Of a DNA stretch of 64,000 nt, positions 1 through 64,000 are shown piece by piece (positions within the stretch are counted from its first letter, which is position 1; the number at the start of each line of letters is the position of its first letter). The notes below the pieces were generated by a model. The model was given only the letters and a program-made list of their open reading frames with translations, did not search any database and was not told where the DNA came from. The translations under genes and the position numbers were made by a program. Source of the DNA: Agromyces mangrovi (lineage in GTDB: Bacteria; Actinomycetota; Actinomycetes; Actinomycetales; Microbacteriaceae); the NCBI RefSeq assembly GCF_030296695.1, contig NZ_AP027737.1, forward strand, positions 2,666,001 to 2,730,000, written 5' to 3'.

Positions 1-635
1 TCGTCGGCGGCGATGCCCGCGACGGGCGACCCGAGCACCACGCGCGGCACGTCGCCGCACGCCTCGGTCGTGCCGAGGCCGACCGACTCGAGCCGGCGCC
101 AGATCTCGGGCACGTCCTCGACGCGGATCCAGTGCAGCTGCACGTTCTGCCGGTCGGTGAGGTCGGCGCTGCCGCGCGCGAACTCCGTCGAGATGCCGCC
201 GATCACCCGCAGTTGCTCGGTGGTGAGCTGCCCGCCGTCGATGCGCACGCGCAGCATGAAGTACTCGTCCTCGAGCTCGTGCGGCTCGAGCGTCGCGGTG
301 CGACCGCCGTCGATGCCGGGCTTGCGCTGCGTGTACAGCCCCCACCAGCGGAACCGGCCGTGCAGGTCGGTCGGGTCGATCGACGCGAACCCGTCGCGGG
401 CGTAGGTGGTCTCGATCCGCTCGCGCACCGCGAGCCCGCCGTCGACCTGCTTCCACTCCTCGTTCGCGTTGAGCGGCGCCGTGCCGTCGACCTTCCACTG
501 CCCGTTCGGGCGGCTCGCGGGTCGCGGCGGGCGGGCCTGGCGGGCGGGTCGTTCGGCGGGCGCGGACCCGTCGGCGGGCGCCTCGCGCGAGCTGCGCGGC
601 GTGCGCCCCGCGGCATCCGTCGTCTCGATCGTCAC
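1..635 (-). CDS. Ferredoxin-dependent sulfite/nitrite reductase, N-terminal part (cut by window edge)
   Basis: Assimilatory siroheme/4Fe-4S reductase that reduces sulfite to sulfide (or nitrite to ammonia) with electrons from ferredoxin in the cytoplasm. About 211 N-terminal residues are present of a family usually near 550-570. After a disordered Ala/Pro/Arg-rich leader come the family hallmarks: the RFRWWGLYTQRKPG stretch, FMLRVRIDGGQL, the substrate-pocket stretch TDRQNVQLHWI, and EACGDVPR. The Cys motifs that bind the cluster and siroheme lie beyond the edge. The GTG at 635 is chosen because a GAGGAGG ribosome site sits seven bases before it; an in-frame GTG at 641 is too close to that site. 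The sirohydrochlorin chelatase directly upstream on the same strand favours the sulfite reductase role, as in the nirA-cysH-che1 group of mycobacteria. Sulfite versus nitrite cannot be settled from this fragment. Confidence 0.9.
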   Translation of the reverse strand, partial: MTIETTDAAGRTPRSSREAPADGSAPAERPARQARPPRPASRPNGQWKVDGTAPLNANEEWKQVDGGLAVRERIETTYARDGFASIDPTDLHGRFRWWGLYTQRKPGIDGGRTATLEPHELEDEYFMLRVRIDGGQLTTEQLRVIGGISTEFARGSADLTDRQNVQLHWIRVEDVPEIWRRLESVGLGTTEACGDVPRVVLGSPVAGIAAD

Positions 636-656
636 GATCACCCCTCCTCGCTGCGG

Positions 657-748
657 CCCCCGATCGGGGGTGCGTGCCCGACGGTACGGAAGGTCGAGCG
701 GATGCCGGTAGGGCGCCGCGTCACGCTGGGTCACGTGGGGTCATGCAA
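657..748 (-). promoter_or_regulatory. Upstream region of the sulfite reductase gene with three 10-bp-spaced iterons
   Basis: The sequence GGTCA(C/T)G occurs three times with the GTCA at 720, 730 and 740, i.e. exactly one helical turn apart. Closer to the gene, 657-670 is a perfect 14-bp palindrome CCCCCGATCGGGGG. Same-face iterons upstream of a sulfur-assimilation gene suggest a regulator binding array, but no known operator is recognised and no confident -35/-10 pair is assigned. Confidence 0.35.
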
Positions 749-776
749 CGCGTAACACTCGCGTCATCGGGGTGCG

Positions 777-1601
777 TCAGTGGACGTGCGCAGCGCCCGC
801 GGTGTATCGGTCGAGCACGATCGCGACGAGCTCGGCGGGGGCCGGGGCGTCGTGGCGCAGCAGGGGCGCGGCCATGACGTCGGGTGCGCTCGCGGCCGCG
901 AGGTCCTGGAAGTAGCCGGGCGCGAGCAGGTAGCTCGCGACGGCCACGCGGGCGTCCGGGCCGGCGCCCTCGCGCGCTGCCCGCACCGCCCCGCCCAGCC
1001 TCGGCTCGGCGGCCGACAGGAACCCGATCGCGCCCTCGTGCGGTGCGAGACCCGTCGAATGACTGCGCTCTGGCACGCCAGAGCGCAGCTTTCCGTCGGG
1101 TCTCGCAACCTGGGGCGCGGCTGCCGCTCGGGCGAGGCGAGCGGCCATGTCGCGACACGCGTCGACGGCGCGGGCGTCGCTCGAACCTGCGGCGGCGAGC
1201 ACCACGCGGTCGTCGTCGCGGGCACCCGCCTCGGCGAGGCGGCGGCGCAGCACCGGTACGAGGCGGTCGTCGGGACCGAGCGCCTCGGCGACCGCGACCG
1301 GCCGGCCGCCCGCGCGCGCGTCGGCCGCCGCGTCGGCGAGGTCGACGTGCACGTGGTATCCCGCCGAGAGCAGCAGCGGCACGAGCACCGCGGGTGTCTC
1401 GTCGGGCAGCGTCGCGAGCGAGGTGGGCACGTCGGGCTGCTCGACGTCGACGTGGCAGAGGCGCAGCTCGGGGGCATCCGACCCCCACCGCTCGCCCGCC
1501 GCAGCGGCGACCGCGTCGAACAGCGCCCGCACCGCGGTGCGCCCCTCAATCGACGACGTGCCGTGCGACACGGCGACGAGCGCGGGCGGGCGTGACTTCA
1601 C
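777..1601 (-). CDS. Sirohydrochlorin chelatase (CbiX/SirB/Che1 family) carrying an in-frame palindromic insert
   Basis: Class II chelatase that inserts iron (or cobalt) into sirohydrochlorin, giving siroheme for the adjacent sulfite reductase. 274 residues. The N-terminal half has the family start LVAVSHGTSS, with the metal-binding His, and PLLLSAGYHVHVD; the C-terminal half repeats the fold with FLSAAEPRL and SYLLAPGYFQD. The GTG at 1601 is the only start giving this N terminus. Between the two halves, at about residues 165-190, the chain contains a charged stretch (VARPDGKLRSGVPERSHS and following) not expected in the family; it is encoded exactly by the palindrome at 1044-1107. The repeat has entered without breaking the frame, in the linker between the two lobes where an insertion should be tolerated. 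The gene is co-oriented with the reductase 142 bp downstream. Confidence 0.88.
   Translation of the reverse strand: MKSRPPALVAVSHGTSSIEGRTAVRALFDAVAAAAGERWGSDAPELRLCHVDVEQPDVPTSLATLPDETPAVLVPLLLSAGYHVHVDLADAAADARAGGRPVAVAEALGPDDRLVPVLRRRLAEAGARDDDRVVLAAAGSSDARAVDACRDMAARLARAAAAPQVARPDGKLRSGVPERSHSTGLAPHEGAIGFLSAAEPRLGGAVRAAREGAGPDARVAVASYLLAPGYFQDLAAASAPDVMAAPLLRHDAPAPAELVAIVLDRYTAGAAHVH
1044..1107. repeat. Palindromic repeat family A, copy 1 (inside a coding sequence)
   Basis: Two 31-base arms (1044-1074 and 1077-1107) separated by only two bases. The outer 11 bases and inner 12 bases pair almost perfectly (GAGACCCG outward, CTGCGCTCTGGC inward) with a mismatched middle. The consensus GAGACCCGTCGA-x-CTGCG(C/T)TC is shared with the element at 56916-56971. 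Here it is translated in frame as part of the chelatase. Confidence 0.85.
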
Positions 1602-1688
1602 GCGCCCATGCTCGCACCCCGCGCGCGCGGACCCTCGGATGTCTCCCCGCGTGACGCCCGCGCCCGCCGCCCGCACTCCCGCACGACC

Positions 1689-1739
1689 GAGTACGCAGAG
1701 TGCGGAAACTCCGCGTGAGTTTCCGCACTCTGCGTACTC
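1689..1739. repeat. Palindromic repeat family B, copy 1
   Basis: Perfect 23-bp inverted repeat, starting GAGTACGCAGAG and ending CTCTGCGTACTC, around a five-base loop at 1712-1716. It lies between two co-oriented minus-strand genes. There is no T tract, so a simple intrinsic terminator is less likely than a REP-like element, although a hairpin this strong would affect transcript ends. Confidence 0.85.
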
Positions 1740-1764
1740 CGTCGCAGCCCCAGCGCTCGGCGGG

Positions 1765-1811
1765 GTACGCAAATGGCGGGAATCCGCGGCGCGTTCCCGC
1801 AGTTTGCGTAC
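1765..1811. repeat. Palindromic repeat family B, copy 2
   Basis: Inverted repeat with 19-base arms (1765-1783 and 1793-1811); two adjacent mismatches and one terminal one. It shares GTACGCA at the ends and GCGGGAA inward with copy 1, 25 bases away, so the pair is probably a tandem or duplicated element. It ends 13 bases from the stop codon of the membrane-protein gene at 1825. Confidence 0.8.
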
Positions 1812-1824
1812 TCGGTGGGCGCGA

Positions 1825-2547
1825 TCAGTCGTCGGAGAGGGCGGCGCCCGCGGCGCCCAGCTCCTCGCACTCCGCGAGGTCGCCCTCGAAGAACCAGATG
1901 GCGAACTCGTCGGCGGGTTGCACGAGCCTGGAGGCGCCCAGCGCCTCGACGCGCACCGCGACCGGGTTCCACCCCTGCGACCCGCACTCGACCATCTCGG
2001 CACCGCCGTCGTAGCGGATGGCCGCGGTGTACGCCTGGGACATGCCGGCGGGCACCACGAGCCCGCCGAGGATCTCGAAGCCCGCGTCGAACGTCTCGTC
2101 GGCCTGCGAGAGTGGCTCGGGCCCGTTCGGGTTCACGTGGTCGACGCGGAGACCGAGCAGGTTGCCGCTGCCCATGCCCTCGAGCCACACCTCGCGCACG
2201 GTCACGTCGACCCAGCCGCCGTTCACGACCTGCACCCGGAGCTCGCAGCTCATGCCCGGCGTGAGCTCGGCCATCGGCTGCAGGAACTCCTCGTTCCACG
2301 GGTCCGACGTCAGGTGCACCGCGCTGCCGTCGCACCGCAGCGGCTCGGCGTCGTACACGACGCGCACTCCGCCGAGCGCGCTTGCGCCGAGGGCGGCCCA
2401 GGCGGCCCAGCCCGCGAGGGCGACGACGGCGATCGCGGCGACGATCCAGCCGGCGACCGCTCCGGCCCGTCGGCGCGGCGGAGCAGGCGGAGCGGCGTCG
2501 GCGCCGCCCGGTTGCGCCTCGTGCGCCGGCGCGCCGATCATGGTCAT
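1825..2547 (-). CDS. Predicted single-pass membrane protein of unknown function
   Basis: 240 residues. A Pro/Ala-rich cytoplasmic N terminus with an Arg cluster (PPRRRAGA) is followed by one strong transmembrane helix at about residues 33-56 and a roughly 180-residue exported domain. The exported part is beta-rich in appearance, contains four Cys residues that could form disulfides, and has Asn/Gly/Val patterns typical of Ig-like or DUF4352-type extracellular domains, but no family is recognised with confidence. Start at 2547; an alternative ATG is two codons later. It is divergent from the DUF6807 operon across a 132-bp gap and is followed by the family B palindromes. Confidence 0.7.
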   Translation of the reverse strand: MTMIGAPAHEAQPGGADAAPPAPPRRRAGAVAGWIVAAIAVVALAGWAAWAALGASALGGVRVVYDAEPLRCDGSAVHLTSDPWNEEFLQPMAELTPGMSCELRVQVVNGGWVDVTVREVWLEGMGSGNLLGLRVDHVNPNGPEPLSQADETFDAGFEILGGLVVPAGMSQAYTAAIRYDGGAEMVECGSQGWNPVAVRVEALGASRLVQPADEFAIWFFEGDLAECEELGAAGAALSDD

Positions 2548-2585
2548 GCGCTCATCATGGCAGCGGCCCCTCCGCTCGGCGGGCA

Positions 2586-2629
2586 TTGCGCACAGGGCGG
2601 AGACGTGTACGCTGGATAGCGCTTTCCCA
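2586..2629 (+). promoter_or_regulatory. Promoter with LacI-type operator for the DUF6807-cupin-oxidoreductase operon
   Basis: A -35-like TTGCGC (2586-2591), 16-bp spacer and -10-like TACGCT (2608-2613) are followed immediately by TGGATAGCGCTTTCCCA (2613-2629). That is an imperfect palindrome around AGCGCT, the classic LacI/GalR-family operator form. It closely resembles the operator at 31357-31374 in front of the sugar-uptake operon, so the two may share a regulator. An operator just downstream of the -10 fits repression. Confidence 0.6.
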
Positions 2630-2679
2630 CACGAGCGGCGCGAACCAGGCGCAGGATCGACGACGAACCGAGGAGCCCG

Positions 2680-3618
2680 ATGCCCGACCTCCGCATCGAC
2701 CAGTCCGACGACCGCCTCACGATCACCGACCCGGGCGCCGACGACGGCGGCGTCACCCTCGCGGAGTACGTCTTCCGCCCAACGCACCCGACCTACGAGT
2801 CGCCGCGTCCGTACCTCAGCCCGATTCGCACGCGCGCCGGGCGCACCGTGTCGCTCTACCGCCCGCACGACCACGTCTGGCACAAGGGCATCGCCTGGTC
2901 GCTCCCCGTCGTCGGCGACGAGAACTTCTGGGGCGGCCCCACCTTCGTGCGCGGCGAGGGCTACGTGCAGCTGCCCAACAACGGCACGCAGCGCCACGAC
3001 GGCTTCGAGCGAGCGGATGCCTCCGGCAGCAGCCCGCGCGCCGTCGAACGCCTGACCTGGGTGACCGAGGCGGGCGAGGCGATCTTCGACGAGGAGCGCA
3101 CGCTCGCCGCATCCGTCATCGCCGACGACGCCTGGCTGCTCGGCTTCGCGACCCGCCTGACGAACCGCACCGACCGCGCGATCCCGATCGGTTCGCCCAC
3201 CACGAGAGGGCGCGAGAACGCCGGATACGGCGGCCTGTTCTGGCGCGGACCCCGTTCGTTCACCGGCGGGCAGCTGCTCGCCCCGGGCGTCACCGGCGGT
3301 GACGAGCTCCGCGGCACGCGCGCGCCCTGGATGGGCTTCACCGGGAAGCACGACGAGATCGACGCGGCCTCGACCGTCGTGTTCGTCGACGACCCCGGCA
3401 ACCTCCAGCACCCGACGCAGTGGTTCGCGCGCAGCGAGGAGTTCGCGTGCATCTGCCCGGCGCCGTTCTTCAGCGAGGAGCACGAGATCGCTCCCGACGA
3501 CGCGATGACGCTGCGCTACGGGGTGGTCGTCGCCGACGGGGCATCCGACCCCGAGCGCGCCGGAGCGCTCGCGTGGGCCGCCGGCGAACGCCTCGACGAC
3601 CTGCTGGGGCAGCGATGA
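2680..3618 (+). CDS. DUF6807 (PmoA-like) family protein
   Basis: 312 residues, full length for the DUF6807 family (Pfam formerly 'methane oxygenase PmoA'). The name is historical: the fold is a soluble beta-sandwich, not a copper monooxygenase. Conserved features visible are the N-terminal RPYLSPIRT, then HDHVWHKGIAWSL with His-rich residues, ENFWGGPTFV, and late LQHPTQWFARSEEF. The family is usually encoded with sugar dehydrogenases and sugar transporters and is thought to act in carbohydrate catabolism; the reaction is not known. A GAGGAG site precedes the ATG. It overlaps the next ORF by four bases (ATGA), showing a translationally coupled operon, and a LacI-type operator lies upstream. 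Confidence 0.85.
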   Translation: MPDLRIDQSDDRLTITDPGADDGGVTLAEYVFRPTHPTYESPRPYLSPIRTRAGRTVSLYRPHDHVWHKGIAWSLPVVGDENFWGGPTFVRGEGYVQLPNNGTQRHDGFERADASGSSPRAVERLTWVTEAGEAIFDEERTLAASVIADDAWLLGFATRLTNRTDRAIPIGSPTTRGRENAGYGGLFWRGPRSFTGGQLLAPGVTGGDELRGTRAPWMGFTGKHDEIDAASTVVFVDDPGNLQHPTQWFARSEEFACICPAPFFSEEHEIAPDDAMTLRYGVVVADGASDPERAGALAWAAGERLDDLLGQR

Positions 3619-4421
3619 CGACGGATGCCCCGGGCGCACCCCGCCCCGACTTCCCCGGCGGCACGTCGGTCAGCCGGCTCGACGTGTACGACGGCGTCGC
3701 GCCCGACGGGCTCGCGGGCGGCACGCCGCACCTGCACACGGTCTCGAGCGAGGCGTACGTGGTCGTCGCCGGCGAGGGTGCGGTGCAGACGATCGACGCG
3801 AGCGGGTTCCGCGAGACGCCGCTCGCACCGGGCGACGTGGTCTGGTTCTCGCCGGGCGTGATCCACCGCGCGATCAATCGAGGCGGGCTCTCGGTGCGCG
3901 TCGTCATGCAGAACGCCGGGCTGCCCGAGGCGGGCGACGCGGTCATGACCTTCCCCGACGACGTGCTCGCCGACGCCGACGCGTACGCGGCGGCCGCGGC
4001 ACTGCCCGGGGCGGATGCCCCCGAAGCCGACCGACTCGCCGCCGCGATGCGCCGCCGGGACCTCGCCGTTGCCGGGTTCGCCGCGCTCCGCACACCCGAG
4101 GGCGACGTGGATGCCGAGGCGCTGCGGCGCCTGTACGCGCGTGCCGGGGCGCTGGTCGCACCGCGTGCGGCCGCGTGGCGCGCGCTCTGGGAGGCATCCG
4201 TCGCCCGCATCGCCGCCGCGACCGACGCGCAACTGGCCGCGCTCGCCGCCGGCGACTCCGCCCACCTCGCCGACGGCCGCGTCGCGACCCGCCCGGCCGA
4301 GCCCGCGTTCGGCATGTGCGGGCGCCTGCACCGCTACGAGCCCGGCGACCTCGTCGACCTGAGCGGGCTCGCGCCCACCGACGCACCCGATGACCTCTCC
4401 TCCGAAGGGAACCCCGCATGA
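3615..4421 (+). CDS. Cupin-domain protein
   Basis: 268 residues. An N-terminal cupin barrel at about residues 15-100 has a metal-binding cluster (HLHTVSSEAYVVVAGEG, then the PGDVVWFSPGVIHR second motif), so a metal-dependent enzyme or sugar-binding protein is expected. The rest is alpha-helical and Ala-rich (about residues 120-230) and ends in an HRYEPGDLVDLSG tail that reads like a second partial beta element. Function unknown; position between DUF6807 and a Gfo/Idh/MocA dehydrogenase suggests handling of a modified sugar or sugar acid. It overlaps both neighbours by four bases. Confidence 0.75.
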   Translation: MTTDAPGAPRPDFPGGTSVSRLDVYDGVAPDGLAGGTPHLHTVSSEAYVVVAGEGAVQTIDASGFRETPLAPGDVVWFSPGVIHRAINRGGLSVRVVMQNAGLPEAGDAVMTFPDDVLADADAYAAAAALPGADAPEADRLAAAMRRRDLAVAGFAALRTPEGDVDAEALRRLYARAGALVAPRAAAWRALWEASVARIAAATDAQLAALAAGDSAHLADGRVATRPAEPAFGMCGRLHRYEPGDLVDLSGLAPTDAPDDLSSEGNPA

Positions 4422-5512
4422 CCACCACCTCGCTCCGCGCCGCGATCGTCGGCACCGGCGCCATCGCCCACGCTCACGCGGAGTCGCTGCGCGAGCTCGG
4501 CGTGCCGATCGTCGGCGTCGCCGACCAGGTGCGCGAGGCCGCCGAGGGGTTCGCCGAGCAGTTCGGCGCCGAGGCCGTCTACGAGGACCTCGGGACCATG
4601 CTCGCCGAGGCGCGGCCCGACGTGTTGCACGTCTGCACGCCGCCCGTCGTGCATGCCGAGCAGGCGGTCGCGGCGCTCGATGCCGGGGTGCACGTGGTCT
4701 GCGAGAAGCCCGCCGCGCTCTCGCTCGCGCAGCTCGACGAGATGACCGCCGCCGCGGAGCGCAACGACCGCCGCCTCGTCGTGGTGTTCCAGCAGCGCAC
4801 CGGCACCGCGGCCGCGCACGTGCAGTCGCTCCTGTCATCGGGCGCGTTCGGCCGCACGCTCGTGGCGACCTGCCAGACGCTCTGGTACCGCGACCCGGCG
4901 TACTTCGCGGTGCCGTGGCGCGGCAAGTGGGCGACCGAGGGCGGCGGGCCGACGCTCGGCCACGGCATCCACCAGATCGACCTGCTCGCCTGGCTGCTCG
5001 GCGACTGGACCAGCGTGCGCGGCGACCTCTGGCGCCTCGACCGCGAGACCGAGACCGAGGACGTCTCGACCGCGACCGTCGGCTTCGCGAACGGCGCCGT
5101 CGCGCAGGTCATCACGAGCGCGGTGTCACCGCGCGAGACGAGCTCGATCCGCATCGACACCGAGAAGGCGACCATCACGGTCGACCACCTCTACGGGCAC
5201 GGGCACGACCACTGGCGCATCACGCCCGCGCCGGGCATCGACGAGGCCGAGGTCGCGAGCTGGGTACTGCCGGGCGTGGAGGAGCCGAGCGGGCACCTCC
5301 CGCTGCTGCGGGACGCGTACGCCGCGTTCGCCTCGGGCGACGAGCTGCCCGCCACCGCGACCGCCCCGGGCCGCTCGTTCGAGCTCGTCACCGCGATCTA
5401 CTCGTCCGCCGCGCACGACGGCGCACTCGTCACGCCCGAGTCGCTGCGCGAGGACGCGGCACGCCTGACGAGCCTCGAGAGCCCGGTGACCGAGCGCCGC
5501 CCGGGCGCCTGA
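4418..5512 (+). CDS. Gfo/Idh/MocA-family oxidoreductase
   Basis: NAD(P)-dependent dehydrogenase of cyclitols or sugars, 364 residues, usual length. The Rossmann fold opens with AAIVGTGAIAHAHAESL (GxGxxA dinucleotide motif), followed by the family's VCEKPAALS motif with its catalytic Lys at about residue 93. The C-terminal alpha/beta domain carries GGGPTLGHGIHQIDLL, whose GHxxHxxD pattern contains the usual substrate-binding His and Asp. Last gene of the operon starting at 2680. A substrate cannot be assigned from sequence. Confidence 0.9.
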   Translation: MTTTSLRAAIVGTGAIAHAHAESLRELGVPIVGVADQVREAAEGFAEQFGAEAVYEDLGTMLAEARPDVLHVCTPPVVHAEQAVAALDAGVHVVCEKPAALSLAQLDEMTAAAERNDRRLVVVFQQRTGTAAAHVQSLLSSGAFGRTLVATCQTLWYRDPAYFAVPWRGKWATEGGGPTLGHGIHQIDLLAWLLGDWTSVRGDLWRLDRETETEDVSTATVGFANGAVAQVITSAVSPRETSSIRIDTEKATITVDHLYGHGHDHWRITPAPGIDEAEVASWVLPGVEEPSGHLPLLRDAYAAFASGDELPATATAPGRSFELVTAIYSSAAHDGALVTPESLREDAARLTSLESPVTERRPGA

Positions 5513-5542
5513 GCGCGGCCGCAGCACGTGGCCGCCCGCGGC

Positions 5543-6205
5543 TCAGTTGCCCCAGAATGCCCCCGTGAGCCCCGCGCCCCGGAAGTACGCGCCCACCTCG
5601 GCGGGCTCGCGCCGGGTGTACCCGCGCTCGAGGCGTCCCGAGTACCAGTCGGACGCGAGGTTCCAGAGCCGATCGAGGCCGAACACCGAGCCGCGCGCGT
5701 TGCCGGTGCGGGCGAGCCAGTCGTCGACGCAGCGCTCGTCGCAGAAGATGCGCTGGTGGCTGCAGGTGTGGATCACGTCGTCCCACACGTGCGCGACCGG
5801 CACGAGGAAGTGCGCCACCTGGTCGCCCTCGGGTGGCGCCTCGTCGTCGACCACCCACGCGTGCGCCCGCCCGCACGCCGGGCACGTGGTCGCCACCAGC
5901 GACGGCGACGCCCCGGGCACGAGGTTCGGAATGGAGAACGCGTCCCACGCGCATCCGCCCCACCACAGCGTGTCTGCGCTCTTCACCGAGAACCCGAAAT
6001 CGCGGGTCGCGAACGGATGCGCCAGGGCGATGCGCCCCTCGGCGTCGAGCGCGAGGTGGCGATGCTCGGCCAGCTCTCGGATGCCCTGCCGCACCTCGTC
6101 GGGCGTCGCCCCGAGGTCGGCCGCGAGCTCCTCGGCCGTGCCGACGCGCCCCTCCTCGGCGAACGAGTGGTAGATGCGGACGCGGAGCGTCTCGAGATCG
6201 ATCAT
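5543..6205 (-). CDS. MerB-like (alkylmercury lyase family) protein
   Basis: 220 residues, the size of organomercurial lyase MerB. An N-terminal winged-helix-like region (residues 1-60) precedes the lyase-like core. The MerB catalytic set appears conserved: Cys85 and Asp88 in GGCAWDAF, and Cys148 in IHTCSHQRIFC. A CPAC pair (108-111) and further Cys (155, 159) may bind a metal. The N-terminal half of MerB proteins evolved from a winged helix, which fits. There is no merA, merR or merT nearby, so a mercury role is not supported by context; an NosL/MerB-like metal-handling or regulatory role is possible. A GGGAGG site lies five bases before the ATG. Convergent with the oxidoreductase 30 bp away. 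Confidence 0.75.
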   Translation of the reverse strand: MIDLETLRVRIYHSFAEEGRVGTAEELAADLGATPDEVRQGIRELAEHRHLALDAEGRIALAHPFATRDFGFSVKSADTLWWGGCAWDAFSIPNLVPGASPSLVATTCPACGRAHAWVVDDEAPPEGDQVAHFLVPVAHVWDDVIHTCSHQRIFCDERCVDDWLARTGNARGSVFGLDRLWNLASDWYSGRLERGYTRREPAEVGAYFRGAGLTGAFWGN

Positions 6206-6376
6206 GATCGCCTCCCTCTGGTGTTCCTACCACCGACGACCGCTGTCGCGCATCGGGGATCCGCCGGGCCGTCCCGCCTGCGGTGCTCCGGGTTCCCACC
6301 CGTGGCGGCGTCCGCAGCGCGAGGGGTGCAGAATACGAACGAGCGCGAATCCCCGACGCGCGAGGAGGTGCGGCCG

Positions 6377-7084
6377 ATGCCGAACGCGGTGATCCTGTCC
6401 GGGCACGGACGCTACGACGACCCCTTCCACCCGTTCATCGACACGTCCCAGGCGCTCGCCGACCTGCTCGTCGACGAGGACCTCACGGTCGAGATCGTGC
6501 ACGACACGGATGCACGGCTGGCGGCCGGTCTCGCCGGCGTCGACCTGCTCGTCGTGCACACCGGCGACCCGTGGCGCTCGCTCGTCGACGCGACCCTGCT
6601 GCCAGAGCGCGAGCGCCGCACGCCGGCGCCCGACGTGCTCGCGGCGGAGCGCGCGAACCTCGCCGAGGCGGTCGAGCGCGGCATCGGCCTGCTCGGCATG
6701 CACGCGGCATCCGCGTCGCTGCGCGACCTGCCGCAGTGGCACGAACTGCTCGACGGCGAGTGGGACGCCGAGTTCTCGTTCCACCCGCCGCTCGGCACGG
6801 CGTCGGTGCAGGTCCACGTCGGTGCGCACCCGGTGGTGGCCGGCCTCGCCGACTTCGAGCTGTACGACGAGAAGTACACCGACCTCGCGATCGGCGAGCA
6901 CGTGGTGCCGCTGGTCGAGCACACCTACGACGGCGAGCAGCATCCGCTCGTGTGGGCGCGCGAGATCGGCCGCACGCGGCTCGTCTACGACGCGTTCGGC
7001 CACGACATGCGCTCATACGACAGCCCCGAGCATGTCACGCTGCTGCGCAACGCCGTGCGCTGGCTGCTCGAGGAGCGCCCGTGA
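6377..7084 (+). CDS. ThuA-like (trehalose utilisation) domain protein
   Basis: 235 residues with a single ThuA-like, glutamine-amidotransferase-like fold: AVILSGHGRYDDPFHP at the start, DLLVVHTGD in the middle, GIGLLGMHAAS where a class I amidotransferase would have its nucleophile elbow (here Gly-Met-His rather than Cys), and a C-terminal HDMRSYDSPEHVTLLR segment. Members accompany sugar oxidoreductases and transporters; their reaction is unproven. A GAGGAGG site seven bases upstream fixes the ATG at 6377. It overlaps the glycerate kinase start by four bases, so the two are coupled. Confidence 0.85.
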   Translation: MPNAVILSGHGRYDDPFHPFIDTSQALADLLVDEDLTVEIVHDTDARLAAGLAGVDLLVVHTGDPWRSLVDATLLPERERRTPAPDVLAAERANLAEAVERGIGLLGMHAASASLRDLPQWHELLDGEWDAEFSFHPPLGTASVQVHVGAHPVVAGLADFELYDEKYTDLAIGEHVVPLVEHTYDGEQHPLVWAREIGRTRLVYDAFGHDMRSYDSPEHVTLLRNAVRWLLEERP

Positions 7085-8223
7085 GCCGCCGCATCGTGCT
7101 CGCCCCCGACTCGTTCAAGGGCACCGCGTCGGCCGCCGACGCCGCAGCGGCGCTCGCCGCGGGCTGGGCGCGCACCGCCCCCGACGACGAGGTGCTGGCC
7201 CGCCCGATGGCCGACGGCGGTGAGGGCACGGTCGACGCGCTCGCTGCCGCCGACCCGGCCGCCGAGCGGATGCCCGTGCGCGTGACCGGGCCCGACGGCC
7301 GCCCGGTCGACACGAGCTGGCTGCGCCTCACCGGCGCCGACGGTGAGCGCCTCGGCGTGGTCGAGCTCGCGAGTGCGTCGGGCATCACCCTGCTCGATCC
7401 GCTCCAGCCGCTCGACGCGCACACCATCGGCTTCGGGGAAGCGATCGCCGCCGCCCTCGATGCGGGCGTCGACCGCCTACTGCTCGCGATCGGCGGCAGC
7501 GCCTCGACCGACGGTGGGCTCGGCGCCCTCACCGCGCTCGGTGCCAGGGCGACGGATGCCTCCGGGCAGCCGGTCGCGCCCGGCAACCGCGGCTTGGGCG
7601 ACCTCGACGCGATCGAGCTGTCGGGCCTGCGGCCCCTGCCGCCCGGCGGCGCCGTGATCCTGAGCGACGTGACGAACCCGCTGCTCGGGCCTGCGGGCGC
7701 GGCAGCCGTGTTCGGCCCGCAGAAGGGCGCCGACGCCGACACCGTCGCGCTGATGGACGCACACCTCGCCCGCTTCGTGCGCGTGCTGCGCCACGGCTTC
7801 GAGGCGGCGGATGCCCCGAGGCCGGCGCCCGCCCCCGAGACGCCCGGCGCGGGTGCGGCCGGCGGCGCCGGGTACGGGCTGCTCGCATGGGGCGCGACCG
7901 CGGTGAGCGGCGCCGCCGCCGTCGCGGAGGCGATCGGGCTGGCCGCGGCGATCGACCGCGCGGACGTGGTCGTGACCGGCGAAGGCAGGTTCGACGGTCA
8001 GTCGGAGGCGGGCAAGGTGCCGTCGGAGGTGCGGGCGACCGCGCTGGCCGCGGGCGTGCCGGTCGCCCTGGTCGCGGGCGCGATCGCCGCGGAGACCGGC
8101 GACTTCGTCGCATCCGTCTCGCTCACCGACCTGGCCGGCAGCGGTGACGAGGCCATGGCCCGCACGCTCCACTGGCTCGAGGAGGCGGGCGCGCGGCTCG
8201 CCGGCGAGGTCGCCGCGGGCTGA
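7081..8223 (+). CDS. glxK: Glycerate 2-kinase (GlxK/GarK family)
   Basis: Phosphorylates D-glycerate to 2-phosphoglycerate with ATP, feeding glyoxylate, glucarate or sugar-acid breakdown into glycolysis. 380 residues, typical length. Signature segments: IVLAPDSFKGTASAADA at the N terminus, RPMADGGEGTVDAL, LLLAIGGSASTDGGLGAL, SDVTNPLLGPAGAAAVFGPQ, and VVTGEGRFDGQS near the end. The GTG start overlaps the ThuA-like stop (GTGA). With DUF6807, cupin, Gfo/Idh/MocA and ThuA nearby, this end of the window reads as a small sugar-acid catabolic neighbourhood. Confidence 0.93.
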   Translation: MSRRIVLAPDSFKGTASAADAAAALAAGWARTAPDDEVLARPMADGGEGTVDALAAADPAAERMPVRVTGPDGRPVDTSWLRLTGADGERLGVVELASASGITLLDPLQPLDAHTIGFGEAIAAALDAGVDRLLLAIGGSASTDGGLGALTALGARATDASGQPVAPGNRGLGDLDAIELSGLRPLPPGGAVILSDVTNPLLGPAGAAAVFGPQKGADADTVALMDAHLARFVRVLRHGFEAADAPRPAPAPETPGAGAAGGAGYGLLAWGATAVSGAAAVAEAIGLAAAIDRADVVVTGEGRFDGQSEAGKVPSEVRATALAAGVPVALVAGAIAAETGDFVASVSLTDLAGSGDEAMARTLHWLEEAGARLAGEVAAG

Positions 8224-8309
8224 GCACGGGCCCCGAGGCATCCGTCGCCTGAACCGGCCATGACGGGCGCCGATACCTCGACGGGTTTCGGCGCGCGCCG
8301 CGGCGGCGC

Positions 8310-8340
8310 TAGACTGGCGGAACGCATCGAATCGATTCGA
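8310..8340 (+). promoter_or_regulatory. Likely promoter and 14-bp palindromic operator of the MFS exporter gene
   Basis: A -10-like TAGACT (8310-8315) is followed 11 bases later by the perfect palindrome TCGAATCGATTCGA (8327-8340). That puts the palindrome at the start of a roughly 140-base leader of the transporter gene at 8463, a position suited to a repressor. No matching regulator gene is adjacent. Confidence 0.45.
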
Positions 8341-8462
8341 GATCGCGGCAGATCCGGTCGATCCGACTCCGGCGGCGCGCACGCGGCCCGCCATTCCTCA
8401 CCTTCCGCCCCAGACGGTGCCCGACGGCGCGCATCGCTCGTGACCCTTCGAACAGGAACGCA

Positions 8463-9737
8463 GTGACCGCGACGAGCCCCATCCCCATCGTCATGCCGAG
8501 CGATGCGCGCACCCCGCACGCGGGTGACGCGCTGACGCGCCGCCAGCGGCTGACGTACATCTTCGTGCTCGGCGCGCTGACCGCGCTGGGCCCGTTCACG
8601 ATCGACCTCTACCTGCCGGCGTTCCCGGCGCTCGAGTCCGACCTCGGCGTGACCGCGGCGGCCGTGCAGCTCACGCTCACCGGCACCATGCTCGGCTTCG
8701 GGTTCGGCCAGCTCGTCGTCGGCCCGTGGAGCGACAAGATCGGGCGGCGGCTCCCGCTCATCCTCGCGACCGTGCTGCACGTGCTCTCGTGCGTCGGCGC
8801 GGCGCTGTCGCCCGACATCTTCTGGCTCGGCGCCTTCCGCCTGCTGATGGGCTTCGGCGCGGCCGCCGGCGCGGTCGTCGCGATGGCGATGGTGCGCGAC
8901 CTGTTCGGCGGCAAGCCGCTCGTGCGCATGCTCTCGCGTCTCGCGCTCGTGTCGGGTCTCGCGCCCGTGATCGCGCCGGTGATCGGCTCGCAGCTGCTGC
9001 TCATCACCGACTGGCGCGGCATCTTCTGGGTGCTCGCCGGCTACGGCGCGGCGGTGCTCGTGGCGGTGCTCGTGCTGCTCGTGGAGACGCTGCCGAAGCA
9101 GCGCCGCCACCAGCCGGGCCACTCCACGATGGGGCAGCGTTACAAGGCCCTGTTCACCGACCGCATCTTCATCGGCGTGGCACTCATCGGCGGCATGAAC
9201 TTCACCGGCCTGTTCGCCTACCTGTCGGCATCGTCGTTCGTATTCCAGGACGTCTACGGCTTCGACGCGCAGCAGTACGGCCTGCTGTTCGCCGCGAACT
9301 CGATCGGCGTGGTCGCGGGCGTGCAGACCTCGTCGCGCCTCATGTCGAAGCTCGACGTGGGCCCGCAGTGGATCCTCGCGACGACCACGATCGTGCAGCT
9401 CTCGATGGCGATCGCGATCGTCGTGCTCGACCAGGCGGGCGCCGGGCTGTGGGGCGTGATCATCCCGCTCTGGTTCTTCATCGCCGCCTGCGGCTTCAAC
9501 TTCCCGGCCGTGCAGGTGCTCGCGCTCGCGCACCACGGTTCTGAGGCGGGCACCGCCGCGTCGCTGCTCGGCGCGCTGAACTTCGGGCTCGCGGGCCTCA
9601 TCTCGCCGCTCATCGGCCTGCTCGGCGTGGGTTCGTCCACCCCGATGGGCGCGGTCATGGGCATCGCGATCGTCGTGGCGATCCTCGTGCTCTGGATCGT
9701 GGTGCGCCCACGCACCGTGCCGCCTCTCAGCGACTGA
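8463..9737 (+). CDS. MFS drug-resistance transporter, Bcr/CflA subfamily
   Basis: Proton-coupled exporter of the 12-helix DHA1 type in the cytoplasmic membrane. 424 residues; about 12 hydrophobic segments. The Bcr/CflA signature is clear: GPFTIDLYLPAFP in helix 1 and LTGTMLGFGFGQLVVGPWSDKIGRR, the motif-A loop after helix 2. Helix 5 carries GLAPVIAPVIGSQL (motif C, antiporter type). It starts with GTG. The substrate is unknown; homologues move chloramphenicol, bicyclomycin or small peptides. It stands alone, with its own promoter region and palindrome upstream. Confidence 0.9.
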   Translation: MTATSPIPIVMPSDARTPHAGDALTRRQRLTYIFVLGALTALGPFTIDLYLPAFPALESDLGVTAAAVQLTLTGTMLGFGFGQLVVGPWSDKIGRRLPLILATVLHVLSCVGAALSPDIFWLGAFRLLMGFGAAAGAVVAMAMVRDLFGGKPLVRMLSRLALVSGLAPVIAPVIGSQLLLITDWRGIFWVLAGYGAAVLVAVLVLLVETLPKQRRHQPGHSTMGQRYKALFTDRIFIGVALIGGMNFTGLFAYLSASSFVFQDVYGFDAQQYGLLFAANSIGVVAGVQTSSRLMSKLDVGPQWILATTTIVQLSMAIAIVVLDQAGAGLWGVIIPLWFFIAACGFNFPAVQVLALAHHGSEAGTAASLLGALNFGLAGLISPLIGLLGVGSSTPMGAVMGIAIVVAILVLWIVVRPRTVPPLSD

Positions 9738-9764
9738 CCTCATTCCACGCGATAGCGTGGACCG

Positions 9765-10466
9765 ATGGGGGAGAGCGAGCGAGCGGATGCCGCGGCCGAA
9801 GCCGAGGCGCGCAGCGTCGGGCGACGCGTCCCCCTCTTCAGCGGCATCGCCGCCGTGCTGCTCGCGGCCGGGCTCGGCCTGCTGATCGCCGGGCGCTTCG
9901 ACGGGCTGCCCGTCGAGATCGACGAGGAGTGGGCCGAGGAGATCCTCGAGATCCGCGGCCCAGTCGGCATCTGGCTCGCGACGGCCATGGACTGGCTCGG
10001 CGGCGGAATCGTCGGCGTGTTCGTCGTGCCGCTCGTCACGATCGGCCTGCTGCTCCTGCTGCGCCGGCCGTGGGGTGCGGCGTACTTCCTCGCGGCATCC
10101 GTCGCCAGCGCCGGCCTGGTGCAGCTGCTCAAGCAGCTCTTCGGCCGCGCCCGCCCCGAGGACATGCTCGTCACGAGCGATTTCGGCTCATTCCCGTCGG
10201 GGCATGTGGCGAACGCGGCGACGATCGCGGTCACCCTCGGGGTCATCGTGCCGCGGGTCTGGGTGTGGGCGGCGGGTACTGCGTACGTCGTGCTCATGCT
10301 GGTCAGCCGTACGTACCTCGGCGTGCACTGGTTCACCGACACGATCGGGGGACTGCTGGTCGGCGCGGGCGTCGCGCTCATCCTGTGGGCGCCGTTCGCA
10401 CGGCCGCTCGAGCGCGAGCGGCAGGCGTGGCATCCGCCCGGCTCCCGCACGACGACCGCCGCCTGA
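9765..10466 (+). CDS. PAP2-family membrane phosphatase
   Basis: 233 residues and about six transmembrane helices. The three acid-phosphatase motifs are intact: KQLFGRARP (Lys/Arg), SFPSGHVAN (catalytic His), and SRTYLGVHWFTD (Arg, His, Asp). It likely dephosphorylates a lipid phosphate such as undecaprenyl pyrophosphate or phosphatidic acid at the membrane. The -10 TAGCGT at 9753-9758 lies six bases before the ATG, so the message is probably leaderless. Confidence 0.9.
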   Translation: MGESERADAAAEAEARSVGRRVPLFSGIAAVLLAAGLGLLIAGRFDGLPVEIDEEWAEEILEIRGPVGIWLATAMDWLGGGIVGVFVVPLVTIGLLLLLRRPWGAAYFLAASVASAGLVQLLKQLFGRARPEDMLVTSDFGSFPSGHVANAATIAVTLGVIVPRVWVWAAGTAYVVLMLVSRTYLGVHWFTDTIGGLLVGAGVALILWAPFARPLERERQAWHPPGSRTTTAA

Positions 10467-10510
10467 CCGCTCCCGGCCGCCCCGCCGGCGCAGACGCGTA
10501 CGCTGGGAGG

Positions 10511-11809
10511 GTGACTTCCGCGCCGCTGACCGAGGGCGAACTCGTCGACATCCGGGCGCAGTTCCCGATCCTCGCCACCGAGGTGCACGGGCATCCGCTC
10601 GCCTACCTCGACTCCGCCGCGACCGCGCAGAAGCCGCTGCGCGTGCTCGACGCCGAGCGCGCCTTCTACGCCGAGGCGAACTCCGCGGTGCACCGCGGCG
10701 CGCACACGCTCGCCGCCGAGGCCACCGAGCGCTACGAGGAGGCCCGCCGCACCGTCGCCGGCCACCTCGGGGCGAGCGAGCACGAGGTCGTCTTCACGGG
10801 CAACGCGACCGAGGGGCTCAACCTGCTCGCGACCGCCATCGGGCACGCGAGCACGGGTCGCGGGGCGGGCGCCGACTACCCGGCGCACGCGCTCGCCGAA
10901 GGCGACGAGATCGTCGTCACCGAGCTCGAGCACCACGCCAACCTCATCCCGTGGCAGGAGCTCGCGGCCCGCACCGGCGCGCGCCTGAAGGTCGTGCCCG
11001 TCGACGACGACGGGGTGATCGAGGCGGATGCCGCAGCCGACGTGATCACCGACCGCACCCGCATCCTCGCGGTCGCGCACGTCTCGAACGCGACCGGTCG
11101 CGTGTCGCCGCTCGACGCGCTCATCGCACCGGCCCGCGCGGTGGGCGCGCTCGTCGTGCTCGACGCCTGCCAGTCCGCGCCCCACCTCGCGCTGCGCCCG
11201 GCCGAACTCGGCGTCGACGCGGCCGTGTTCAGTGCGCACAAGGTGTACGGGCCGAACGGCATCGGCGTGCTCTGGGGTCGCCGCGAGCTGCTCGACGCGC
11301 TGCCGCCGCACCTCTACGGTGGCTCGGCCATCACGACCGTGACGCTCGAGAAGGCGCACTTCCTGCCCGCGCCCGCGCGGTTCGAACCCGGCACCCCGCG
11401 CATCGCACAGGCGATCGGCCTCGCCGAGGCGCTGCGCTTCGTCGACGAGATCGGCCTCGACCGCATCGCGGCGAGCGAGCACGCCCTCGCCGAGCGGCTG
11501 CACGACGGGCTCGCCGGCATGCCGGGCATCCGCGTGCTGGGCGGCCCCGGGGCCGACGGCCGCGTCGCGCTGGCGAGCATCGACGTCGACGGCGTGCACG
11601 CGCACGACGCCGGCCAGGTGCTCGACGACCTCGGCATCGCGGTGCGCGTCGGCCATCACTGCGCGCAGCCGCTGCACCGACGCCTCGGCCTCACCGCGAG
11701 CCTGCGCATCAGCGCGGGCGTGCACACCACCCCCGACGAGATCGACCGGGCGCTCGACGCCGTCTCGGGCATCCGCAGCTTCTTCGGCGTCGCCGGGAGC
11801 GCGGCATGA
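10511..11809 (+). CDS. sufS: Cysteine desulfurase SufS
   Basis: PLP-dependent type II cysteine desulfurase that takes sulfur from cysteine as a persulfide for Fe-S assembly. 432 residues. PLP lysine is Lys244 in FSAHKVYGPNGIG; the persulfide cysteine is Cys384 in VGHHCAQPLHRRLG. Other family motifs: YLDSAATAQKP and VHRGAHTLAAEATERYE. The GTG start is leaderless: TACGCT (10499-10504) lies six bases before it. It overlaps sufU by four bases. The rest of the suf operon (sufB, sufD, sufC, sufR) is not in the window. Confidence 0.96.
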   Translation: MTSAPLTEGELVDIRAQFPILATEVHGHPLAYLDSAATAQKPLRVLDAERAFYAEANSAVHRGAHTLAAEATERYEEARRTVAGHLGASEHEVVFTGNATEGLNLLATAIGHASTGRGAGADYPAHALAEGDEIVVTELEHHANLIPWQELAARTGARLKVVPVDDDGVIEADAAADVITDRTRILAVAHVSNATGRVSPLDALIAPARAVGALVVLDACQSAPHLALRPAELGVDAAVFSAHKVYGPNGIGVLWGRRELLDALPPHLYGGSAITTVTLEKAHFLPAPARFEPGTPRIAQAIGLAEALRFVDEIGLDRIAASEHALAERLHDGLAGMPGIRVLGGPGADGRVALASIDVDGVHAHDAGQVLDDLGIAVRVGHHCAQPLHRRLGLTASLRISAGVHTTPDEIDRALDAVSGIRSFFGVAGSAA

Positions 11810-12261
11810 GCGGCCTCGACCAGCTGTACCAGCAGATCATCCTCGACCACTCGAAGCGACCCCACGGCGTGGGGCTCGAGGAAGGCGAGGAGACGAGCCA
11901 CCAGCTCAACACCACGTGCGGCGACGAGGTCACGCTCGCGCTGCGGCGCGACGACGCCGGCCGGGTCGTCGAGGTCGGCTGGACCGGGCAGGGGTGCTCC
12001 ATCTCGCAGGCGAGCGCGTCGATGCTGGCCGCGCTGCTCGAGGAGGAGCCGACCGGCATGGCAGACGACGAGCTCACGTCGCTCATCGAGGAGTTCCGCA
12101 CGGTGCTGCGTTCGCGCGGCACGCTCGAACTCGACGAGGAGCGCTTCGGCGATGCGGCCGCACTGGGCGGCGCGTCGCGCTACGTCGCGCGCGTGAAGTG
12201 CGCGATGCTGCCGTGGGTCGCCGCGGAGGACCTCGTGCAGCGGCACGCGGCGCGCGGCTGA
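11806..12261 (+). CDS. sufU: SufU, zinc-dependent sulfurtransferase for Fe-S assembly
   Basis: 151 residues. Accepts persulfide sulfur from SufS and passes it to the SufBCD complex. The zinc/active-site set is conserved: Cys38 and Asp40 in NTTCGDEV, Cys64 in GQGCSIS, and Cys132 in RVKCAMLPW. The roughly 20-residue insertion that separates SufU from IscU is present between the second and third Cys. Start overlaps the sufS stop (ATGA), so the two proteins are made together. Confidence 0.95.
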   Translation: MSGLDQLYQQIILDHSKRPHGVGLEEGEETSHQLNTTCGDEVTLALRRDDAGRVVEVGWTGQGCSISQASASMLAALLEEEPTGMADDELTSLIEEFRTVLRSRGTLELDEERFGDAAALGGASRYVARVKCAMLPWVAAEDLVQRHAARG

Positions 12262-12278
12262 TCGGAAGGGAACAGCAC

Positions 12279-13550
12279 ATGGGGGCCGAGCAACGCAACT
12301 GGGCGGGCAACCTCGCGTACGGCGCCGAGCGGGTGGCGACGCCCGGCTCGGTCGACGAACTCGCCGACGAGGTGCGCGCCGCGGCCGACGCGGGCACGGG
12401 CATCCGTGCGCTCGGCACCCGTCACTGCTTCAACCGCATCGCCGACACGGACGGCCTGCTCGTGTCGACGGCCGGCCTGCCGGCCGAGGTCGCGATCGAC
12501 GCCGAACGCCGCGTGGTGCGCACCTCCGGAGGCATCCGCTACGGCGACCTCGGCAGCCAGCTGCAGCACACGGGCTGGGCGCTGCCCAACCTCGCCTCGC
12601 TGCCGCACATCTCGGTCGCGGGCGCGATCGCGACCGGCACGCACGGGTCGGGCGACCGCGTCGGCACCCTGTCGAGCGCGGTCGCCGGGCTCGAGCTCGT
12701 CACGGCCGCGGGGGAGCGCGTCCTGCTGCGTCGCGGCGACCCCGACTTCGCCGGCGCGGTGGTCGGGATCGGTGCGCTCGGCGTCGTGACGCACGTCGAG
12801 CTCGACATCGTGCCGACGTTCGACATCGCGCAGACCGTCTACCAGCGCGTGCCGCTCGACGCGGTGCTCGCCGACCTCGACGCGGTCACCGGCGCCGGCT
12901 ACAGCGTCTCGATGTTCTTCACCTGGCGCGACCCGGACGCCGTCGACCAGGTGTGGCTGAAGCGGCGGGCGGATGCCTCGGGGCAGGCGCCCGACGAACT
13001 GCTCGGCGCGCGCCAGGCGACCGTCAAGGTCGACCCCCTCGGCAACCCCGACGCCGAGCACTGCACCGACCAGCTCGGCGTTCCCGGGGCGTGGCTCGAC
13101 CGGCTGCCGCACTTCCGCCTGGGGTTCACGCCGTCACGCGGCGAGGAGCTGCAGGCCGAGTTCCTGGTGCCGCGCCGCAACGCGGTGGCGGCCATCGAGG
13201 TCGTGCGCACGCACGCCGCGGCCATCGCGCCGCTCCTGTTCGCGAGCGAGGTCCGCACGATGGCGGCCGACGACCTGTGGCTCTCGCCCGCGGCGGGCAC
13301 CGACGCGGTCGGCATCCACTTCACGTTCCGCCAGGAGCAGCCCGCGGTCGACGCACTCGTGCACGAGCTCGGGGAGGCGCTCGCGCCGTTCGACGCGCGC
13401 CCGCACTGGGGCAAGCTCTTCGACGTCGATTCCGCCGCGCCCCGCATGGCCGAGCTCTACCCGCACTGGGGCGACTTCGCCGCGCTGCGCGAGCGCTACG
13501 ACCCGAGCGGCGCGTTCCGCAACGACTTCCTCGCGCGCCTCGGCCTCTGA
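12279..13550 (+). CDS. FAD-linked alditol (xylitol/sorbitol) oxidase, AldO-like
   Basis: 423 residues, very close in layout to Streptomyces AldO (418). It has the VAO-type FAD domain with covalent flavin. His49 in RALGTRHCFNRIAD matches the His that carries the flavin; LPHISVAGAIATGTHGSG is the FAD-binding loop. The C-terminal cap domain has FTPSRGEELQAEF, VRTMAADDLWLSPA and RPHWGKLF. It should oxidise the C1 hydroxyl of a polyol to the aldose and make hydrogen peroxide. A GGAAGGGA site precedes the ATG. It follows sufU by 17 bases and could be cotranscribed. An arabinono-lactone oxidase reading is less likely. Confidence 0.88.
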   Translation: MGAEQRNWAGNLAYGAERVATPGSVDELADEVRAAADAGTGIRALGTRHCFNRIADTDGLLVSTAGLPAEVAIDAERRVVRTSGGIRYGDLGSQLQHTGWALPNLASLPHISVAGAIATGTHGSGDRVGTLSSAVAGLELVTAAGERVLLRRGDPDFAGAVVGIGALGVVTHVELDIVPTFDIAQTVYQRVPLDAVLADLDAVTGAGYSVSMFFTWRDPDAVDQVWLKRRADASGQAPDELLGARQATVKVDPLGNPDAEHCTDQLGVPGAWLDRLPHFRLGFTPSRGEELQAEFLVPRRNAVAAIEVVRTHAAAIAPLLFASEVRTMAADDLWLSPAAGTDAVGIHFTFRQEQPAVDALVHELGEALAPFDARPHWGKLFDVDSAAPRMAELYPHWGDFAALRERYDPSGAFRNDFLARLGL

Positions 13551-13566
13551 GCACTAGCGTCGAGGC

Positions 13567-14388
13567 ATGCCCACCGACGTCATCGACTCCGAGGTGCTGC
13601 GCGCCGCGGTCGACGAGGCGGCGGCCGCGTGCGCCGCGTCGGGCGTCGAGGTGCGTCCGGCTGCGGCATCCGACCTCGACGAGGTCATCGGCGTGTTCAC
13701 CGCGACCTGGGGAGCCGGCCGCAGCCCCGACTGGCCGCACCTGCGCGCGATGCTGGAGGCGGGTGCGACGGTGCTCGTCGCACGTGACGGCGACGGTGCG
13801 GTCGGCGCGACCTACGGGTTCGTCGGCTGGTCGGGCGGCATCCACCTGCACTCGCACATGAACGCGGTGCTGCCGCGGGGCCGCGGGCGGGGCATCGGCG
13901 TGTCGCTGAAGCTCGTGCAGCGGGCGCTGTGCCTCGAGCACGGCGTCGACGAGATGCGTTGGACGTTCGATCCGCTGATCCGCCGCAACGCCCGGATGAA
14001 CCTGGTGCGGTTGGGCGCCGAGGTGGTCGAGGTGCTGCCGGACTTCTACGGCGAGCTGCGCGACGCGATCTCGGGCACCGACCACAGCGACCGGCTCGAG
14101 GTGCGCTGGCGGCTGGCCGCGCCCCGGGTGCTGCGCGCCCTCGCGCGCGAGCCGCAGCCCGACTGGCGGGGCGACACCGGGTTCGCGCTGGTCGCCGACT
14201 ACGAGGCGTTGCGAGCGGATGCCCCCGAGCAGGCCGCCCACCACCGCGACGACGCTCGACGGGCCTTCGCCGCCGCCGTCGACGCGGGCCTCCGCCCCGA
14301 GCTCGACGCGGCGGGCGACTACGTGTTCACCGACGACGACCCCGACCGGGTATCGAGCCCCGGCGACACCCCGACGGAAGGGCGCTGA
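13567..14388 (+). CDS. GNAT-superfamily acetyltransferase (COG3375 type)
   Basis: 273 residues. The GNAT core at about residues 20-150 shows the acetyl-CoA loop LPRGRGRGIGVSLK followed by the conserved MRWTFDPLIRRNARMN segment of the COG3375 group. The C-terminal third is specific to this group. Members are commonly paired with N-acylamino-acid racemase/OSBS genes, exactly as here (stop and next start overlap as TGATG), suggesting joint action on N-acyl amino acids. A -10 TAGCGT six bases before the ATG points to a leaderless message. Confidence 0.85.
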   Translation: MPTDVIDSEVLRAAVDEAAAACAASGVEVRPAAASDLDEVIGVFTATWGAGRSPDWPHLRAMLEAGATVLVARDGDGAVGATYGFVGWSGGIHLHSHMNAVLPRGRGRGIGVSLKLVQRALCLEHGVDEMRWTFDPLIRRNARMNLVRLGAEVVEVLPDFYGELRDAISGTDHSDRLEVRWRLAAPRVLRALAREPQPDWRGDTGFALVADYEALRADAPEQAAHHRDDARRAFAAAVDAGLRPELDAAGDYVFTDDDPDRVSSPGDTPTEGR

Positions 14389-15510
14389 TGCGCATCGAAC
14401 AGATCGAACTGCACCGGGTCGCCATGCCGCTCGTGCGCCCCTTCGAGACGTCCTTCGGCACGCAGTCGGCGCGCGACGTGCTGCTCGTGCACGTGCGCAG
14501 CGACGTCGGCGACGGCTGGGGGAGTGCGTGGCGGGCGCCGACCCGCTCTACAGCTCGGAGTACGTGGAGGGCGCCGCGCACGTGCTGCGCACCTACCTCG
14601 TGCCGGCGCTGCTCGCGCAGGACGCGGTGACGGCCGAGTCGGTCGCCGAGACCCTCGCGTTCGTCGCCGGGCACCGCATGGCGAAGGCCGCGCTCGAGGC
14701 GGCCGTGCTCGACGCGCAGCTCCGCGGCGAGGGCATGTCGATGGGCACCTACTTCGGGGCCGAGCGCGAGTGGGTCGACTGCGGCGTCTCGGTGGGCATC
14801 GCCGGCTCGATCGACGAGCTGCTCGACGAGGTCGCCGGCTACGTCGAGGAGGGCTACCGGCGCATCAAGCTCAAGGTCAAGCCGGGGTGGGACCTGCTGC
14901 CCGTGAACGCCGTGCGGGAGGAGCTCGGCCGCGACCGCCTGCTCCAGGTCGACGCGAACAGCGCGTACCGCGCGCACGACATCCCGCTGCTCGCCGAGCT
15001 CGACGCGTTCGGGCTCGTGCTGATCGAGCAGCCGTTCCCCGAGGAGGACATCGCGACGCACGCGGCGCTCGCCGCCGAGATCGAGACGCCGGTCTGCCTC
15101 GACGAGTCGATCCTCGACGCCGACGTCGCCCTCGACGCGATCGAGCGCGGCGCGACGAGCATGATCAACATCAAGGCCGGCCGCGTCGGCGGCTACCTCG
15201 AGGCCGTGCGGGTGCACGACCTGTGCCGTGCGGTCGACGTGCCGGTCTGGTGCGGCGGCATGCTCGAGACCGGCGTCGGCCGGGCGGCGAACGTGGCGCT
15301 CGCGGGCCTGCCGGGGTTCACGCTGCCCGGCGACACGTCGGCGTCGCGCCGCTACTTCGCCGATGACCTCACCGAGCCGTTCGAGCTCGGCACGGGGAGC
15401 ACCGCGGGCAGCTGCGCGTGCCCGACGGCCCTGGCACGGGCGTGACGGTGCGCGACGAGCTGCTGCGGGCGTGGGCCACGCGCGAGCCCGAGGTGCTCAG
15501 GCGGTCGTGA
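14388..15510 (+). CDS. o-Succinylbenzoate synthase / N-acylamino-acid racemase (enolase superfamily); two apparent frameshifts
   Basis: About 374 residues once two runs are repaired. Muconate-lactonising subgroup: Lys acid/bases in RRIKLKVKPGWD, metal ligands in LLQVDANSAY, IEQPFPEEDI and CLDESI, second Lys in NIKAGRVGG, then PVWCGGMLETGVGRAA. The layout matches Amycolatopsis NAAAR, including GWGECV-x-PLYSSEY, which is restored only if the G run at 14518-14522 gains one G. A second lost G at 15394-15397 hides the true C terminus (LRVPDGPGTGV and following) and the stop at 15510. It may make o-succinylbenzoate for menaquinone or racemise N-succinyl amino acids; the GNAT partner and absence of men genes favour the second. 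Its end overlaps the opposing tetR gene by 14 bp. Confidence 0.88.
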
Positions 15511-16720
15511 GCATCCCCTCGATGGTGCGCGACAGCAGCGCCGGCACGTCGATCGCATCGCGATCGTAGAGCCACTGCCATTGCAGGCCGTCCCACAGCG
15601 CGATCGTCCAGAGCGCCGCGCGCGCCGAGTCGAGGTCCGCCCGGGTGGCGCCGGCGGCCCGCGCGTCGGCGAACTCCGCAGCGAAGCCGGCGCGCGCGGC
15701 GTCGAAACGTCGGCGGAAGTAGTCGTGGGCCGGATGCGACGCGGATGACGCCTCGCTCGAGAGCACGGCGTACACCTCGACCAGGCCGGGCTCGCCGGCG
15801 TTGCGCCGGGCGCCCTCGACCGCGCCGCGCAGCTGCTCGACGCCGCTCGCATCCGGGTTGGCGCCGTACAGTTCGGCGACGCGACGGTCGCGATGCACGA
15901 GCACCGCGGCGAGCAGTTCGTCCTTGCTGGAGAAGTGGTGCAGCAGCGTCGACTTCGCCATGCCGGCGGCGTCTGCGATCTCACGCAGGCTCGCGTCGTG
16001 GAACCCGTTCGCGGCGAAGTGTGCGGTCGCGGCCTCGACGAGCGCGGCCCGGCGGGCGCGACCCGTGGCGTAGCCGCTCTCGTCGCCGACGAGGCGTGCG
16101 AGCGCCTGGGCGCCGGTCTCGTCGACGCTGCCCGGCGGAACCGGCGTGCTCGAGCCCGTTGCGCCCGTGCGTCGCCAGCCCAGGTAGGCCTCGAGTTCTC
16201 CGCCCACGTCGATGCGGGGGTCGTAGAGCGAGATGAGCTGCAGTCCGTCGGAGACGGCGGCCAGGCTCGCCGCGGCGCCGTCGTCGACGTCGAGCCCCTC
16301 CCGCGACCGGGCGCGCAGGTCGGCGTACCGATCGCGCATGCGCGCGTGGGCGGGATGCCCGATCGCGGTCGCCTCACCGGCGAGCACCGTGAACAGCTCG
16401 ACGTAGCCGGGCGTGGCGGCGTTGTGGCGCGCGAGCGCCGGCAGCATCGCCTCGCCGTCGTCCATCCGGCCCGTCTCCTCGAGCCAGCGCTCGTTGTCGG
16501 ACTCGAGCCGAGCGACGACCGCATCGAGGATGTCGGCGGTGGTGCGGAAGTGCCGCTGCACGCCGGGGTGGGAGAGGTCGGCGGCGCCGGCGATGTCGCG
16601 CAGCGAGACCGAACGGAACCCGCGCTCGGCGAACAGGTCGCGCGCCGCGTCGAGGATGCGGTCCCGGGTGACGGCGCTCTTCGCGTAGCGCCGTCGGGTC
16701 GGGGTGACGTCGGCTGTCAC
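15497..16720 (-). CDS. Tandem (double) TetR-family regulator
   Basis: 407 residues made of two complete TetR units in one chain. Unit 1: HTH at about residues 18-60 (ILDAARDLFAERGFRSVSLR) and ligand domain to about 185. Unit 2: HTH at about 225-265 (ALVEAATAHFAANGFHDASL, then AGMAKSTLLHHFSSKDELLA) and ligand domain to the end. The ligand domains are recognisably duplicated: GEATAIGHPAHARMRDRY in the first and SEASSASHPAHDYFRRRF in the second. One polypeptide would act as a pseudo-dimer. It is divergent from the MFS transporter and GH3 gene and so probably controls them. GTG start at 16720 after a GGAGG. Confidence 0.9.
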   Translation of the reverse strand: MTADVTPTRRRYAKSAVTRDRILDAARDLFAERGFRSVSLRDIAGAADLSHPGVQRHFRTTADILDAVVARLESDNERWLEETGRMDDGEAMLPALARHNAATPGYVELFTVLAGEATAIGHPAHARMRDRYADLRARSREGLDVDDGAAASLAAVSDGLQLISLYDPRIDVGGELEAYLGWRRTGATGSSTPVPPGSVDETGAQALARLVGDESGYATGRARRAALVEAATAHFAANGFHDASLREIADAAGMAKSTLLHHFSSKDELLAAVLVHRDRRVAELYGANPDASGVEQLRGAVEGARRNAGEPGLVEVYAVLSSEASSASHPAHDYFRRRFDAARAGFAAEFADARAAGATRADLDSARAALWTIALWDGLQWQWLYDRDAIDVPALLSRTIEGMLTTA

Positions 16721-16772
16721 GATGCCTCCGTCCTCGCCTCGCGGTGTCGGATCGAGCCTATCGAGAAGAAAA

Positions 16773-16804
16773 GTTACCAGTCGGTCGGGTTTCTGGGTTA
16801 CGCT
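16773..16804 (+). promoter_or_regulatory. Promoter and candidate TetR operator in the divergent region
   Basis: TACGCT at 16799-16804 is a plausible -10 for the transporter gene at 16850. The preceding bases GTTACCAGTCGGTC (16773-16786) and CTGGGTTAC (16793-16801) form a broken dyad: ACCAG against CTGGGT. Position between the tandem TetR gene and its likely targets supports an operator; the exact symmetry is weak. Confidence 0.4.
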
Positions 16805-16849
16805 CATTCCGCCGGGTCGATGGCGACTCGGGAAAGGACACACCCCCTG

Positions 16850-18166
16850 ATGACAGAGCAGTCTGCTGCGGCACTGGGCCGCGAGCCCGAGTCCGTCCTC
16901 GCCGAGGCATCCGCCGACCCGTCCGGTCGGGCCCCCGGTCGCGAGCCGCGTTCCTACGCGCCCACCCTCGCGCTCGCCAACTTCGGCATCTACATCGCAC
17001 TGCTGACGCCCGTGCTCGTCTCGATGGCGTTCAAGCTGCAGCACATCACGGCCGACGCGACCGAGGCGACGAGCGCCCTCGGGCTGGTGCTCGGCGTCGG
17101 CGCCGTCTTCGCCCTGGTCGCCAACCCGCTCGTGGGCCGGCTCTCCGATCGCACCTCGTCCCGGTTCGGCATGCGCCGGCCGTGGATCGTGGGCGGTGCG
17201 GCCACCGGGTTCCTCGCGTTCGCGCTCATCGGCGTCGCCGAGTCGGTGTGGATCGTGCTGATCGGGTGGTGCATCGCGCAGGCCGGCATGAACGCGGTGC
17301 TCGCCGCCGCGAACGCCACCCTGCCCGACCAGGTTCCGGCAGAGCGTCGCGGCAAGGTGTCCGGCCTGGTGGGCATCACGACGCCGCTCGGCATCCTCGC
17401 CGGCAGCTTCCTCGTCAACTTCCTGAACGACGATCTCGCCCGGTTCCTCGTCCCCGCCGCGATCGGCCTGGTGCTCGCCGTGCTGTTCGCCGTCACGCTC
17501 CGCGACCGCCGCCTCGCCGCACCGCCGTCGCAGCGGTTCGGCATCCGCGAGTTCCTCGGCTCGTTCGTGTTCGACCCGCGTCGCCACCCCGACTTCGGCT
17601 GGACGTGGATCACGAAGTTCCTGGTCATGTTCGGGTACGCCGGCATCGCCACGTTCCTGCCGTTCTACCTGACGGAGCGGTTCGCGCTCGGGGAGCAGGA
17701 GGCGATCGGGGTCATCCTCATCGCGAACCTCGCCTCGATGGCCATGATGGCGATCTCGAGCCCGATCGGCGGCATCCTGTCCGACAGGTTCGGCAAGCGT
17801 CGGCCGTTCGTCACGGCGGCCGGGCTCATCATGGTGGCAGGGCTCGTGCTCCTCGCATTCGCGCCGAGCGTGCCCGTGCTGATCGTCGCGCAGGCGGTCA
17901 TCGGCCTCGGGGCGGGCGCGTTCTTCTCCGTCGACCTGGCCCTCGCGACGCAGGTGCTGCCCAACCCCGACGACACCGCCAAGGACCTAGGCGTGCTGAA
18001 CATCGCCAACGCTCTCCCGCAGTCGATCGCCCCGGCGATCGCGCCGGCGATCATCGCGTTCGGTGCGACCACCGCGCTCGGCGGCTACACCGTCTTCTAC
18101 CTGTTCGGAGCATTCGTCGCCCTCGCGGGCGCGGTGCTCGTCTACCGCATCAAGGGAGTCAAGTGA
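16850..18166 (+). CDS. MFS transporter, probably for a glycoside or oligosaccharide
   Basis: 438 residues, about 12 membrane helices. A Pro/Ser-rich N terminus of about 35 residues precedes helix 1. Motif-A-like loops follow helix 2 (GRLSDRTSSRFGMRRPW) and helix 8 (GGILSDRFGKRRPF). The first loop, with Arg/Trp, resembles the sucrose/glycoside-pentoside MFS members. The GH3 glycosidase starts one base after its stop, so uptake of a beta-glycoside followed by cytoplasmic hydrolysis is the natural reading. The ATG at 16850 is preferred; an in-frame ATG at 16820 is possible. Likely repressed by the tandem TetR protein encoded opposite. Confidence 0.85.
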   Translation: MTEQSAAALGREPESVLAEASADPSGRAPGREPRSYAPTLALANFGIYIALLTPVLVSMAFKLQHITADATEATSALGLVLGVGAVFALVANPLVGRLSDRTSSRFGMRRPWIVGGAATGFLAFALIGVAESVWIVLIGWCIAQAGMNAVLAAANATLPDQVPAERRGKVSGLVGITTPLGILAGSFLVNFLNDDLARFLVPAAIGLVLAVLFAVTLRDRRLAAPPSQRFGIREFLGSFVFDPRRHPDFGWTWITKFLVMFGYAGIATFLPFYLTERFALGEQEAIGVILIANLASMAMMAISSPIGGILSDRFGKRRPFVTAAGLIMVAGLVLLAFAPSVPVLIVAQAVIGLGAGAFFSVDLALATQVLPNPDDTAKDLGVLNIANALPQSIAPAIAPAIIAFGATTALGGYTVFYLFGAFVALAGAVLVYRIKGVK

Positions 18167-18167
18167 C

Positions 18168-19973
18168 ATGACCGACACCATCACCGGCCGAACCGCCGAT
18201 GGAGCGACGGCGTCGCATCTCGACGCTTCGCTGCCCGTCGAGGAGCGCGTCGGGCTGCTCCTGGCGCAGATGACGCTCGAGGAGAAGGCAGGACTGTTCT
18301 TCCAGAGCATGATCGCGATGGGGGAGGGTGGCGAGCTCGCCGGCCCGAACCCGGTGTTCGGGCTGCCGTCGACCGAGGAGCTCGTGCTCGACCGCGGGAT
18401 GACGCACTTCAACCTCCTCGGCGCGGCGCCCGACGGTCGCACCATGGCGGAGTGGCACAATCGCCTCCAGCAGCTCGCGGCCACGAGTCGACTCGGCATC
18501 CCGGTGACGATCTCGACCGACCCGCGGCACTCGTTCAGCGACAACCCGGGGGCCGCGATGATGGCCGGCCCGTTCTCGCAGTGGCCGGAGGCGATCGGCC
18601 TCGCGGCGATCGGCGACGAGGCGCTCGTCGAGCGGTTCGGCGACATCGCGCGCCAGGAGTACACCGCAGTCGGCATCCGCGTCGCGCTGCATCCGCAGGT
18701 CGACCTGGCGACCGAGCCGCGCTGGTCGCGGCAGGTGGCGACGTTCGGTGAGGACGCGGAGCTGTCGGCACGCCTCGGCGCCGCCTACATCCGCGGCTTC
18801 CAGGGTGCCGAGCTCGGAGCCCACTCCGTCGCGACCATGGTCAAGCACTTCCCGGGCGGTGGGCCGCAGCGGGACGGCGAGGACCCGCACTTCGCGTACG
18901 GGCGCGAGCAGGTGTACCCGGGCGGTCGGTTCGAGCATCACCTCGCGCCGTTCGAAGCCGCGTTCGATGCGGGCGTCAGCCAGGTGATGCCGTACTACGG
19001 CATGCCGATCGGCACCGAGTACGAGGAGGTCGGGTTCGGCTTCAACAAGTCGGTCGTCACGGGCCTCCTGCGCGAGCGCTACGGCTTCGACGGCGTCGTC
19101 TGCACCGACTGGGGCCTCATCACCGACGGTGAGATCATGGGCCAGCCGTTCCCGGCCCGTGCCTGGGGCGTCGAGCACCTCTCGCCGCGCGAGCGCATGC
19201 GGAAGGTGCTCGAGGCCGGCGTCGACCAGTTCGGCGGCGAGGCGTGCCCCGAGCTACTCATCGACCTCGTGCGCTCGGGCGAGGTGACCGAGGAGCGCAT
19301 CGACGTCTCGGCCCGCCGCCTGCTGCGCGAGAAGTTCCGGCTGGGGCTCTTCGACGCTCCCGACGTCGACGTCGAGGCCGCATCGACGGTGGTCGGCGCG
19401 CCGGAGTTCCGCGCCGCCGGCGAGGCGGCGCAGCGCGCGTCGGTGACGGTGCTGGAGAACGGTTCGGATGCCTCGGGCGCGACGCTCCCGCTCCGTCGCG
19501 GTCTCCGCCTCTACGTCGAGGGCATCGCGCCGGACGTCGCCGCGGAGTACGGCACGGTGGTCGAGTCGCCGGCCGACGCCGACGTGGCGATCCTGCGACT
19601 CCAGGCGCCGTGGGAGCAGCGCGAGACGATGTTCGAGAACTTCTTCCACGCCGGTTCGCTCGACTTCCCGGTCGAGATCGTCGAGCACGCGCGCGCGGTG
19701 GCGGCGGCGGTGCCCACGGTCGTCGACGTGTTCCTGGACCGCCCGGCGATCCTCACCCCGTTCGCCGGGGACGTGGCGGCGCTGGTGGCGAACTACGGCG
19801 CGAGCGGCCGTGCACTGCTCGACGTCCTCGTCGGCGACGCTCGCCCGCAGGGCTCGTTGCCGTTCGACCTGCCGCGTTCGATGGCGGCCGTGGAGGTGAG
19901 CCGCCCCGACGTGCCGTTCGACACCGCCGACCCGCTCTACCGGTTCGGCCACGGACTGCGGTACGCCGAGTGA
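18168..19973 (+). CDS. Glycoside hydrolase family 3 beta-glycosidase
   Basis: 601 residues, no signal peptide, so cytoplasmic. The GH3 N-terminal barrel starts near residue 20 (RVGLLLAQMTLEEKAG). It includes TISTDPRH, VKHFPGGG (the conserved KHF) and the nucleophile loop FDGVVCTDWG, with catalytic Asp at about residue 314. The C-terminal GH3_C domain is shorter than in typical 750-800-residue beta-glucosidases and no fibronectin-III tail is present. The unusual nucleophile context, many inserted Gly/Asp, and pairing with an MFS importer suggest a specialised plant or microbial glycoside. It is followed by a GC-rich hairpin. Confidence 0.9.
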   Translation: MTDTITGRTADGATASHLDASLPVEERVGLLLAQMTLEEKAGLFFQSMIAMGEGGELAGPNPVFGLPSTEELVLDRGMTHFNLLGAAPDGRTMAEWHNRLQQLAATSRLGIPVTISTDPRHSFSDNPGAAMMAGPFSQWPEAIGLAAIGDEALVERFGDIARQEYTAVGIRVALHPQVDLATEPRWSRQVATFGEDAELSARLGAAYIRGFQGAELGAHSVATMVKHFPGGGPQRDGEDPHFAYGREQVYPGGRFEHHLAPFEAAFDAGVSQVMPYYGMPIGTEYEEVGFGFNKSVVTGLLRERYGFDGVVCTDWGLITDGEIMGQPFPARAWGVEHLSPRERMRKVLEAGVDQFGGEACPELLIDLVRSGEVTEERIDVSARRLLREKFRLGLFDAPDVDVEAASTVVGAPEFRAAGEAAQRASVTVLENGSDASGATLPLRRGLRLYVEGIAPDVAAEYGTVVESPADADVAILRLQAPWEQRETMFENFFHAGSLDFPVEIVEHARAVAAAVPTVVDVFLDRPAILTPFAGDVAALVANYGASGRALLDVLVGDARPQGSLPFDLPRSMAAVEVSRPDVPFDTADPLYRFGHGLRYAE

Positions 19974-19979
19974 TCGGAT

Positions 19980-20009
19980 GCTCCGCCCGGTCGTGCGGCC
20001 GGGCGGAGC
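19980..20009 (+). terminator. GC-rich hairpin after the GH3 gene
   Basis: Perfect 11-bp stem, GCTCCGCCCGG against CCGGGCGGAGC, around an eight-base loop, starting seven bases after the stop codon. There is no T tract, which is common for actinobacterial terminators. Confidence 0.65.
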
Positions 20010-20084
20010 CGCCACTCCCGTAGAATCCTGCATTCTGTGCACATTCTCGGGTTCGCTCGCCCCGACCCGCGCTTGACTGGACGC

Positions 20085-20486
20085 ATGGCCTCGAAGACCT
20101 CCGTCCCCCGCACCATCGCCCGCGTGCTGCTCGGCGGCACGCTCGTGTTCGCCGGCGCGACGCACCTCACGGTCGCGCGTGAGGAGTTCCGCGCCCAGGT
20201 GCCGCCGTGGGCGCCGATGGACGCCGATGGCGTCGTGGTCGCCTCGGGCGTGGCCGAGATCGGGCTCGGTGCTGCGCTCGTCGCGCTGCCGAAGGAGCGG
20301 CGCCGCATCGGCTGGGTCGCAGCAGCGTTCTTCACCGCGATCTTCCCCGGCAACATCGCGCAGTACACCGAGCGGCGCGACGGGTTCGGCCTCGATACCG
20401 ACCGCAAGCGGTTCGTGCGGCTGTTCTTCCAGCCGCTGCTCGTCGCCTGGGCCCTCTGGTCGACGGGCGCGCTGAAGCGCGGCTGA
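20085..20486 (+). CDS. DoxX-like small membrane protein
   Basis: 133 residues and about four hydrophobic helices (LLGGTLVFAGATHL, then VVASGVAEIGLGAAL, then VAAAFFTAIFPGNIAQY, then a last helix). The layout is of the DoxX/MauE-like family (DUF4267/COG4270 type). These proteins sit in the cytoplasmic membrane and are often linked to redox functions. The ATG at 20085 is chosen because TTGACT lies six bases before it, as in other leaderless starts here; an upstream in-frame GTG at 20037 would add 16 unlikely residues. Confidence 0.75.
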   Translation: MASKTSVPRTIARVLLGGTLVFAGATHLTVAREEFRAQVPPWAPMDADGVVVASGVAEIGLGAALVALPKERRRIGWVAAAFFTAIFPGNIAQYTERRDGFGLDTDRKRFVRLFFQPLLVAWALWSTGALKRG

Positions 20487-20510
20487 CGCGAGCGGTCGTC
20501 CGCGACGCGG

Positions 20511-20798
20511 TCAGCGGGTGCGCTCGCCGGAGAGCAGCGGCTGGCGCGCCTCCTCGTACCCGAGGTGGTTCGGCTCGACGTCGCGCCCCGCGCGCAGCAG
20601 GTCGTCGGGGCACCAGCCGGTGATCGCGCCGACCGCGAGCAGGGTCGCGCAGATCGCCGCGGGAATCGCGCACCACGGGCTGTCCCAGACGCTGATCGCG
20701 ACGGCGCCGACGAACACGGCGCCGAGTGCGCGCACGACACGGTCGACCGGGCGGGCACCGCAGCTCGTCGAGCGCAGCGCGCGCACCAGGCGGCTCAC
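20511..20798 (-). CDS. DUF2892-type small membrane protein (YgaP-like)
   Basis: 95 residues with two transmembrane helices in the middle (ALGAVFVGAVAISVWDS and AAICATLLAVGAITGWCP) and the Cys-Pro ending of the second helix that marks the YgaP_like_TM/DUF2892 family. Such genes accompany rhodaneses, persulfide regulators and thioredoxins in sulfide or persulfide detoxification. It is translationally coupled to the thioredoxin gene (GTGA overlap), and a CsoR/CstR-like operator lies upstream of the pair. Confidence 0.75.
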   Translation of the reverse strand: MSRLVRALRSTSCGARPVDRVVRALGAVFVGAVAISVWDSPWCAIPAAICATLLAVGAITGWCPDDLLRAGRDVEPNHLGYEEARQPLLSGERTR

Positions 20799-21175
20799 GC
20801 CGACGCTTCGCGTGCGGCCCGCTGGGCCTCGACCTCGGCGCGCACCTGGTCCATGTCGAGGGCGCGCACGCCGGCGATGACCTGGTCGAGCTGCGGGGCG
20901 CCGAGCGCGCCCGGCTGGGCGAAGACGATGATGCCGTCGCGGAACGCCATGAGCGTCGGGATCGACGTGATGCGGAAGCCGGCCGCCAGTGCCTGCTCGG
21001 CCTCGGTGTCGATCTTGCCGAAGACGATGTCGGGGTGCTGTTCCGCGGCGCGCTCGAACACGGGCGCGAAGGCGCGGCACGGGCCGCACCAGGCGGCCCA
21101 GAAGTCGAGCAGCACGATCTCGTTGTCGCGGATGGTCGAGGTGAGGTCGGCCGCGGTGATGGTCGTGGTGGGCAT
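20795..21175 (-). CDS. trxA: Thioredoxin
   Basis: 126 residues, single thioredoxin fold with the standard active site WAAWCGPC (Cys30 and Cys33), the cis-proline loop ITSIPTL, and a C-terminal helix about 20 residues longer than in E. coli Trx1. It reduces protein disulfides, or here possibly protein persulfides. The -10 TAGGAT ends eight bases before the ATG (seven-base gap), implying a leaderless transcript, and a palindromic operator sits just upstream of it. It heads a two-gene unit with the DUF2892 protein. Confidence 0.93.
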   Translation of the reverse strand: MPTTTITAADLTSTIRDNEIVLLDFWAAWCGPCRAFAPVFERAAEQHPDIVFGKIDTEAEQALAAGFRITSIPTLMAFRDGIIVFAQPGALGAPQLDQVIAGVRALDMDQVRAEVEAQRAAREASA

Positions 21176-21182
21176 GGCGGCT

Positions 21183-21207
21183 ATCCTAGCAGATACCCCT
21201 GGGGTAT
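21183..21207 (-). promoter_or_regulatory. trxA promoter with CsoR/CstR-type operator
   Basis: ATACCCCTGGGGTAT at 21193-21207 is a perfect palindrome of the kind bound by CsoR/CstR/RcnR (DUF156) repressors. On the minus strand it lies directly before the -10 TAGGAT (plus-strand 21183-21188), i.e. in the -35/-10 spacer, so occupancy would block RNA polymerase. Its association with thioredoxin and DUF2892 genes favours a persulfide sensor (CstR-like) over copper. No DUF156 gene is present in the window, so the regulator would act from elsewhere. Confidence 0.6.
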
Positions 21208-21209
21208 GT

Positions 21210-22130
21210 TCACGCGAACAGCTCCCGGTCGAGCACGCCCGCCGCGAGCTCGCCGATCGCCGCGACCGACCGCGAGTGCACGAGGTCGTCGTCGATCGCG
21301 TACCACGTCGACGACAGGGCGCACCACGCCACGAGCCAGCGCAGCATGCGGCGCGGCGCGAGCCCCGAGGCATCCGTCACCACCTTCAGCGTCGCCTCGA
21401 GCCGCCCGCGCGCGAGCGGGATGAGGTGACCCGGATTGCAGAACAGGTTGCAGTAGTCGAACGCGCGGTCGCCGAGCAGCCCCTTGGGGTCGATCGCGAG
21501 CCACCCCGACGCACCGAAGTCGAGCACGTTGCCGTGGTGCAGGTCGCCGTGCAGCGCGACGACCTCGACCTGCTCGTCGAGCAGCTCGGCGGCGATGTCG
21601 GCGCCACGACGATGGAACGCCCCGAGCACGTCGGACTGCGGCGACAGGTCGCGGAACCACTTCGCGAGCGGCACCAGGTGCTCGCCGGCGACGGGGCGCA
21701 CGGCATCGGATGCCGCGTGCAGCCGCGCCGCGGTCTCGCACAGCACGCGCGTGGCCGCCTCGTCGCGCCCGGCCTCGACCATCGTCACCAGGTTGCGCCC
21801 GCCCGTCGCGCGCACCACGAGCAGCGCGTCGTCCTCCACCCGCAGCACGGGCGCCGCGCCCGCCCCGCCCCACGCCGCGAGCACCGTGCCGCCGCGCCGC
21901 TCCTCGTCGCTGCGGCTCACCTTGAGCATCGCCACGACGCCCTCCTCGGTGCGCACGGGCAGCAACCGGCTCGTGCGGGTCTCGAACGGCAGGCCGTCGG
22001 CCGCGAGTCGCCAGCGGTCGAGCCACGACTCCAGCACCACGTCGGCGGCGCGCATCGGCGGGCCGACGCGGCCGCGCAGGGTCGTGGCGCCGACCACGGC
22101 AGGTCGCTCTGGGGACGCGGAAACCGCCAT
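21210..22130 (-). CDS. APH(6)/hydroxyurea-type phosphotransferase family protein
   Basis: 306 residues of the StrB-like 'aminoglycoside/hydroxyurea antibiotic resistance kinase' family. N-lobe ATP-binding strand and Lys in GVVAMLKVS; catalytic loop ALHGDLHHGNVLDFGASGW (HxDxxxxN); metal-binding IDPKGLLGDRAFDYCNLF. All kinase residues are present. It could phosphorylate streptomycin-like aminoglycosides, but such chromosomal copies are often of unknown substrate. A GATACT box lies six bases before the ATG, so it is likely leaderless, and it is divergent from the acetyltransferase at 22167 with only 36 bp between starts. Confidence 0.85.
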   Translation of the reverse strand: MAVSASPERPAVVGATTLRGRVGPPMRAADVVLESWLDRWRLAADGLPFETRTSRLLPVRTEEGVVAMLKVSRSDEERRGGTVLAAWGGAGAAPVLRVEDDALLVVRATGGRNLVTMVEAGRDEAATRVLCETAARLHAASDAVRPVAGEHLVPLAKWFRDLSPQSDVLGAFHRRGADIAAELLDEQVEVVALHGDLHHGNVLDFGASGWLAIDPKGLLGDRAFDYCNLFCNPGHLIPLARGRLEATLKVVTDASGLAPRRMLRWLVAWCALSSTWYAIDDDLVHSRSVAAIGELAAGVLDRELFA

Positions 22131-22166
22131 GCGCCCAGTATCCCGCCGGTTCCGTAGGATCGGGCC

Positions 22167-22811
22167 GTGACCGCGCCAGGAACCCCGCAGACCGAACGAC
22201 CCGTGATCCGCCCGTACCGCCCGGCGGACGAGGACGCCGTCTCGGAGGTCTGCGTGCGCACCGCGCTCGCGGGCGACGACGCGCGCGGCGCGTACTCCGA
22301 CGACGACCTCATGCCCGACGTCTACGCACGCCCCTACCTCGCGTACGCACCCGACCTGGCGTTCGTCGCCGACCTCGAGGGCCGGGTCGTCGGGTACGTG
22401 CTCGGCGTCGCCGACACGGCTTCGTTCGTCGACTGGTGGCGGGGCGAGTGGCTGCCCGCCTTCGACGCGCGGCACCCCGAGGCGCGGACGCCCACCGCCG
22501 CCGAGCCCGCCTACACCGAGGCGCAGCTCATCGCCGACGGGCGTCGCCCCGAGCGCATGCGCATCGCCGAGCTCGACGCCTACCCGGCCCACCTGCACAT
22601 CGACCTGCTGCCCGAGGCGCAGGGCCACGGGCTGGGGCGCCGGCTCATCGCCACCCTGCGCGAGGCGCTCACCGCGCGTGGGGTGCCAGGCGTGCACCTG
22701 TCGATGGACGCGGCGAACGTCGGTGCGCGGGCGTTCTACGACCGCCTCGGCTTCGTCGAGCTGCCGTCGAGCACGCCGGACGCGCCGCTGCTCGGCATCG
22801 CGACCGGGTAG
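22167..22811 (+). CDS. GNAT-family N-acetyltransferase
   Basis: 214 residues. One GNAT domain with VIRPYRPADEDAVSEVC at the start, the acetyl-CoA loop EAQGHGLGRRLI, and LSMDAANVGARAFYDRLGF, the usual C-terminal GNAT signature. A roughly 50-residue insertion in the middle (WWRGEWLPAFDARHP and on) resembles the acetyltransferase-like proteins related to the C-terminal domain of O-GlcNAcase. Substrate unknown. GTG start is leaderless (TAGGAT six bases before). Confidence 0.85.
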   Translation: MTAPGTPQTERPVIRPYRPADEDAVSEVCVRTALAGDDARGAYSDDDLMPDVYARPYLAYAPDLAFVADLEGRVVGYVLGVADTASFVDWWRGEWLPAFDARHPEARTPTAAEPAYTEAQLIADGRRPERMRIAELDAYPAHLHIDLLPEAQGHGLGRRLIATLREALTARGVPGVHLSMDAANVGARAFYDRLGFVELPSSTPDAPLLGIATG

Positions 22812-22846
22812 GCAGCCTGGCCGGTTGGGGGCGAACCCGCGCCCGC

Positions 22847-23455
22847 TCAGTGGCGGCGCGGCCGCTTCTCGAACCAGTACAGCAGCTCGGGGTTCGCCGC
22901 CCGCAGGTCGTCGATCGCGACCGGCTCGTCGTGCCGGTGCTCGGGCACCTCGAGCGTCGGTGCGACGCGGTCCATCGCCGCTGCATCCCAGAAGTCGCCC
23001 CGCATGCGCACGAGCGCGCGGCCGTCGCGGTCGACGACGAACAGCTGCGGGGTCGTGTCGGGCGTCGCCCCCGCGTAGAGGTCGAGGCGCACGACGTGGT
23101 CGATGTCGCGCCGCTGCGCGTGTCGCAGCACCCCGAAGAACCCGCGCTCGGTGATGCCGGTCGAATCGACCCAGATCGCCACGCGGCGGAACATGATCCA
23201 CACCGCGGCGAGCAGCGCTGCCACGAGCACGGCGCCCACGACCACGGGCACCCAGTCGCCCTCGGGGAGGGCCGTCCAGAGCAGCACGCCGACGACCGGG
23301 ATGCCGATGCCGGCGATGGGCGTCGTGATGCCGCGGATCACTGCGGATCGCGGCCGGAGGGTCTGCACGCGCACCGGGCGGTGGACCGCCGGCAACTCCG
23401 TGTCGAGTGCGCTCGCGGCACCCGCTCGTACCGCCCGCGCGCCCCCGACATCCAT
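22847..23455 (-). CDS. Membrane protein with two helices and a PH-like C-terminal domain
   Basis: 202 residues. Two adjacent membrane helices (about residues 42-60 and 68-88) form a hairpin, followed by a cytoplasmic beta-rich domain with VAIWVDSTGITERGFFG and a Val/Asp/Arg pattern like bacterial PH (bPH) domains. Family not identified with certainty. It sits alone between convergent and divergent neighbours, and no function can be stated. Confidence 0.65.
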   Translation of the reverse strand: MDVGGARAVRAGAASALDTELPAVHRPVRVQTLRPRSAVIRGITTPIAGIGIPVVGVLLWTALPEGDWVPVVVGAVLVAALLAAVWIMFRRVAIWVDSTGITERGFFGVLRHAQRRDIDHVVRLDLYAGATPDTTPQLFVVDRDGRALVRMRGDFWDAAAMDRVAPTLEVPEHRHDEPVAIDDLRAANPELLYWFEKRPRRH

Positions 23456-23557
23456 GGGTTCGATCCTGCCCCGCGGGCGTGCCGTGCCGCTATCCGCATT
23501 AATGGGGACAGGAGCATGCGCGCACGGCGCGCCGGCGTCGTCGGGGCGTCGTCGGGG

Positions 23558-23572
23558 CCCCGGCCGCCGGGG
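23558..23572 (-). terminator. Short GC hairpin after the GH51 gene
   Basis: CCCCGG-ccg-CCGGGG, a six-base stem located just after the stop of the GH51 gene on the minus strand. Weak, no T tract; possibly part of the transcript end of the long sugar operon. Confidence 0.3.
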
Positions 23573-23573
23573 A

Positions 23574-25097
23574 TCAGACGAGCCGGACGGCCGCCCAGCT
23601 CACCGCGGGCAGCGGCAGCACGAGCGTCGAGCCGTCGACGACGGCGCCGTCGATCGGGCGCACGCCGACGCGCTCCGGGTCCTCGAGCGTGTTCGCGGCG
23701 TACCGGTCGTCCTCGTGCAGCAGGTGGGTCTCCGCGAGGGCGAGGTCGCGGCCGAACCGGGCGGCGAGCGGGCCGAGGTCGACGCGCAGCTCGGAGGCAT
23801 CCGTCGTCGAGCGGTTCACGACGAACAGCGAGACGCCCTCGTCGTCGAGGGTCGCCACCGCGTTCACGTTCGCGACCTCGCCGAGCTTCGCGCTCGTGAA
23901 CGTGCCCGCGTCGACGGGCACGCGCAGCGCGGTGCCGCTCGCGAGGCGCGAGGTGATCGAGAACGGGAAGAACGTGGTCTGCCGCCAGGCCGGGCCGCCG
24001 GGCTCGGTCATGATCGGCGCGATCACGTTGACGAGCTGCGCGAGCGATGCCGAGCGCACGCGGTCGGCGTGCTGCAGCAGCGTGATGAGCAGGTCGCCGA
24101 AGACGACGGCGTCGAGCGCGTGGTACCGGTCCTCGAGCAGACGCGGGGCGACCGGCCAGCCGCGCTCCTCCGGCTTGTCGTTCTGCCCGCCTTCCTCGTT
24201 GTGCAGGTACCAGACGTTCCACTCGTCGAACGAGATCATGATGCGCTTCTCGCTCTGCTTCGACGCGGCGACCGAGTCGGCGATCGCGACGACCGACTCG
24301 ATGAACTTCGCCATGTCGACGCCCGACGCGAGGAACTCCTGCGCGTCGCCGCCCAGCTCCTGGTAGTACGAGTGGCACGAGATGAAGTCGACGTCGTCGA
24401 AGCTGTGCTCGAGCACCGTGCGCTCCCACGACCCGAACGTGGGCATGCTGCGCCCCGACGACCCGCACACGACGAGCTCGATGCCCGGGTCGAGCATGCG
24501 CATGGCCTTCGCGGTCTGCGAGGCGAGCTTGCCGTAATCATCGGCGTTCTTGTGGCCGATCTGCCAGGGCCCGTCCATCTCGTTGCCGAGGCACCACATC
24601 GTGACGGCGAAGGGCTCCGGATGCCCGTTGGCCGCGCGCTGGTCCGTCCACGCGGTCGTCGCATCGGAATTGGCGTACTCGAGCACGTCGAGCGCCTCCT
24701 GCGTGCCGCGCGTGCCGAGGTTGACCGCGAGCATCAGGTCGCTGCCGACCCGGTCGAGCCACTGCTGGAACTCGTGCAGGCCCACCTCGTTCGTCTCCGT
24801 CGAGTGCCAGGCGAGGTCGAGCCGGCGCGGCCGCTGGTCGACCGGGCCGATGCCGTCCTCCCAGCGGTAGCCCGAGACGAAATTGCCGCCCGGGTAGCGG
24901 ATCGTCGAGACGCCGAGCTCCTTGACCAACTCGACGACGTCGGTGCGGAACCCGTCGGCATCGGCGGCGGGGTGCCCCGGCTCGAAGATGCCGTCGTAGA
25001 TGTGGCGACCCAGGTGCTCGACGAAGCCGCCGAAGATGCGGCGGTCGATGTCGGCGACGACGTGGTAGGGGTCGAGGCGGGCGGTGGCGTCGGTCAT
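23574..25097 (-). CDS. Alpha-L-arabinofuranosidase, GH51
   Basis: 507 residues, intracellular (no signal peptide), usual GH51 size. It releases terminal arabinofuranose from arabino-oligosaccharides. The acid/base is Glu173 in WCLGNEMDGPWQ and the nucleophile Glu292 in ISFDEWNVWY. N-terminal IFGGFVEHLGRHIYDGI and IRYPGGNFVSGY are family hallmarks; a beta-sandwich C terminus follows residue 380. Last gene of the minus-strand sugar operon; GH42 and GH51 together fit arabinogalactan- or arabinan-derived oligosaccharides. Confidence 0.95.
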   Translation of the reverse strand: MTDATARLDPYHVVADIDRRIFGGFVEHLGRHIYDGIFEPGHPAADADGFRTDVVELVKELGVSTIRYPGGNFVSGYRWEDGIGPVDQRPRRLDLAWHSTETNEVGLHEFQQWLDRVGSDLMLAVNLGTRGTQEALDVLEYANSDATTAWTDQRAANGHPEPFAVTMWCLGNEMDGPWQIGHKNADDYGKLASQTAKAMRMLDPGIELVVCGSSGRSMPTFGSWERTVLEHSFDDVDFISCHSYYQELGGDAQEFLASGVDMAKFIESVVAIADSVAASKQSEKRIMISFDEWNVWYLHNEEGGQNDKPEERGWPVAPRLLEDRYHALDAVVFGDLLITLLQHADRVRSASLAQLVNVIAPIMTEPGGPAWRQTTFFPFSITSRLASGTALRVPVDAGTFTSAKLGEVANVNAVATLDDEGVSLFVVNRSTTDASELRVDLGPLAARFGRDLALAETHLLHEDDRYAANTLEDPERVGVRPIDGAVVDGSTLVLPLPAVSWAAVRLV

Positions 25098-25131
25098 CTG
25101 CGTTCCTTCGGTGAACCTGGGTGGTCGCGGG

Positions 25132-27238
<2,107 letters not shown>

Positions 27239-27924
27239 TCAGCCGACGCGGTGCCGAGGGCGCTCGGGGATCGCGACGACCGCCAGCGCGGCGCAGCCCA
27301 GCGCGGGGATGACGAGCGGCACGAGCGCCCACGTCGCGACGCCGACGAACACGCCGGTCGCGGCCAGGTAGAGCGCGCCGGGCACGTCGTCGGCGAGGCT
27401 GCGGGGAGGGCGCGGAGCGCGGCGCGCCATCCGGCCTGCGGCGACCACAGTCCCGCGGTGGCGAGCAGCACGACCGAGAGCGCGAGCAGGCCGACCCAGC
27501 CGACCACGGCCATCAGTGCGCCGCCCGGCAGCAGGCCAGAGCTCGCGATGACGATGTCGAGCGCGAGCACGGCAGCGAGCAGTGCGGCCCCGGCGCCGAT
27601 CGCGAGTCCGCCCGGCAGTGCCATGCGCACGTCGCGGAAGAACAGCCCCAGCGACGAGCCCTCGGCGCCGATGTAGCGGCGCAGGTGGCGGGTGCCGGCC
27701 GCGAGCGCGGCGGGCAGGGTCACCACGAGGATGCCCACCAGGGTGACGAGCACCCCCACGAGCAGCACCTCGCCGAGCAGCGCGAACTTCGCGGTCGCGC
27801 CGGGGAACCGGGCGACCGTGTGGACGTCGCGCGTCGGCCCGCTGCCGTCGCGCTCACCGCGACGGGCTGCGGCCTCGGCGCGGCGCGCCGCGCGTTCCTC
27901 GTTGCGGTCCATCGTCTGCTCCAT
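27239..27924 (-). CDS. DUF624 membrane protein (YesL-like), apparent frameshift
   Basis: About 228 residues after adding one C in the run at 27403-27406. DUF624/YesL proteins have five or so helices and are encoded with carbohydrate ABC transporters; they are thought to assist or regulate the transporter. Here an Arg/Glu-rich N terminus of about 40 residues precedes LLGEVLLVGVLVTLVG (helix 1), then GLAIGAGAALLAAVLAL, MAVVGWVGLLALSVVLLA and two last helices in the shifted frame (ALYLAATGVFVGVATWALV). Located between the permease and GH42 genes. Start chosen at 27924; MDRN five codons later is an alternative. Confidence 0.8.
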
Positions 27925-27953
27925 CGTCAGCCTGCCATGCGCGTCGCGGCGCG

Positions 27954-28898
27954 TCAGCCCTTGAGGCCCTGGGTGGCGACGCCGTCGACCAGGAAGCGCT
28001 GGAAGACCACGAAGAACACGAGGATCGGGATCAGGGCGACGAACGATGCGGTGACGGTTGCGCCGTAGTCCGACGACGAGGTCTGGTCGTTGTAGAGCCG
28101 CAGCGCGATCGGGAGGGGGTAGTTCTCGGGGCTGGTGAGGTACAGCAGGGGTCCGAGGAAGTCGTTCCAGGCCCAGATGAAGCTGAAGATCGCGCAGGTG
28201 ATGAGCGCGGGCTTGATCAGCGGCACGATGATGGCCCAGAAGATGCGGACGTGCCCGGCGCCGTCGATGCGTGCCGCCTCGTCCATGTCGCGCGGCATCT
28301 GCCGCATGAACTGCACCAGCAGGAAGACGAAGAACGCCTCGGTGGCGAGGAACTTCGGCAGGATCAGCGGCCAGAACGTGTCGACCATGCCGAGGTTGTT
28401 GAACAGCAGGTACTGGGGGATGATCACGACGTGGAACGGCAGCAGCAGCGTGCCGATCATCGCGGCGAACAGGATCGCCAGGCCCTTGAACTGGATGCGC
28501 GCGAACGCGTACGCGGCGAGGGCCGACGAGATCACGGTGCCGACGACCGCTGCGGTGGCGAGCACGAGGGAGTTCCAGTAGAACTTCCACATCGGCACGC
28601 CGGCGATGCCCTCGAGCACCTTGAGGTAGTTCTCGCCCGTGGGGTTCTCGGGGATCAGGCCCGTGTTCTGCCCGAACTCGGCGTTCGGCTTGAACGTGGC
28701 GAAGAACAGCCACACGAGCGGGTACAGCACGAGCGCCGTCAGTGCGATGAGCACGACGAACCAGATGACGGTCTGCCAGGTCTTGCGCTTGACCCTGCGG
28801 CGCGGGGTCGTGTCGCGGCCCCGGGCACCGGTGGTGTTCGGGTCGAGCTGGTGCTCGAGCTCCTGGACTGCGGGCTCTCCGAAGCTTGAGGTGCTCAT
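27954..28898 (-). CDS. Carbohydrate ABC transporter permease (MalG type)
   Basis: 314 residues, six membrane helices after a roughly 45-residue charged N terminus. The EAA loop that contacts the ATPase is present: DEAARIDGAGHVRIFW. Helix 1 is VIWFVVLIALTALVLYPLVW. It pairs with the permease encoded just upstream (four-base overlap) and the lipoprotein at 29976. No ATPase gene is in the operon, as is usual in actinobacteria, where a shared MsiK-like ATPase serves many importers. Confidence 0.94.
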   Translation of the reverse strand: MSTSSFGEPAVQELEHQLDPNTTGARGRDTTPRRRVKRKTWQTVIWFVVLIALTALVLYPLVWLFFATFKPNAEFGQNTGLIPENPTGENYLKVLEGIAGVPMWKFYWNSLVLATAAVVGTVISSALAAYAFARIQFKGLAILFAAMIGTLLLPFHVVIIPQYLLFNNLGMVDTFWPLILPKFLATEAFFVFLLVQFMRQMPRDMDEAARIDGAGHVRIFWAIIVPLIKPALITCAIFSFIWAWNDFLGPLLYLTSPENYPLPIALRLYNDQTSSSDYGATVTASFVALIPILVFFVVFQRFLVDGVATQGLKG

Positions 28899-29893
28899 CG
28901 GTTGTCTCCCGAGTAGTGGACCCAGCTGCGCTGGGTGCGGAACAGGATGAAGGCGATGATCGCGACGACCACGAGCAGCACCCAGGCGATCGCGGCGGCG
29001 TAGCCCATCTGCCCGTCGCTGAAGCCGCGCTTGTAGAGGTACAGGGTGATGAAGTTCGTCATGCCCGCCGGGCCGCCGGAGCCGTTCGAGATGATGTACG
29101 CCGACGAGAACACCTGGAAGGCGCCGATCAGGCCGAGCAGCAGGTTGAAGAAGATGACCGGGGAGAGCATCGGGATGGTCACCGCGCGGAACCGCTGCAT
29201 CGCGTTCGCGCCGTCCATCTCGGCGGCCTCGTAGAGCTCCTTGGGGATCTGCTTGAGGCCGGCGAGGAAGATGACCATGGTGGCGCCGAACTGCCACACG
29301 GCGAGGATGATCATCGCCGGGAGCACGAGGTCGGGGTTGCCGACCCAGCCGCCGAGCTCGAGTCCGAAGAAGCTCAGCGTGTTGTCGACGGGGCCGTCGG
29401 TGGAGAACAGTGCACGCCACACGATCGCGACCGACACCGACGCGGCGATCAGCGACGGGGCGTAGAACGCGGAGCGGAAGAACCCGGCGCCCTTGTCGCG
29501 GTAGTTCAGCAGCAGTGCGGTGGCCAGGGCCGCGGCGAGCATGACCGGGGTGCCGACGAGCACGTAGATCAGGGTGATCTGGGCCGACTGGATGAACTGG
29601 GGGTCGTTCGTGAACAGCCGGATGTAGTTGTCGAAGCCGATCCAGCGCGGCGGCTGGAAGATGTTGTACCGGGTGAACGACAGGTACAGCGAGTAGATCA
29701 TCGGGATGATCGTGAGGCCGAAGAAGCCGATCAGCCAGGGGCTGAGGAACCCGTATCCCGCGAGCGTCTCGCGCCACTGCCGGCGCCGCTGGCCCGGACG
29801 CTGGGCGGGGGCTTCGCTGGTGCGGCGCGGCATCAGCCTGCCCTTGGGAAGGCGCCGGCCGGTGACGAGCGCCCTCGTCGATGTGGTGGTCAC
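28895..29893 (-). CDS. Carbohydrate ABC transporter permease (MalF type)
   Basis: 332 residues, six membrane helices after an Arg-rich N terminus. Typical segments: GFLSPWLIGFFGLTIIPMIY (helix 1), and the EAA loop YEAAEMDGANAMQRF. Works as a heterodimer with the MalG-type partner. GTG start at 29893; a stem-loop lies between it and the binding-protein gene upstream. Confidence 0.94.
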   Translation of the reverse strand: MTTTSTRALVTGRRLPKGRLMPRRTSEAPAQRPGQRRRQWRETLAGYGFLSPWLIGFFGLTIIPMIYSLYLSFTRYNIFQPPRWIGFDNYIRLFTNDPQFIQSAQITLIYVLVGTPVMLAAALATALLLNYRDKGAGFFRSAFYAPSLIAASVSVAIVWRALFSTDGPVDNTLSFFGLELGGWVGNPDLVLPAMIILAVWQFGATMVIFLAGLKQIPKELYEAAEMDGANAMQRFRAVTIPMLSPVIFFNLLLGLIGAFQVFSSAYIISNGSGGPAGMTNFITLYLYKRGFSDGQMGYAAAIAWVLLVVVAIIAFILFRTQRSWVHYSGDNR

Positions 29894-29934
29894 GTCATTG
29901 CTCCCGATACTGCGTGGATGGGGTTCGGTGCCCG

Positions 29935-29963
29935 GGGGTCCGGATCACGTGGATCCGGACCCC
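29935..29963 (-). terminator. Stem-loop between binding-protein and permease genes
   Basis: Twelve-base perfect stem (GGGGTCCGGATC against GATCCGGACCCC) with a five-base loop, 12 bases past the binding-protein stop and 41 bases before the permease start. In such operons an intercistronic hairpin of this sort usually stabilises or attenuates the message so that binding protein exceeds membrane components. Confidence 0.6.
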
Positions 29964-29975
29964 GGAGCGAGTGCG

Positions 29976-31265
29976 TCAGCCGAGGATGACGTCCATCTCG
30001 CCGAAGAACTGGCTCACGGCCTCGTCGACGGTGATGGTGCCGAAGCCCAGCTCGGTGCCGAGCTGGCGGAACTTCTCCTCCAGCGTGCCGTAGCCGTTGA
30101 TCGGCACGGGCGGGGCGTCGCCGAGGCGGTCGGCGATCGACGCCTCGTAGTCGGCGATCTGCTGGCTCAGCGGGTCGAGCTCGGCGGCCGCGAGGGCGGT
30201 CTCCGAGGCCGGCAGGCCGCGGTTGGTGCCGAAGATCTCACCCGACGCCGGGCTGTTGATGAGGAAGTTCACCAGCGTGGCCGACGCCTCGGGGTGGTCG
30301 GTGTTCGCGGCGATCGAGTGCAGCATCGACGGCTTGAGGTACAGGTCCTGCGAGCCCTCGACGGTCACGGGGGGAGCGACCAGGCCGAGCTCGGGGTAGC
30401 CCTCGCCCAGCTCGGCGAGGTAGCCGCCGCCGAAGTTGTCCCAGGTGAGCTCGCTCACGGTGAGCGCGGCGCCGAAGCCGGAGAGCGGGGCGACCTCCTC
30501 GAGGGTCTGCTGGCCGATCACGGTGCCGTCGTCGCGGATGCCCGCGCCCGACTCCCAGAACTCGGCGAGGCGCGCCTCGTCGAAGCCGGCCTCGCCCTCG
30601 TCGCTGAACAGGTACGAGCCCTCGGAGCGCAGCTGCACCTCGAAGTTCTGGATGCGACCGGTCCAGTCGGTGCCGCCGTAGACGTCACCGCCGCTGGCGT
30701 CGGTGACCTCCGCCATCCAGGAGTTGTAGTCGTCCCAGCTGCCGCCGGCGAACTCGTCGACGCCGACCTCGCCGAGCAGGGTCGGGTTGGTGTACATGCC
30801 CCACGCGTTGGTCGAGGTCGGGATGCCGTAGGTCGTGCCGCCGACGACGCCGATCGAGAGGATGTTCTCGGGCAGCGGGTCGGACTCGATGATGCCGCCG
30901 ATGTACGGGTCGAGGTCGAGCAGCAGCCCGTTCTCGGAGTACTGGCGCAGGTACGAGTAGTCGAACTGCATCACGTCGGGCAGGTTGCCGCCCGCGGCCT
31001 CGGTCTGGCGCTTCTCCCAGAACTCCGGGTAGCCGAGGAAGGTCGAGTTCACCGTGATGTTCGGGTACTCGGCCTCGAACGCGTCGATGACCTCGTTGTA
31101 GAGCTCGGCGCGAACGTCGTTGCCCCAGAACGCGAGGTCGAGGGTGACCTCCTCGTCGGGGTCGAGTTCGCCCGCCGACTCGGATCCGCCGGCGCAGCCG
31201 GCGAGGGCCAGTGCGGCGCCGGTCGCGAGTGCGACTCCGGCGAATGCCCGCTTCTTGCTGAACAT
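29976..31265 (-). CDS. Extracellular sugar-binding lipoprotein of the ABC transporter
   Basis: 429 residues. Signal peptide MFSKKRAFAGVALATG with lipobox LALAGC (lipidated Cys24), then a Gly/Ser/Glu linker and a solute-binding fold (SBP_bac_1). Sugar-binding family features: LDLAFWGNDVRAELYNEV, YPNITVN, DVMQFDYSYLRQY, GIPTSTNAWGMYTNP. It captures oligosaccharides outside the membrane for the two permeases. First gene of the transport unit, with its own strong promoter and two LacI-type operators. Confidence 0.95.
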   Translation of the reverse strand: MFSKKRAFAGVALATGAALALAGCAGGSESAGELDPDEEVTLDLAFWGNDVRAELYNEVIDAFEAEYPNITVNSTFLGYPEFWEKRQTEAAGGNLPDVMQFDYSYLRQYSENGLLLDLDPYIGGIIESDPLPENILSIGVVGGTTYGIPTSTNAWGMYTNPTLLGEVGVDEFAGGSWDDYNSWMAEVTDASGGDVYGGTDWTGRIQNFEVQLRSEGSYLFSDEGEAGFDEARLAEFWESGAGIRDDGTVIGQQTLEEVAPLSGFGAALTVSELTWDNFGGGYLAELGEGYPELGLVAPPVTVEGSQDLYLKPSMLHSIAANTDHPEASATLVNFLINSPASGEIFGTNRGLPASETALAAAELDPLSQQIADYEASIADRLGDAPPVPINGYGTLEEKFRQLGTELGFGTITVDEAVSQFFGEMDVILG

Positions 31266-31356
31266 CGTTGTCCTCTCCTGAACGTCCTCGTCCGATTGTC
31301 CGCCGAGACGTTCGTTGTCCGTTTGGTTGCGGTGTCGCGCCCGGCCCTGGTGCGGA

Positions 31357-31405
31357 TGGGAAAGCGCTTGCCCAGCAATCTAGCGTGCAAAAAAACGTTT
31401 CGCAA
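31357..31405 (-). promoter_or_regulatory. Promoter of the sugar-uptake operon with two LacI-type operators
   Basis: On the minus strand, -35 TTGCGA (plus-strand 31400-31405), 17-bp spacer, -10 TAGATT (31377-31382). A first dyad around AAACGTTT overlaps the -35 and spacer (TGCGAAACGTTTTT, about 31388-31405). A second, TGGGAAAGCGCTTGCCCA (31357-31374), covers the start of transcription. Both have the central CG/GC dyad of LacI-family sites. The LacI gene at 32588-33598 is the obvious regulator. The rest of the 350-bp stretch 31266-31615 holds a small hairpin at 31476-31495 (GACTGTG/CACAGTC) and no gene. Confidence 0.75.
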
Positions 31406-31615
31406 GGGGCGGCGTGTCGAGATTTGGACGTTTCAATAACGACGAGGTCACGATTCCGGGCTCCTGGCACCCGTCGACTGTGACCGGGCACAGTCTACGT
31501 TCGAATGCGGATGCCGCCCGCCCCCGCGGGCGATGGCCGAACGCTGACGCTCGGTCAGCCGCGTGCGCTCGCACGCTGCCGCTCGCCGACTCGGTCGGCC
31601 GCGAGCGTCCGCCCG

Positions 31616-32572
31616 CTACCGCTCGCAGACCAGCCGGTCGCCGACGACGCGCAGTCGTGCGACGTGCACCGTGCTGCGGCGCTGGTGCGCGGCATCCGCT
31701 TCGGCGATCTCCGATCCGTCCCACCACGGGTGGGTGAAGTAGTACAGCCGCGCCTCGTCGCCGCGCACGACGACCATGCCGTGCCGCCCGATCTGCATGC
31801 CGGCGCTCGCCGGCCCCGACTCGCCGAGGATCACGTCGTCCGGGCCGCCCTGGCGCTGCCACGCAACGGCATCGGGGGAGTGGTGCACGGCCATCCCGCG
31901 CCACTCGTCGGTGAGCATCCACCACCGGCCGCCGAGCGCGAACACGTACGGCCCCTCGTGCGCCCGGCCGCCGATGGCGGTGCCGCCGGGCTGCCAGGTC
32001 GCAAGGTCGGGGGAGACTGCGACCTTGGTGACCGAGTCGGCGGCCTCGTCCTTGTACCAGAGGCGCCAGAGTCCGTCCGGGCAGTGCGCGACCGCGGCGT
32101 CGATCACGAGGTTGCTGTCGAGCGCGAGCGGTGCGCGCCGCTCCCAGTGCACGAGATCGTCGGAGACGTACTCGACGATGCGCCGCGCGTGCCCCGCCCA
32201 CTCGGTCGGCACGCCCCCGATCTCGGTGAGGTACATGCGCCAGCGCGCGCCGTCGTGGATGACGTCGGGTGCCCAGTGGGTCTCGGTGACGACTTCGGGC
32301 GGGGCGCCCTCGCGCAGTTCGAGGCCGCCGCGGGTCGACTCGAGCGTGCCCCGGTACTCCCAGTGCCGGCCGTCGTCGCTCGTCGCGACCCCGATGCGGC
32401 TGCCGTGCACCCACGCGACGCCGGGGCCCGGGTCGGGGTGGTTCGCGCGGCGCTGCGTGTAGTGCATCCACCATGTGCCCGCCGCGTCGACCACCACGGT
32501 CGGGTCGGTCGCCCCGTCGTACACCGGGTCGCGGTAGATCTCGCCGGGTGCGGCGGCGTCGGGCTCGATCAT
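31616..32572 (-). CDS. Five-bladed beta-propeller glycosidase, GH43-like
   Basis: 318 residues, no signal peptide. Beta-propeller glycosidase of the GH43/GH32/GH117 type. Candidate catalytic residues in the expected order: Asp in DGATDPTVVVD (base), Asp in LVIDAAVAH (pKa modulator) and Glu in RAHEGPYVFAL (acid). Repeated W-x-M/L strands (GTWWMHYTQ, ARWRMYLTE, GLWRLWYKD, GRWWMLTDE) mark the blades. Family assignment is by layout only; it may act on arabinose- or galactose-linked sugars with the GH42/GH51 enzymes. It follows the LacI gene by 15 bases. Confidence 0.75.
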   Translation of the reverse strand: MIEPDAAAPGEIYRDPVYDGATDPTVVVDAAGTWWMHYTQRRANHPDPGPGVAWVHGSRIGVATSDDGRHWEYRGTLESTRGGLELREGAPPEVVTETHWAPDVIHDGARWRMYLTEIGGVPTEWAGHARRIVEYVSDDLVHWERRAPLALDSNLVIDAAVAHCPDGLWRLWYKDEAADSVTKVAVSPDLATWQPGGTAIGGRAHEGPYVFALGGRWWMLTDEWRGMAVHHSPDAVAWQRQGGPDDVILGESGPASAGMQIGRHGMVVVRGDEARLYYFTHPWWDGSEIAEADAAHQRRSTVHVARLRVVGDRLVCER

Positions 32573-32587
32573 GGTGCCTCCGGTGGC

Positions 32588-33598
32588 TCAGCCGGCGACG
32601 GTCGAGGCGCGCACAATGAGCTCGGGCTGGTAGACGACGTGGCGCTCGATGTCGTCGGCATCGCCGGCGATCAGCGCCTGCAGCAGCTCGGCGGCCGTGC
32701 GGCCCATGTCGCGCGCGGGCTGGCGGATCGACGTGAGCGGCACCGTCGCGATCGCGGCGAACTCGATGTCGTCGTAGCCGACCACGGCGATGTCCTCGGG
32801 CACGCGCACGCCCTTCGAGATGAGCCCGTGCAGCAGTCCGATCGCGAGGTGGTCGTTCGAGACGACGAGGCCGTCGGGGCGGTCCGCAGGGTCGCGCGCG
32901 GCGATCTCCTCGCCGAACGCGAGGCCCTTCTCCGAGGTCGAACTCCGGGTCCAGATCGGCTCGAGCGAGGCATCCGTCACCTGCCCCACCGCATCGCGCG
33001 CACCCTGCAGGCGCTCGCGCACCTGGCGTACCTCCTCGCGCGCCCCGACGAACGCGAGGCGACGTCGGCCGATCTCGAGCAGGTGCTCGGTGGCGAGTCG
33101 GCCGCCGGCGACGTCATCGAACGAAACGGATGCCAGCTCGCCGGCGTCGTCCACGGCGTCGACCATCACCACGGGGATGCCGCGCCGCCGCAGCCGCTCG
33201 AGCCACGGCCCGGTGTCGGCGAACGGGCTGACGAGCGCGCCCTCGACCTGCACGCGCTCGAACAGCTCGAGGTGGTCGCGCTCCTTCGCGGCGTCGTCGC
33301 TGCTGTTGCCGACGAGCACACGGAGGCCCGCAGCGGATGCCGCGTCCTCGGCGCCCGCCACGAGCTCGGCGAAGTACGGGTTGGCGATGTTGATGACCGT
33401 CATGCCGAGCAGCCCGCTGCGCCCCGCGCGCAGCTGGCGGGCGGCCTGGAGCGGCACGTACCCCAACTGGTCGGCCGCGTCGCGGACGCGATCGGCGAGC
33501 GCCGCGCTCACGAGGTGCGGCCGGTTGAGCGCGTTCGACACGGTGCTGATCGAGACGCCGGCGCGCGCGGCGACATCGCGGATGCCCACTCGCCTCAT
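32588..33598 (-). CDS. LacI-family transcriptional regulator
   Basis: 336 residues. N-terminal HTH plus hinge (GIRDVAARAGVSISTVSNAL, then LGYVPLQAARQLRAGRSG) and periplasmic-binding-type sugar domain (VINIANPYFAEL; VVGYDDIEFA; IRQPARDMGRTAAELL). A sugar-responsive repressor; the operators at 31357-31405 and probably the one at 2613-2629 are its targets. Cotranscribed with the GH43-like gene; no operator-like site was noticed just before its own start. Confidence 0.94.
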   Translation of the reverse strand: MRRVGIRDVAARAGVSISTVSNALNRPHLVSAALADRVRDAADQLGYVPLQAARQLRAGRSGLLGMTVINIANPYFAELVAGAEDAASAAGLRVLVGNSSDDAAKERDHLELFERVQVEGALVSPFADTGPWLERLRRRGIPVVMVDAVDDAGELASVSFDDVAGGRLATEHLLEIGRRRLAFVGAREEVRQVRERLQGARDAVGQVTDASLEPIWTRSSTSEKGLAFGEEIAARDPADRPDGLVVSNDHLAIGLLHGLISKGVRVPEDIAVVGYDDIEFAAIATVPLTSIRQPARDMGRTAAELLQALIAGDADDIERHVVYQPELIVRASTVAG

Positions 33599-33810
33599 CG
33601 CTCGCCCGTCTCTTCCGAACCGCCCCGCGCGCCTCGCGGGAGTGCCCCCATCGTAGGAGATCGCGCGCGCCGCGCCGTCAAGCCGTCGGAGGTGCTCCCT
33701 CGGCGGGCGCGTGACCTGGTCGCATGGTTGGTGGTCACCGACCAGGTGTCACTTCAGAGAGACTTCAGCATCTGAATGGCGGGACTTCCGCCCGCGGCAT
33801 CCGATAACTA

Positions 33811-33845
33811 TTGTTTATCGATAGATTAGTTCCGTTTATCGATAG
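33811..33845 (+). promoter_or_regulatory. Twin GTTTATCGATAG sites in the promoter of the DUF2975-XRE operon
   Basis: The 12-mer GTTTATCGATAG, with palindromic core TATCGATA, occurs at 33813-33824 and again at 33834-33845, 21 bp apart (two helical turns). A -35-like TTGTTT at 33811-33816 and a -10-like TTTATC at 33835-33840 are overlaid by the two copies. The region is strikingly AT-rich for this genome. Likely an operator pair, perhaps for the XRE protein encoded in the operon. Confidence 0.65.
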
Positions 33846-33854
33846 GGCAAAAGC

Positions 33855-34331
33855 ATGCAGTGTACGACGATCATCGTCCTGAAGGTTCTCATGGCCGTCC
33901 AGCTCGCACTCCTGCTGTGCTGTCAGGTGTTCGTCGTCCCGGCCGTTGCCACGCAGTCCGCCGTGCGCTACGCCGATATCGCGTACCTCGAGATCCCCGG
34001 CATCATCGTCGGCATCCTCTTCCTCACGTGCGTCCAGGTGGTGATGCTCTGCGTGTGGCGCCTGCTGTCGCTCGTGAGCGAGGACGCCATCTTCCGCGAG
34101 AGCGCCTTCCCCGCAGTCGACCTGAGCCTCGGTGCCGTGGCCTTCGCCACGTTCCTAGTGCTCGTCGCCTTCGTCACGCTGAGCTTCACGGGAACCCTCA
34201 CTCCCTCGATCACCCTCCTACTCGTGCTCGGGGTTATCGTCGGCGGCGGGCTGTCGCTCCTCATCTTGGTCCTCCGTGGGTTGCTGATGAAGGCGCTGCA
34301 GTTGGAGCACGACCTGTCGGAGGTGGTCTGA
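33855..34331 (+). CDS. DUF2975 membrane protein
   Basis: 158 residues with four transmembrane helices (residues about 7-30, 45-68, 90-115, 122-145), the DUF2975 layout. Such proteins are always found next to a small YozG/XRE-type HTH protein, as here; the pair is thought to act as a membrane-linked regulatory module. Function not known. ATG 33855, ten bases after the second operator copy; stop abuts the next start with no gap. Confidence 0.8.
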   Translation: MQCTTIIVLKVLMAVQLALLLCCQVFVVPAVATQSAVRYADIAYLEIPGIIVGILFLTCVQVVMLCVWRLLSLVSEDAIFRESAFPAVDLSLGAVAFATFLVLVAFVTLSFTGTLTPSITLLLVLGVIVGGGLSLLILVLRGLLMKALQLEHDLSEVV

Positions 34332-34577
34332 GTGGCGATCATCATCAACCTCGACGTCGAACTCGCTCGGCGGAAGATGTCGGTCGCCGAGTTCGCCACC
34401 GCGATCGACATCACCCCGGCGAACGTCTCGGTCCTGAAGAATGGGCGCGCGAAGGCGGTGCGGTTCACGACGCTCGACGCGATCTGCCGTGTTCTGGAGT
34501 GCCAGCCCGGCGACATCCTTGAGTGGGTGCCGGACGAAGCGGACGTCCCGGCAGCAGCAGACGGGGCCGAAGCGTGA
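34332..34577 (+). CDS. Small XRE-family HTH regulator (YozG-like)
   Basis: 81 residues consisting almost only of a helix-turn-helix: LARRKMSVAEFATAIDITPA-NVSVLKNGRAKAVR, then LDAICRVLECQPGDILEWV, the typical end of this subfamily. DNA-binding regulator, probably controlling its own operon. GTG start directly after the DUF2975 stop; its own stop overlaps the next GTG by four bases. Confidence 0.88.
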   Translation: MAIIINLDVELARRKMSVAEFATAIDITPANVSVLKNGRAKAVRFTTLDAICRVLECQPGDILEWVPDEADVPAAADGAEA

Positions 34578-37500
34578 GCGCTGCCACGCAGACGCGGCCC
34601 GCTCCGGCGTGGAGCACGCGGGCGATCGCGCACCTGCTCGACAACCACACCTGTCCCCGGTGCGGCGAGGGTGAGGTGCGTGCGAACCGGTGCGGGCGGT
34701 GCGGCGCCGACTACGCCGAGCTCGGCACTGAACTCTGGGAGGCGTCGCAGCGCGCGGCCGAGGCGCTGGGCGACCGCCAGGCCGTGCTCGACCGGGTGCC
34801 CGTCATCGCGCGGGACGCCGTCCCGGCATCCGTCCCGCCCGTCGCATCCGTGCCGAGCGACGCCGTGCCGCGCACGACGCCCGAGGCGGCTCCATCCGCC
34901 ACGGTCCAGTCGGTGCTCGCCGTCGCCGGAGCAGGACTCGTCGCCGTCGCCGCCGTCGTGTTCGCGTTCTTCAACCCGGACCTTGCGGGATCGGGCGTGC
35001 GAGCGGTCATTCTCGCCCCGATCGCCGCCGCGTTCCTCGGCGCCGCCGTCGTGCTGGTGCGTCGCGACCTGCGCTTCTCGGCCGAGGCCGTCGGCGGGCT
35101 CGGCCTGGTGTTCACCGCACTCACCGTCGCCGCGTCGATTCCGCTGCTCCCCGCGGCGGTTGACCCGTGGGTGGCGATCGCGATCGCGACCCTGGCCGGC
35201 GCCTGGCCGATGGCGCTGCTCGCGGTCCGGCTGCGACTGCGTGTGTGGGTCTGGAGCTCGCTCACGGCGTTGGCATTCGTGCCACTCCTACTGGGGTTCG
35301 CCTCTCCCGAGCCGGCGGGGGTGATCGCGGGCACGCTCACGTCTGCGGCCGCTGCCGCGGCGCTGGTCGCATGGGCCGTGCGGCTCCGGTCCCGCGTCGG
35401 CACGGTGCTCACGGCCGAGATCGTGACGCTCACCGTGCTGCAGGCCGCCTTCGCCGTCGTCGCGCTGATCCAGTCGGTGTACGTGCCGGGTGCCGTGCCG
35501 ACCGTGCCCGCGTTCACCGTCAGCGCGTCCGCCCTCGTCGTGGCCGTGATCGCCGTGGCATCGGCCCGCCCGCCCGCGGGCGGCTTCTGGAGCTTCGTCG
35601 CGGGCGCATCCGCAGTGCTGTCCGCGGTCACGGCGGCCGTGGGCGTCTTCGCCGAGCGGGTCCCCTCCGTGTGGCTGTGGGCGCTCGTGCCCTCGGCCGC
35701 CGTGGCCACCCTCGTGGCGATCGGCGCCGCCCGCCCGCTGCACCGCCGGGTGCGAGCGCCGTTCCTTCTCGGCGGGGCCGTCACCGCGGTCGGCACCGCC
35801 GCGGCGCCCCCGACTGCCATCGCCCTCGCGGCGCTCATCGCGGTCGTCTCGCTGGGCGATCGGGCGAGGACGATCGCCGTCGACCCGGTCGAACCCCCAA
35901 TCGCCGTCGCGATGGCCGCGCTGGCCCTCGGGCTCGGCGTGCTCACCTGGACGACCCGCGCGACGGGAGAGGCGCGTGATCCCGGCCGGGCGGGTGCGGG
36001 GAGTCCGGTCCCGCACCAAGCAGTGCGGAGCCTGCGGCTGAGTCCCCCACCGTCGCACCACGCGCGCTGGGCACCGCCTGGCTCGGCTACCTCGGGCAGT
36101 GGTACGGCGTGCTCGCGCTGCTGCTCGCCATGACGCTGCCCGCTGTGTCGCCCGGGGCCGGCATCGCGCTCGGCCTGGCGCTCGGCGTCGCGCTCGCGGT
36201 CGTCGCGACGCGCACGCCCCTCCGTGCCGCGGGGCTCGCGCGTCGCCTGCCGGTCGTGGTCGGGGCGCACCTGGTGGTCCTCCTCGCCGCCGCGCTGTCG
36301 TGGCAGCATCCCGAGACCACCGTCTGGGCGGGCATCGGGGTCGTCGGCGCCGTCGCCGTCCTCGCCGGGACCGTCCCCGCGTCCGCGCGGTTCGTGCACA
36401 CCGGCGTCGGGTTCGCCTACGCGCTCGTCGTGCTCGCGACCGCGCTCGGGCGTGCGGATGTCACGGCGATCGCGGTGCTGAGCCTCACCACGAGCGCTGC
36501 CGGTGTCGGCGCGATCGTCGCCACGTTCCTGCGGCGCGTCCCGCCGCGATCGTGGGTCGCGATCCTGGCCGTCACGGCCGTGCCGTTCGTCGTCGGTGTG
36601 GCCCTGGTGCTGGTCGAGCGCAGCGGGTGGACGGCGCTGTCGACCGGAGTGATCCTGCTGCTGGCCGTCGCGCTCACCGTCACCCGACGCGCCGGCCTCG
36701 GCACGTTGCTCCGCTCGGCCGCCGCGGGCCTCGTCGTGCCCTCGGCGGCGGTGGTCGTCGTGTGCCTGGGCGCGCAGTTCCTCGAGACGAGTGGGTCACC
36801 CGTAGTGCTGCCCGTCGTCGCGGTCCTCGTCGCCGTGGTGCTCCCGTCGACCGCGGCGATCCGGGCGGCCCTCGAGCCACGTGTCGGTGCTCGTGATGCG
36901 GCCGCGGCCCGCCTCGCGATCGAGGGCTCGTCCCTTGCCACCGCCGCGATCGCCGTCGTGCTGGCCCTGACGCGAGAGGCGGCCGGCGCGCCCACCGCAC
37001 TCGTCGTGCTGCTCGTACTGGGTGTCGGGTTCGCGGCTCAGGCGCACTTCACCATCCGTCGGTACGGCTGGTGGCTCGCGGGCGCTGCGTTCACGGGCGC
37101 GCTCTGGAGCCTGTGGTCGCTCGTCGGCGTGAGCTCGGTGGAGGCGCACCTGCTGCCTCCGGCGCTCGGCGCGGCCCTCGTCGCGGTCGTGCGCACGGCG
37201 CGGGGCGCACGGGCGACCGGGCTGTTCGCCGCCGGGCTGCTCGCGGCGATCGCGCCGCTCTTGGTCGTCCTGGCCGTGGCCGGGAGCGGCGCTGCCCACC
37301 CGTGGCGCGCCTACGGCCTGGTCGCCGCCGCGTGGGCGCTCGTGGGCACGAGCGCATTGCTCGGCCGCGCAGACGGCGAGCGGATACTCCGCCTCGACGC
37401 GCTGCGCCCCGCCATCCTCGCCGCCGCCGTCGTCGCGGCTGCCGCGGCGCCCATCGAGGGAGCCCGTTGGGGCCTCGGGCTCGATGCGGCGCCGGGAACG

Positions 37501-38325
37501 CCGGCCGTCGCCTGGGCGCTCGGCCTCGGCACGGTGGCGGCGGCCGCCGCCGCGACGGCCGCGCGCATGCTCCGAACGGGCGCGCCCGCCGGCTCTCGGC
37601 TGCGGCGCACGCGCTGGCTCGCCGCCCCTGCCGTGCTCACGGCGGCGGCCGGCGTCTGGCCGACGATCGAGCCGGCCTGGTCCGCGATCTGGACGATGTG
37701 GGCGCTGCTTCTGGCGCTGCTCGTCGTACTGGTGGTCGCGGCCGACCGGGCGATCCGCGGGGGCACGTTCCTGCCCCCGGTGTGGTTCCTGTTCGCGGTC
37801 GCCTTCGTGACGGCCGTGGTCGCCTGGAGCCCCCGCGAACTCCGCGTCGAGTGGTTCTCCCTCCCACTCGGAGGCTTTCTCGTGCTGGCCGGGGCGCTCG
37901 GGCTGCGGGCTGCCGCCGGCGGCTCCGACGGGGAGCTCCGGTCCCTCTCTTCGTGGCCCGCAGGCCGGGCCGGCTCCTGGCCGCTCCTCGCGCCCGGCAT
38001 CGTCGTGACCCTCAGCGCCTCGGTCGCGGCCACCTACACCGACCCGCAGACTTGGCGGGCGATCCTCGTGATGGTGCTCGCGCTCGCCGCGATCCTCGTC
38101 GGGGCGAGCCTGCGGCTCGCCGCCCCGTTCGTGATCGGCGTCGTGGTGCTGCCGATCGAGAACGTGCTGGCGTTCCTGGTGCAGATCGGCCGCGGCATCG
38201 AGTCCATGCCGTGGTGGATCACCCTGTCGGTGGTCGGCGCGGTGCTGCTCATCATCGCGGTGACGTACGAGCGACGTGCGGGCGAGAGCGCCGGGTTCGC
38301 GGCACGACTCGGCGACCTGCGCTGA
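34574..38325 (+). CDS. Very large polytopic membrane protein with N-terminal zinc ribbon; apparent frameshift
   Basis: About 1,250 residues after one G is added to the run at 35998-36001, which joins AGAGESGPAPSS... to TAWLGYLGQWYGVLALL. N terminus: a zinc ribbon HTCPRCGEGEVRANRCGRCG, a short helical segment, then a Pro/Val/Ala linker. From residue 110 on the protein is almost entirely membrane helices (30 or more), in loosely repeated four-helix groups separated by RLR/RRR loops. It resembles the 'SCO7613 C-terminal domain' membrane proteins of actinobacteria, whose function is unknown. No catalytic motif is visible. It is coupled to the XRE gene (GTGA overlap), so the regulator and this protein are made together. 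Confidence 0.8.
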
Positions 38326-38369
38326 GACGTGTGCCCGCCCCGTAGCCTCGCGTCCGGGCCACACCCTCG

Positions 38370-38433
38370 CTGAGGGCGACTCCTTGCGCTGAGGGCCGAA
38401 GCTTCCGCCCTCAGCCCGAGGAACGGCCCTCAG
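38370..38433. repeat. Nested palindromic repeat family C, copy 1
   Basis: 64 bp in three blocks: left arm 38370-38388, inner near-perfect palindrome 38389-38414 (CTGAGGGC-x-GAAGCTTC-x-GCCCTCAG), right arm 38415-38433 pairing with the left arm. It lies between two convergent genes and runs into the last codon of the HEPN gene, so it may double as a bidirectional terminator. Confidence 0.85.
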
Positions 38434-38846
38434 GCGGTGGGTGGTGTGCGCGAGGCCGCCCGCCACGCCGCGATGAAGGGTGGGAGGTGCATGGTGAGCG
38501 TCGCCCAGAACACGTCGTCGTTCATCGCGCGATAGCCCGAGTGGGAGACGATGTTGCGCGTCGTCGCGATGCCGCGTTCGACCTCTGTCGGCACCTCGCT
38601 GAGGAACGGTCGGAACTCGTCCTCCTCGAAGAGTGCCGCGGTGCGGATGATCGCCATCGAGCCGGACGCGTACGCCGGGGAGTTGTGCTCGAACGCGGCG
38701 CGCCCACCCGCGGTCGCGTGGCGCAGGAACGTCTCGATCGCGTCGAGGCTCTCGCTGAATCGCGCGCGAGCAGCTTCGAGTGCCGAGGCATCCTCCCCGG
38801 TCCGTGGCCGTCGCACGAACCGGCGCTCGCGGCTCTCGTCGCTCAC
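38430..38846 (-). CDS. HEPN-domain (HepT-like) toxin candidate
   Basis: 138 residues, all helical. The HEPN ribonuclease motif R-x4-6-H is seen in TTRNIVSHSGYRAM (RNxVSH), and a MNT-type antitoxin gene overlaps its start by four bases (GTGA). In HEPN/MNT pairs the HEPN protein is an RNase or its AMPylation target and the MNT protein is the antitoxin. N-terminal 30 residues are Arg-rich. The family C repeat touches its stop codon. Confidence 0.75.
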   Translation of the reverse strand: MSDESRERRFVRRPRTGEDASALEAARARFSESLDAIETFLRHATAGGRAAFEHNSPAYASGSMAIIRTAALFEEDEFRPFLSEVPTEVERGIATTRNIVSHSGYRAMNDDVFWATLTMHLPPFIAAWRAASRTPPTA

Positions 38847-39313
38847 AGCACCACGAGTTCGGCATCGTCGAGGAACGCTGGGCGGCCCGCATCGTCGACC
38901 ACGACGTCGACCGGGAAGCCGGTGAGCGCCTCGACGGCGTTCTGGAACATCGCGATGTCGAAGTACCCGCGCTCGTCGTCGACGCGGGCGAGCAGGTCGA
39001 TGTCGGAGGTGAAGTGGTCGGTGCCCCGCGCAATCGAGCCGAAGACCCGGATGTCGCGAAGACCGTGGCGCTCGCCCGCCGCGACGATCTCATCAGCCGA
39101 CTCCTCGAGCGAGAGGCTCGGCCGGTAGTCCGCTGCGCGGAGCAGCCGCTCGAGGACTTCCCCGCTGACCACACGCCGACCCGATTCGATGGCTGCGACG
39201 TTGGGCTGGCTCATGCCGGCGGCGCGCGCGAGTTCCGTCTGCGACATGCCTCGGTCCGCGCGCGCGGCGGCGACCAGCGCGCCCGCGCGCGCAGTGTCGA
39301 ACCGATCGGCCAT
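38843..39313 (-). CDS. XRE-HTH fused to MNT nucleotidyltransferase (antitoxin candidate)
   Basis: 156 residues in two domains. Residues 10-65 are an XRE helix-turn-helix (LVAAARADRGMSQTELARAA, then MSQPNVAAIESGRR). Residues 75-156 are a minimal nucleotidyltransferase with the motif VFGSIARGTDHFTSDIDLL, i.e. GS-x10-D-x-D intact. The fusion would combine operator binding (autoregulation) and AMPylation of the HEPN partner in one chain. A GGAGG lies eight bases before the ATG. It is divergent from the kinase-like gene at 39347. Confidence 0.85.
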   Translation of the reverse strand: MADRFDTARAGALVAAARADRGMSQTELARAAGMSQPNVAAIESGRRVVSGEVLERLLRAADYRPSLSLEESADEIVAAGERHGLRDIRVFGSIARGTDHFTSDIDLLARVDDERGYFDIAMFQNAVEALTGFPVDVVVDDAGRPAFLDDAELVVL

Positions 39314-39346
39314 GGACCATACCTCCGTGATATAGCCTAGCTCTCG

Positions 39347-40339
39347 ATGGAGAGCGTCACCAAGAATCGCCAGTCGGTGGCCACCTTGCGCACGCTGATC
39401 GCGCGCGCCTACGGTGCCGACCGCGTGCCGACCGGCGACGAGTTCGCCGACGAGATCACCGAGGGATGGTTCAACGTCGCGTACTGCATCACGCTGGGCG
39501 ACGGGGAGCGGGTCGTGCTGAAGATCGCGCCGCCCGCCGGCGTCGCCGTGCTCACGCGCGAGGTCGGCATGATGCGCGCCGAACTCGAGGCGATGCGGCT
39601 GGTGTCGACCCGCACGTCGGTGCCGGTGCCGCGGGTCGACCACATCGACCTCACGCACGAAGTCGTCGACGCCGACCTGTTCTTCATGGAGTACGTCGAC
39701 GCCGACAACTTCGGGTTCGCAGCCGCCGACGGCCGGCTCAGCGCCGAGGTGGTGGCGACCGCCACGCGCGAGCTCGGTGCCATGAACCGGGAGATCAACT
39801 CCATCGTCGGCCCGCACTTCGGGCCGCTCCTCGGCCCAGGAGCGGCAACGTGGCGCGAGGCGTTCACCACCATGGTCGAGGACACGCTCGTCGACGGCGA
39901 GCGGGTCGGCATCGACCTCGGACGGCACCCCGATGCGTTCCGGGCGGTGCTCGCCGACCATGCCGACGCGCTCGACGGCGTGACCGTGCCGCGCCTGGTC
40001 GAGGTCGACCTCTGGACCAAGAACTCGATGATCCGCGACGGGCGCATCGTCGCGATCCTCGACCACGAGCGCGCGATCTACGGTGACCCGCTGATGGAGG
40101 CGGGCCTGACCGGGCTCGACATGCCTGCATTCGGCGATCCGTCCGACTTCATGACGGGCTTCGGCCTCGGCGCACTCGACGCCGACCAGCGCACCCGACG
40201 TCGCCTCTACTCGCTCTACCTGGCGCTCATCATGGTCGTCGAGACGAAGTATCGCGGCCACACCGACACCGAGGTCTACGACTTCGGCCGCCGTGAGCTC
40301 GACGCCCTGATGGAGCGGTTCGCCGCCGGCGAGGGATAG
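39347..40339 (+). CDS. APH/kinase-like phosphotransferase family protein
   Basis: 330 residues, aminoglycoside phosphotransferase-like fold. N-lobe ATP Lys in ERVVLKIAPP; catalytic loop is LVEVDLWTKNSMI, with the Asp and Asn of HxDxxxxN kept but the usual His replaced by Glu-Val; the DFG-equivalent is AILDHERAIYGDP. The family phosphorylates antibiotics or small metabolites; here the substrate is unknown. Starts 33 bp from the divergent HTH-MNT gene; a TAGCCT box eight bases before the ATG suggests a very short or absent leader. Confidence 0.8.
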   Translation: MESVTKNRQSVATLRTLIARAYGADRVPTGDEFADEITEGWFNVAYCITLGDGERVVLKIAPPAGVAVLTREVGMMRAELEAMRLVSTRTSVPVPRVDHIDLTHEVVDADLFFMEYVDADNFGFAAADGRLSAEVVATATRELGAMNREINSIVGPHFGPLLGPGAATWREAFTTMVEDTLVDGERVGIDLGRHPDAFRAVLADHADALDGVTVPRLVEVDLWTKNSMIRDGRIVAILDHERAIYGDPLMEAGLTGLDMPAFGDPSDFMTGFGLGALDADQRTRRRLYSLYLALIMVVETKYRGHTDTEVYDFGRRELDALMERFAAGEG

Positions 40340-40506
40340 CGGAGCCTGCCGGGCGAGGGTCGCGGGCCAAGGCGCCAGAGGTCTGTGGAGCACTCACGGT
40401 CGAGCCGATTGCTCGTCAGTAGCATGCTCGGAGTTCCGGCTACGCGGGGACGCTGATCATCGCGCAACGAGTGATCGCGCGGAGCGCATCGAGGAGTGCA
40501 CGCCAC

Positions 40507-41690
40507 ATGGCCGAAGTAGAGATCACGTCAGAGGAGTTGCTGCGCCGCGTCGACGAGTGGGGGCGGCGAGACAATCTCGATCAGTACGGATTCGTCGGCG
40601 GCCGGTTGACGCAGGGCTGGGCGACGCGGGTCGTGTCGACGATCCGCGGCAGCTACACCGACAAGGTGCTGTTCCACACCTCCGAGCGCGACCGGCGCGG
40701 CATCGGGGTGAGCGTCGGCGGGTCGGTGCGAGTGATCGCCCGCACGCAGTTCGACATCGTCGATCCGCTCGGCCCCGTGATCGTCTCCGACCGCGTCCTC
40801 CCGGCAACCATCGACGACCCGGTCGAGTGGGTGTCGTGGGCCGTCGACGCGATCGAGACGGCCGAGCAGCGCGACGAGGGCCGCCAGCCGCTCCCGGACG
40901 ACGCCTTCTGGGAGCTCGTGCACGAGTTGGGCGGTGAGGTCGGCGAGGCGTCCGCGGAGCGGCTCGCGCGCCTGCTCGCAGACCTCTCCGATCACATGCC
41001 CTACGACTTCATGGATGCGCTCGATCGCAAGCTGTTCGAGCTGGACGCGCCCGGCAACACGGTTGGTCTCACCAGCGACCCGACGGAGATCGACCACGAT
41101 GCGTCGCTGATGTACCGCTGCGAGATCATCGCCCGCGGTCGTGCCGCGTTCGAAGCCCATGTCCGCGACCCGCGGCCGGGCGTCCCGGGCGTCGACGGGC
41201 TCTCGACTCCGGAGCTGCTCTACGTCTACGAGGACGCCACGGGTCAGCCGCTCCCGGTTCGGAGTTGGCCGATCTCGACCGGGACGAATCCGCAGTTCTG
41301 GCCCGATGCCGAGCCGCTTCGCCCGTCTCGCAGGCGCGTCGACGACCGGCCCGCGCCCGGCCCGTTCTCCGCCCGGGTGCAGCTGGAGAGCATCTTCGGC
41401 GGCGGCAAGAGCGGATGGCCGCGCGGCTTCGTGGCGTTCGTCACGGGGCCGAGCCACGTTCGCGAGTTGCTCGGCAGTGTCGTCGACCACACGGAGGAGG
41501 GGCGCAGCAGCAGGTGTCCACGCTCATCGGGACGCGCCTGGCTGCGGGGGAGACGATCAACACCGTGATCGTGACCGACGACTACGGCACCATCGCGAGG
41601 GGTCAGCCGATCGTCACGCTGCGCCGCCCGAGCAGGCTGGACATGGACGACTTCCTGTCGAGGTTCCACCGCGGGGAGCGCGTGGGCTAG
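40507..41690 (+). CDS. DUF4240-domain protein; apparent frameshift
   Basis: About 394 residues after adding one G at 41499-41502. The central part (about residues 130-220) is DUF4240-like: PDDAFWELVHELG, then HMPYDFMDALDRKLFEL, then MYRCEIIARGRAAFEAHVRDP. The N-terminal 120 residues (WGRRDNLDQYGFVGGRLTQGW and on) and C-terminal 140 are not recognised; with the frame repaired, the C terminus ends in TLIGTRLAAGETINTVIVTD. DUF4240 proteins often occur as stand-alone or polymorphic-toxin immunity-like genes. Function unknown. ATG 40507 preferred over an upstream GTG at 40471. Confidence 0.65.
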
Positions 41691-41866
41691 CGACGCGCAT
41701 CGCCCCTGTTGTGCGGAAGCCGGCTGTGGGAGGATGCGCGCAGGAGCGCAGCGGTCGCCGTTCGACCGCTCCGGGGCGGGGCGTCACCTCGACCCGAGGA
41801 CGTCGCGACGACATGGCACAGGGGCTCGCGCGACCGACCGCTTCCTCGAGATCAAGGGAGATATCG

Positions 41867-42394
41867 ATGGGTACGGAGAACCTCGCGATCGTGGTCGGCT
41901 CGTACGACGATGCATCCGCTGCATCGGACGACTACCGGGCGCTTCGCAACGGGCAGGACTCGGGCGGCTACGAGATCAGGGGCGCGGTCGTGCTCACCCG
42001 CGACAAGGACGGCGGGGTGCGGGTCGAGGAACACGGTGACAAGACGGTCGGTCACGGCGCGGCCTGGGGTGCCGGCGCAGGAGTCGTGGTGGGCCTGTTC
42101 GCGCCGCCGCTGCTCGCGGCGACGGCGGTGGGCGCCGGCATCGGCGCGATCCTCGGCAAGATCCGGAAGAACCGCGACGAGAAGCAGTTCGGCGTCGACG
42201 TCGACGAGTACCTCGCGCCGGGCACGTCCGCGGTCGTCGCCGTGGTCGACGACAAGTGGGCCGACAAGGTCGAGAAGGCGCTCATCCGCTCCGAGAAGCG
42301 CATCAACAAGGCGATCGACTCGGACGACTACGAGAAGCTTCGCAAGGCGATCGACGACTCGGCCGACGACATCGTCGAGCAGCTGAACGCGTAG
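41867..42394 (+). CDS. DUF1269-family membrane-associated protein
   Basis: 175 residues. N-terminal alpha/beta part (LAIVVGSYDDASAASDDYRA), then a Gly/Ala-rich hydrophobic hairpin (residues about 63-90, AAWGAGAGVVVGLFAPPLLA), then a charged helical tail. Matches the DUF1269 family of small proteins with two helices, often stress-induced; the function is unknown. A GGGAG lies before the ATG at 41867. It is followed 30 bp later by the tRNA gene on the other strand. Confidence 0.75.
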   Translation: MGTENLAIVVGSYDDASAASDDYRALRNGQDSGGYEIRGAVVLTRDKDGGVRVEEHGDKTVGHGAAWGAGAGVVVGLFAPPLLAATAVGAGIGAILGKIRKNRDEKQFGVDVDEYLAPGTSAVVAVVDDKWADKVEKALIRSEKRINKAIDSDDYEKLRKAIDDSADDIVEQLNA

Positions 42395-42424
42395 ACGGGA
42401 AAGCGGAGCCAGAAGTCCGGAAAA

Positions 42425-42512
42425 TGGCGGAGGATAGGGGATTCGAACCCCTGAGGGCTTGCACCCAACACGCTTTCCAAGCGTGCGCCATAGGCCACTA
42501 GGCGAATCCTCC
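42425..42512 (-). tRNA. tRNA-Ser (anticodon GGA)
   Basis: Class II tRNA on the minus strand. Acceptor stem GGAGGAT pairs with ATCCTCC, anticodon stem-loop CGCTTGGAAAGCG with anticodon GGA, long variable arm, T loop GGTTCGAATCC. The CCA end is encoded (42425-42427). It reads UCC and UCU serine codons. Confidence 0.97.
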
Positions 42513-42650
42513 AGGGCGGGCGTGAACCCGGCCGCCGACCATCCTAACCGACCACCGGCCTCCGGCCCGCATCGAGCGGGACCGGGGTCCGGGTGAGCGG
42601 ATGCGCCGTTCGCCCTCGGCACCCGCTTGAGCTCGCGGTACCCTGATTCC

Positions 42651-42875
42651 ATGTCACTGCTCGAGCGCATCGTCGTGGACCCCGATGTCGTCCACGGTCG
42701 CCCGGCGATCCGCGGGACGAGGGTGCGCGTGTCGGACGTCCTTGCGCTCCTCGCCGCCGGCGCGCCGGAGTCGGAGATTCTCGAGGACTACCCGTACCTG
42801 ACCGCCGAGGACATTCGTGCGTGTCTCGAGTACGCCGCCGCGCAGGCCGACCACACGATCGTGCTCGCGTCCTGA
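42651..42875 (+). CDS. DUF433-family antitoxin
   Basis: 74 residues, full DUF433 HTH-like fold: RIVVDPDVVHGRPAIRGTRV, then VSDVLALLAAG, then YPYLTAEDIRACLEYAA. The family is the antitoxin partner of DUF5615 PIN-like toxins. The ATG at 42651 is leaderless, with TACCCT six bases upstream. Its usual partner is reduced to a 15-codon remnant directly downstream, so this is probably an orphan antitoxin. Confidence 0.88.
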   Translation: MSLLERIVVDPDVVHGRPAIRGTRVRVSDVLALLAAGAPESEILEDYPYLTAEDIRACLEYAAAQADHTIVLAS

Positions 42876-42877
42876 CG

Positions 42878-42925
42878 GTGCGCTTCCTCGTCGAGGACGG
42901 CAACAGGCTCATCGAGTTGCGCTGA
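42878..42925 (+). pseudogene. Remnant of a DUF5615 (PIN-like) toxin gene
   Basis: Two bases after the antitoxin stop a GTG opens a 15-codon frame, VRFLVEDGNRLIELR, then TGA. DUF5615 toxins begin with a RFLVDE stretch and end with a VVxEDGRxRxR tail. This reads as the first five residues joined to the last ten, i.e. an internal deletion of almost the whole gene. It is too short for the track of normal ORFs. Confidence 0.55.
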
Positions 42926-42975
42926 TCCGGTGATCGAGCGGCGCCCGAAGACACAGGGCGAGCGGATGCGACGAG

Positions 42976-43626
42976 CTATCGCAGCGCGCCCACCGCCTCG
43001 CCCACCGTGGTGTCGCCCGACACGAGGTCGAACTGCCAGCGCACGCCCGCGCCCGACACGAGCAGCTCGGCGATGACGGCGGCCACGTCGTCGCGCGGAA
43101 TCTCCCCGTACGAGACCGACTCGCCGATCGTCACCGCACCCGTCGCGGGCTCGTTGGTCAGGCGCCCGGGGCGCACGATGGTCCACTCGAGCGAGGTCTC
43201 GCGCAGCCGGGCATCCGCCTCGCTCTTGGCCCGCAGGTAGATCTGGAAGATGTCGTCGGAGTCGGCCTCGTAGCGGTCCGCGCTCATGGCCGAGATCTGC
43301 ACGAGGCGGGGCACGCCGGCCTGCACGGCGGCGTCGGCGAGCAGCACGGATGCGTCGCGGTCGACGGTGCCCTTGCGCTCGGGCGTGCTGCCGGGGCCGG
43401 CGCCCGCCGCGAAGACCGCGGCGTCGGCGCCCGCGAGCACGCGCGCGAGCGCGTCGGCGTCGGTGGACTCGAGGTCGAGCAGCACGGGCTGGGCGCCCGC
43501 GGCCACGACATCGGACTCGTGCGACGGGTTGCGGATGAGGGCGACCGGCTCGTGCCCGGCGTCCGCGAGACGACGCTCGAGGAGCAGGGCGATCTGGCCG
43601 TGGCCGCCGGCGATGACGATGCGCAT
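42976..43626 (-). CDS. NAD(P)-binding atypical SDR (NmrA/YwnB-like)
   Basis: 216 residues, single Rossmann domain with GGHGQIALLLERRLADAGHE as glycine motif (GxxGxx) and FAAGAGPGS, then ISAMSADRYEADSD and WTIVRPGRLT, as in the NAD(P)H-binding/atypical SDR group (YwnB, BVR-B). It probably works as an NAD(P)H-dependent reductase or as a redox sensor; substrate unknown. TTGACT six bases before the ATG suggests a leaderless transcript. Confidence 0.88.
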   Translation of the reverse strand: MRIVIAGGHGQIALLLERRLADAGHEPVALIRNPSHESDVVAAGAQPVLLDLESTDADALARVLAGADAAVFAAGAGPGSTPERKGTVDRDASVLLADAAVQAGVPRLVQISAMSADRYEADSDDIFQIYLRAKSEADARLRETSLEWTIVRPGRLTNEPATGAVTIGESVSYGEIPRDDVAAVIAELLVSGAGVRWQFDLVSGDTTVGEAVGALR

Positions 43627-43713
43627 GCCGCCAGTCAACGACGCGCCCGCCTCGCGCGCAACCGCCTCCGCCTTCGGCGAACAGCACGCTCCGGCTCGGG
43701 TAGACTGGTCCTC

Positions 43714-43801
43714 GGCTCCCCGCGTGGCGCCATCCAGGCCAACTCCCCCAGGGCGGAGACGCAGCAAGGGTAACCGGGCTCTGGCGGGTGCGCGGGGAGT
43801 C
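43714..43801 (+). ncRNA. ffs: Small SRP RNA (4.5S type)
   Basis: RNA component of the signal recognition particle. The 88-base hairpin closes with GGCTCCCCGCG pairing CGCGGGGAGTC. The conserved apical region GCGGAGACGCAGCAAGGGTAA carries the asymmetric loop and GNAR-type tetraloop bound by Ffh (shown here with a C in the stem). A -10 TAGACT at 43701-43706 puts the start of transcription at about 43714. Confidence 0.93.
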
Positions 43802-43923
43802 TTCGCATGTCCGGGCGCCTTCGAGCACACGACGACGGATGCCCCGGGGCATCCGCTCACTCGCCCTGACGGCGCTCCGGCCCCGCCCTGTCGGCCCGCG
43901 CGGAACATCCCTAGGCTGGAGCC

Positions 43924-46061
43924 GTGGCGCACAGCATCTACATCGGATCGGCTGAGGGAAACACGGGGAAGTCGACCATCGCGCTCGGCGCGGTCGACAC
44001 CCTGAGCAGGCGGGTGGGACGGGTCGGCGTCTTCCGTCCGGTCGCCCGATCGACGAGCGAGCGCGACTACGTGCTCGAGCTGCTGCTCGCGCACGAGGCG
44101 GTCGACACGGGCTACGACGAGGCGATCGGCGTGCGCTACGACGACGTGCACGCCGACCCCGAGCGGGCGCTCGCCACCATCGTGCGGCGGTACAAGGCGG
44201 TCGAGGCCGGGTGCGACGCCGTCGTCATCGTCGGCTCCGACTACACCGACGTCGGCAGCCCCACCGAATTGAGCTACAACGCCCGCATCGCCGCGAACCT
44301 GGGCGCCCCGATGCTGCTCGCCGTCGGCGGGCGCATCCCGCAGGACACCGACGACGGCGACCGCCTCGGCTACGTCGACGCGCGCACGCCCGCCGAGGTC
44401 GCCCAGCTCACCGAGCTCGCGCTCGAGGAGCTGCACGACGAGCACGCGACGCTGCTCGGCATCATCGTGAACCGCGCCGACGAGGAACGGCTCGACGAGG
44501 TCGTCGCCGCGGTGCGCGAGGTCGTCGGCGAGGTCGCCGACCCGGCCGTGTGGGCGATCCCGGAGGACCAGTACCTCGTCGCCCCGACCATGGGCTCGAT
44601 CATGACCGCGGTCGACGGTGCGCTGTACGCGGGCGACCCGCAGCTGCTGAACCGCGAGGCCCTCGGCGTCGTGGTCGCCGCGATGAGCCTCGTGAACGTG
44701 CTGCCGCGGCTGATCGAGGGCTCGGTCGTGGTCATCCCCGCCGACCGCGCCGACGTGCTGCTCGGCGTGCTCACCGCGCACTCGTCGGCGACGTTCCCGT
44801 CGATCTCGGGGGTCGTCCTCAACGGCGGGTTCGAGCTCCCCGAGCAGATCGAGCGCCTGGTCGAGGGCCTGCACACCGACCTGCCGATCATCCGCACCGA
44901 CCTCGGCAGCTACGACACGGCCGTGCGCATCACCCATACCCGCGGCCGCCTCGCCGCCGAGTCGCAACGCAAGCGCGACACCGCACTGCGCCTGTTCGAG
45001 CACCACGTCGACACGGCCGAGCTGCTCGACCGCCTCGACGTGAGCCACGCCGACGTCGTCACCCCGCTCATGTTCGAGTACGGGCTGCTCGAGCGCGCCC
45101 GCCAGGCCGACAAGCACATCGTGCTCCCCGAGGGCGACGACGACCGCATCCTCCGGGCCGCGGCCACGCTGCTCGCGCGCGGGGTCGCGCGCCTGACCAT
45201 CCTCGGCGAGTCGATCGAGGTGCGCTCGCGCGCACTCAGCCTGGGCCTCGACATCTCCGGCGCCGAGGTCGTGAGCTCCCATGACGCGGTCCTGGGCATG
45301 AAGTTCGCCGAGGAGTACCACCGGCTGCGCCAGCACAAGGGCATCTCGCTCGAGCAGGCGCGCGAGACCGTCACCGACGTCTCGTACTTCGGCACGATGA
45401 TGGTGCACCTCGGGCTCGCCGACGGCATGGTCTCGGGCGCAGCCCACACGACGGCGCACACCATCCGCCCGTCGTTCGAGATCGTGAAGACGAAGCCCGG
45501 CGTCTCGGTCGTGTCGAGCGTGTTCCTCATGGCGCTCGCCGACCGCGTTCTGGTCTACGGCGACTGCGCCGTGAACCCCGACCCGACCGCCGAGCAGCTC
45601 GCCGACATCGCGATCTCGTCGTCGCAGACCGCCGCGCAGTTCGGCGTCGACCCGCGCGTGGCGATGCTGTCGTACTCGACGGGCACGTCGGGCGCCGGCG
45701 CCGACGTCGACAAGGTGCGCACGGCGACCGAGCTGGTGCGCGAGCGCATGCCGCACCTGCTGGTCGAGGGGCCGATCCAGTACGACGCGGCGGTCGACGC
45801 GGCCGTCGCGGCGAGCAAGCTGCCCGACTCCGCCGTGGCGGGGCGCGCGACGGTGTTCATCTTCCCCGACCTCAACACCGGCAACAACACGTACAAGGCC
45901 GTGCAGCGCTCGGCCGGCGCCGTTGCGATCGGCCCTGTGCTGCAGGGCCTCAACAAGCCCGTCAACGACCTCTCGAGGGGGCGCTCGTGCAGGACATCGT
46001 GAACACCGTGGCCATCACCGCCATTCAGGCGGCCGAAGCGGATGCCCCGGTGGCGTCGTGA
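43924..46061 (+). CDS. pta: Phosphate acetyltransferase; apparent frameshift near the end
   Basis: Long-type Pta (712 residues after repair) that turns acetyl-CoA and phosphate into acetyl phosphate. N-terminal P-loop-like/DRTGG domains: IYIGSAEGNTGKSTIALG and VDTLSRRVGRVGVFRP. C-terminal PTA_PTB domain: KHIVLPEGDDDRILRAA and NTGNNTYKAVQRS. The G run at 45977-45981 needs one more G, after which NDLSRGALVQDIVNTVAITA restores the normal C terminus and the stop falls at 46061, overlapping ackA by four bases. GTG start is leaderless (TAGGCT six bases upstream). It forms the pta-ackA acetate pathway. Confidence 0.95.
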
Positions 46062-47266
46062 CCCCGATCCTCGTCGTCAACTCCGGCTCGTCGTCGTTCA
46101 AGTACCAGCTGATCGACGTCGAGGAGTCGCGCACGCTCGCGTCGGGGCTCGTCGAACGCATCGGTGCCGAGACCGGCGGGCGTGCGAAGCACACCGTGCA
46201 CCCGGCATCCGGCGACCCCTCGACCACCGAGCTCGAGCGCGAGATCGCCGACCACACCGCCGGGTTCCAGGTCATGCTCGACGCGTTCGCCGCGCACGGC
46301 CCGGCGCTCGCCGACCACGCGCCGATCGCGGTCGGCCACCGCGTCGTGCAGGGCGGCGCGCGCTTCTTCGAGCCGACCGTCATCACCGACCTCGTGCGCA
46401 TCAACATCGACGAGCTCTCGGCGCTCGCACCGCTGCACAACCCGGCGAACCTCGCCGGCATCGTCGCCGCGCAGCGCGCGTTCGCCGACGTGCCGCACGT
46501 GGCCGTGTTCGACACCGCGTTCCACCAGACGCTGCCGCCCGCCGCCTACACCTACGCGATCGACGCCGAGGTCGCCGAGAAGCACCGCGTGCGCCGCTAC
46601 GGCTTCCACGGCACCTCGCACCGGTTCGTGTCGCGCGCCGCCGCGGAGTTCCTCGGACGACCGGTGGGCGAGCTCAAGCAGATCGTGCTGCACCTCGGCA
46701 ACGGGGCATCCGCCTGTGCCGTCGACGGCGGCCGCTCGGTCGAGACGAGCATGGGCATGACCCCGCTCGAGGGGCTCGTCATGGGCACCCGCTCGGGCGA
46801 CATCGACCCGGCCGTGCTGCTGCACCTCTCGCGCCGGGCGGGCATGTCGATCGACGAGCTCGACACGCTGCTCAACTCGCGCAGCGGCATCCTCGGGCTG
46901 TCGGGGCACGGCGACATGCGCGACCTGCACGCCGCGATCGACGCCGGCGACGAGCGGGCGCAGGTGGCGTTCGACGTGTGGGCGCACCGGATCCGCGGGT
47001 ACGTGGGGGCGTACGCGGCCCAGCTCGGGCGGGTCGACGCGATCGTGTTCACCGCCGGCGTGGGGGAGAACGACGACCGGGCACGTGCCGCGGTGCTCGC
47101 CGGGCTCGAGGGGTTCGGCGTCGTGCTCGATGCGGCCCGCAATGCCGAGCGGGTGCCGGGCGCGCGGCGCATCTCGGCCGACGATTCGCGCGTCGAGGTG
47201 CTCGTCGTGCCCACGAACGAGGAGCTCGAGATCGCCCGGCAGGCGCACGAGGTGGTCGCGGGCTGA
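46058..47266 (+). CDS. ackA: Acetate kinase
   Basis: 402 residues. Converts acetyl phosphate and ADP to acetate and ATP. Family motifs: ILVVNSGSSSFKYQ at the N terminus, RRYGFHGTSHRFV (with the catalytic-region His/Arg), HLGNGASACAVDGGRSVETS, and GENDDRAR near the C terminus. GTG start overlaps the repaired pta stop (GTGA). Confidence 0.96.
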   Translation: MTPILVVNSGSSSFKYQLIDVEESRTLASGLVERIGAETGGRAKHTVHPASGDPSTTELEREIADHTAGFQVMLDAFAAHGPALADHAPIAVGHRVVQGGARFFEPTVITDLVRINIDELSALAPLHNPANLAGIVAAQRAFADVPHVAVFDTAFHQTLPPAAYTYAIDAEVAEKHRVRRYGFHGTSHRFVSRAAAEFLGRPVGELKQIVLHLGNGASACAVDGGRSVETSMGMTPLEGLVMGTRSGDIDPAVLLHLSRRAGMSIDELDTLLNSRSGILGLSGHGDMRDLHAAIDAGDERAQVAFDVWAHRIRGYVGAYAAQLGRVDAIVFTAGVGENDDRARAAVLAGLEGFGVVLDAARNAERVPGARRISADDSRVEVLVVPTNEELEIARQAHEVVAG

Positions 47267-47320
47267 GCACGGCGAGCGGATGCCCCTGGGCGACCGCCCC
47301 GTACCGATAGCGTGTCCGGT

Positions 47321-48033
47321 GTGGAGCGCAGCCTTCGAGATCGCATGCGACGTCGTCGGCGCGCCGACGAGTCGACGAGCCAGCTGCCGTTCTGGGTGGG
47401 CCCCGCGATCGCGCTCGTACTCGTGCTGATCGTGCAGGCGCTCGTGGTGAAGCTCTACGCGGTGCCGAGCGGGTCGATGCAGGAGACGCTCGACGTCGGC
47501 GACCGCATCCTCGTCGAGCGCATCGTGCCGACGCCGCACGAGCGCGGTGACGTCATCGTCTTCGAGGCGACGCCCGAGTGGGGCAGCCTCGGGCCCGTGA
47601 CCGACGTGTTCGACGGTGCGCTGCGCGTGATCGGCACCGTCACCGGACTCGGGCCGGGCGCGCCGTACTCGCTCGTCAAGCGCGTCATCGGGATGCCGGG
47701 GGAGGAGGTCGCGTGCTGCGATGCCGAGGGCCGTGTGACGGTCGACGGCGAGCCCCTCGACGAGCCGTACCTCTTCGAGGACCCGCCCTTCGAGGCGGGC
47801 TCCCTCGACTGCACGACCCAGCCGATCTCGACCCGCTGCTTCGGGCCGATCGCCGTGCCCGAGGGGAGTTCCTGGTGCTCGGCGACCACCGCGGGTCGTC
47901 GGCCGACTCGGTCATCGCGTGCCGCGGCGCCCCCGAGGCCACCGCCTGCGCGAGGTTCGTGCCCGAGGAGAACGTGGTCGGTCTCGCGTTCGCCCGCGTC
48001 TGGCCGCTGACCCGCATCGGCCCGATCGACTGA
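47321..48033 (+). CDS. lepB: Signal peptidase I; apparent frameshift
   Basis: 237 residues after one G is added at 47863-47866. Membrane serine protease that removes signal peptides outside the cytoplasmic membrane. One N-terminal helix (PAIALVLVLIVQALVVKLYA); catalytic Ser52 in VPSGSMQETL; catalytic Lys120 in LVKRVIGMPGEE; box E restored by the repair, EGEFLVLGDHRGSSADS. Two Cys pairs (CCDAEG, CTTQPISTRC) flank an insertion. GTG 47321 is favoured over 47312 because TAGCGT (47308-47313) lies seven bases before it. A family C repeat follows. Confidence 0.92.
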
Positions 48034-48087
48034 CCCGTCTCGTGTCCGAGTCCGCCCCTCCGCGCCCCGCGCGCCCTCCATTTCCGT

Positions 48088-48151
48088 CTGAGGGCGATTC
48101 CTTGAGCTGAGGGCGAAAGCTTCGGCCCTCAGCCAAGGAATCGCCCTCAAG
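48088..48151. repeat. Nested palindromic repeat family C, copy 2
   Basis: 64 bp, same length and plan as copy 1: outer arms 48088-48106 and 48133-48151 (CTGAGGGCGATTCCTTG against CAAGGAATCGCCCTCA) and inner palindrome 48107-48132 (CTGAGGGCGAAAGCTTC outward to GGCCCTCAG). It lies between two convergent genes. Confidence 0.88.
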
Positions 48152-48199
48152 CGCCGATCGTGTGCCGGCCGTGCGGCGGCGGCGCGAGTTTCGGCGCGC

Positions 48200-48430
48200 T
48201 CAGCGTCGCCTGCGCAGGCGACCGAGGCCCACGAGCACGCCCAGGACCAGGCCGGCCGCGGCGATCGCCAGCGCGATGCAGGCGAACACGAGGTAGCGGA
48301 TCTCGGTCGCCTGCCCCTCCCAGCCCCGGCTGTCCGACCATGCGAGGCTGACGCGCACCCACACCGCCGCGACTACGAGCCCGAGCAGCGCCACTCCCGC
48401 CCCGAGCAGCCAGCGCATCAACGTCCGCAT
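48200..48430 (-). CDS. Small membrane protein, two helices
   Basis: 76 residues: an Arg-containing start, helix 1 (LLGAGVALLGLVVAAVWVRV), a short polar loop with Trp and Glu, helix 2 (YLVFACIALAIAAAGLVLGV), and a poly-Arg end. No family recognised. Not obviously in an operon with the Nudix gene 28 bp upstream, although cotranscription is possible. Confidence 0.6.
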   Translation of the reverse strand: MRTLMRWLLGAGVALLGLVVAAVWVRVSLAWSDSRGWEGQATEIRYLVFACIALAIAAAGLVLGVLVGLGRLRRRR

Positions 48431-48458
48431 CGCGGCCCGCCTCCCTCCAGCCTGCGAA

Positions 48459-48878
48459 TCAGAGTCGCGCATGGATGATCTCGGCGATGCCGTCGGGGTA
48501 GAACGGGTGGGGTGTCTCACGGATCGGCACCCAGCGGACCGGGCTGCCCTCATCGAGCACGTGCAGGCGGGCGTCGAGGGGGATCCGGTCGATCTCGTCG
48601 GACTCGACCGCGTAGACGTGGGCGATCTCGTGGCCAGGTCGTCCCTCGTACGTGAAGATGTTCTGCACGACGTCGAGCAGCTCGACCCGGCCCAGTTCGA
48701 CGCCGAGCTCCTCGACGAACTCGCGGCGCAGTGCCTGCTCGGCGGTCTCTCCGAACTCGATGCCGCCGCCGAGCGCGCGGTGGAACGACGCATCCTTTAC
48801 GCGATCCCTCCCGTCGAGCACCAGGACGTGCCCGTCGCGAACGGGGAGCCCCACGGCTATGTTCCGGATCGTCGGCAT
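48459..48878 (-). CDS. Nudix hydrolase
   Basis: 139 residues, one Nudix domain. Nudix box GGGIEFGETAEQALRREFVEEL-GVEL agrees with Gx5Ex7REUxEExGU (metal-binding Glu cluster). It would hydrolyse a nucleoside diphosphate linked to another group; substrate unknown. The ATG at 48878 is leaderless: TAGCAT ends seven bases before it on the minus strand. Confidence 0.92.
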   Translation of the reverse strand: MPTIRNIAVGLPVRDGHVLVLDGRDRVKDASFHRALGGGIEFGETAEQALRREFVEELGVELGRVELLDVVQNIFTYEGRPGHEIAHVYAVESDEIDRIPLDARLHVLDEGSPVRWVPIRETPHPFYPDGIAEIIHARL

Positions 48879-48930
48879 GGGAGCGATGCTAGTGCGGACG
48901 AGCACCCCGGTCCGCCGGCGCACGGAACCT

Positions 48931-49015
48931 GCCTGAGGGCCGTTTCTTGTCTGAGGGCGAGAGCTTCAGCCCTCAGCCCGAGGAACGGCCCTCAGACAAG
49001 AAACGGCCCTCAGGC
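48931..49015. repeat. Nested palindromic repeat family C, copy 3 (extended)
   Basis: 85 bp. Inner palindrome 48951-48976 as in the other copies, then a right arm at 48977-48995 almost identical to that of copy 1 (CCCGAGGAACGGCCCTCAG). A further arm at 48996-49015 pairs perfectly over 20 bases with the left arm 48931-48950. The element thus has two alternative right arms, consistent with recombination or slippage between family members. It lies between two co-oriented minus-strand genes. Confidence 0.88.
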
Positions 49016-49031
49016 GTGATTCGGCGCAGGC

Positions 49032-50021
49032 TCAGGCGGGCGCGGAGAGCCGTGCCGCGCGCGCCTCGAGGTACGCGTCGAGCGCCTCGCGGCTCGTGCG
49101 CCGCGGCACGTAGCCGAAGCGCGCCTTGAGGGCGTCGTTCGCGAGCACCGGGCGGTAGCGCAGGAAGTCGAGCTGCTCGGGGCCGTGCACGGTCAGCTTC
49201 AGCGCGTGCCCGACGCGAAGGCCGAGCGACAGCACCCACGCGGGCAGCCGCAGCGTGCGCTTGCCCATGGCTGCCGCGATCTCGCTCACCGTGACGACGC
49301 CGTCGCCCGCCACGTTGTACGCGCCCGCCGGCCCTCCGCCGGCGACCGCGTGCACCATCGCGCCCACGACGTCGTCGACCCAGGCGAATACGAACGGGCT
49401 CGCCGCGCCGCGGATCTCGAGCGGCCGGTCGGCCTCCCAGAGCGCAGTGATCTGGTTGCCGACGGTCGGCCCGAGGATCGTGCCGATGCGGAAGATCACC
49501 TGCTCGAGCTCGGGGTGGGAGGCCCGCGCCTCGGCGAGCAACTCCTCGACCAGGCGCTTGTGCCGCGAGTACGGGAAGGTGTCGTTGCCGCGCAGCGGGT
49601 CGGTCTCGCGCAGCGGCATCGGGTTGTCGGCGTAGTAGCCGTAGGCAGCACCGCTCGACGAGACGACGACCCGCCGAACGCCCGCCTCGAGGCACGCGTC
49701 CAGCACGTGACGCGACCCCTCGACGTCGACCGCGTACTCCTGCTCCACCGTCGTCGCGGCCCCCGGGTTCACGATCGACGCGAGGTGCACCACCGTGTCG
49801 ATGCGGTGCTCGCGGAACTGCGGCGCGAGCGACCCGGGCGACGTCACGTCGCCGTGCACGACCACGGCGCCCGGCACCGGCGCGCGCGGCGGCCGCAGGT
49901 CGCCCGAGACCACGACCTCGACGTCGGGGTGCGCGGCGAGCGCCGCCACCACGTTCGACCCGAGGAATCCGCTGCCACCGGTCACGTAGACCCGGCGACC
50001 ACCAGACACGGCGGCGCTCAC
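49032..50021 (-). CDS. NAD-dependent epimerase/dehydratase (extended SDR)
   Basis: 329 residues. Rossmann start VYVTGGSGFLGSNVV; catalytic triad region VSSSGAAYG and YSRHKRLVEE (Tyr and Lys); RIGTILGPTVGNQ. A sugar-nucleotide epimerase/dehydratase or 3-beta-hydroxysteroid-dehydrogenase-like enzyme; substrate unknown. Third gene of a unit with the BASS transporter and the flavin monooxygenase, linked by GTGA and ATGA overlaps; the steroid-like reading is attractive given the transporter type but unproven. Confidence 0.88.
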   Translation of the reverse strand: MSAAVSGGRRVYVTGGSGFLGSNVVAALAAHPDVEVVVSGDLRPPRAPVPGAVVVHGDVTSPGSLAPQFREHRIDTVVHLASIVNPGAATTVEQEYAVDVEGSRHVLDACLEAGVRRVVVSSSGAAYGYYADNPMPLRETDPLRGNDTFPYSRHKRLVEELLAEARASHPELEQVIFRIGTILGPTVGNQITALWEADRPLEIRGAASPFVFAWVDDVVGAMVHAVAGGGPAGAYNVAGDGVVTVSEIAAAMGKRTLRLPAWVLSLGLRVGHALKLTVHGPEQLDFLRYRPVLANDALKARFGYVPRRTSREALDAYLEARAARLSAPA

Positions 50022-50950
50022 GCGGTCACGCCCGACGAGGCATCCGCCGCCTGCTTCTTCTTCGTGTGCCGCGCCCAGAGGCTCGCGACGACGAGGCCGG
50101 CGACGATGTCCCAGATGCCCCACCAGCCGGCGACGATCGCCATGCCGCCGAGGCCGCCGAAGAACGTGAAGACGAGGCCGAGGCCGAGGCCGGCGTTGCG
50201 GATGCCGACCTCGAACGTGATGGCCTTGCGCTCGCGCACCGCCAGGCCGCCGACGCGGGCGCTCGCGTAGCCGATCGCCAGAGCGATCGCGTCGTGCAGC
50301 GTGACGGCGAGCAGCACCACGCCGATCCACGCGATGAAGTACTCGAAGTTGCCGACGAGCGCGGCGACGATGAAGCCGAGCAGGCCCAGCAGGCTCACCC
50401 AGCGCATGGTCGGCTGCACCTTCGCGGCGAACCGCGGCCACACCGTGCGGATCGTGAGCCCGAGCGCGAACGGCAGGCCGATCACGAGCAGGATCTCGAG
50501 CATCATCTGCCAGCCGTTCAGGCTGACGGCGCGCATGAGCTCCGAGCCGGTCGGGTGCAGGTTGCCCCAGAACGACAGGCTGAGCGGCAGCAGGAAGATG
50601 TAGAGCACGTTCGCGACTGCGGTCATCGAGACGCTGAGCGCCACGTTGCCGCCCGAGCGGTACGTGAGCACCTGCGACACGTTGCCCGGCGGGCAGCACG
50701 CGACCAGGATCATGCCGAGCGCGATCGAGCCCTGCACGTTCAGCAGCAGCGTGAGGCCGAAGGTGATCGCAGGCAGCAGCACGATCTGCGCGATGAGCGC
50801 CACGATCATCGGCTTCGGCGCCTTCGCGACGGCGCGGAAGTCGTCGATCGACGTGTCGAGTGCGATGCCGAACATGATCAGCCCGAGCACCACGCTGAGC
50901 GCCACGAGCGAGCCGGGCGCGAAGTTCAGCATCACCTCGTCGATGTTCAT
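50018..50950 (-). CDS. Bile-acid:sodium symporter family transporter
   Basis: 310 residues, about nine to ten helices, BASS/SBF family. Conserved crossing regions GMILVACCPPGNVSQVLTYR and EVGIRNAGLGLGLV are clear. Transports organic anions with sodium; in bacteria, substrates include bile acids, pantoate and other carboxylates. The Cys pair in ACCPPG is typical. Overlaps the monooxygenase stop by four bases. Confidence 0.92.
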   Translation of the reverse strand: MNIDEVMLNFAPGSLVALSVVLGLIMFGIALDTSIDDFRAVAKAPKPMIVALIAQIVLLPAITFGLTLLLNVQGSIALGMILVACCPPGNVSQVLTYRSGGNVALSVSMTAVANVLYIFLLPLSLSFWGNLHPTGSELMRAVSLNGWQMMLEILLVIGLPFALGLTIRTVWPRFAAKVQPTMRWVSLLGLLGFIVAALVGNFEYFIAWIGVVLLAVTLHDAIALAIGYASARVGGLAVRERKAITFEVGIRNAGLGLGLVFTFFGGLGGMAIVAGWWGIWDIVAGLVVASLWARHTKKKQAADASSGVTA

Positions 50951-52344
50951 GCGCGTGCTCCGGCCTTGGCGGCGGCCCGGGCAGGGGCGGTGACGGATGC
51001 CGCTGAGCCGGTCGTCCCACCCGCCGCATCCGCAACCACCGAAGGCGCCTCCCCGAACGCCGCGAGCGAGCGGCGCACCACGCGCCGGTACGCGTCCTTG
51101 TTCACGTAGTACGACATGCGCTCGAGCGCCAGGTAGTGGTACCCGCCGGTGAGGTCGGGCCACTGCCCCGAGGCATCCGCTCGCAGCTTCGCGGCCTTGA
51201 GCGGGTCGCGCGCATCGGCTGCGAAGTACGCGGCGACGAGCTCGGCCTGCTCGGCCCGGCCCTGCCAGCCGATGCCGGATGCCTCGATCATGCCGAGCAC
51301 CGCGAGCCCGTTGAAGCTCGGCGGGAAGATGTTGAGGTAGAGCTTCGGCGAGAAGCCCTCCCAGTTCAGGTCGGCGCGGTCGACGAATGGGTAGTCCAGC
51401 GTGTAGCCGGTGGCGAGCATGATCAAGTCGTAGTCGCCGTGGGTGCCGTCGCGGAAGTGCACGCGCTCGCCGTCGAAGCGCTCGATGTCGGCGCGGATCG
51501 ACAGGTCGCCCTGTCCGAGGTGGTTCAGGATCAGCGTGTTCACGATCGGGTGCGACTCGTACAGCTTGTAGTCGGGCTTCGGGAAGCCGTAGCGGGTCGG
51601 GTCGCCCGTGAAGGCGCGCAGCACGGGGGTGTCGACGGCCTGCTTGATGCGGGCGGGCAGCGGGCGCCCCTGGTTGAGCGTGTCGCTGGGCTTGCCGAAC
51701 AGGTAGCGGGGCACGAAGTAGTAGCCGCGGCGCACCGACATGTCGACGGATGCCGCGCGGTGCACGGCGTCGACCGCGATGTCGCAGCCCGAGTTGCCGG
51801 CGCCGATGATGAGCACGCGCTTGCCCTCGAAGAGCTCCGGATGCTTGTAGGCGCTCGTGTGCAGGATCTCACCGGTGAACTCGCCGGGGAACGTGGGCAC
51901 GTTCGGGTGGGCCAGCGTGCCGTTGGCGATCACGACGCCCGTGTACTCGTCGGTCGTCTCGCCGTCGGGGCCGGTCGCGTGCACGAGCCAGCCGCCGTCG
52001 GGCGTGCGCTCGACGCGGTCGACCCGCGTGTCGAAGCGGATCAGCTCGCGCAGGCCGAAGTGTTCGGCGTAGTCGTCGAAGTAGCGGCGCAGCTCGCGGT
52101 GGCTCGGGTAGTCGGCCGTCGAGCGCATCGGGAACTCGGCGAACTCGGTGGTCGTGCGGCTCGAGATGAGGTGCGCCGACTCGTACATCGTGCTGCGGGG
52201 GTTGTCGATGTTCCAGAGCCCGCCGACGTCGGAGGACGACTCGTAGCCGACGACGTCGAGGCCCCGGCGCTGCATGGCGCGGAGGCCCGCGAGGCCCGAC
52301 GGGCCTGCGCCGATCACGGCGTAGCGGGGAGTGGTGGTGGGCAT
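50947..52344 (-). CDS. Flavin-containing monooxygenase (FMO-like)
   Basis: 465 residues. FAD site VIGAGPSGLAGLRAM, FMO fingerprint FTGEILHTSAYKHP, and NADPH site VLIIGAGNSGCDIAVD are all intact. It inserts one oxygen atom at S, N or carbonyl carbon (the latter would be Baeyer-Villiger). The C-terminal 40 residues are an Ala-rich tail. First gene of a three-gene operon with a BASS transporter and an SDR, which suggests uptake and oxidation of an organic anion or ketone. Opposite dnaX. Confidence 0.92.
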   Translation of the reverse strand: MPTTTPRYAVIGAGPSGLAGLRAMQRRGLDVVGYESSSDVGGLWNIDNPRSTMYESAHLISSRTTTEFAEFPMRSTADYPSHRELRRYFDDYAEHFGLRELIRFDTRVDRVERTPDGGWLVHATGPDGETTDEYTGVVIANGTLAHPNVPTFPGEFTGEILHTSAYKHPELFEGKRVLIIGAGNSGCDIAVDAVHRAASVDMSVRRGYYFVPRYLFGKPSDTLNQGRPLPARIKQAVDTPVLRAFTGDPTRYGFPKPDYKLYESHPIVNTLILNHLGQGDLSIRADIERFDGERVHFRDGTHGDYDLIMLATGYTLDYPFVDRADLNWEGFSPKLYLNIFPPSFNGLAVLGMIEASGIGWQGRAEQAELVAAYFAADARDPLKAAKLRADASGQWPDLTGGYHYLALERMSYYVNKDAYRRVVRRSLAAFGEAPSVVADAAGGTTGSAASVTAPARAAAKAGARA

Positions 52345-52515
52345 GGGGTGGTGCTCCTTCGTACCCGCGACGCCGTTGGGGGTACGCGGCGCCGCGCCCG
52401 CACAGCATACGCGAGCGCCGCTCGGGATTCGAACCGCCGTTCGAGGCTGGGGAGGGGGTGCGCGGGCGGTTCGGAACCCGGCCCTCGTGTCGTGGGCGCC
52501 GACTAGTCTGGTCGC

Positions 52516-54701
52516 GTGGTCACCGCCCTCTATCGCCGCTACCGGCCCGAGACGTTCGCCGAGATGATCGGCCAGTCGCAGGTGACGGAGCCGCTCATGA
52601 CCGCGCTCCGCACCGACCGGGTGAACCACGCCTACCTCTTCTCCGGCCCGCGCGGGTGCGGCAAGACGACGTCGGCGCGCATCCTCGCCCGCTGCCTGAA
52701 CTGCGCCGAGGGCCCCACCGACACCCCGTGCGGCACGTGCCCGAGCTGCGTCGAGCTCTCGCGCTCGGGCGGCGGCTCGCTCGACGTGGTCGAGATCGAC
52801 GCTGCCAGCCACAACGGCGTCGACGACGCCCGCGACCTGCGCGAGCGCGCGGTGTTCGCGCCGGCGCGCGACCGGTACAAGATCTTCATCCTCGACGAGG
52901 CGCACATGGTGACGCCGCAGGGCTTCAACGCGCTGCTGAAGCTCGTCGAGGAGCCGCCCGAGCACGTGAAGTTCATCTTCGCGACGACCGAGCCCGAGAA
53001 GGTGCTCGGAACGATCCGCTCGCGCACGCACCACTATCCGTTCCGCCTCGTGCCGCCGGGCCCCATGCTCGAGTACGTGCAGCAGCTCGCCGACAGCGAG
53101 TCGGTGCAGGTCGACGCCGGCGTGCTGCCGCTCGTGGTGCGCGCGGGCGGCGGCTCTCCGCGAGACACGCTCTCGCTGCTCGACCAGCTCATCGCCGGCT
53201 CCGAGGGCGACCGGGTCGACTACGAGCGCGCCGTCGCGCTGCTCGGCTTCACGCACGGCGCCCTGCTCGACGAGGTCGTCGACGCCATCGCCGCTCGTGA
53301 CGCCGCCGCCGCGTTCGCCGCCGTCGACCGGGTGATCCAGACCGGGCAGGATCCGCGCCGCTTCGTGGAGGACCTGCTCGAGCGCCTCCGCGACCTCGTC
53401 GTCGTCGCCGCGTCGACCCCCGAGGGCGCGGCCGCGGTGCTCCGCGGCATCCCCGAGGACGAGATCGCCCAGATGGGCCGCCAGGCAGCGACGTTCGGCC
53501 AGGCCGAGCTCTCGCGCACGGCCGACATCGTGAACGCCGCGCTCACCGAGATGACCGGGGCGACCTCGCCGCGCCTGCACCTCGAGCTCATGCTCGCCCG
53601 CGCCCTGGTGCCCTCGAGCGACGACAGCTCCCGGGGAGCCCTCGCCCGCGTGGAACGGCTCGAGCGGCGGGTGGGGGTGACGGATGCCTCCGGCGACCAA
53701 GCCGCACCGCACGCCGCCGCCGACGCGCCGGCGCCCGCGCCGCGCCCCGCGCGCGCCGAGGCGCCGTCGCATCCCGCGCCCGCGCCCGCGCCCGCGCCCG
53801 CCGAGCCCGCCTCGTCGCCGGCTCCGGCGCGTCCGGCCGCATCCGCGGCTGCCGAGCCTGCTGCGCCCGCTCCCGCAGAGCCGGCACCGACCCCGCCCCC
53901 GGCCCCCGCGCCGAAGCCGACCGGGCCGGTGACGCTCCAGCAGATTCGCGACGAGTGGCCGCAGGTGCTCTCGGCCGTGCAGGCCGTGCGCCGCAGCGCC
54001 TGGATGGTGCTGTTCACCGCGCAGGTGCGCGAGTTCCGCGACGGTCGGGTGCTCGTGCTCGGGTTCCCGAGCCAGAGCGACGTCGAGCAGCTCAAGCAGC
54101 CCTCCGCGCCCGGCCAGGGCGTGGGCGACCTGCTCAAGCGCGCCGTGCACGATCGCCTCGGCGTCGAGGTCGCCCTCATCGCCCGAGTCGACGGTGCCGA
54201 CGAGCCGCGAGCCGCGGCGCCTGCCGCCGAGCCCGCCCCGGCGCGGGTCGCGGAAGCGCGAACGGCCACGAGCACTCGCGCCGAGCGACCTGCTCCCAAG
54301 TCCGCACCGCCGAGCGCCCCGGCGAAGTCTGCGCCGCCGAAGCCGCGCGACGCGCCCGTCACGGCCGCGCCGGTCGACTCGTGGGACGTCGTGTCGATCC
54401 CATCCGACGACGACGCCCCGCCTCCCGACGACGAGGAACCGGCGCTTCCGCCCGACGATGCCGCGCCCGAACCGGCCCCGGCACCCGAACCGTCTCCCGC
54501 TCAGGACGCCGCTCCTGCGCCGGACCCGGCACCCGCGCCCACGCCCGCGGCGCCCACGCGGCGCCCCGAGGCATCCGCCCCCGCCACCCGCGGCGGAGCG
54601 CAGCGCTACGGGGAGGCCGTCGTACGCGAGGTGCTCGGCGCCACCTTCATCGAGGAGCAGCAGCTGGGCGAGCCGCGCTCCGGCACGGTCGGGGGAGCTG
54701 A
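52516..54701 (+). CDS. dnaX: DNA polymerase III gamma/tau subunit; apparent frameshift at the C terminus
   Basis: 728 residues after one G is added at 54691-54695, which ends the protein at TVGGS. Clamp-loader AAA+ ATPase: Walker [13 protein letters not shown], zinc module [19 protein letters not shown], Walker [12 protein letters not shown], sensor 1 [10 protein letters not shown], sensor 2 [12 protein letters not shown]. From about residue 390 the tau region is Pro/Ala/Glu-rich with two long low-complexity linkers. GTG start leaderless (TAGTCT six bases before). Without the repair the frame runs on into recR, giving an artefactual fusion. Confidence 0.96.
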
Positions 54702-54703
54702 GG

Positions 54704-55300
54704 ATGTACGAGGGCATCGTGCAGGACCTCATCGACGAGCTCGGCCGCCTGCCCGGCATCGGGCCGAAGTCGGCGCAGCGCATCGCGTTCCACATCGTGC
54801 AGACCGAGAGCTTCGACGTGTCGCGGCTCGCCGAGATCCTCACCGAGGTGCGCGACAAGGTGCGCTTCTGCGAGATCTGCGGCAACGTCGCCGAGCAGTC
54901 GACGTGCGCCATCTGCCGCGACCCGCGCCGCGACCCGGCCGTCATCTGCGTGGTCGAGGAGGCGAAGGACGTCGTCGCCATCGAGCGCACCCGCGAGTTC
55001 CGCGGCCGGTACCACGTGCTCGGCGGCGCGATCAGCCCGATCGACGGCATCGGCCCCGAGGAGCTCCGCATCCGCCAGCTCATGGAGCGGCTCGCCGACG
55101 GCGTCGTGCAGGAGGTCATCATCGCGACCGACCCGAACCTCGAGGGCGAGGCGACGGCGACCTACCTCAGCCGCATGCTCACCACCCTCGGCATCCGCAT
55201 CACCCGGCTCGCCTCGGGCCTGCCGGTCGGCGGCGATCTCGAGTACGCCGACGAGGTCACCCTCGGCCGCGCCTTCGAGGGCCGCCGCGTCGTCAGCTGA
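54704..55300 (+). CDS. recR: Recombination mediator RecR
   Basis: 198 residues, full length. HhH motif [19 protein letters not shown], zinc finger [16 protein letters not shown], Toprim domain [16 protein letters not shown], and Walker-B-like C-terminal part. Works with RecF/RecO to load RecA at gaps. ATG two bases after the repaired dnaX stop; the dnaX-recR order is conserved across bacteria. Confidence 0.97.
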
Positions 55301-55315
55301 CCTGCATCCGCCCGT

Positions 55316-56071
55316 TCAGCGGTCGAGCTGCAGGCGGTGCCACGCGAGGGCGGTGAGTGCGCCGAACCCCAACGGCACGATCGCGACGAGCGCGAGCTGA
55401 CCCGCCGAAACGGTCCCCGGCTCGATCGCCCAGAGCGCCGGCGCCGTGAACGGGAACCACGCGCCGACCCCCACGACGGCCATGACCTGGCTCACCACCA
55501 CGATGCCGATCGTCGTCGCGATGCCCGGCAGCAGCCCGCGCCCGAGCGTCGCCGCCCACGCGGCGGGGGTGGCGATGCACCCCGTGAGCAGGCCGAGCAG
55601 CACCTGGCGGCCGAGGGCTGTGGCGGATGCCTCGTCGAGCGCGCCCGTACCCGAGACCGCGCCGACCAGCCAGACCGCCGCCCCGAGCACGACCGCGGTC
55701 GCCGCCACCCAGGCGAGGAAGACCACCAGCTTCGCCACCGCGACCGCCGCCCGCGACACGGGTAGCGCGAACAGTCCGGCCACCGTGCCCTCGGCGAACT
55801 CGCGCCCGAACAGCCAGCTGAGCGCGACGCCCATCGCCACCAGCGCGCCGGCGCTCGTCACCTGCGCGGCCATGGCCGACACCGCAGCCCACCCCTCGAG
55901 GTCGGCGACGATGCCGAGCTTCGCGACCACCTGCGGGTCGCCCGCGCGCACCGCGAGCGTCATGCCGCCGACGATGAGCGCGAGGCCGACGACGAGCAGC
56001 AGCGTGGTCCAGCGCAGCACGCGCGACGCGAGCGCCTTCCGCGCCTCGACGCCGAACGCCACGCCGATCAC
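55316..56071 (-). CDS. ABC transporter permease (ABC-2 type)
   Basis: 251 residues, six membrane helices: about residues 18-38, 55-75 ([20 protein letters not shown]), 105-130, 145-165, 170-195 and 215-240. [20 protein letters not shown] is the motif of ABC-2/YhaP-like exporter permeases before the second helix. It pairs with the ATPase at 56068 (GTGA overlap). Probably an exporter of an antibiotic, lipid or peptide. Confidence 0.88.
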
Positions 56072-56799
56072 GACGCGCGCTCCACGTCGTCGGCGAGCAC
56101 CAGCTCGAAGAACTCGCGCTCGGGGTCGCGGCCGCCCGGCTGCATCCGCCCGATGATGCGCCCCGCGTTCATGACCGAGATGCGGTCGGCGACTCGCGCG
56201 ACCTCGTCGAGGTGGTGGCTGGACACGAGGATGCCCGCGCCGGCGTCCGCACGCCGCCGCAGTGCCGAGCGCAGCATCAGCACGCCCGAGGGGTCGAGCC
56301 CGTTGCCCGGCTCGTCGAGCACGATCGCTTCGGGGTCGTGCTGCAGCGCCGCCGCGAGGCCCACGCGCTGCCGGTTGCCGAGCGAGAGACGGCGGGCGAG
56401 CACGTCGGCGTACGCCTCGAGCCCGAGCTCGACGATCGCCCCGTCGACGACCGCTGCGACCTCGGCCCGCGCCACCCCGCGCAGCCGTGCCGCGGCCTCG
56501 AGGTTCGCCCGCGCCGTCAGCTCCGGGTACGTCGGCGGCGTCTCGACGAGGTGACCCACGCGGGCCCAGGCGTCGCGCCCGGCGCGCGAGAGCTCGCCGC
56601 CGAACAGGCGTACCTCGCCGCGGTCCGGCCGCAGCATGCCGAGCAGCAGTCGCATGAGCGTGGTCTTGCCGGCCCCGTTCAGCCCGACCAACGCATGGAT
56701 CTCGCCGGGCTCCACCGTGAGGTCGACCCCGTGCACCCCCGCGCCGCCGCGATAGACGCGGTACACACTGCGCGCCTCGATCGCGGCAGGGCTCGTCAC
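56068..56799 (-). CDS. ABC transporter ATPase
   Basis: 243 residues. Walker [16 protein letters not shown]-loop around [14 protein letters not shown]; signature [17 protein letters not shown] (LSxGx); Walker [16 protein letters not shown], with the GNGLDP form common to bacteriocin/BcrA exporters; H-loop VSSHHLDEV. Couples ATP to its adjacent six-helix permease. GTG start. Confidence 0.93.
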
Positions 56800-56915
56800 G
56801 ACGACGCCCCCGATCGCTCCGGACGCGCATCGCGCCCTCGCATCCGGCCGCCCAGGGGCATCCGCTCGCTCACTCGTCACATGTTCCTCACCCGCACCCC
56901 CGCTCGCAACACCCG

Positions 56916-56971
56916 AGACCCGTCGAGAAGCTGCGTTCCCGGCGCTGGGAACGCAGCAATTCGACGGGTCT
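56916..56971. repeat. Palindromic repeat family A, copy 2
   Basis: Outer 11-base arms (AGACCCGTCGA against TCGACGGGTCT) and inner 11-base arms (GCTGCGTTCCC against GGGAACGCAGC) are perfect, with a three-base mismatch between and a six-base loop. Intergenic, before lysC. Its arms match the element inside the chelatase gene at 1044-1107. Confidence 0.85.
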
Positions 56972-57078
56972 GGGGCAACGCAGCGGGCCGTCGTCACATG
57001 GACGGGCCCGTATGCGGGCGACCGTATGATGGTCGCGGCGAATCCCGCCGACGCAATCCACCCGGGAGTACCAGCACC

Positions 57079-59447
<2,369 letters not shown>

Positions 59448-59474
59448 GTCGCTGGGGCGGGCGGGCGCCCGGCC

Positions 59475-60103
59475 TCAGTCGGCGTCGGGGTGGAGCATCC
59501 GCCCCGCGATCTCGTGGTGCGCGAGCCTGCGCAAGGCGAGCACGACGGGCTCGTAGAGCGCGGTGCCGAGCACGGTGTACTCGATGGATGCCGCGGGGTC
59601 GTCGCCGGGCAGCCGGTCGAGGTCGTACCGCGCGATGTCGTGCAGCGAACGCGCGTACGCCTCGAGGCGCTCGTCGCTCATCGGCAGTCCGGCGTCGGAT
59701 GCTGCGGCCAGCGCCTGCTCGAGCTGCGCCATGCCCGCGTAGGTCGGATGCACCCGCCAGCGGAGCCGCTCCATGGCCTCGCGCGCGAGCGGGTAGGGGT
59801 CGGCGTCGCCGGGATCGGGTGCGGTCGTGGCCGGGGGAGCGCTGACACGGCGCATCCGAGTGTCTCGTAGAGGTCGTCGCCCGGGTCGTCGACGAGCTCG
59901 AGGATGGTGCGGGCCTGCTGGAGGCTGAGCCCCACCGTGCCGGTGAGCGCGCGGACCAGCCGCACCCGGCGCACGTGCGTCGCGTCGTAGTCGGCCTGCG
60001 TCGCCCCGCGTGCCTCGCCCGCGTGCAGCAGCCCCTCGCGCAGGTAGTACTTGAGCGTCGCGACGGGCACGCCCGTGGTCGCGCCGAGCTCGGAAATACG
60101 CAT
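59475..60103 (-). CDS. MerR-family regulator; apparent frameshift
   Basis: 209 residues after one C/G is added in the run 59833-59837. N-terminal winged helix MRISELGATTGVPVATLKYY, then LREGLLHAGEARGATQADYD, and helix VRLVRALTGTVGLSLQQART. The C-terminal half (residues 95-209) is a helical effector domain of the 'MerR with DUF-like C-terminus' type, with no Cys pairs for metal. It is divergent from a small membrane-protein gene; a 44-bp palindrome sits between them. Confidence 0.88.
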
Positions 60104-60116
60104 GCATCCCCTTGTG

Positions 60117-60160
60117 TTGGGTAGTGGAAGTATCCAATACTGGATACCACCACTATCCAA
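60117..60160. promoter_or_regulatory. 44-bp dyad operator between merR-type gene and membrane-protein gene
   Basis: TATCCA (60131-60136), four-base centre, TGGATA (60141-60146), extended outward to TTGG...GTAGTGG on the left and CCACTA...CCAA on the right; the overall centre is the same for both halves. Symmetric over about 34 of 44 positions. This is the likely site of the MerR-family protein controlling both genes; the exact -35/-10 was not fixed. Confidence 0.7.
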
Positions 60161-60177
60161 CCATGTCGGGAGTCGTC

Positions 60178-60590
60178 ATGTCCTCCGAAACGCTGCTGCT
60201 CGCGGGAATCCTCCTGCTCGCGCTCGTCACCGTCGAGTCCGGCGGGTACTTCCTCACCCGGGTCGTGCGGGGCCACGCGCCCGCGAACGACCTCCAGAGG
60301 GGTTCTTCCGCGCCGGTCACGCGCACGCGGCCGTGCTGCTCGTGCTCTCGCTCGCGATCCTCGCGATGATCGACGCGGCGCCCTACGAGGGCCTCCTCGC
60401 GTGGTTCGCCCGCACCGCGGTGCCGATCGCGGCCATCCTCATGCCCGCCGGGTTCTTCCTCTCGGTCACCGGACGCGACCCGGCCAAGCCGAACGGCCTC
60501 ATCTGGCTGCTCTGGGCCGGCGCGATCGTGCTGACGGCGGGCCTCGTCACCGCCGGGGTCGGGTTGATCCTCGCGGCGGTCGCCGCGTGA
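60178..60590 (+). CDS. Small membrane protein of four helices; apparent frameshift
   Basis: 137 residues after one G is added at 60299-60302 (NDLQRGFFRAGHAHAAVLLV). Helices: ETLLLAGILLLALVTVESGG, HAAVLLVLSLAILAM, RTAVPIAAILMPAGFFLS, and a last one (IVLTAGLVTAGVGLILAA). Conserved-looking FFRAGHAHA with His pair. It resembles hypothetical MerR-linked membrane proteins in actinobacteria; function unknown. Likely induced by the divergent regulator. Confidence 0.75.
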
Positions 60591-60674
60591 GACGGGCGGG
60601 TGCCGCCGACGGGCGCCGCCCGGGGGCATCCGCTCGATTCGGGCACGGGGCCCGCGCTCATTAGACTGTGCGTC

Positions 60675-62153
60675 GTGCAATCCGAGGAGACCGTCGACGT
60701 CGTGCTGATCGGCGGGGGCATCATGAGTGCCACCCTCGCCACGCTCATCCGGGAGCTGCAGCCCGACTGGTCGATCCTCGTGCTCGAGCGCCTCGGCAAG
60801 GTCGCGCAGGAGAGCTCGAACCCGTGGAACAACGCGGGCACCGGCCACGCCGCGCTCTGCGAGCTGAACTACATGCCCGAGCAGGCCGACGGCACGGTCG
60901 ACCCGGCCAAGGCCGTCAGCATCAACGAGCAGTTCCAGGTCAGCCGCCAGCTCTGGGCCCACCTGGTCGGCACGCGTGCGCTGCCCGAGCCGTCGAAGTT
61001 CATCAACCCCACCCCGCACATGACCTTCGTGCACGGTGCCGCGAACGTCGAGTACCTGCGCCGGCGCTACGAGGTGCTGAAGGACGAGCCGCTGTTCGCG
61101 GGCATCGAGTTCACCGACGACATCGACGTCATCGCCGAGTGGGCGCCGCTGCTGGCCAAGAAGCGCAACCCGCGCCAGAAGGTCGCCGCGACGCGCATCG
61201 TCTCGGGCACCGACGTCGACTTCGGCGAGCTGACCAAGCTGCTGTTCGCGCACGTCGAGTCGCACGGCGCGACCATCCGCCTGAACCACGAGGTGCAGGG
61301 CATCAAGCGCCGCAAGGACGGCTCGTGGCGCCTCAAGGTGCGCCACACGGTCGGCAACAACCCGCACGTCGTGAACGCGAAGTTCGTCTTCGTCGGCGCC
61401 GGCGGCGGTGCGCTGCCGCTGCTGCAGCAGTCCGGCATCCCCGAGATCCGCGGCTACGGCGGGTTCCCCATCTCCGGGCAGTTCCTGCGCACCCGCAACC
61501 CCAAGATCGTCGCGCAGCACGACGCCAAGGTGTACGGCAAGGCCGCGGTCGGCGCCCCGCCGATGTCGGTGCCGCATCTGGACACGCGCGTGGTCGACGG
61601 CGAGGCATCCGTCATGTTCGGCCCCTACGCGGGGTTCACGCCCAAGTTCCTCAAGCGCTCGACCTGGTTCGACCTGCCGTTCTCGGTGCGCTGGCACAAC
61701 CTCGGCACCATGCTCCAGGTCGCGTTCCGCAACTTCGACCTCGTGAAGTACCTCCTCGGCGAGCTCCTGGCGAACCGCGAGCAGAAGATGGACGCGCTGC
61801 GCGTCTTCATGCCCACCGCGAAGTCGCGCGACTGGGAGCTCATCACCGCCGGCCAGCGCGTGCAGGTCATGAAGCACGACCCCGAGAAGGGCGGCGTGCT
61901 CCAGTTCGGCACCGAGGTCATCACGGGCGCCGACGGCACGATCGCCGGGCTGCTGGGTGCATCGCCGGGTGCCTCGACGGCCGCGCCGATCATGTTCGAC
62001 GTGCTCAAGAAGTGCTTCCCCGAGCGGTGGGATGCCTGGGAGCCGATGATCCTCGTCATGGTGCCGAGCTTCGGCTCGCGCCTCTCCGACGACCCGAAGA
62101 AGGCCAAGGCCTCGCTCGCGCGCACAGCGAAGGCGCTGCAGCTCCCCGCATAG
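60675..62153 (+). CDS. mqo: Malate:quinone oxidoreductase
   Basis: 492 residues, usual length. Peripheral membrane FAD enzyme that oxidises malate to oxaloacetate and feeds electrons to menaquinone, replacing malate dehydrogenase in the TCA cycle. FAD motif VVLIGGGIMSATLATL; NAGTGHAALCELNY is typical of Mqo; C-terminal GADGTIAGLLGASPGASTA. GTG start leaderless: TAGACT (60662-60667), seven bases before. Confidence 0.97.
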   Translation: MQSEETVDVVLIGGGIMSATLATLIRELQPDWSILVLERLGKVAQESSNPWNNAGTGHAALCELNYMPEQADGTVDPAKAVSINEQFQVSRQLWAHLVGTRALPEPSKFINPTPHMTFVHGAANVEYLRRRYEVLKDEPLFAGIEFTDDIDVIAEWAPLLAKKRNPRQKVAATRIVSGTDVDFGELTKLLFAHVESHGATIRLNHEVQGIKRRKDGSWRLKVRHTVGNNPHVVNAKFVFVGAGGGALPLLQQSGIPEIRGYGGFPISGQFLRTRNPKIVAQHDAKVYGKAAVGAPPMSVPHLDTRVVDGEASVMFGPYAGFTPKFLKRSTWFDLPFSVRWHNLGTMLQVAFRNFDLVKYLLGELLANREQKMDALRVFMPTAKSRDWELITAGQRVQVMKHDPEKGGVLQFGTEVITGADGTIAGLLGASPGASTAAPIMFDVLKKCFPERWDAWEPMILVMVPSFGSRLSDDPKKAKASLARTAKALQLPA

Positions 62154-62176
62154 TCCGCGCGTCGCTGTGGGCGTGC

Positions 62177-62377
62177 TACAGTCGCCTCCGTCATGAAGTG
62201 AGCACGCCACGACCGTCCCGCGCCTGAGGCGCCGTCGACGCGTGGTGTGCGCTCCACTCGCTGATCGCTGATCGCTGATCGCGGTTCGACGGTCGCGCGC
62301 CACCCTCGACGGCACGTGCCCGGCGGGAATCCTCGCTCCCGGGCCCACGCTCCGGGACCTCGCCGGAGGGGTCTCGC
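62177..62377 (+). promoter_or_regulatory. Promoter and long leader of the ABC-F gene with mini-ORFs
   Basis: A -10 TACAGT (62177-62182) puts transcription start near 62190. The roughly 190-base leader opens with ATG-AAG-TGA (62193-62201) and an overlapping nine-codon frame GTG to TGA (62198-62227, VSTPRPSRA). Then come three tandem GCTGATC units (about 62256-62279) and GC-rich inverted sequences (CCCGGCGGG and CCCGGG/TCCGGG segments, about 62320-62365) that could form alternative hairpins before the start codon. This layout recalls ribosome-mediated attenuation used by resistance ABC-F genes. Confidence 0.4.
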
Positions 62378-64000
62378 ATGACCGTACGCATCCACCATTC
62401 CGACCACCTGCGCGCCGACGGCCTGTCGGTCGCCTTCGCCGACCGGCGGGTGTTCGCCGACGTCTCCCTCTCGGTCGCCCCGGGCGCCCGCATCGGCCTC
62501 ATCGGCGAGAACGGGGCCGGCAAGTCGACGCTGCTGCGACTGCTGCGCGGCGGGGCGGATGCCTCGGGGAGCGGCACTGCCGACGGCATCGTCACCCGGC
62601 CGGCCCGCACCGGGCTGCTGCTCCAGGAGGTGCCGTTCGCGCCCGACCAGCCGATCGACGCGGTGCTCGAGGACGCGCTCGCCCAGGTGCGCGCCATCGA
62701 GCACGAGCTGGAGGCGGCGGCCGCGGCGCTCGCCGACGGGTCGGCCGCACCCGCGGGCTCCCGCGCGTCCGACCCGGCATCCCGCTACGCCGGCGCCCTG
62801 GCGGCGGCCGAGCGCGCCGACGTCTGGAGTGCAGGGTCGCGCCGTGACGCGCTGCTCGATGGGCTCGGGCTCGCCGGCGTGCCGCGCGATCGTCGCCTCG
62901 GGAGCATCTCGGGCGGCCAGCGCAGCCGGCTCGCGCTCGCCGCCCTGCTGCTCGCCCGGCCCGACGCCCTGCTTCTCGACGAGCCCACGAACCACCTCGA
63001 CGACGATGCAACCGGGTTCCTCGCCGCGCAGCTGCGCGCGTGGCACGGACCGGTGCTGTTCGCCAGCCACGATCGCGCGTTCCTCGACGAGGTCGCCACG
63101 GGCCTCGTCGACCTCGACCCGACGGTCGGGCCCACCGGCAGCAGTGGGGCCCGCGCCTTCGGCGACGGCTTCAGCGCGTACCTCGACGTGCGCGCCGCCG
63201 ACCGCGCACGGTGGGAGCGGCGGTTCGCCGACGAGCAGGCCGAGCGGATCCGCCTGCGCGCCGTCGTCGCCGAGACGTCGGGGCGGGTGCACCGCGACCG
63301 GCCGCGTCGCGACAACGACAAGTTCGTGGGGCACTTCCTCGGAGCGAGACAGGATGTCGCGGTCGCCCGACGCATCCGCGACGCCGAGGGGCGGCTCCGC
63401 GACCTGGAGCGCGATGCAGTGCGCCGGCCGCCGTCGCCGCTCGCGTTCACCGGCATCCTCGGTGGGGCGCACGCGCCAGCGTCATCGGGGCCGCTGCTCC
63501 AGGCCGACAGGGTCGGTGTCGACGCGCGGCTCGACGCCACGTCGCTGTCGCTCGCCGCCGACGCGCGACTGCTCCTCACCGGCGGCAACGGCTCGGGCAA
63601 GTCGACGCTGCTCGGGCTGCTCGCCGGTCGCATCGCGCCCGACCGGGGCACGGTGCAGCGTCGTCGCGGGCTTCGTCTCGGGCTGCTGGAGCAGGACGTG
63701 CGGTTCGCCGACCCTGCGGCCTCGCCCCGCACGATCTACGAGGTCACGCTCGGCGAGCGTCGCGCCGAGCAGGTGCCGCTCGCCTCGCTCGGCCTGCTGC
63801 GTCCGCGTGACGAGTCGCGCCCGATCGGCGCGCTCTCGGTCGGCCAGCAGCGCCGGCTCGCGCTCGCCTTGGTGCTCGCCCGGCCGCCGCACGCGCTCCT
63901 GCTCGACGAGCCCACGAACCATCTCTCGCTCGCCCTCGCGACCGAGCTCGAGGACGCGCTCGGCACGTTCCCGGGCGCGGTGGTGGTCGCGAGCCACGAC
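62378..64000 (+). CDS. ABC-F family ATPase, ribosome-protection type (runs off the window)
   Basis: 541 residues up to the window edge; nearly the whole expected protein. Two ABC domains and no membrane helices. Domain 1: Walker A GENGAGKSTLLR, signature SGGQRSRLAL, Walker B LLLDEPTNHLDD, H-loop SHDRAFLD. Domain 2: GGNGSGKSTLLG, LSVGQQRRLALA, LLLDEPTNHLSL, ASHD. The linker (about residues 250-340) is Arg-rich with a charged helix, as needed to reach the ribosomal P site. Members either rescue ribosomes from macrolide/lincosamide-type drugs or act in translation. A regulated leader upstream supports the resistance role. No end within the window. Confidence 0.9.
   Translation, partial: MTVRIHHSDHLRADGLSVAFADRRVFADVSLSVAPGARIGLIGENGAGKSTLLRLLRGGADASGSGTADGIVTRPARTGLLLQEVPFAPDQPIDAVLEDALAQVRAIEHELEAAAAALADGSAAPAGSRASDPASRYAGALAAAERADVWSAGSRRDALLDGLGLAGVPRDRRLGSISGGQRSRLALAALLLARPDALLLDEPTNHLDDDATGFLAAQLRAWHGPVLFASHDRAFLDEVATGLVDLDPTVGPTGSSGARAFGDGFSAYLDVRAADRARWERRFADEQAERIRLRAVVAETSGRVHRDRPRRDNDKFVGHFLGARQDVAVARRIRDAEGRLRDLERDAVRRPPSPLAFTGILGGAHAPASSGPLLQADRVGVDARLDATSLSLAADARLLLTGGNGSGKSTLLGLLAGRIAPDRGTVQRRRGLRLGLLEQDVRFADPAASPRTIYEVTLGERRAEQVPLASLGLLRPRDESRPIGALSVGQQRRLALALVLARPPHALLLDEPTNHLSLALATELEDALGTFPGAVVVASHD

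Follow-up and report, generated by a model that had tools for sequence, protein, structure and literature searches.

Palindromic repeats at gene ends and within genes of Agromyces, and a candidate nuclease for their spread

The nearest model for the repeats described here is that of the REP, BIME and REPIN sequences with their RAYT genes (REPtrons), by analogy only, as both the enzyme and the architecture of the site differ. As in our case, these are dispersed palindromes lying mostly downstream of genes, often paired and in some instances intragenic, and a gene bordered by the repeats is found there too (PMC3733652). For some palindromic repeats of bacteria, for instance the CGTC class with its two families of Rickettsia elements, no mobilising enzyme is known (PMC3733652). 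The Rickettsia palindromic elements are translated in frame in unrelated proteins, as is the element reported below, and nearly half of them are intragenic (PMC10969869). At the protein level, the AbiEi antitoxin of type IV toxin-antitoxin systems and Vsr-like homing endonucleases such as I-Bth0305I share their folds with the N-terminal part and the C-terminal domain, respectively, of the nuclease discussed here. AbiEi binds inverted repeats cooperatively, and the endonucleases also go by the name EDxHD. A literature search, with subscription papers outside its coverage, retrieved no report on repeats of this type from Agromyces or from Microbacteriaceae in general, and nothing linking DUF559 with palindromes.

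The window analysed comprises 64,000 nucleotides, C1:2666001-2730000 of the sequenced genome G000 (3.61 Mb, single contig; placed in Agromyces by its CbiX relatives), and contains at 777..1601 on the minus strand the gene cbiX, which encodes a sirohydrochlorin chelatase-like protein (translation P0001; Pfam CbiX, E 7e-16) with an inferred GTG start codon. A first-pass annotation had pointed to a palindrome at 1044-1107 translated in frame within this gene, and this was confirmed: the segment corresponds to inverted repeat I6, folds far better than its shuffled versions (z about -8.6, with 0 of 200 shuffles equally good) and includes a 62-bp palindrome at 1045..1106 (core 1049-1102), detected by pattern search and covariance model and assigned to family 1 (F1). 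This copy has one outer-box substitution, GTCGGGTC instead of GACGGGTC. It belongs to an in-frame insert at 1038..1115 on the minus strand (codons 164-189 of P0001) that spans 26 alignment columns, in agreement with the about 25 extra residues noted earlier. In a sample of 30 CbiX loci out of the 59 of 60 Agromyces genomes with any match, the insert was present in three (G000, G001 and G015) and missing in 27, and among 28 aligned CbiX homologues L009 has it, 26 span the site without it and L036 stops short of the site; L009 is from the same genome as G001, judging from identical coordinates. The idea of a repeat inserted into the gene had two vulnerable points, namely that distant orthologues might all contain the same residues or that the genome might hold no other copy; the orthologues are mostly without the insert, and further genomic copies exist.

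The palindrome occupies an identical position within cbiX of the three genomes, and its inner stem is paired in both G000 and G015 despite letter differences on either side; the copy would have entered before the split of G000, G001 and G015. In a good AlphaFold model of CbiX (pLDDT 89.5), the insert is predicted to form a loop after helix 144-162 and before strand 192-195, and this loop is disordered, with pLDDT values under 50 for residues 167-169 and 171-188. A surface loop between the two lobes of CbiX had been expected; a loop is indeed modelled, whereas its placement was mistaken, as the model reads as locating it inside the C-terminal lobe. We propose that the copy persists because it is read without stops into a loop.

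A second copy, announced at 56916-56971, was found at 56913..56974 (inverted repeat I4, 56912-56975) between divergent genes, at a site common to G001, G015 and G023. The genome-wide inverted-repeat search, with up to 3 mismatches, gave 14 places in G000 and none for the reverse-pattern control; in the pattern originally suggested, 4 nt and not 3 should precede CTGCG. The covariance model, which scored 150 of 6108 first-look candidates in G000, agreed with this search: each of the 14 places reached at least 57 bits on its better strand, and the match that followed had 18 bits. Altogether 156 F1 copies were scored (57 in G015, 53 in G001, 33 in G023 and 13 in G000), as part of 66, 62 and 47 pattern matches plus the 14 of G000; the scoring filter required the inner TGC in both halves, and a few genuine copies were lost.

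F1 has a fixed dyad core of 54 bp, made of two inverted half-sites of about 27 bp, each with one outer box GACCCGTC and one inner box CTGCG. The distance between outer boxes was constant in 156 of 156 copies, though 30 to 47 was permitted, in loci originally found with a fixed-spacer pattern. When half-sites were searched for with no condition on the spacer, 24 of 24 perfect ones in G000 fell within the 14 elements, and of 307 in the fetched loci, 294 have a perfect outer box opposite them, again at this distance. Without the inner filter, the copies with both outer boxes perfect (n = 150) have TGC in both halves in 144 cases and in one half in 6. In 63 orthologous pairs, selected for presence of the element in both genomes, outer-box identity was 97-100% and that of spacer positions 11-14 only 48-64%, compared with mostly 80-97% in the sequences flanking matched sites. 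An inverted half-site with two boxes could be the terminal inverted repeat of a classical insertion sequence, the copies being its MITEs. We consider this improbable, since the perfect half-sites of G000 are all accounted for by its 14 elements, leaving no parent element in that genome, there are no matches from 57 to 18 bits in it that could be decayed relics, and the boxes are constant while other positions vary.

At the variable positions, the two halves of a copy agree, position by position, nearly as shuffled halves do, and hairpin or RNA function was rejected as the main constraint for this reason. There is a mild excess of identical inner segments at positions 20-24 (26 of 156, with 14.0 expected; 4 of 2000 shuffles reach 26), so that F1 may have a hairpin role. 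The only Rfam matches of the window are to SRP RNA and one tRNA. These data also bear on whether F1 is a REP or REPIN-type repeat moved by RAYT, an HUH tyrosine transposase, on single-stranded hairpins. The extragenic location 3' of genes and the paired copies are as in REPs (PMC3733652). In contrast, a REP is a short stem-loop of 20-40 bp tagged by an unpaired GTAG or CGTC end, while F1 is a dyad of 54-62 bp with two boxes per half and has the 54-bp core in all 156 copies; the halves agree little better than shuffled ones; and no RAYT was found, the Y1_Tnp domain (PF01797) being detected in 0 of 60 Agromyces genomes and in 5 of 14 control genomes. The gene that F1 borders encodes instead an AbiEi-Vsr-like protein. 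The RAYT explanation is thus largely refuted, and we give it almost no weight.

Neighbouring copies are regularly spaced. For F1, 53 neighbours comprise 24 at 72-74, 26 at 81-84 and 3 at 91-94 bp, and their linkers are only about half identical, whichever orientation gives the closer match; the total length of orthologous arrays is equal in 17 of 22 cases, with differences of 1-3 bp in the remaining 5. A second family, F2, unrelated to F1 in sequence, has neighbours at 73-75 (15 cases), 83-84 (4), 94 (one) and 103 bp (one), as measured on 65 of its 72 copies. None of 2000 uniform random spacing sets reaches this periodicity, and the best-fit step is 9.8-10.1 bp, with the orthologous arrays not being independent of one another. 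This suggests that the palindromes are spaced in register with the DNA helix. In genomes of another genus, g41, four pairs in G345 are 106, 116, 125 and 137 bp apart.

According to our own codon-score gene caller, 68 of the 156 F1 copies lie between convergent genes, 61 between codirectional and 20 between divergent ones, while 5 are wholly and 2 partly within genes; the caller missed the kinase pair of G001 described below, and the cbiX copy of G001 had been removed by the scoring filter. The median distance to the 3' end of the facing gene is 25 bp (n = 129). This position, together with the near-invariant boxes, the ladder of spacings and the palindrome sites common to several species, is what could be expected under the main rival, in which a domesticated AbiEi-Vsr-like protein binds the palindromes as fixed sites with a function for the host, be it as 3'-end insulators, in supercoiling or nucleoid organisation, or as terminators; on this view they are not mobile, and come and go by ordinary mutation and recombination. 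We hold this to be unlikely, as copies are found in unrelated genes that have element-free relatives.

Indeed, F1 is in frame in three unrelated genes, which encode CbiX, a P-loop kinase and a cupin. The kinase gene, where F1 is read in a different frame from that in cbiX, has one copy in G000 and G015 and two in tandem in G001. The tandem copies (L225 1508-1634) are 72 bp apart, that is 24 codons, as opposed to the usual 73. Within an alignment of 10 sequences chosen from 120 listed, the insert was absent from the G023 protein and from six further relatives; the G023 protein retains the residues PDP at the insert site, and a later deletion there is therefore possible. In the cupin gene of G001 the in-frame copy is close to the C-terminus, and allele comparison places the corresponding F1-free site of the window at 4395..4402. 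A further site without F1, at 9739..9790, has the element in G015 and G023, and in G001 there are copies where one flank matches. The element-free alleles are too diverged to define element ends or a target-site duplication. The likeness to Rickettsia elements proposed at first pass thus stands in that a dispersed palindrome is tolerated in frame in three genes; it fails in that most copies are extragenic, and F1 also differs in being shorter, in its phylum and in its linked nuclease family.

With strict filters, the F1 model has matches in 4 of 60 Agromyces genomes and in 0 of 40 others, and in 398 genomes of the family 15 match, all weakly except G000. A pattern of the outer boxes with a 38-base spacer was found in 18 of the 398 (reverse control, 2 of 398), chiefly in g41, and several single matches outside it look like chance. 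In g41, GASCCGTC is kept and the inner box varies by genome (CGCCC, ACGTC and others); G110, G252, G301, G345 and others have the same outer box and length with a genome-specific inner box. Seven viral contigs contained one half-site each, with the other half in 0 of 7, and there was no F1 match in the plasmid collection.

In the three high-copy relatives, one gene has F1 pairs on both sides, and at the corresponding site of G000 the whole cassette is missing. Its product is predicted to combine an AbiEi-like domain with a Vsr/homing-endonuclease-like one, the latter matching in the model the catalytic fold of homing endonucleases. Unlike those enzymes it appears to be joined to an AbiEi-like part and is bordered by multicopy palindromes, homing being putative, and unlike the AbiEi antitoxin it has an added nuclease domain. 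NCBIfam has no family for any of the four nucleases searched, and no PADLOC family spans the whole protein, the best being AbiEi on one of the four (E 3e-5, residues 29-152). In the protein collection, the contigs of G000, G001 and G015 were outside the best 120 matches, which does not imply absence. The AbiEi-like domain, and the finding that related species have different nuclease-palindrome pairs at a single locus, would be compatible with a defence or toxin-antitoxin-like system in which palindromes mark self DNA or titrate an enzyme that attacks unmarked or invading DNA. There is little to recommend this possibility, as PADLOC recognises only part of the protein, no relative was confirmed in 296 stretches of viral contigs, and it would leave unexplained why the palindromes are scattered over gene ends and gene interiors.

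Other palindrome families also lie beside relatives of the nuclease. F2, GAGTACGCA-N33-TGCGTACTC, is present in the window as a pair at 1689..1739 and 1763..1813, 74 bp apart, identified from the inverted-repeat list and by pattern; the pair (1689-1813) adjoins cbiX. The pattern matches 29 times in G000, 28 in G023, 8 in G001 and 7 in G015. In G000, a nuclease relative is flanked by two F2 copies on one side and three on the other. At the same site G015 has only about 40 bp, and G023 has a 49%-identical nuclease relative bordered by another palindrome, F4 (54-bp core; L316 14259 and 15347, by synteny), none of which was seen elsewhere in the fetched DNA. No nuclease adjoins the 17 F2 clusters of G023 (28 copies) or the 7 of G001, so that either a high copy number can be had without linkage or G023 has its F2 enzyme elsewhere.

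In g41, the nuclease relatives of G110, G345 and G301 each have the GASCCGTC elements of their own genome on both sides. A relative in G358 ends 28 bp short of the centre of a palindrome. Seven loci were reached independently of palindromes: L022 and L023, neighbours of cbiX that are close relatives of each other, and the plasmid records L298-L302, found by protein. Under one fixed criterion, a palindrome centre lies within 100 bp of the nuclease in 5 of 7 (L022, L023, L299, L300 and L301), L298 narrowly missing and L302 having none, and in 6 of 8 when L316, reached by synteny with the F2 cassette, is added; the corresponding figure for control genes is 4 of 154 called genes in 25 control loci. 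The families beside nuclease relatives include F2, F4 and those of another genus, Arthrobacter and Tsukamurella. In the plasmid collection these palindromes matched their own organism only: that of L299 at 10 places in 2 records, that of L300 at 4 in 1 and that of L301 at 20 in 8, where places may be counted on both strands and the sites are probably about half; 7 separate Tsukamurella records were fetched besides L301. In Arthrobacter sp. StoSoilB13, a weaker palindrome at L298 3959 and one at L299 5659, on two replicons, are near-identical, and one of the two is 26 bp from a nuclease relative; this strain therefore seems to hold two families. In Nonomuraea, a strong palindrome (L302 5365) does not adjoin the nuclease relative, the two being about 1.8 kb apart. 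Family 3 (TGAGGGC boxes; 38359-38444, 48063-48175 and 48931-49015, from the inverted-repeat list) was rejected as nuclease-linked: two of its copies enclose a segment of about 900 bp, missing in G015, that contains a gene read by eye as NUDIX-like.

The confinement of families to a clade or organism in the collections searched, and the difference of both nuclease and palindromes at one locus between species, also argue against fixed host sites. We consider the best explanation, with a probability of roughly 60%, to be a dispersed dyad element whose spread is driven by the enzyme, and we propose nuclease-palindrome pairs that would be analogous to REP and RAYT with an unrelated enzyme. The AbiEi-like part would bind the palindrome as duplex DNA, and the distance from one complex to the next would be close to a whole number of helical turns. 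DNA would be cut by the nuclease part, and repair of the break would copy or convert palindromes and cassette into new or existing sites; filled and empty allele pairs are seen at nuclease loci. Such copying would preserve the boxes even as the other positions change, and with the cassette gone, as it is at the corresponding site of G000, copies would dwindle. Both palindrome binding and movement are inferred. As for the wider view, that AbiEi-Vsr-like nucleases, each paired with a particular family of dyads (50-62 bp), constitute an undescribed selfish or co-opted system of Actinomycetota, with helix-register spread, enzyme and palindrome changing together and occasional peptide loops, we see even chances of its being right.

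If the proposal is true, it would provide a candidate mobilising enzyme of another class for palindromic repeats, one that can be tested, and the ladder of spacings would yield a precise prediction for the complexes formed on duplex DNA. It would also suggest a possible function for DUF559/MTES_1575 genes, and the copies within genes are natural examples of in-frame peptide insertion.
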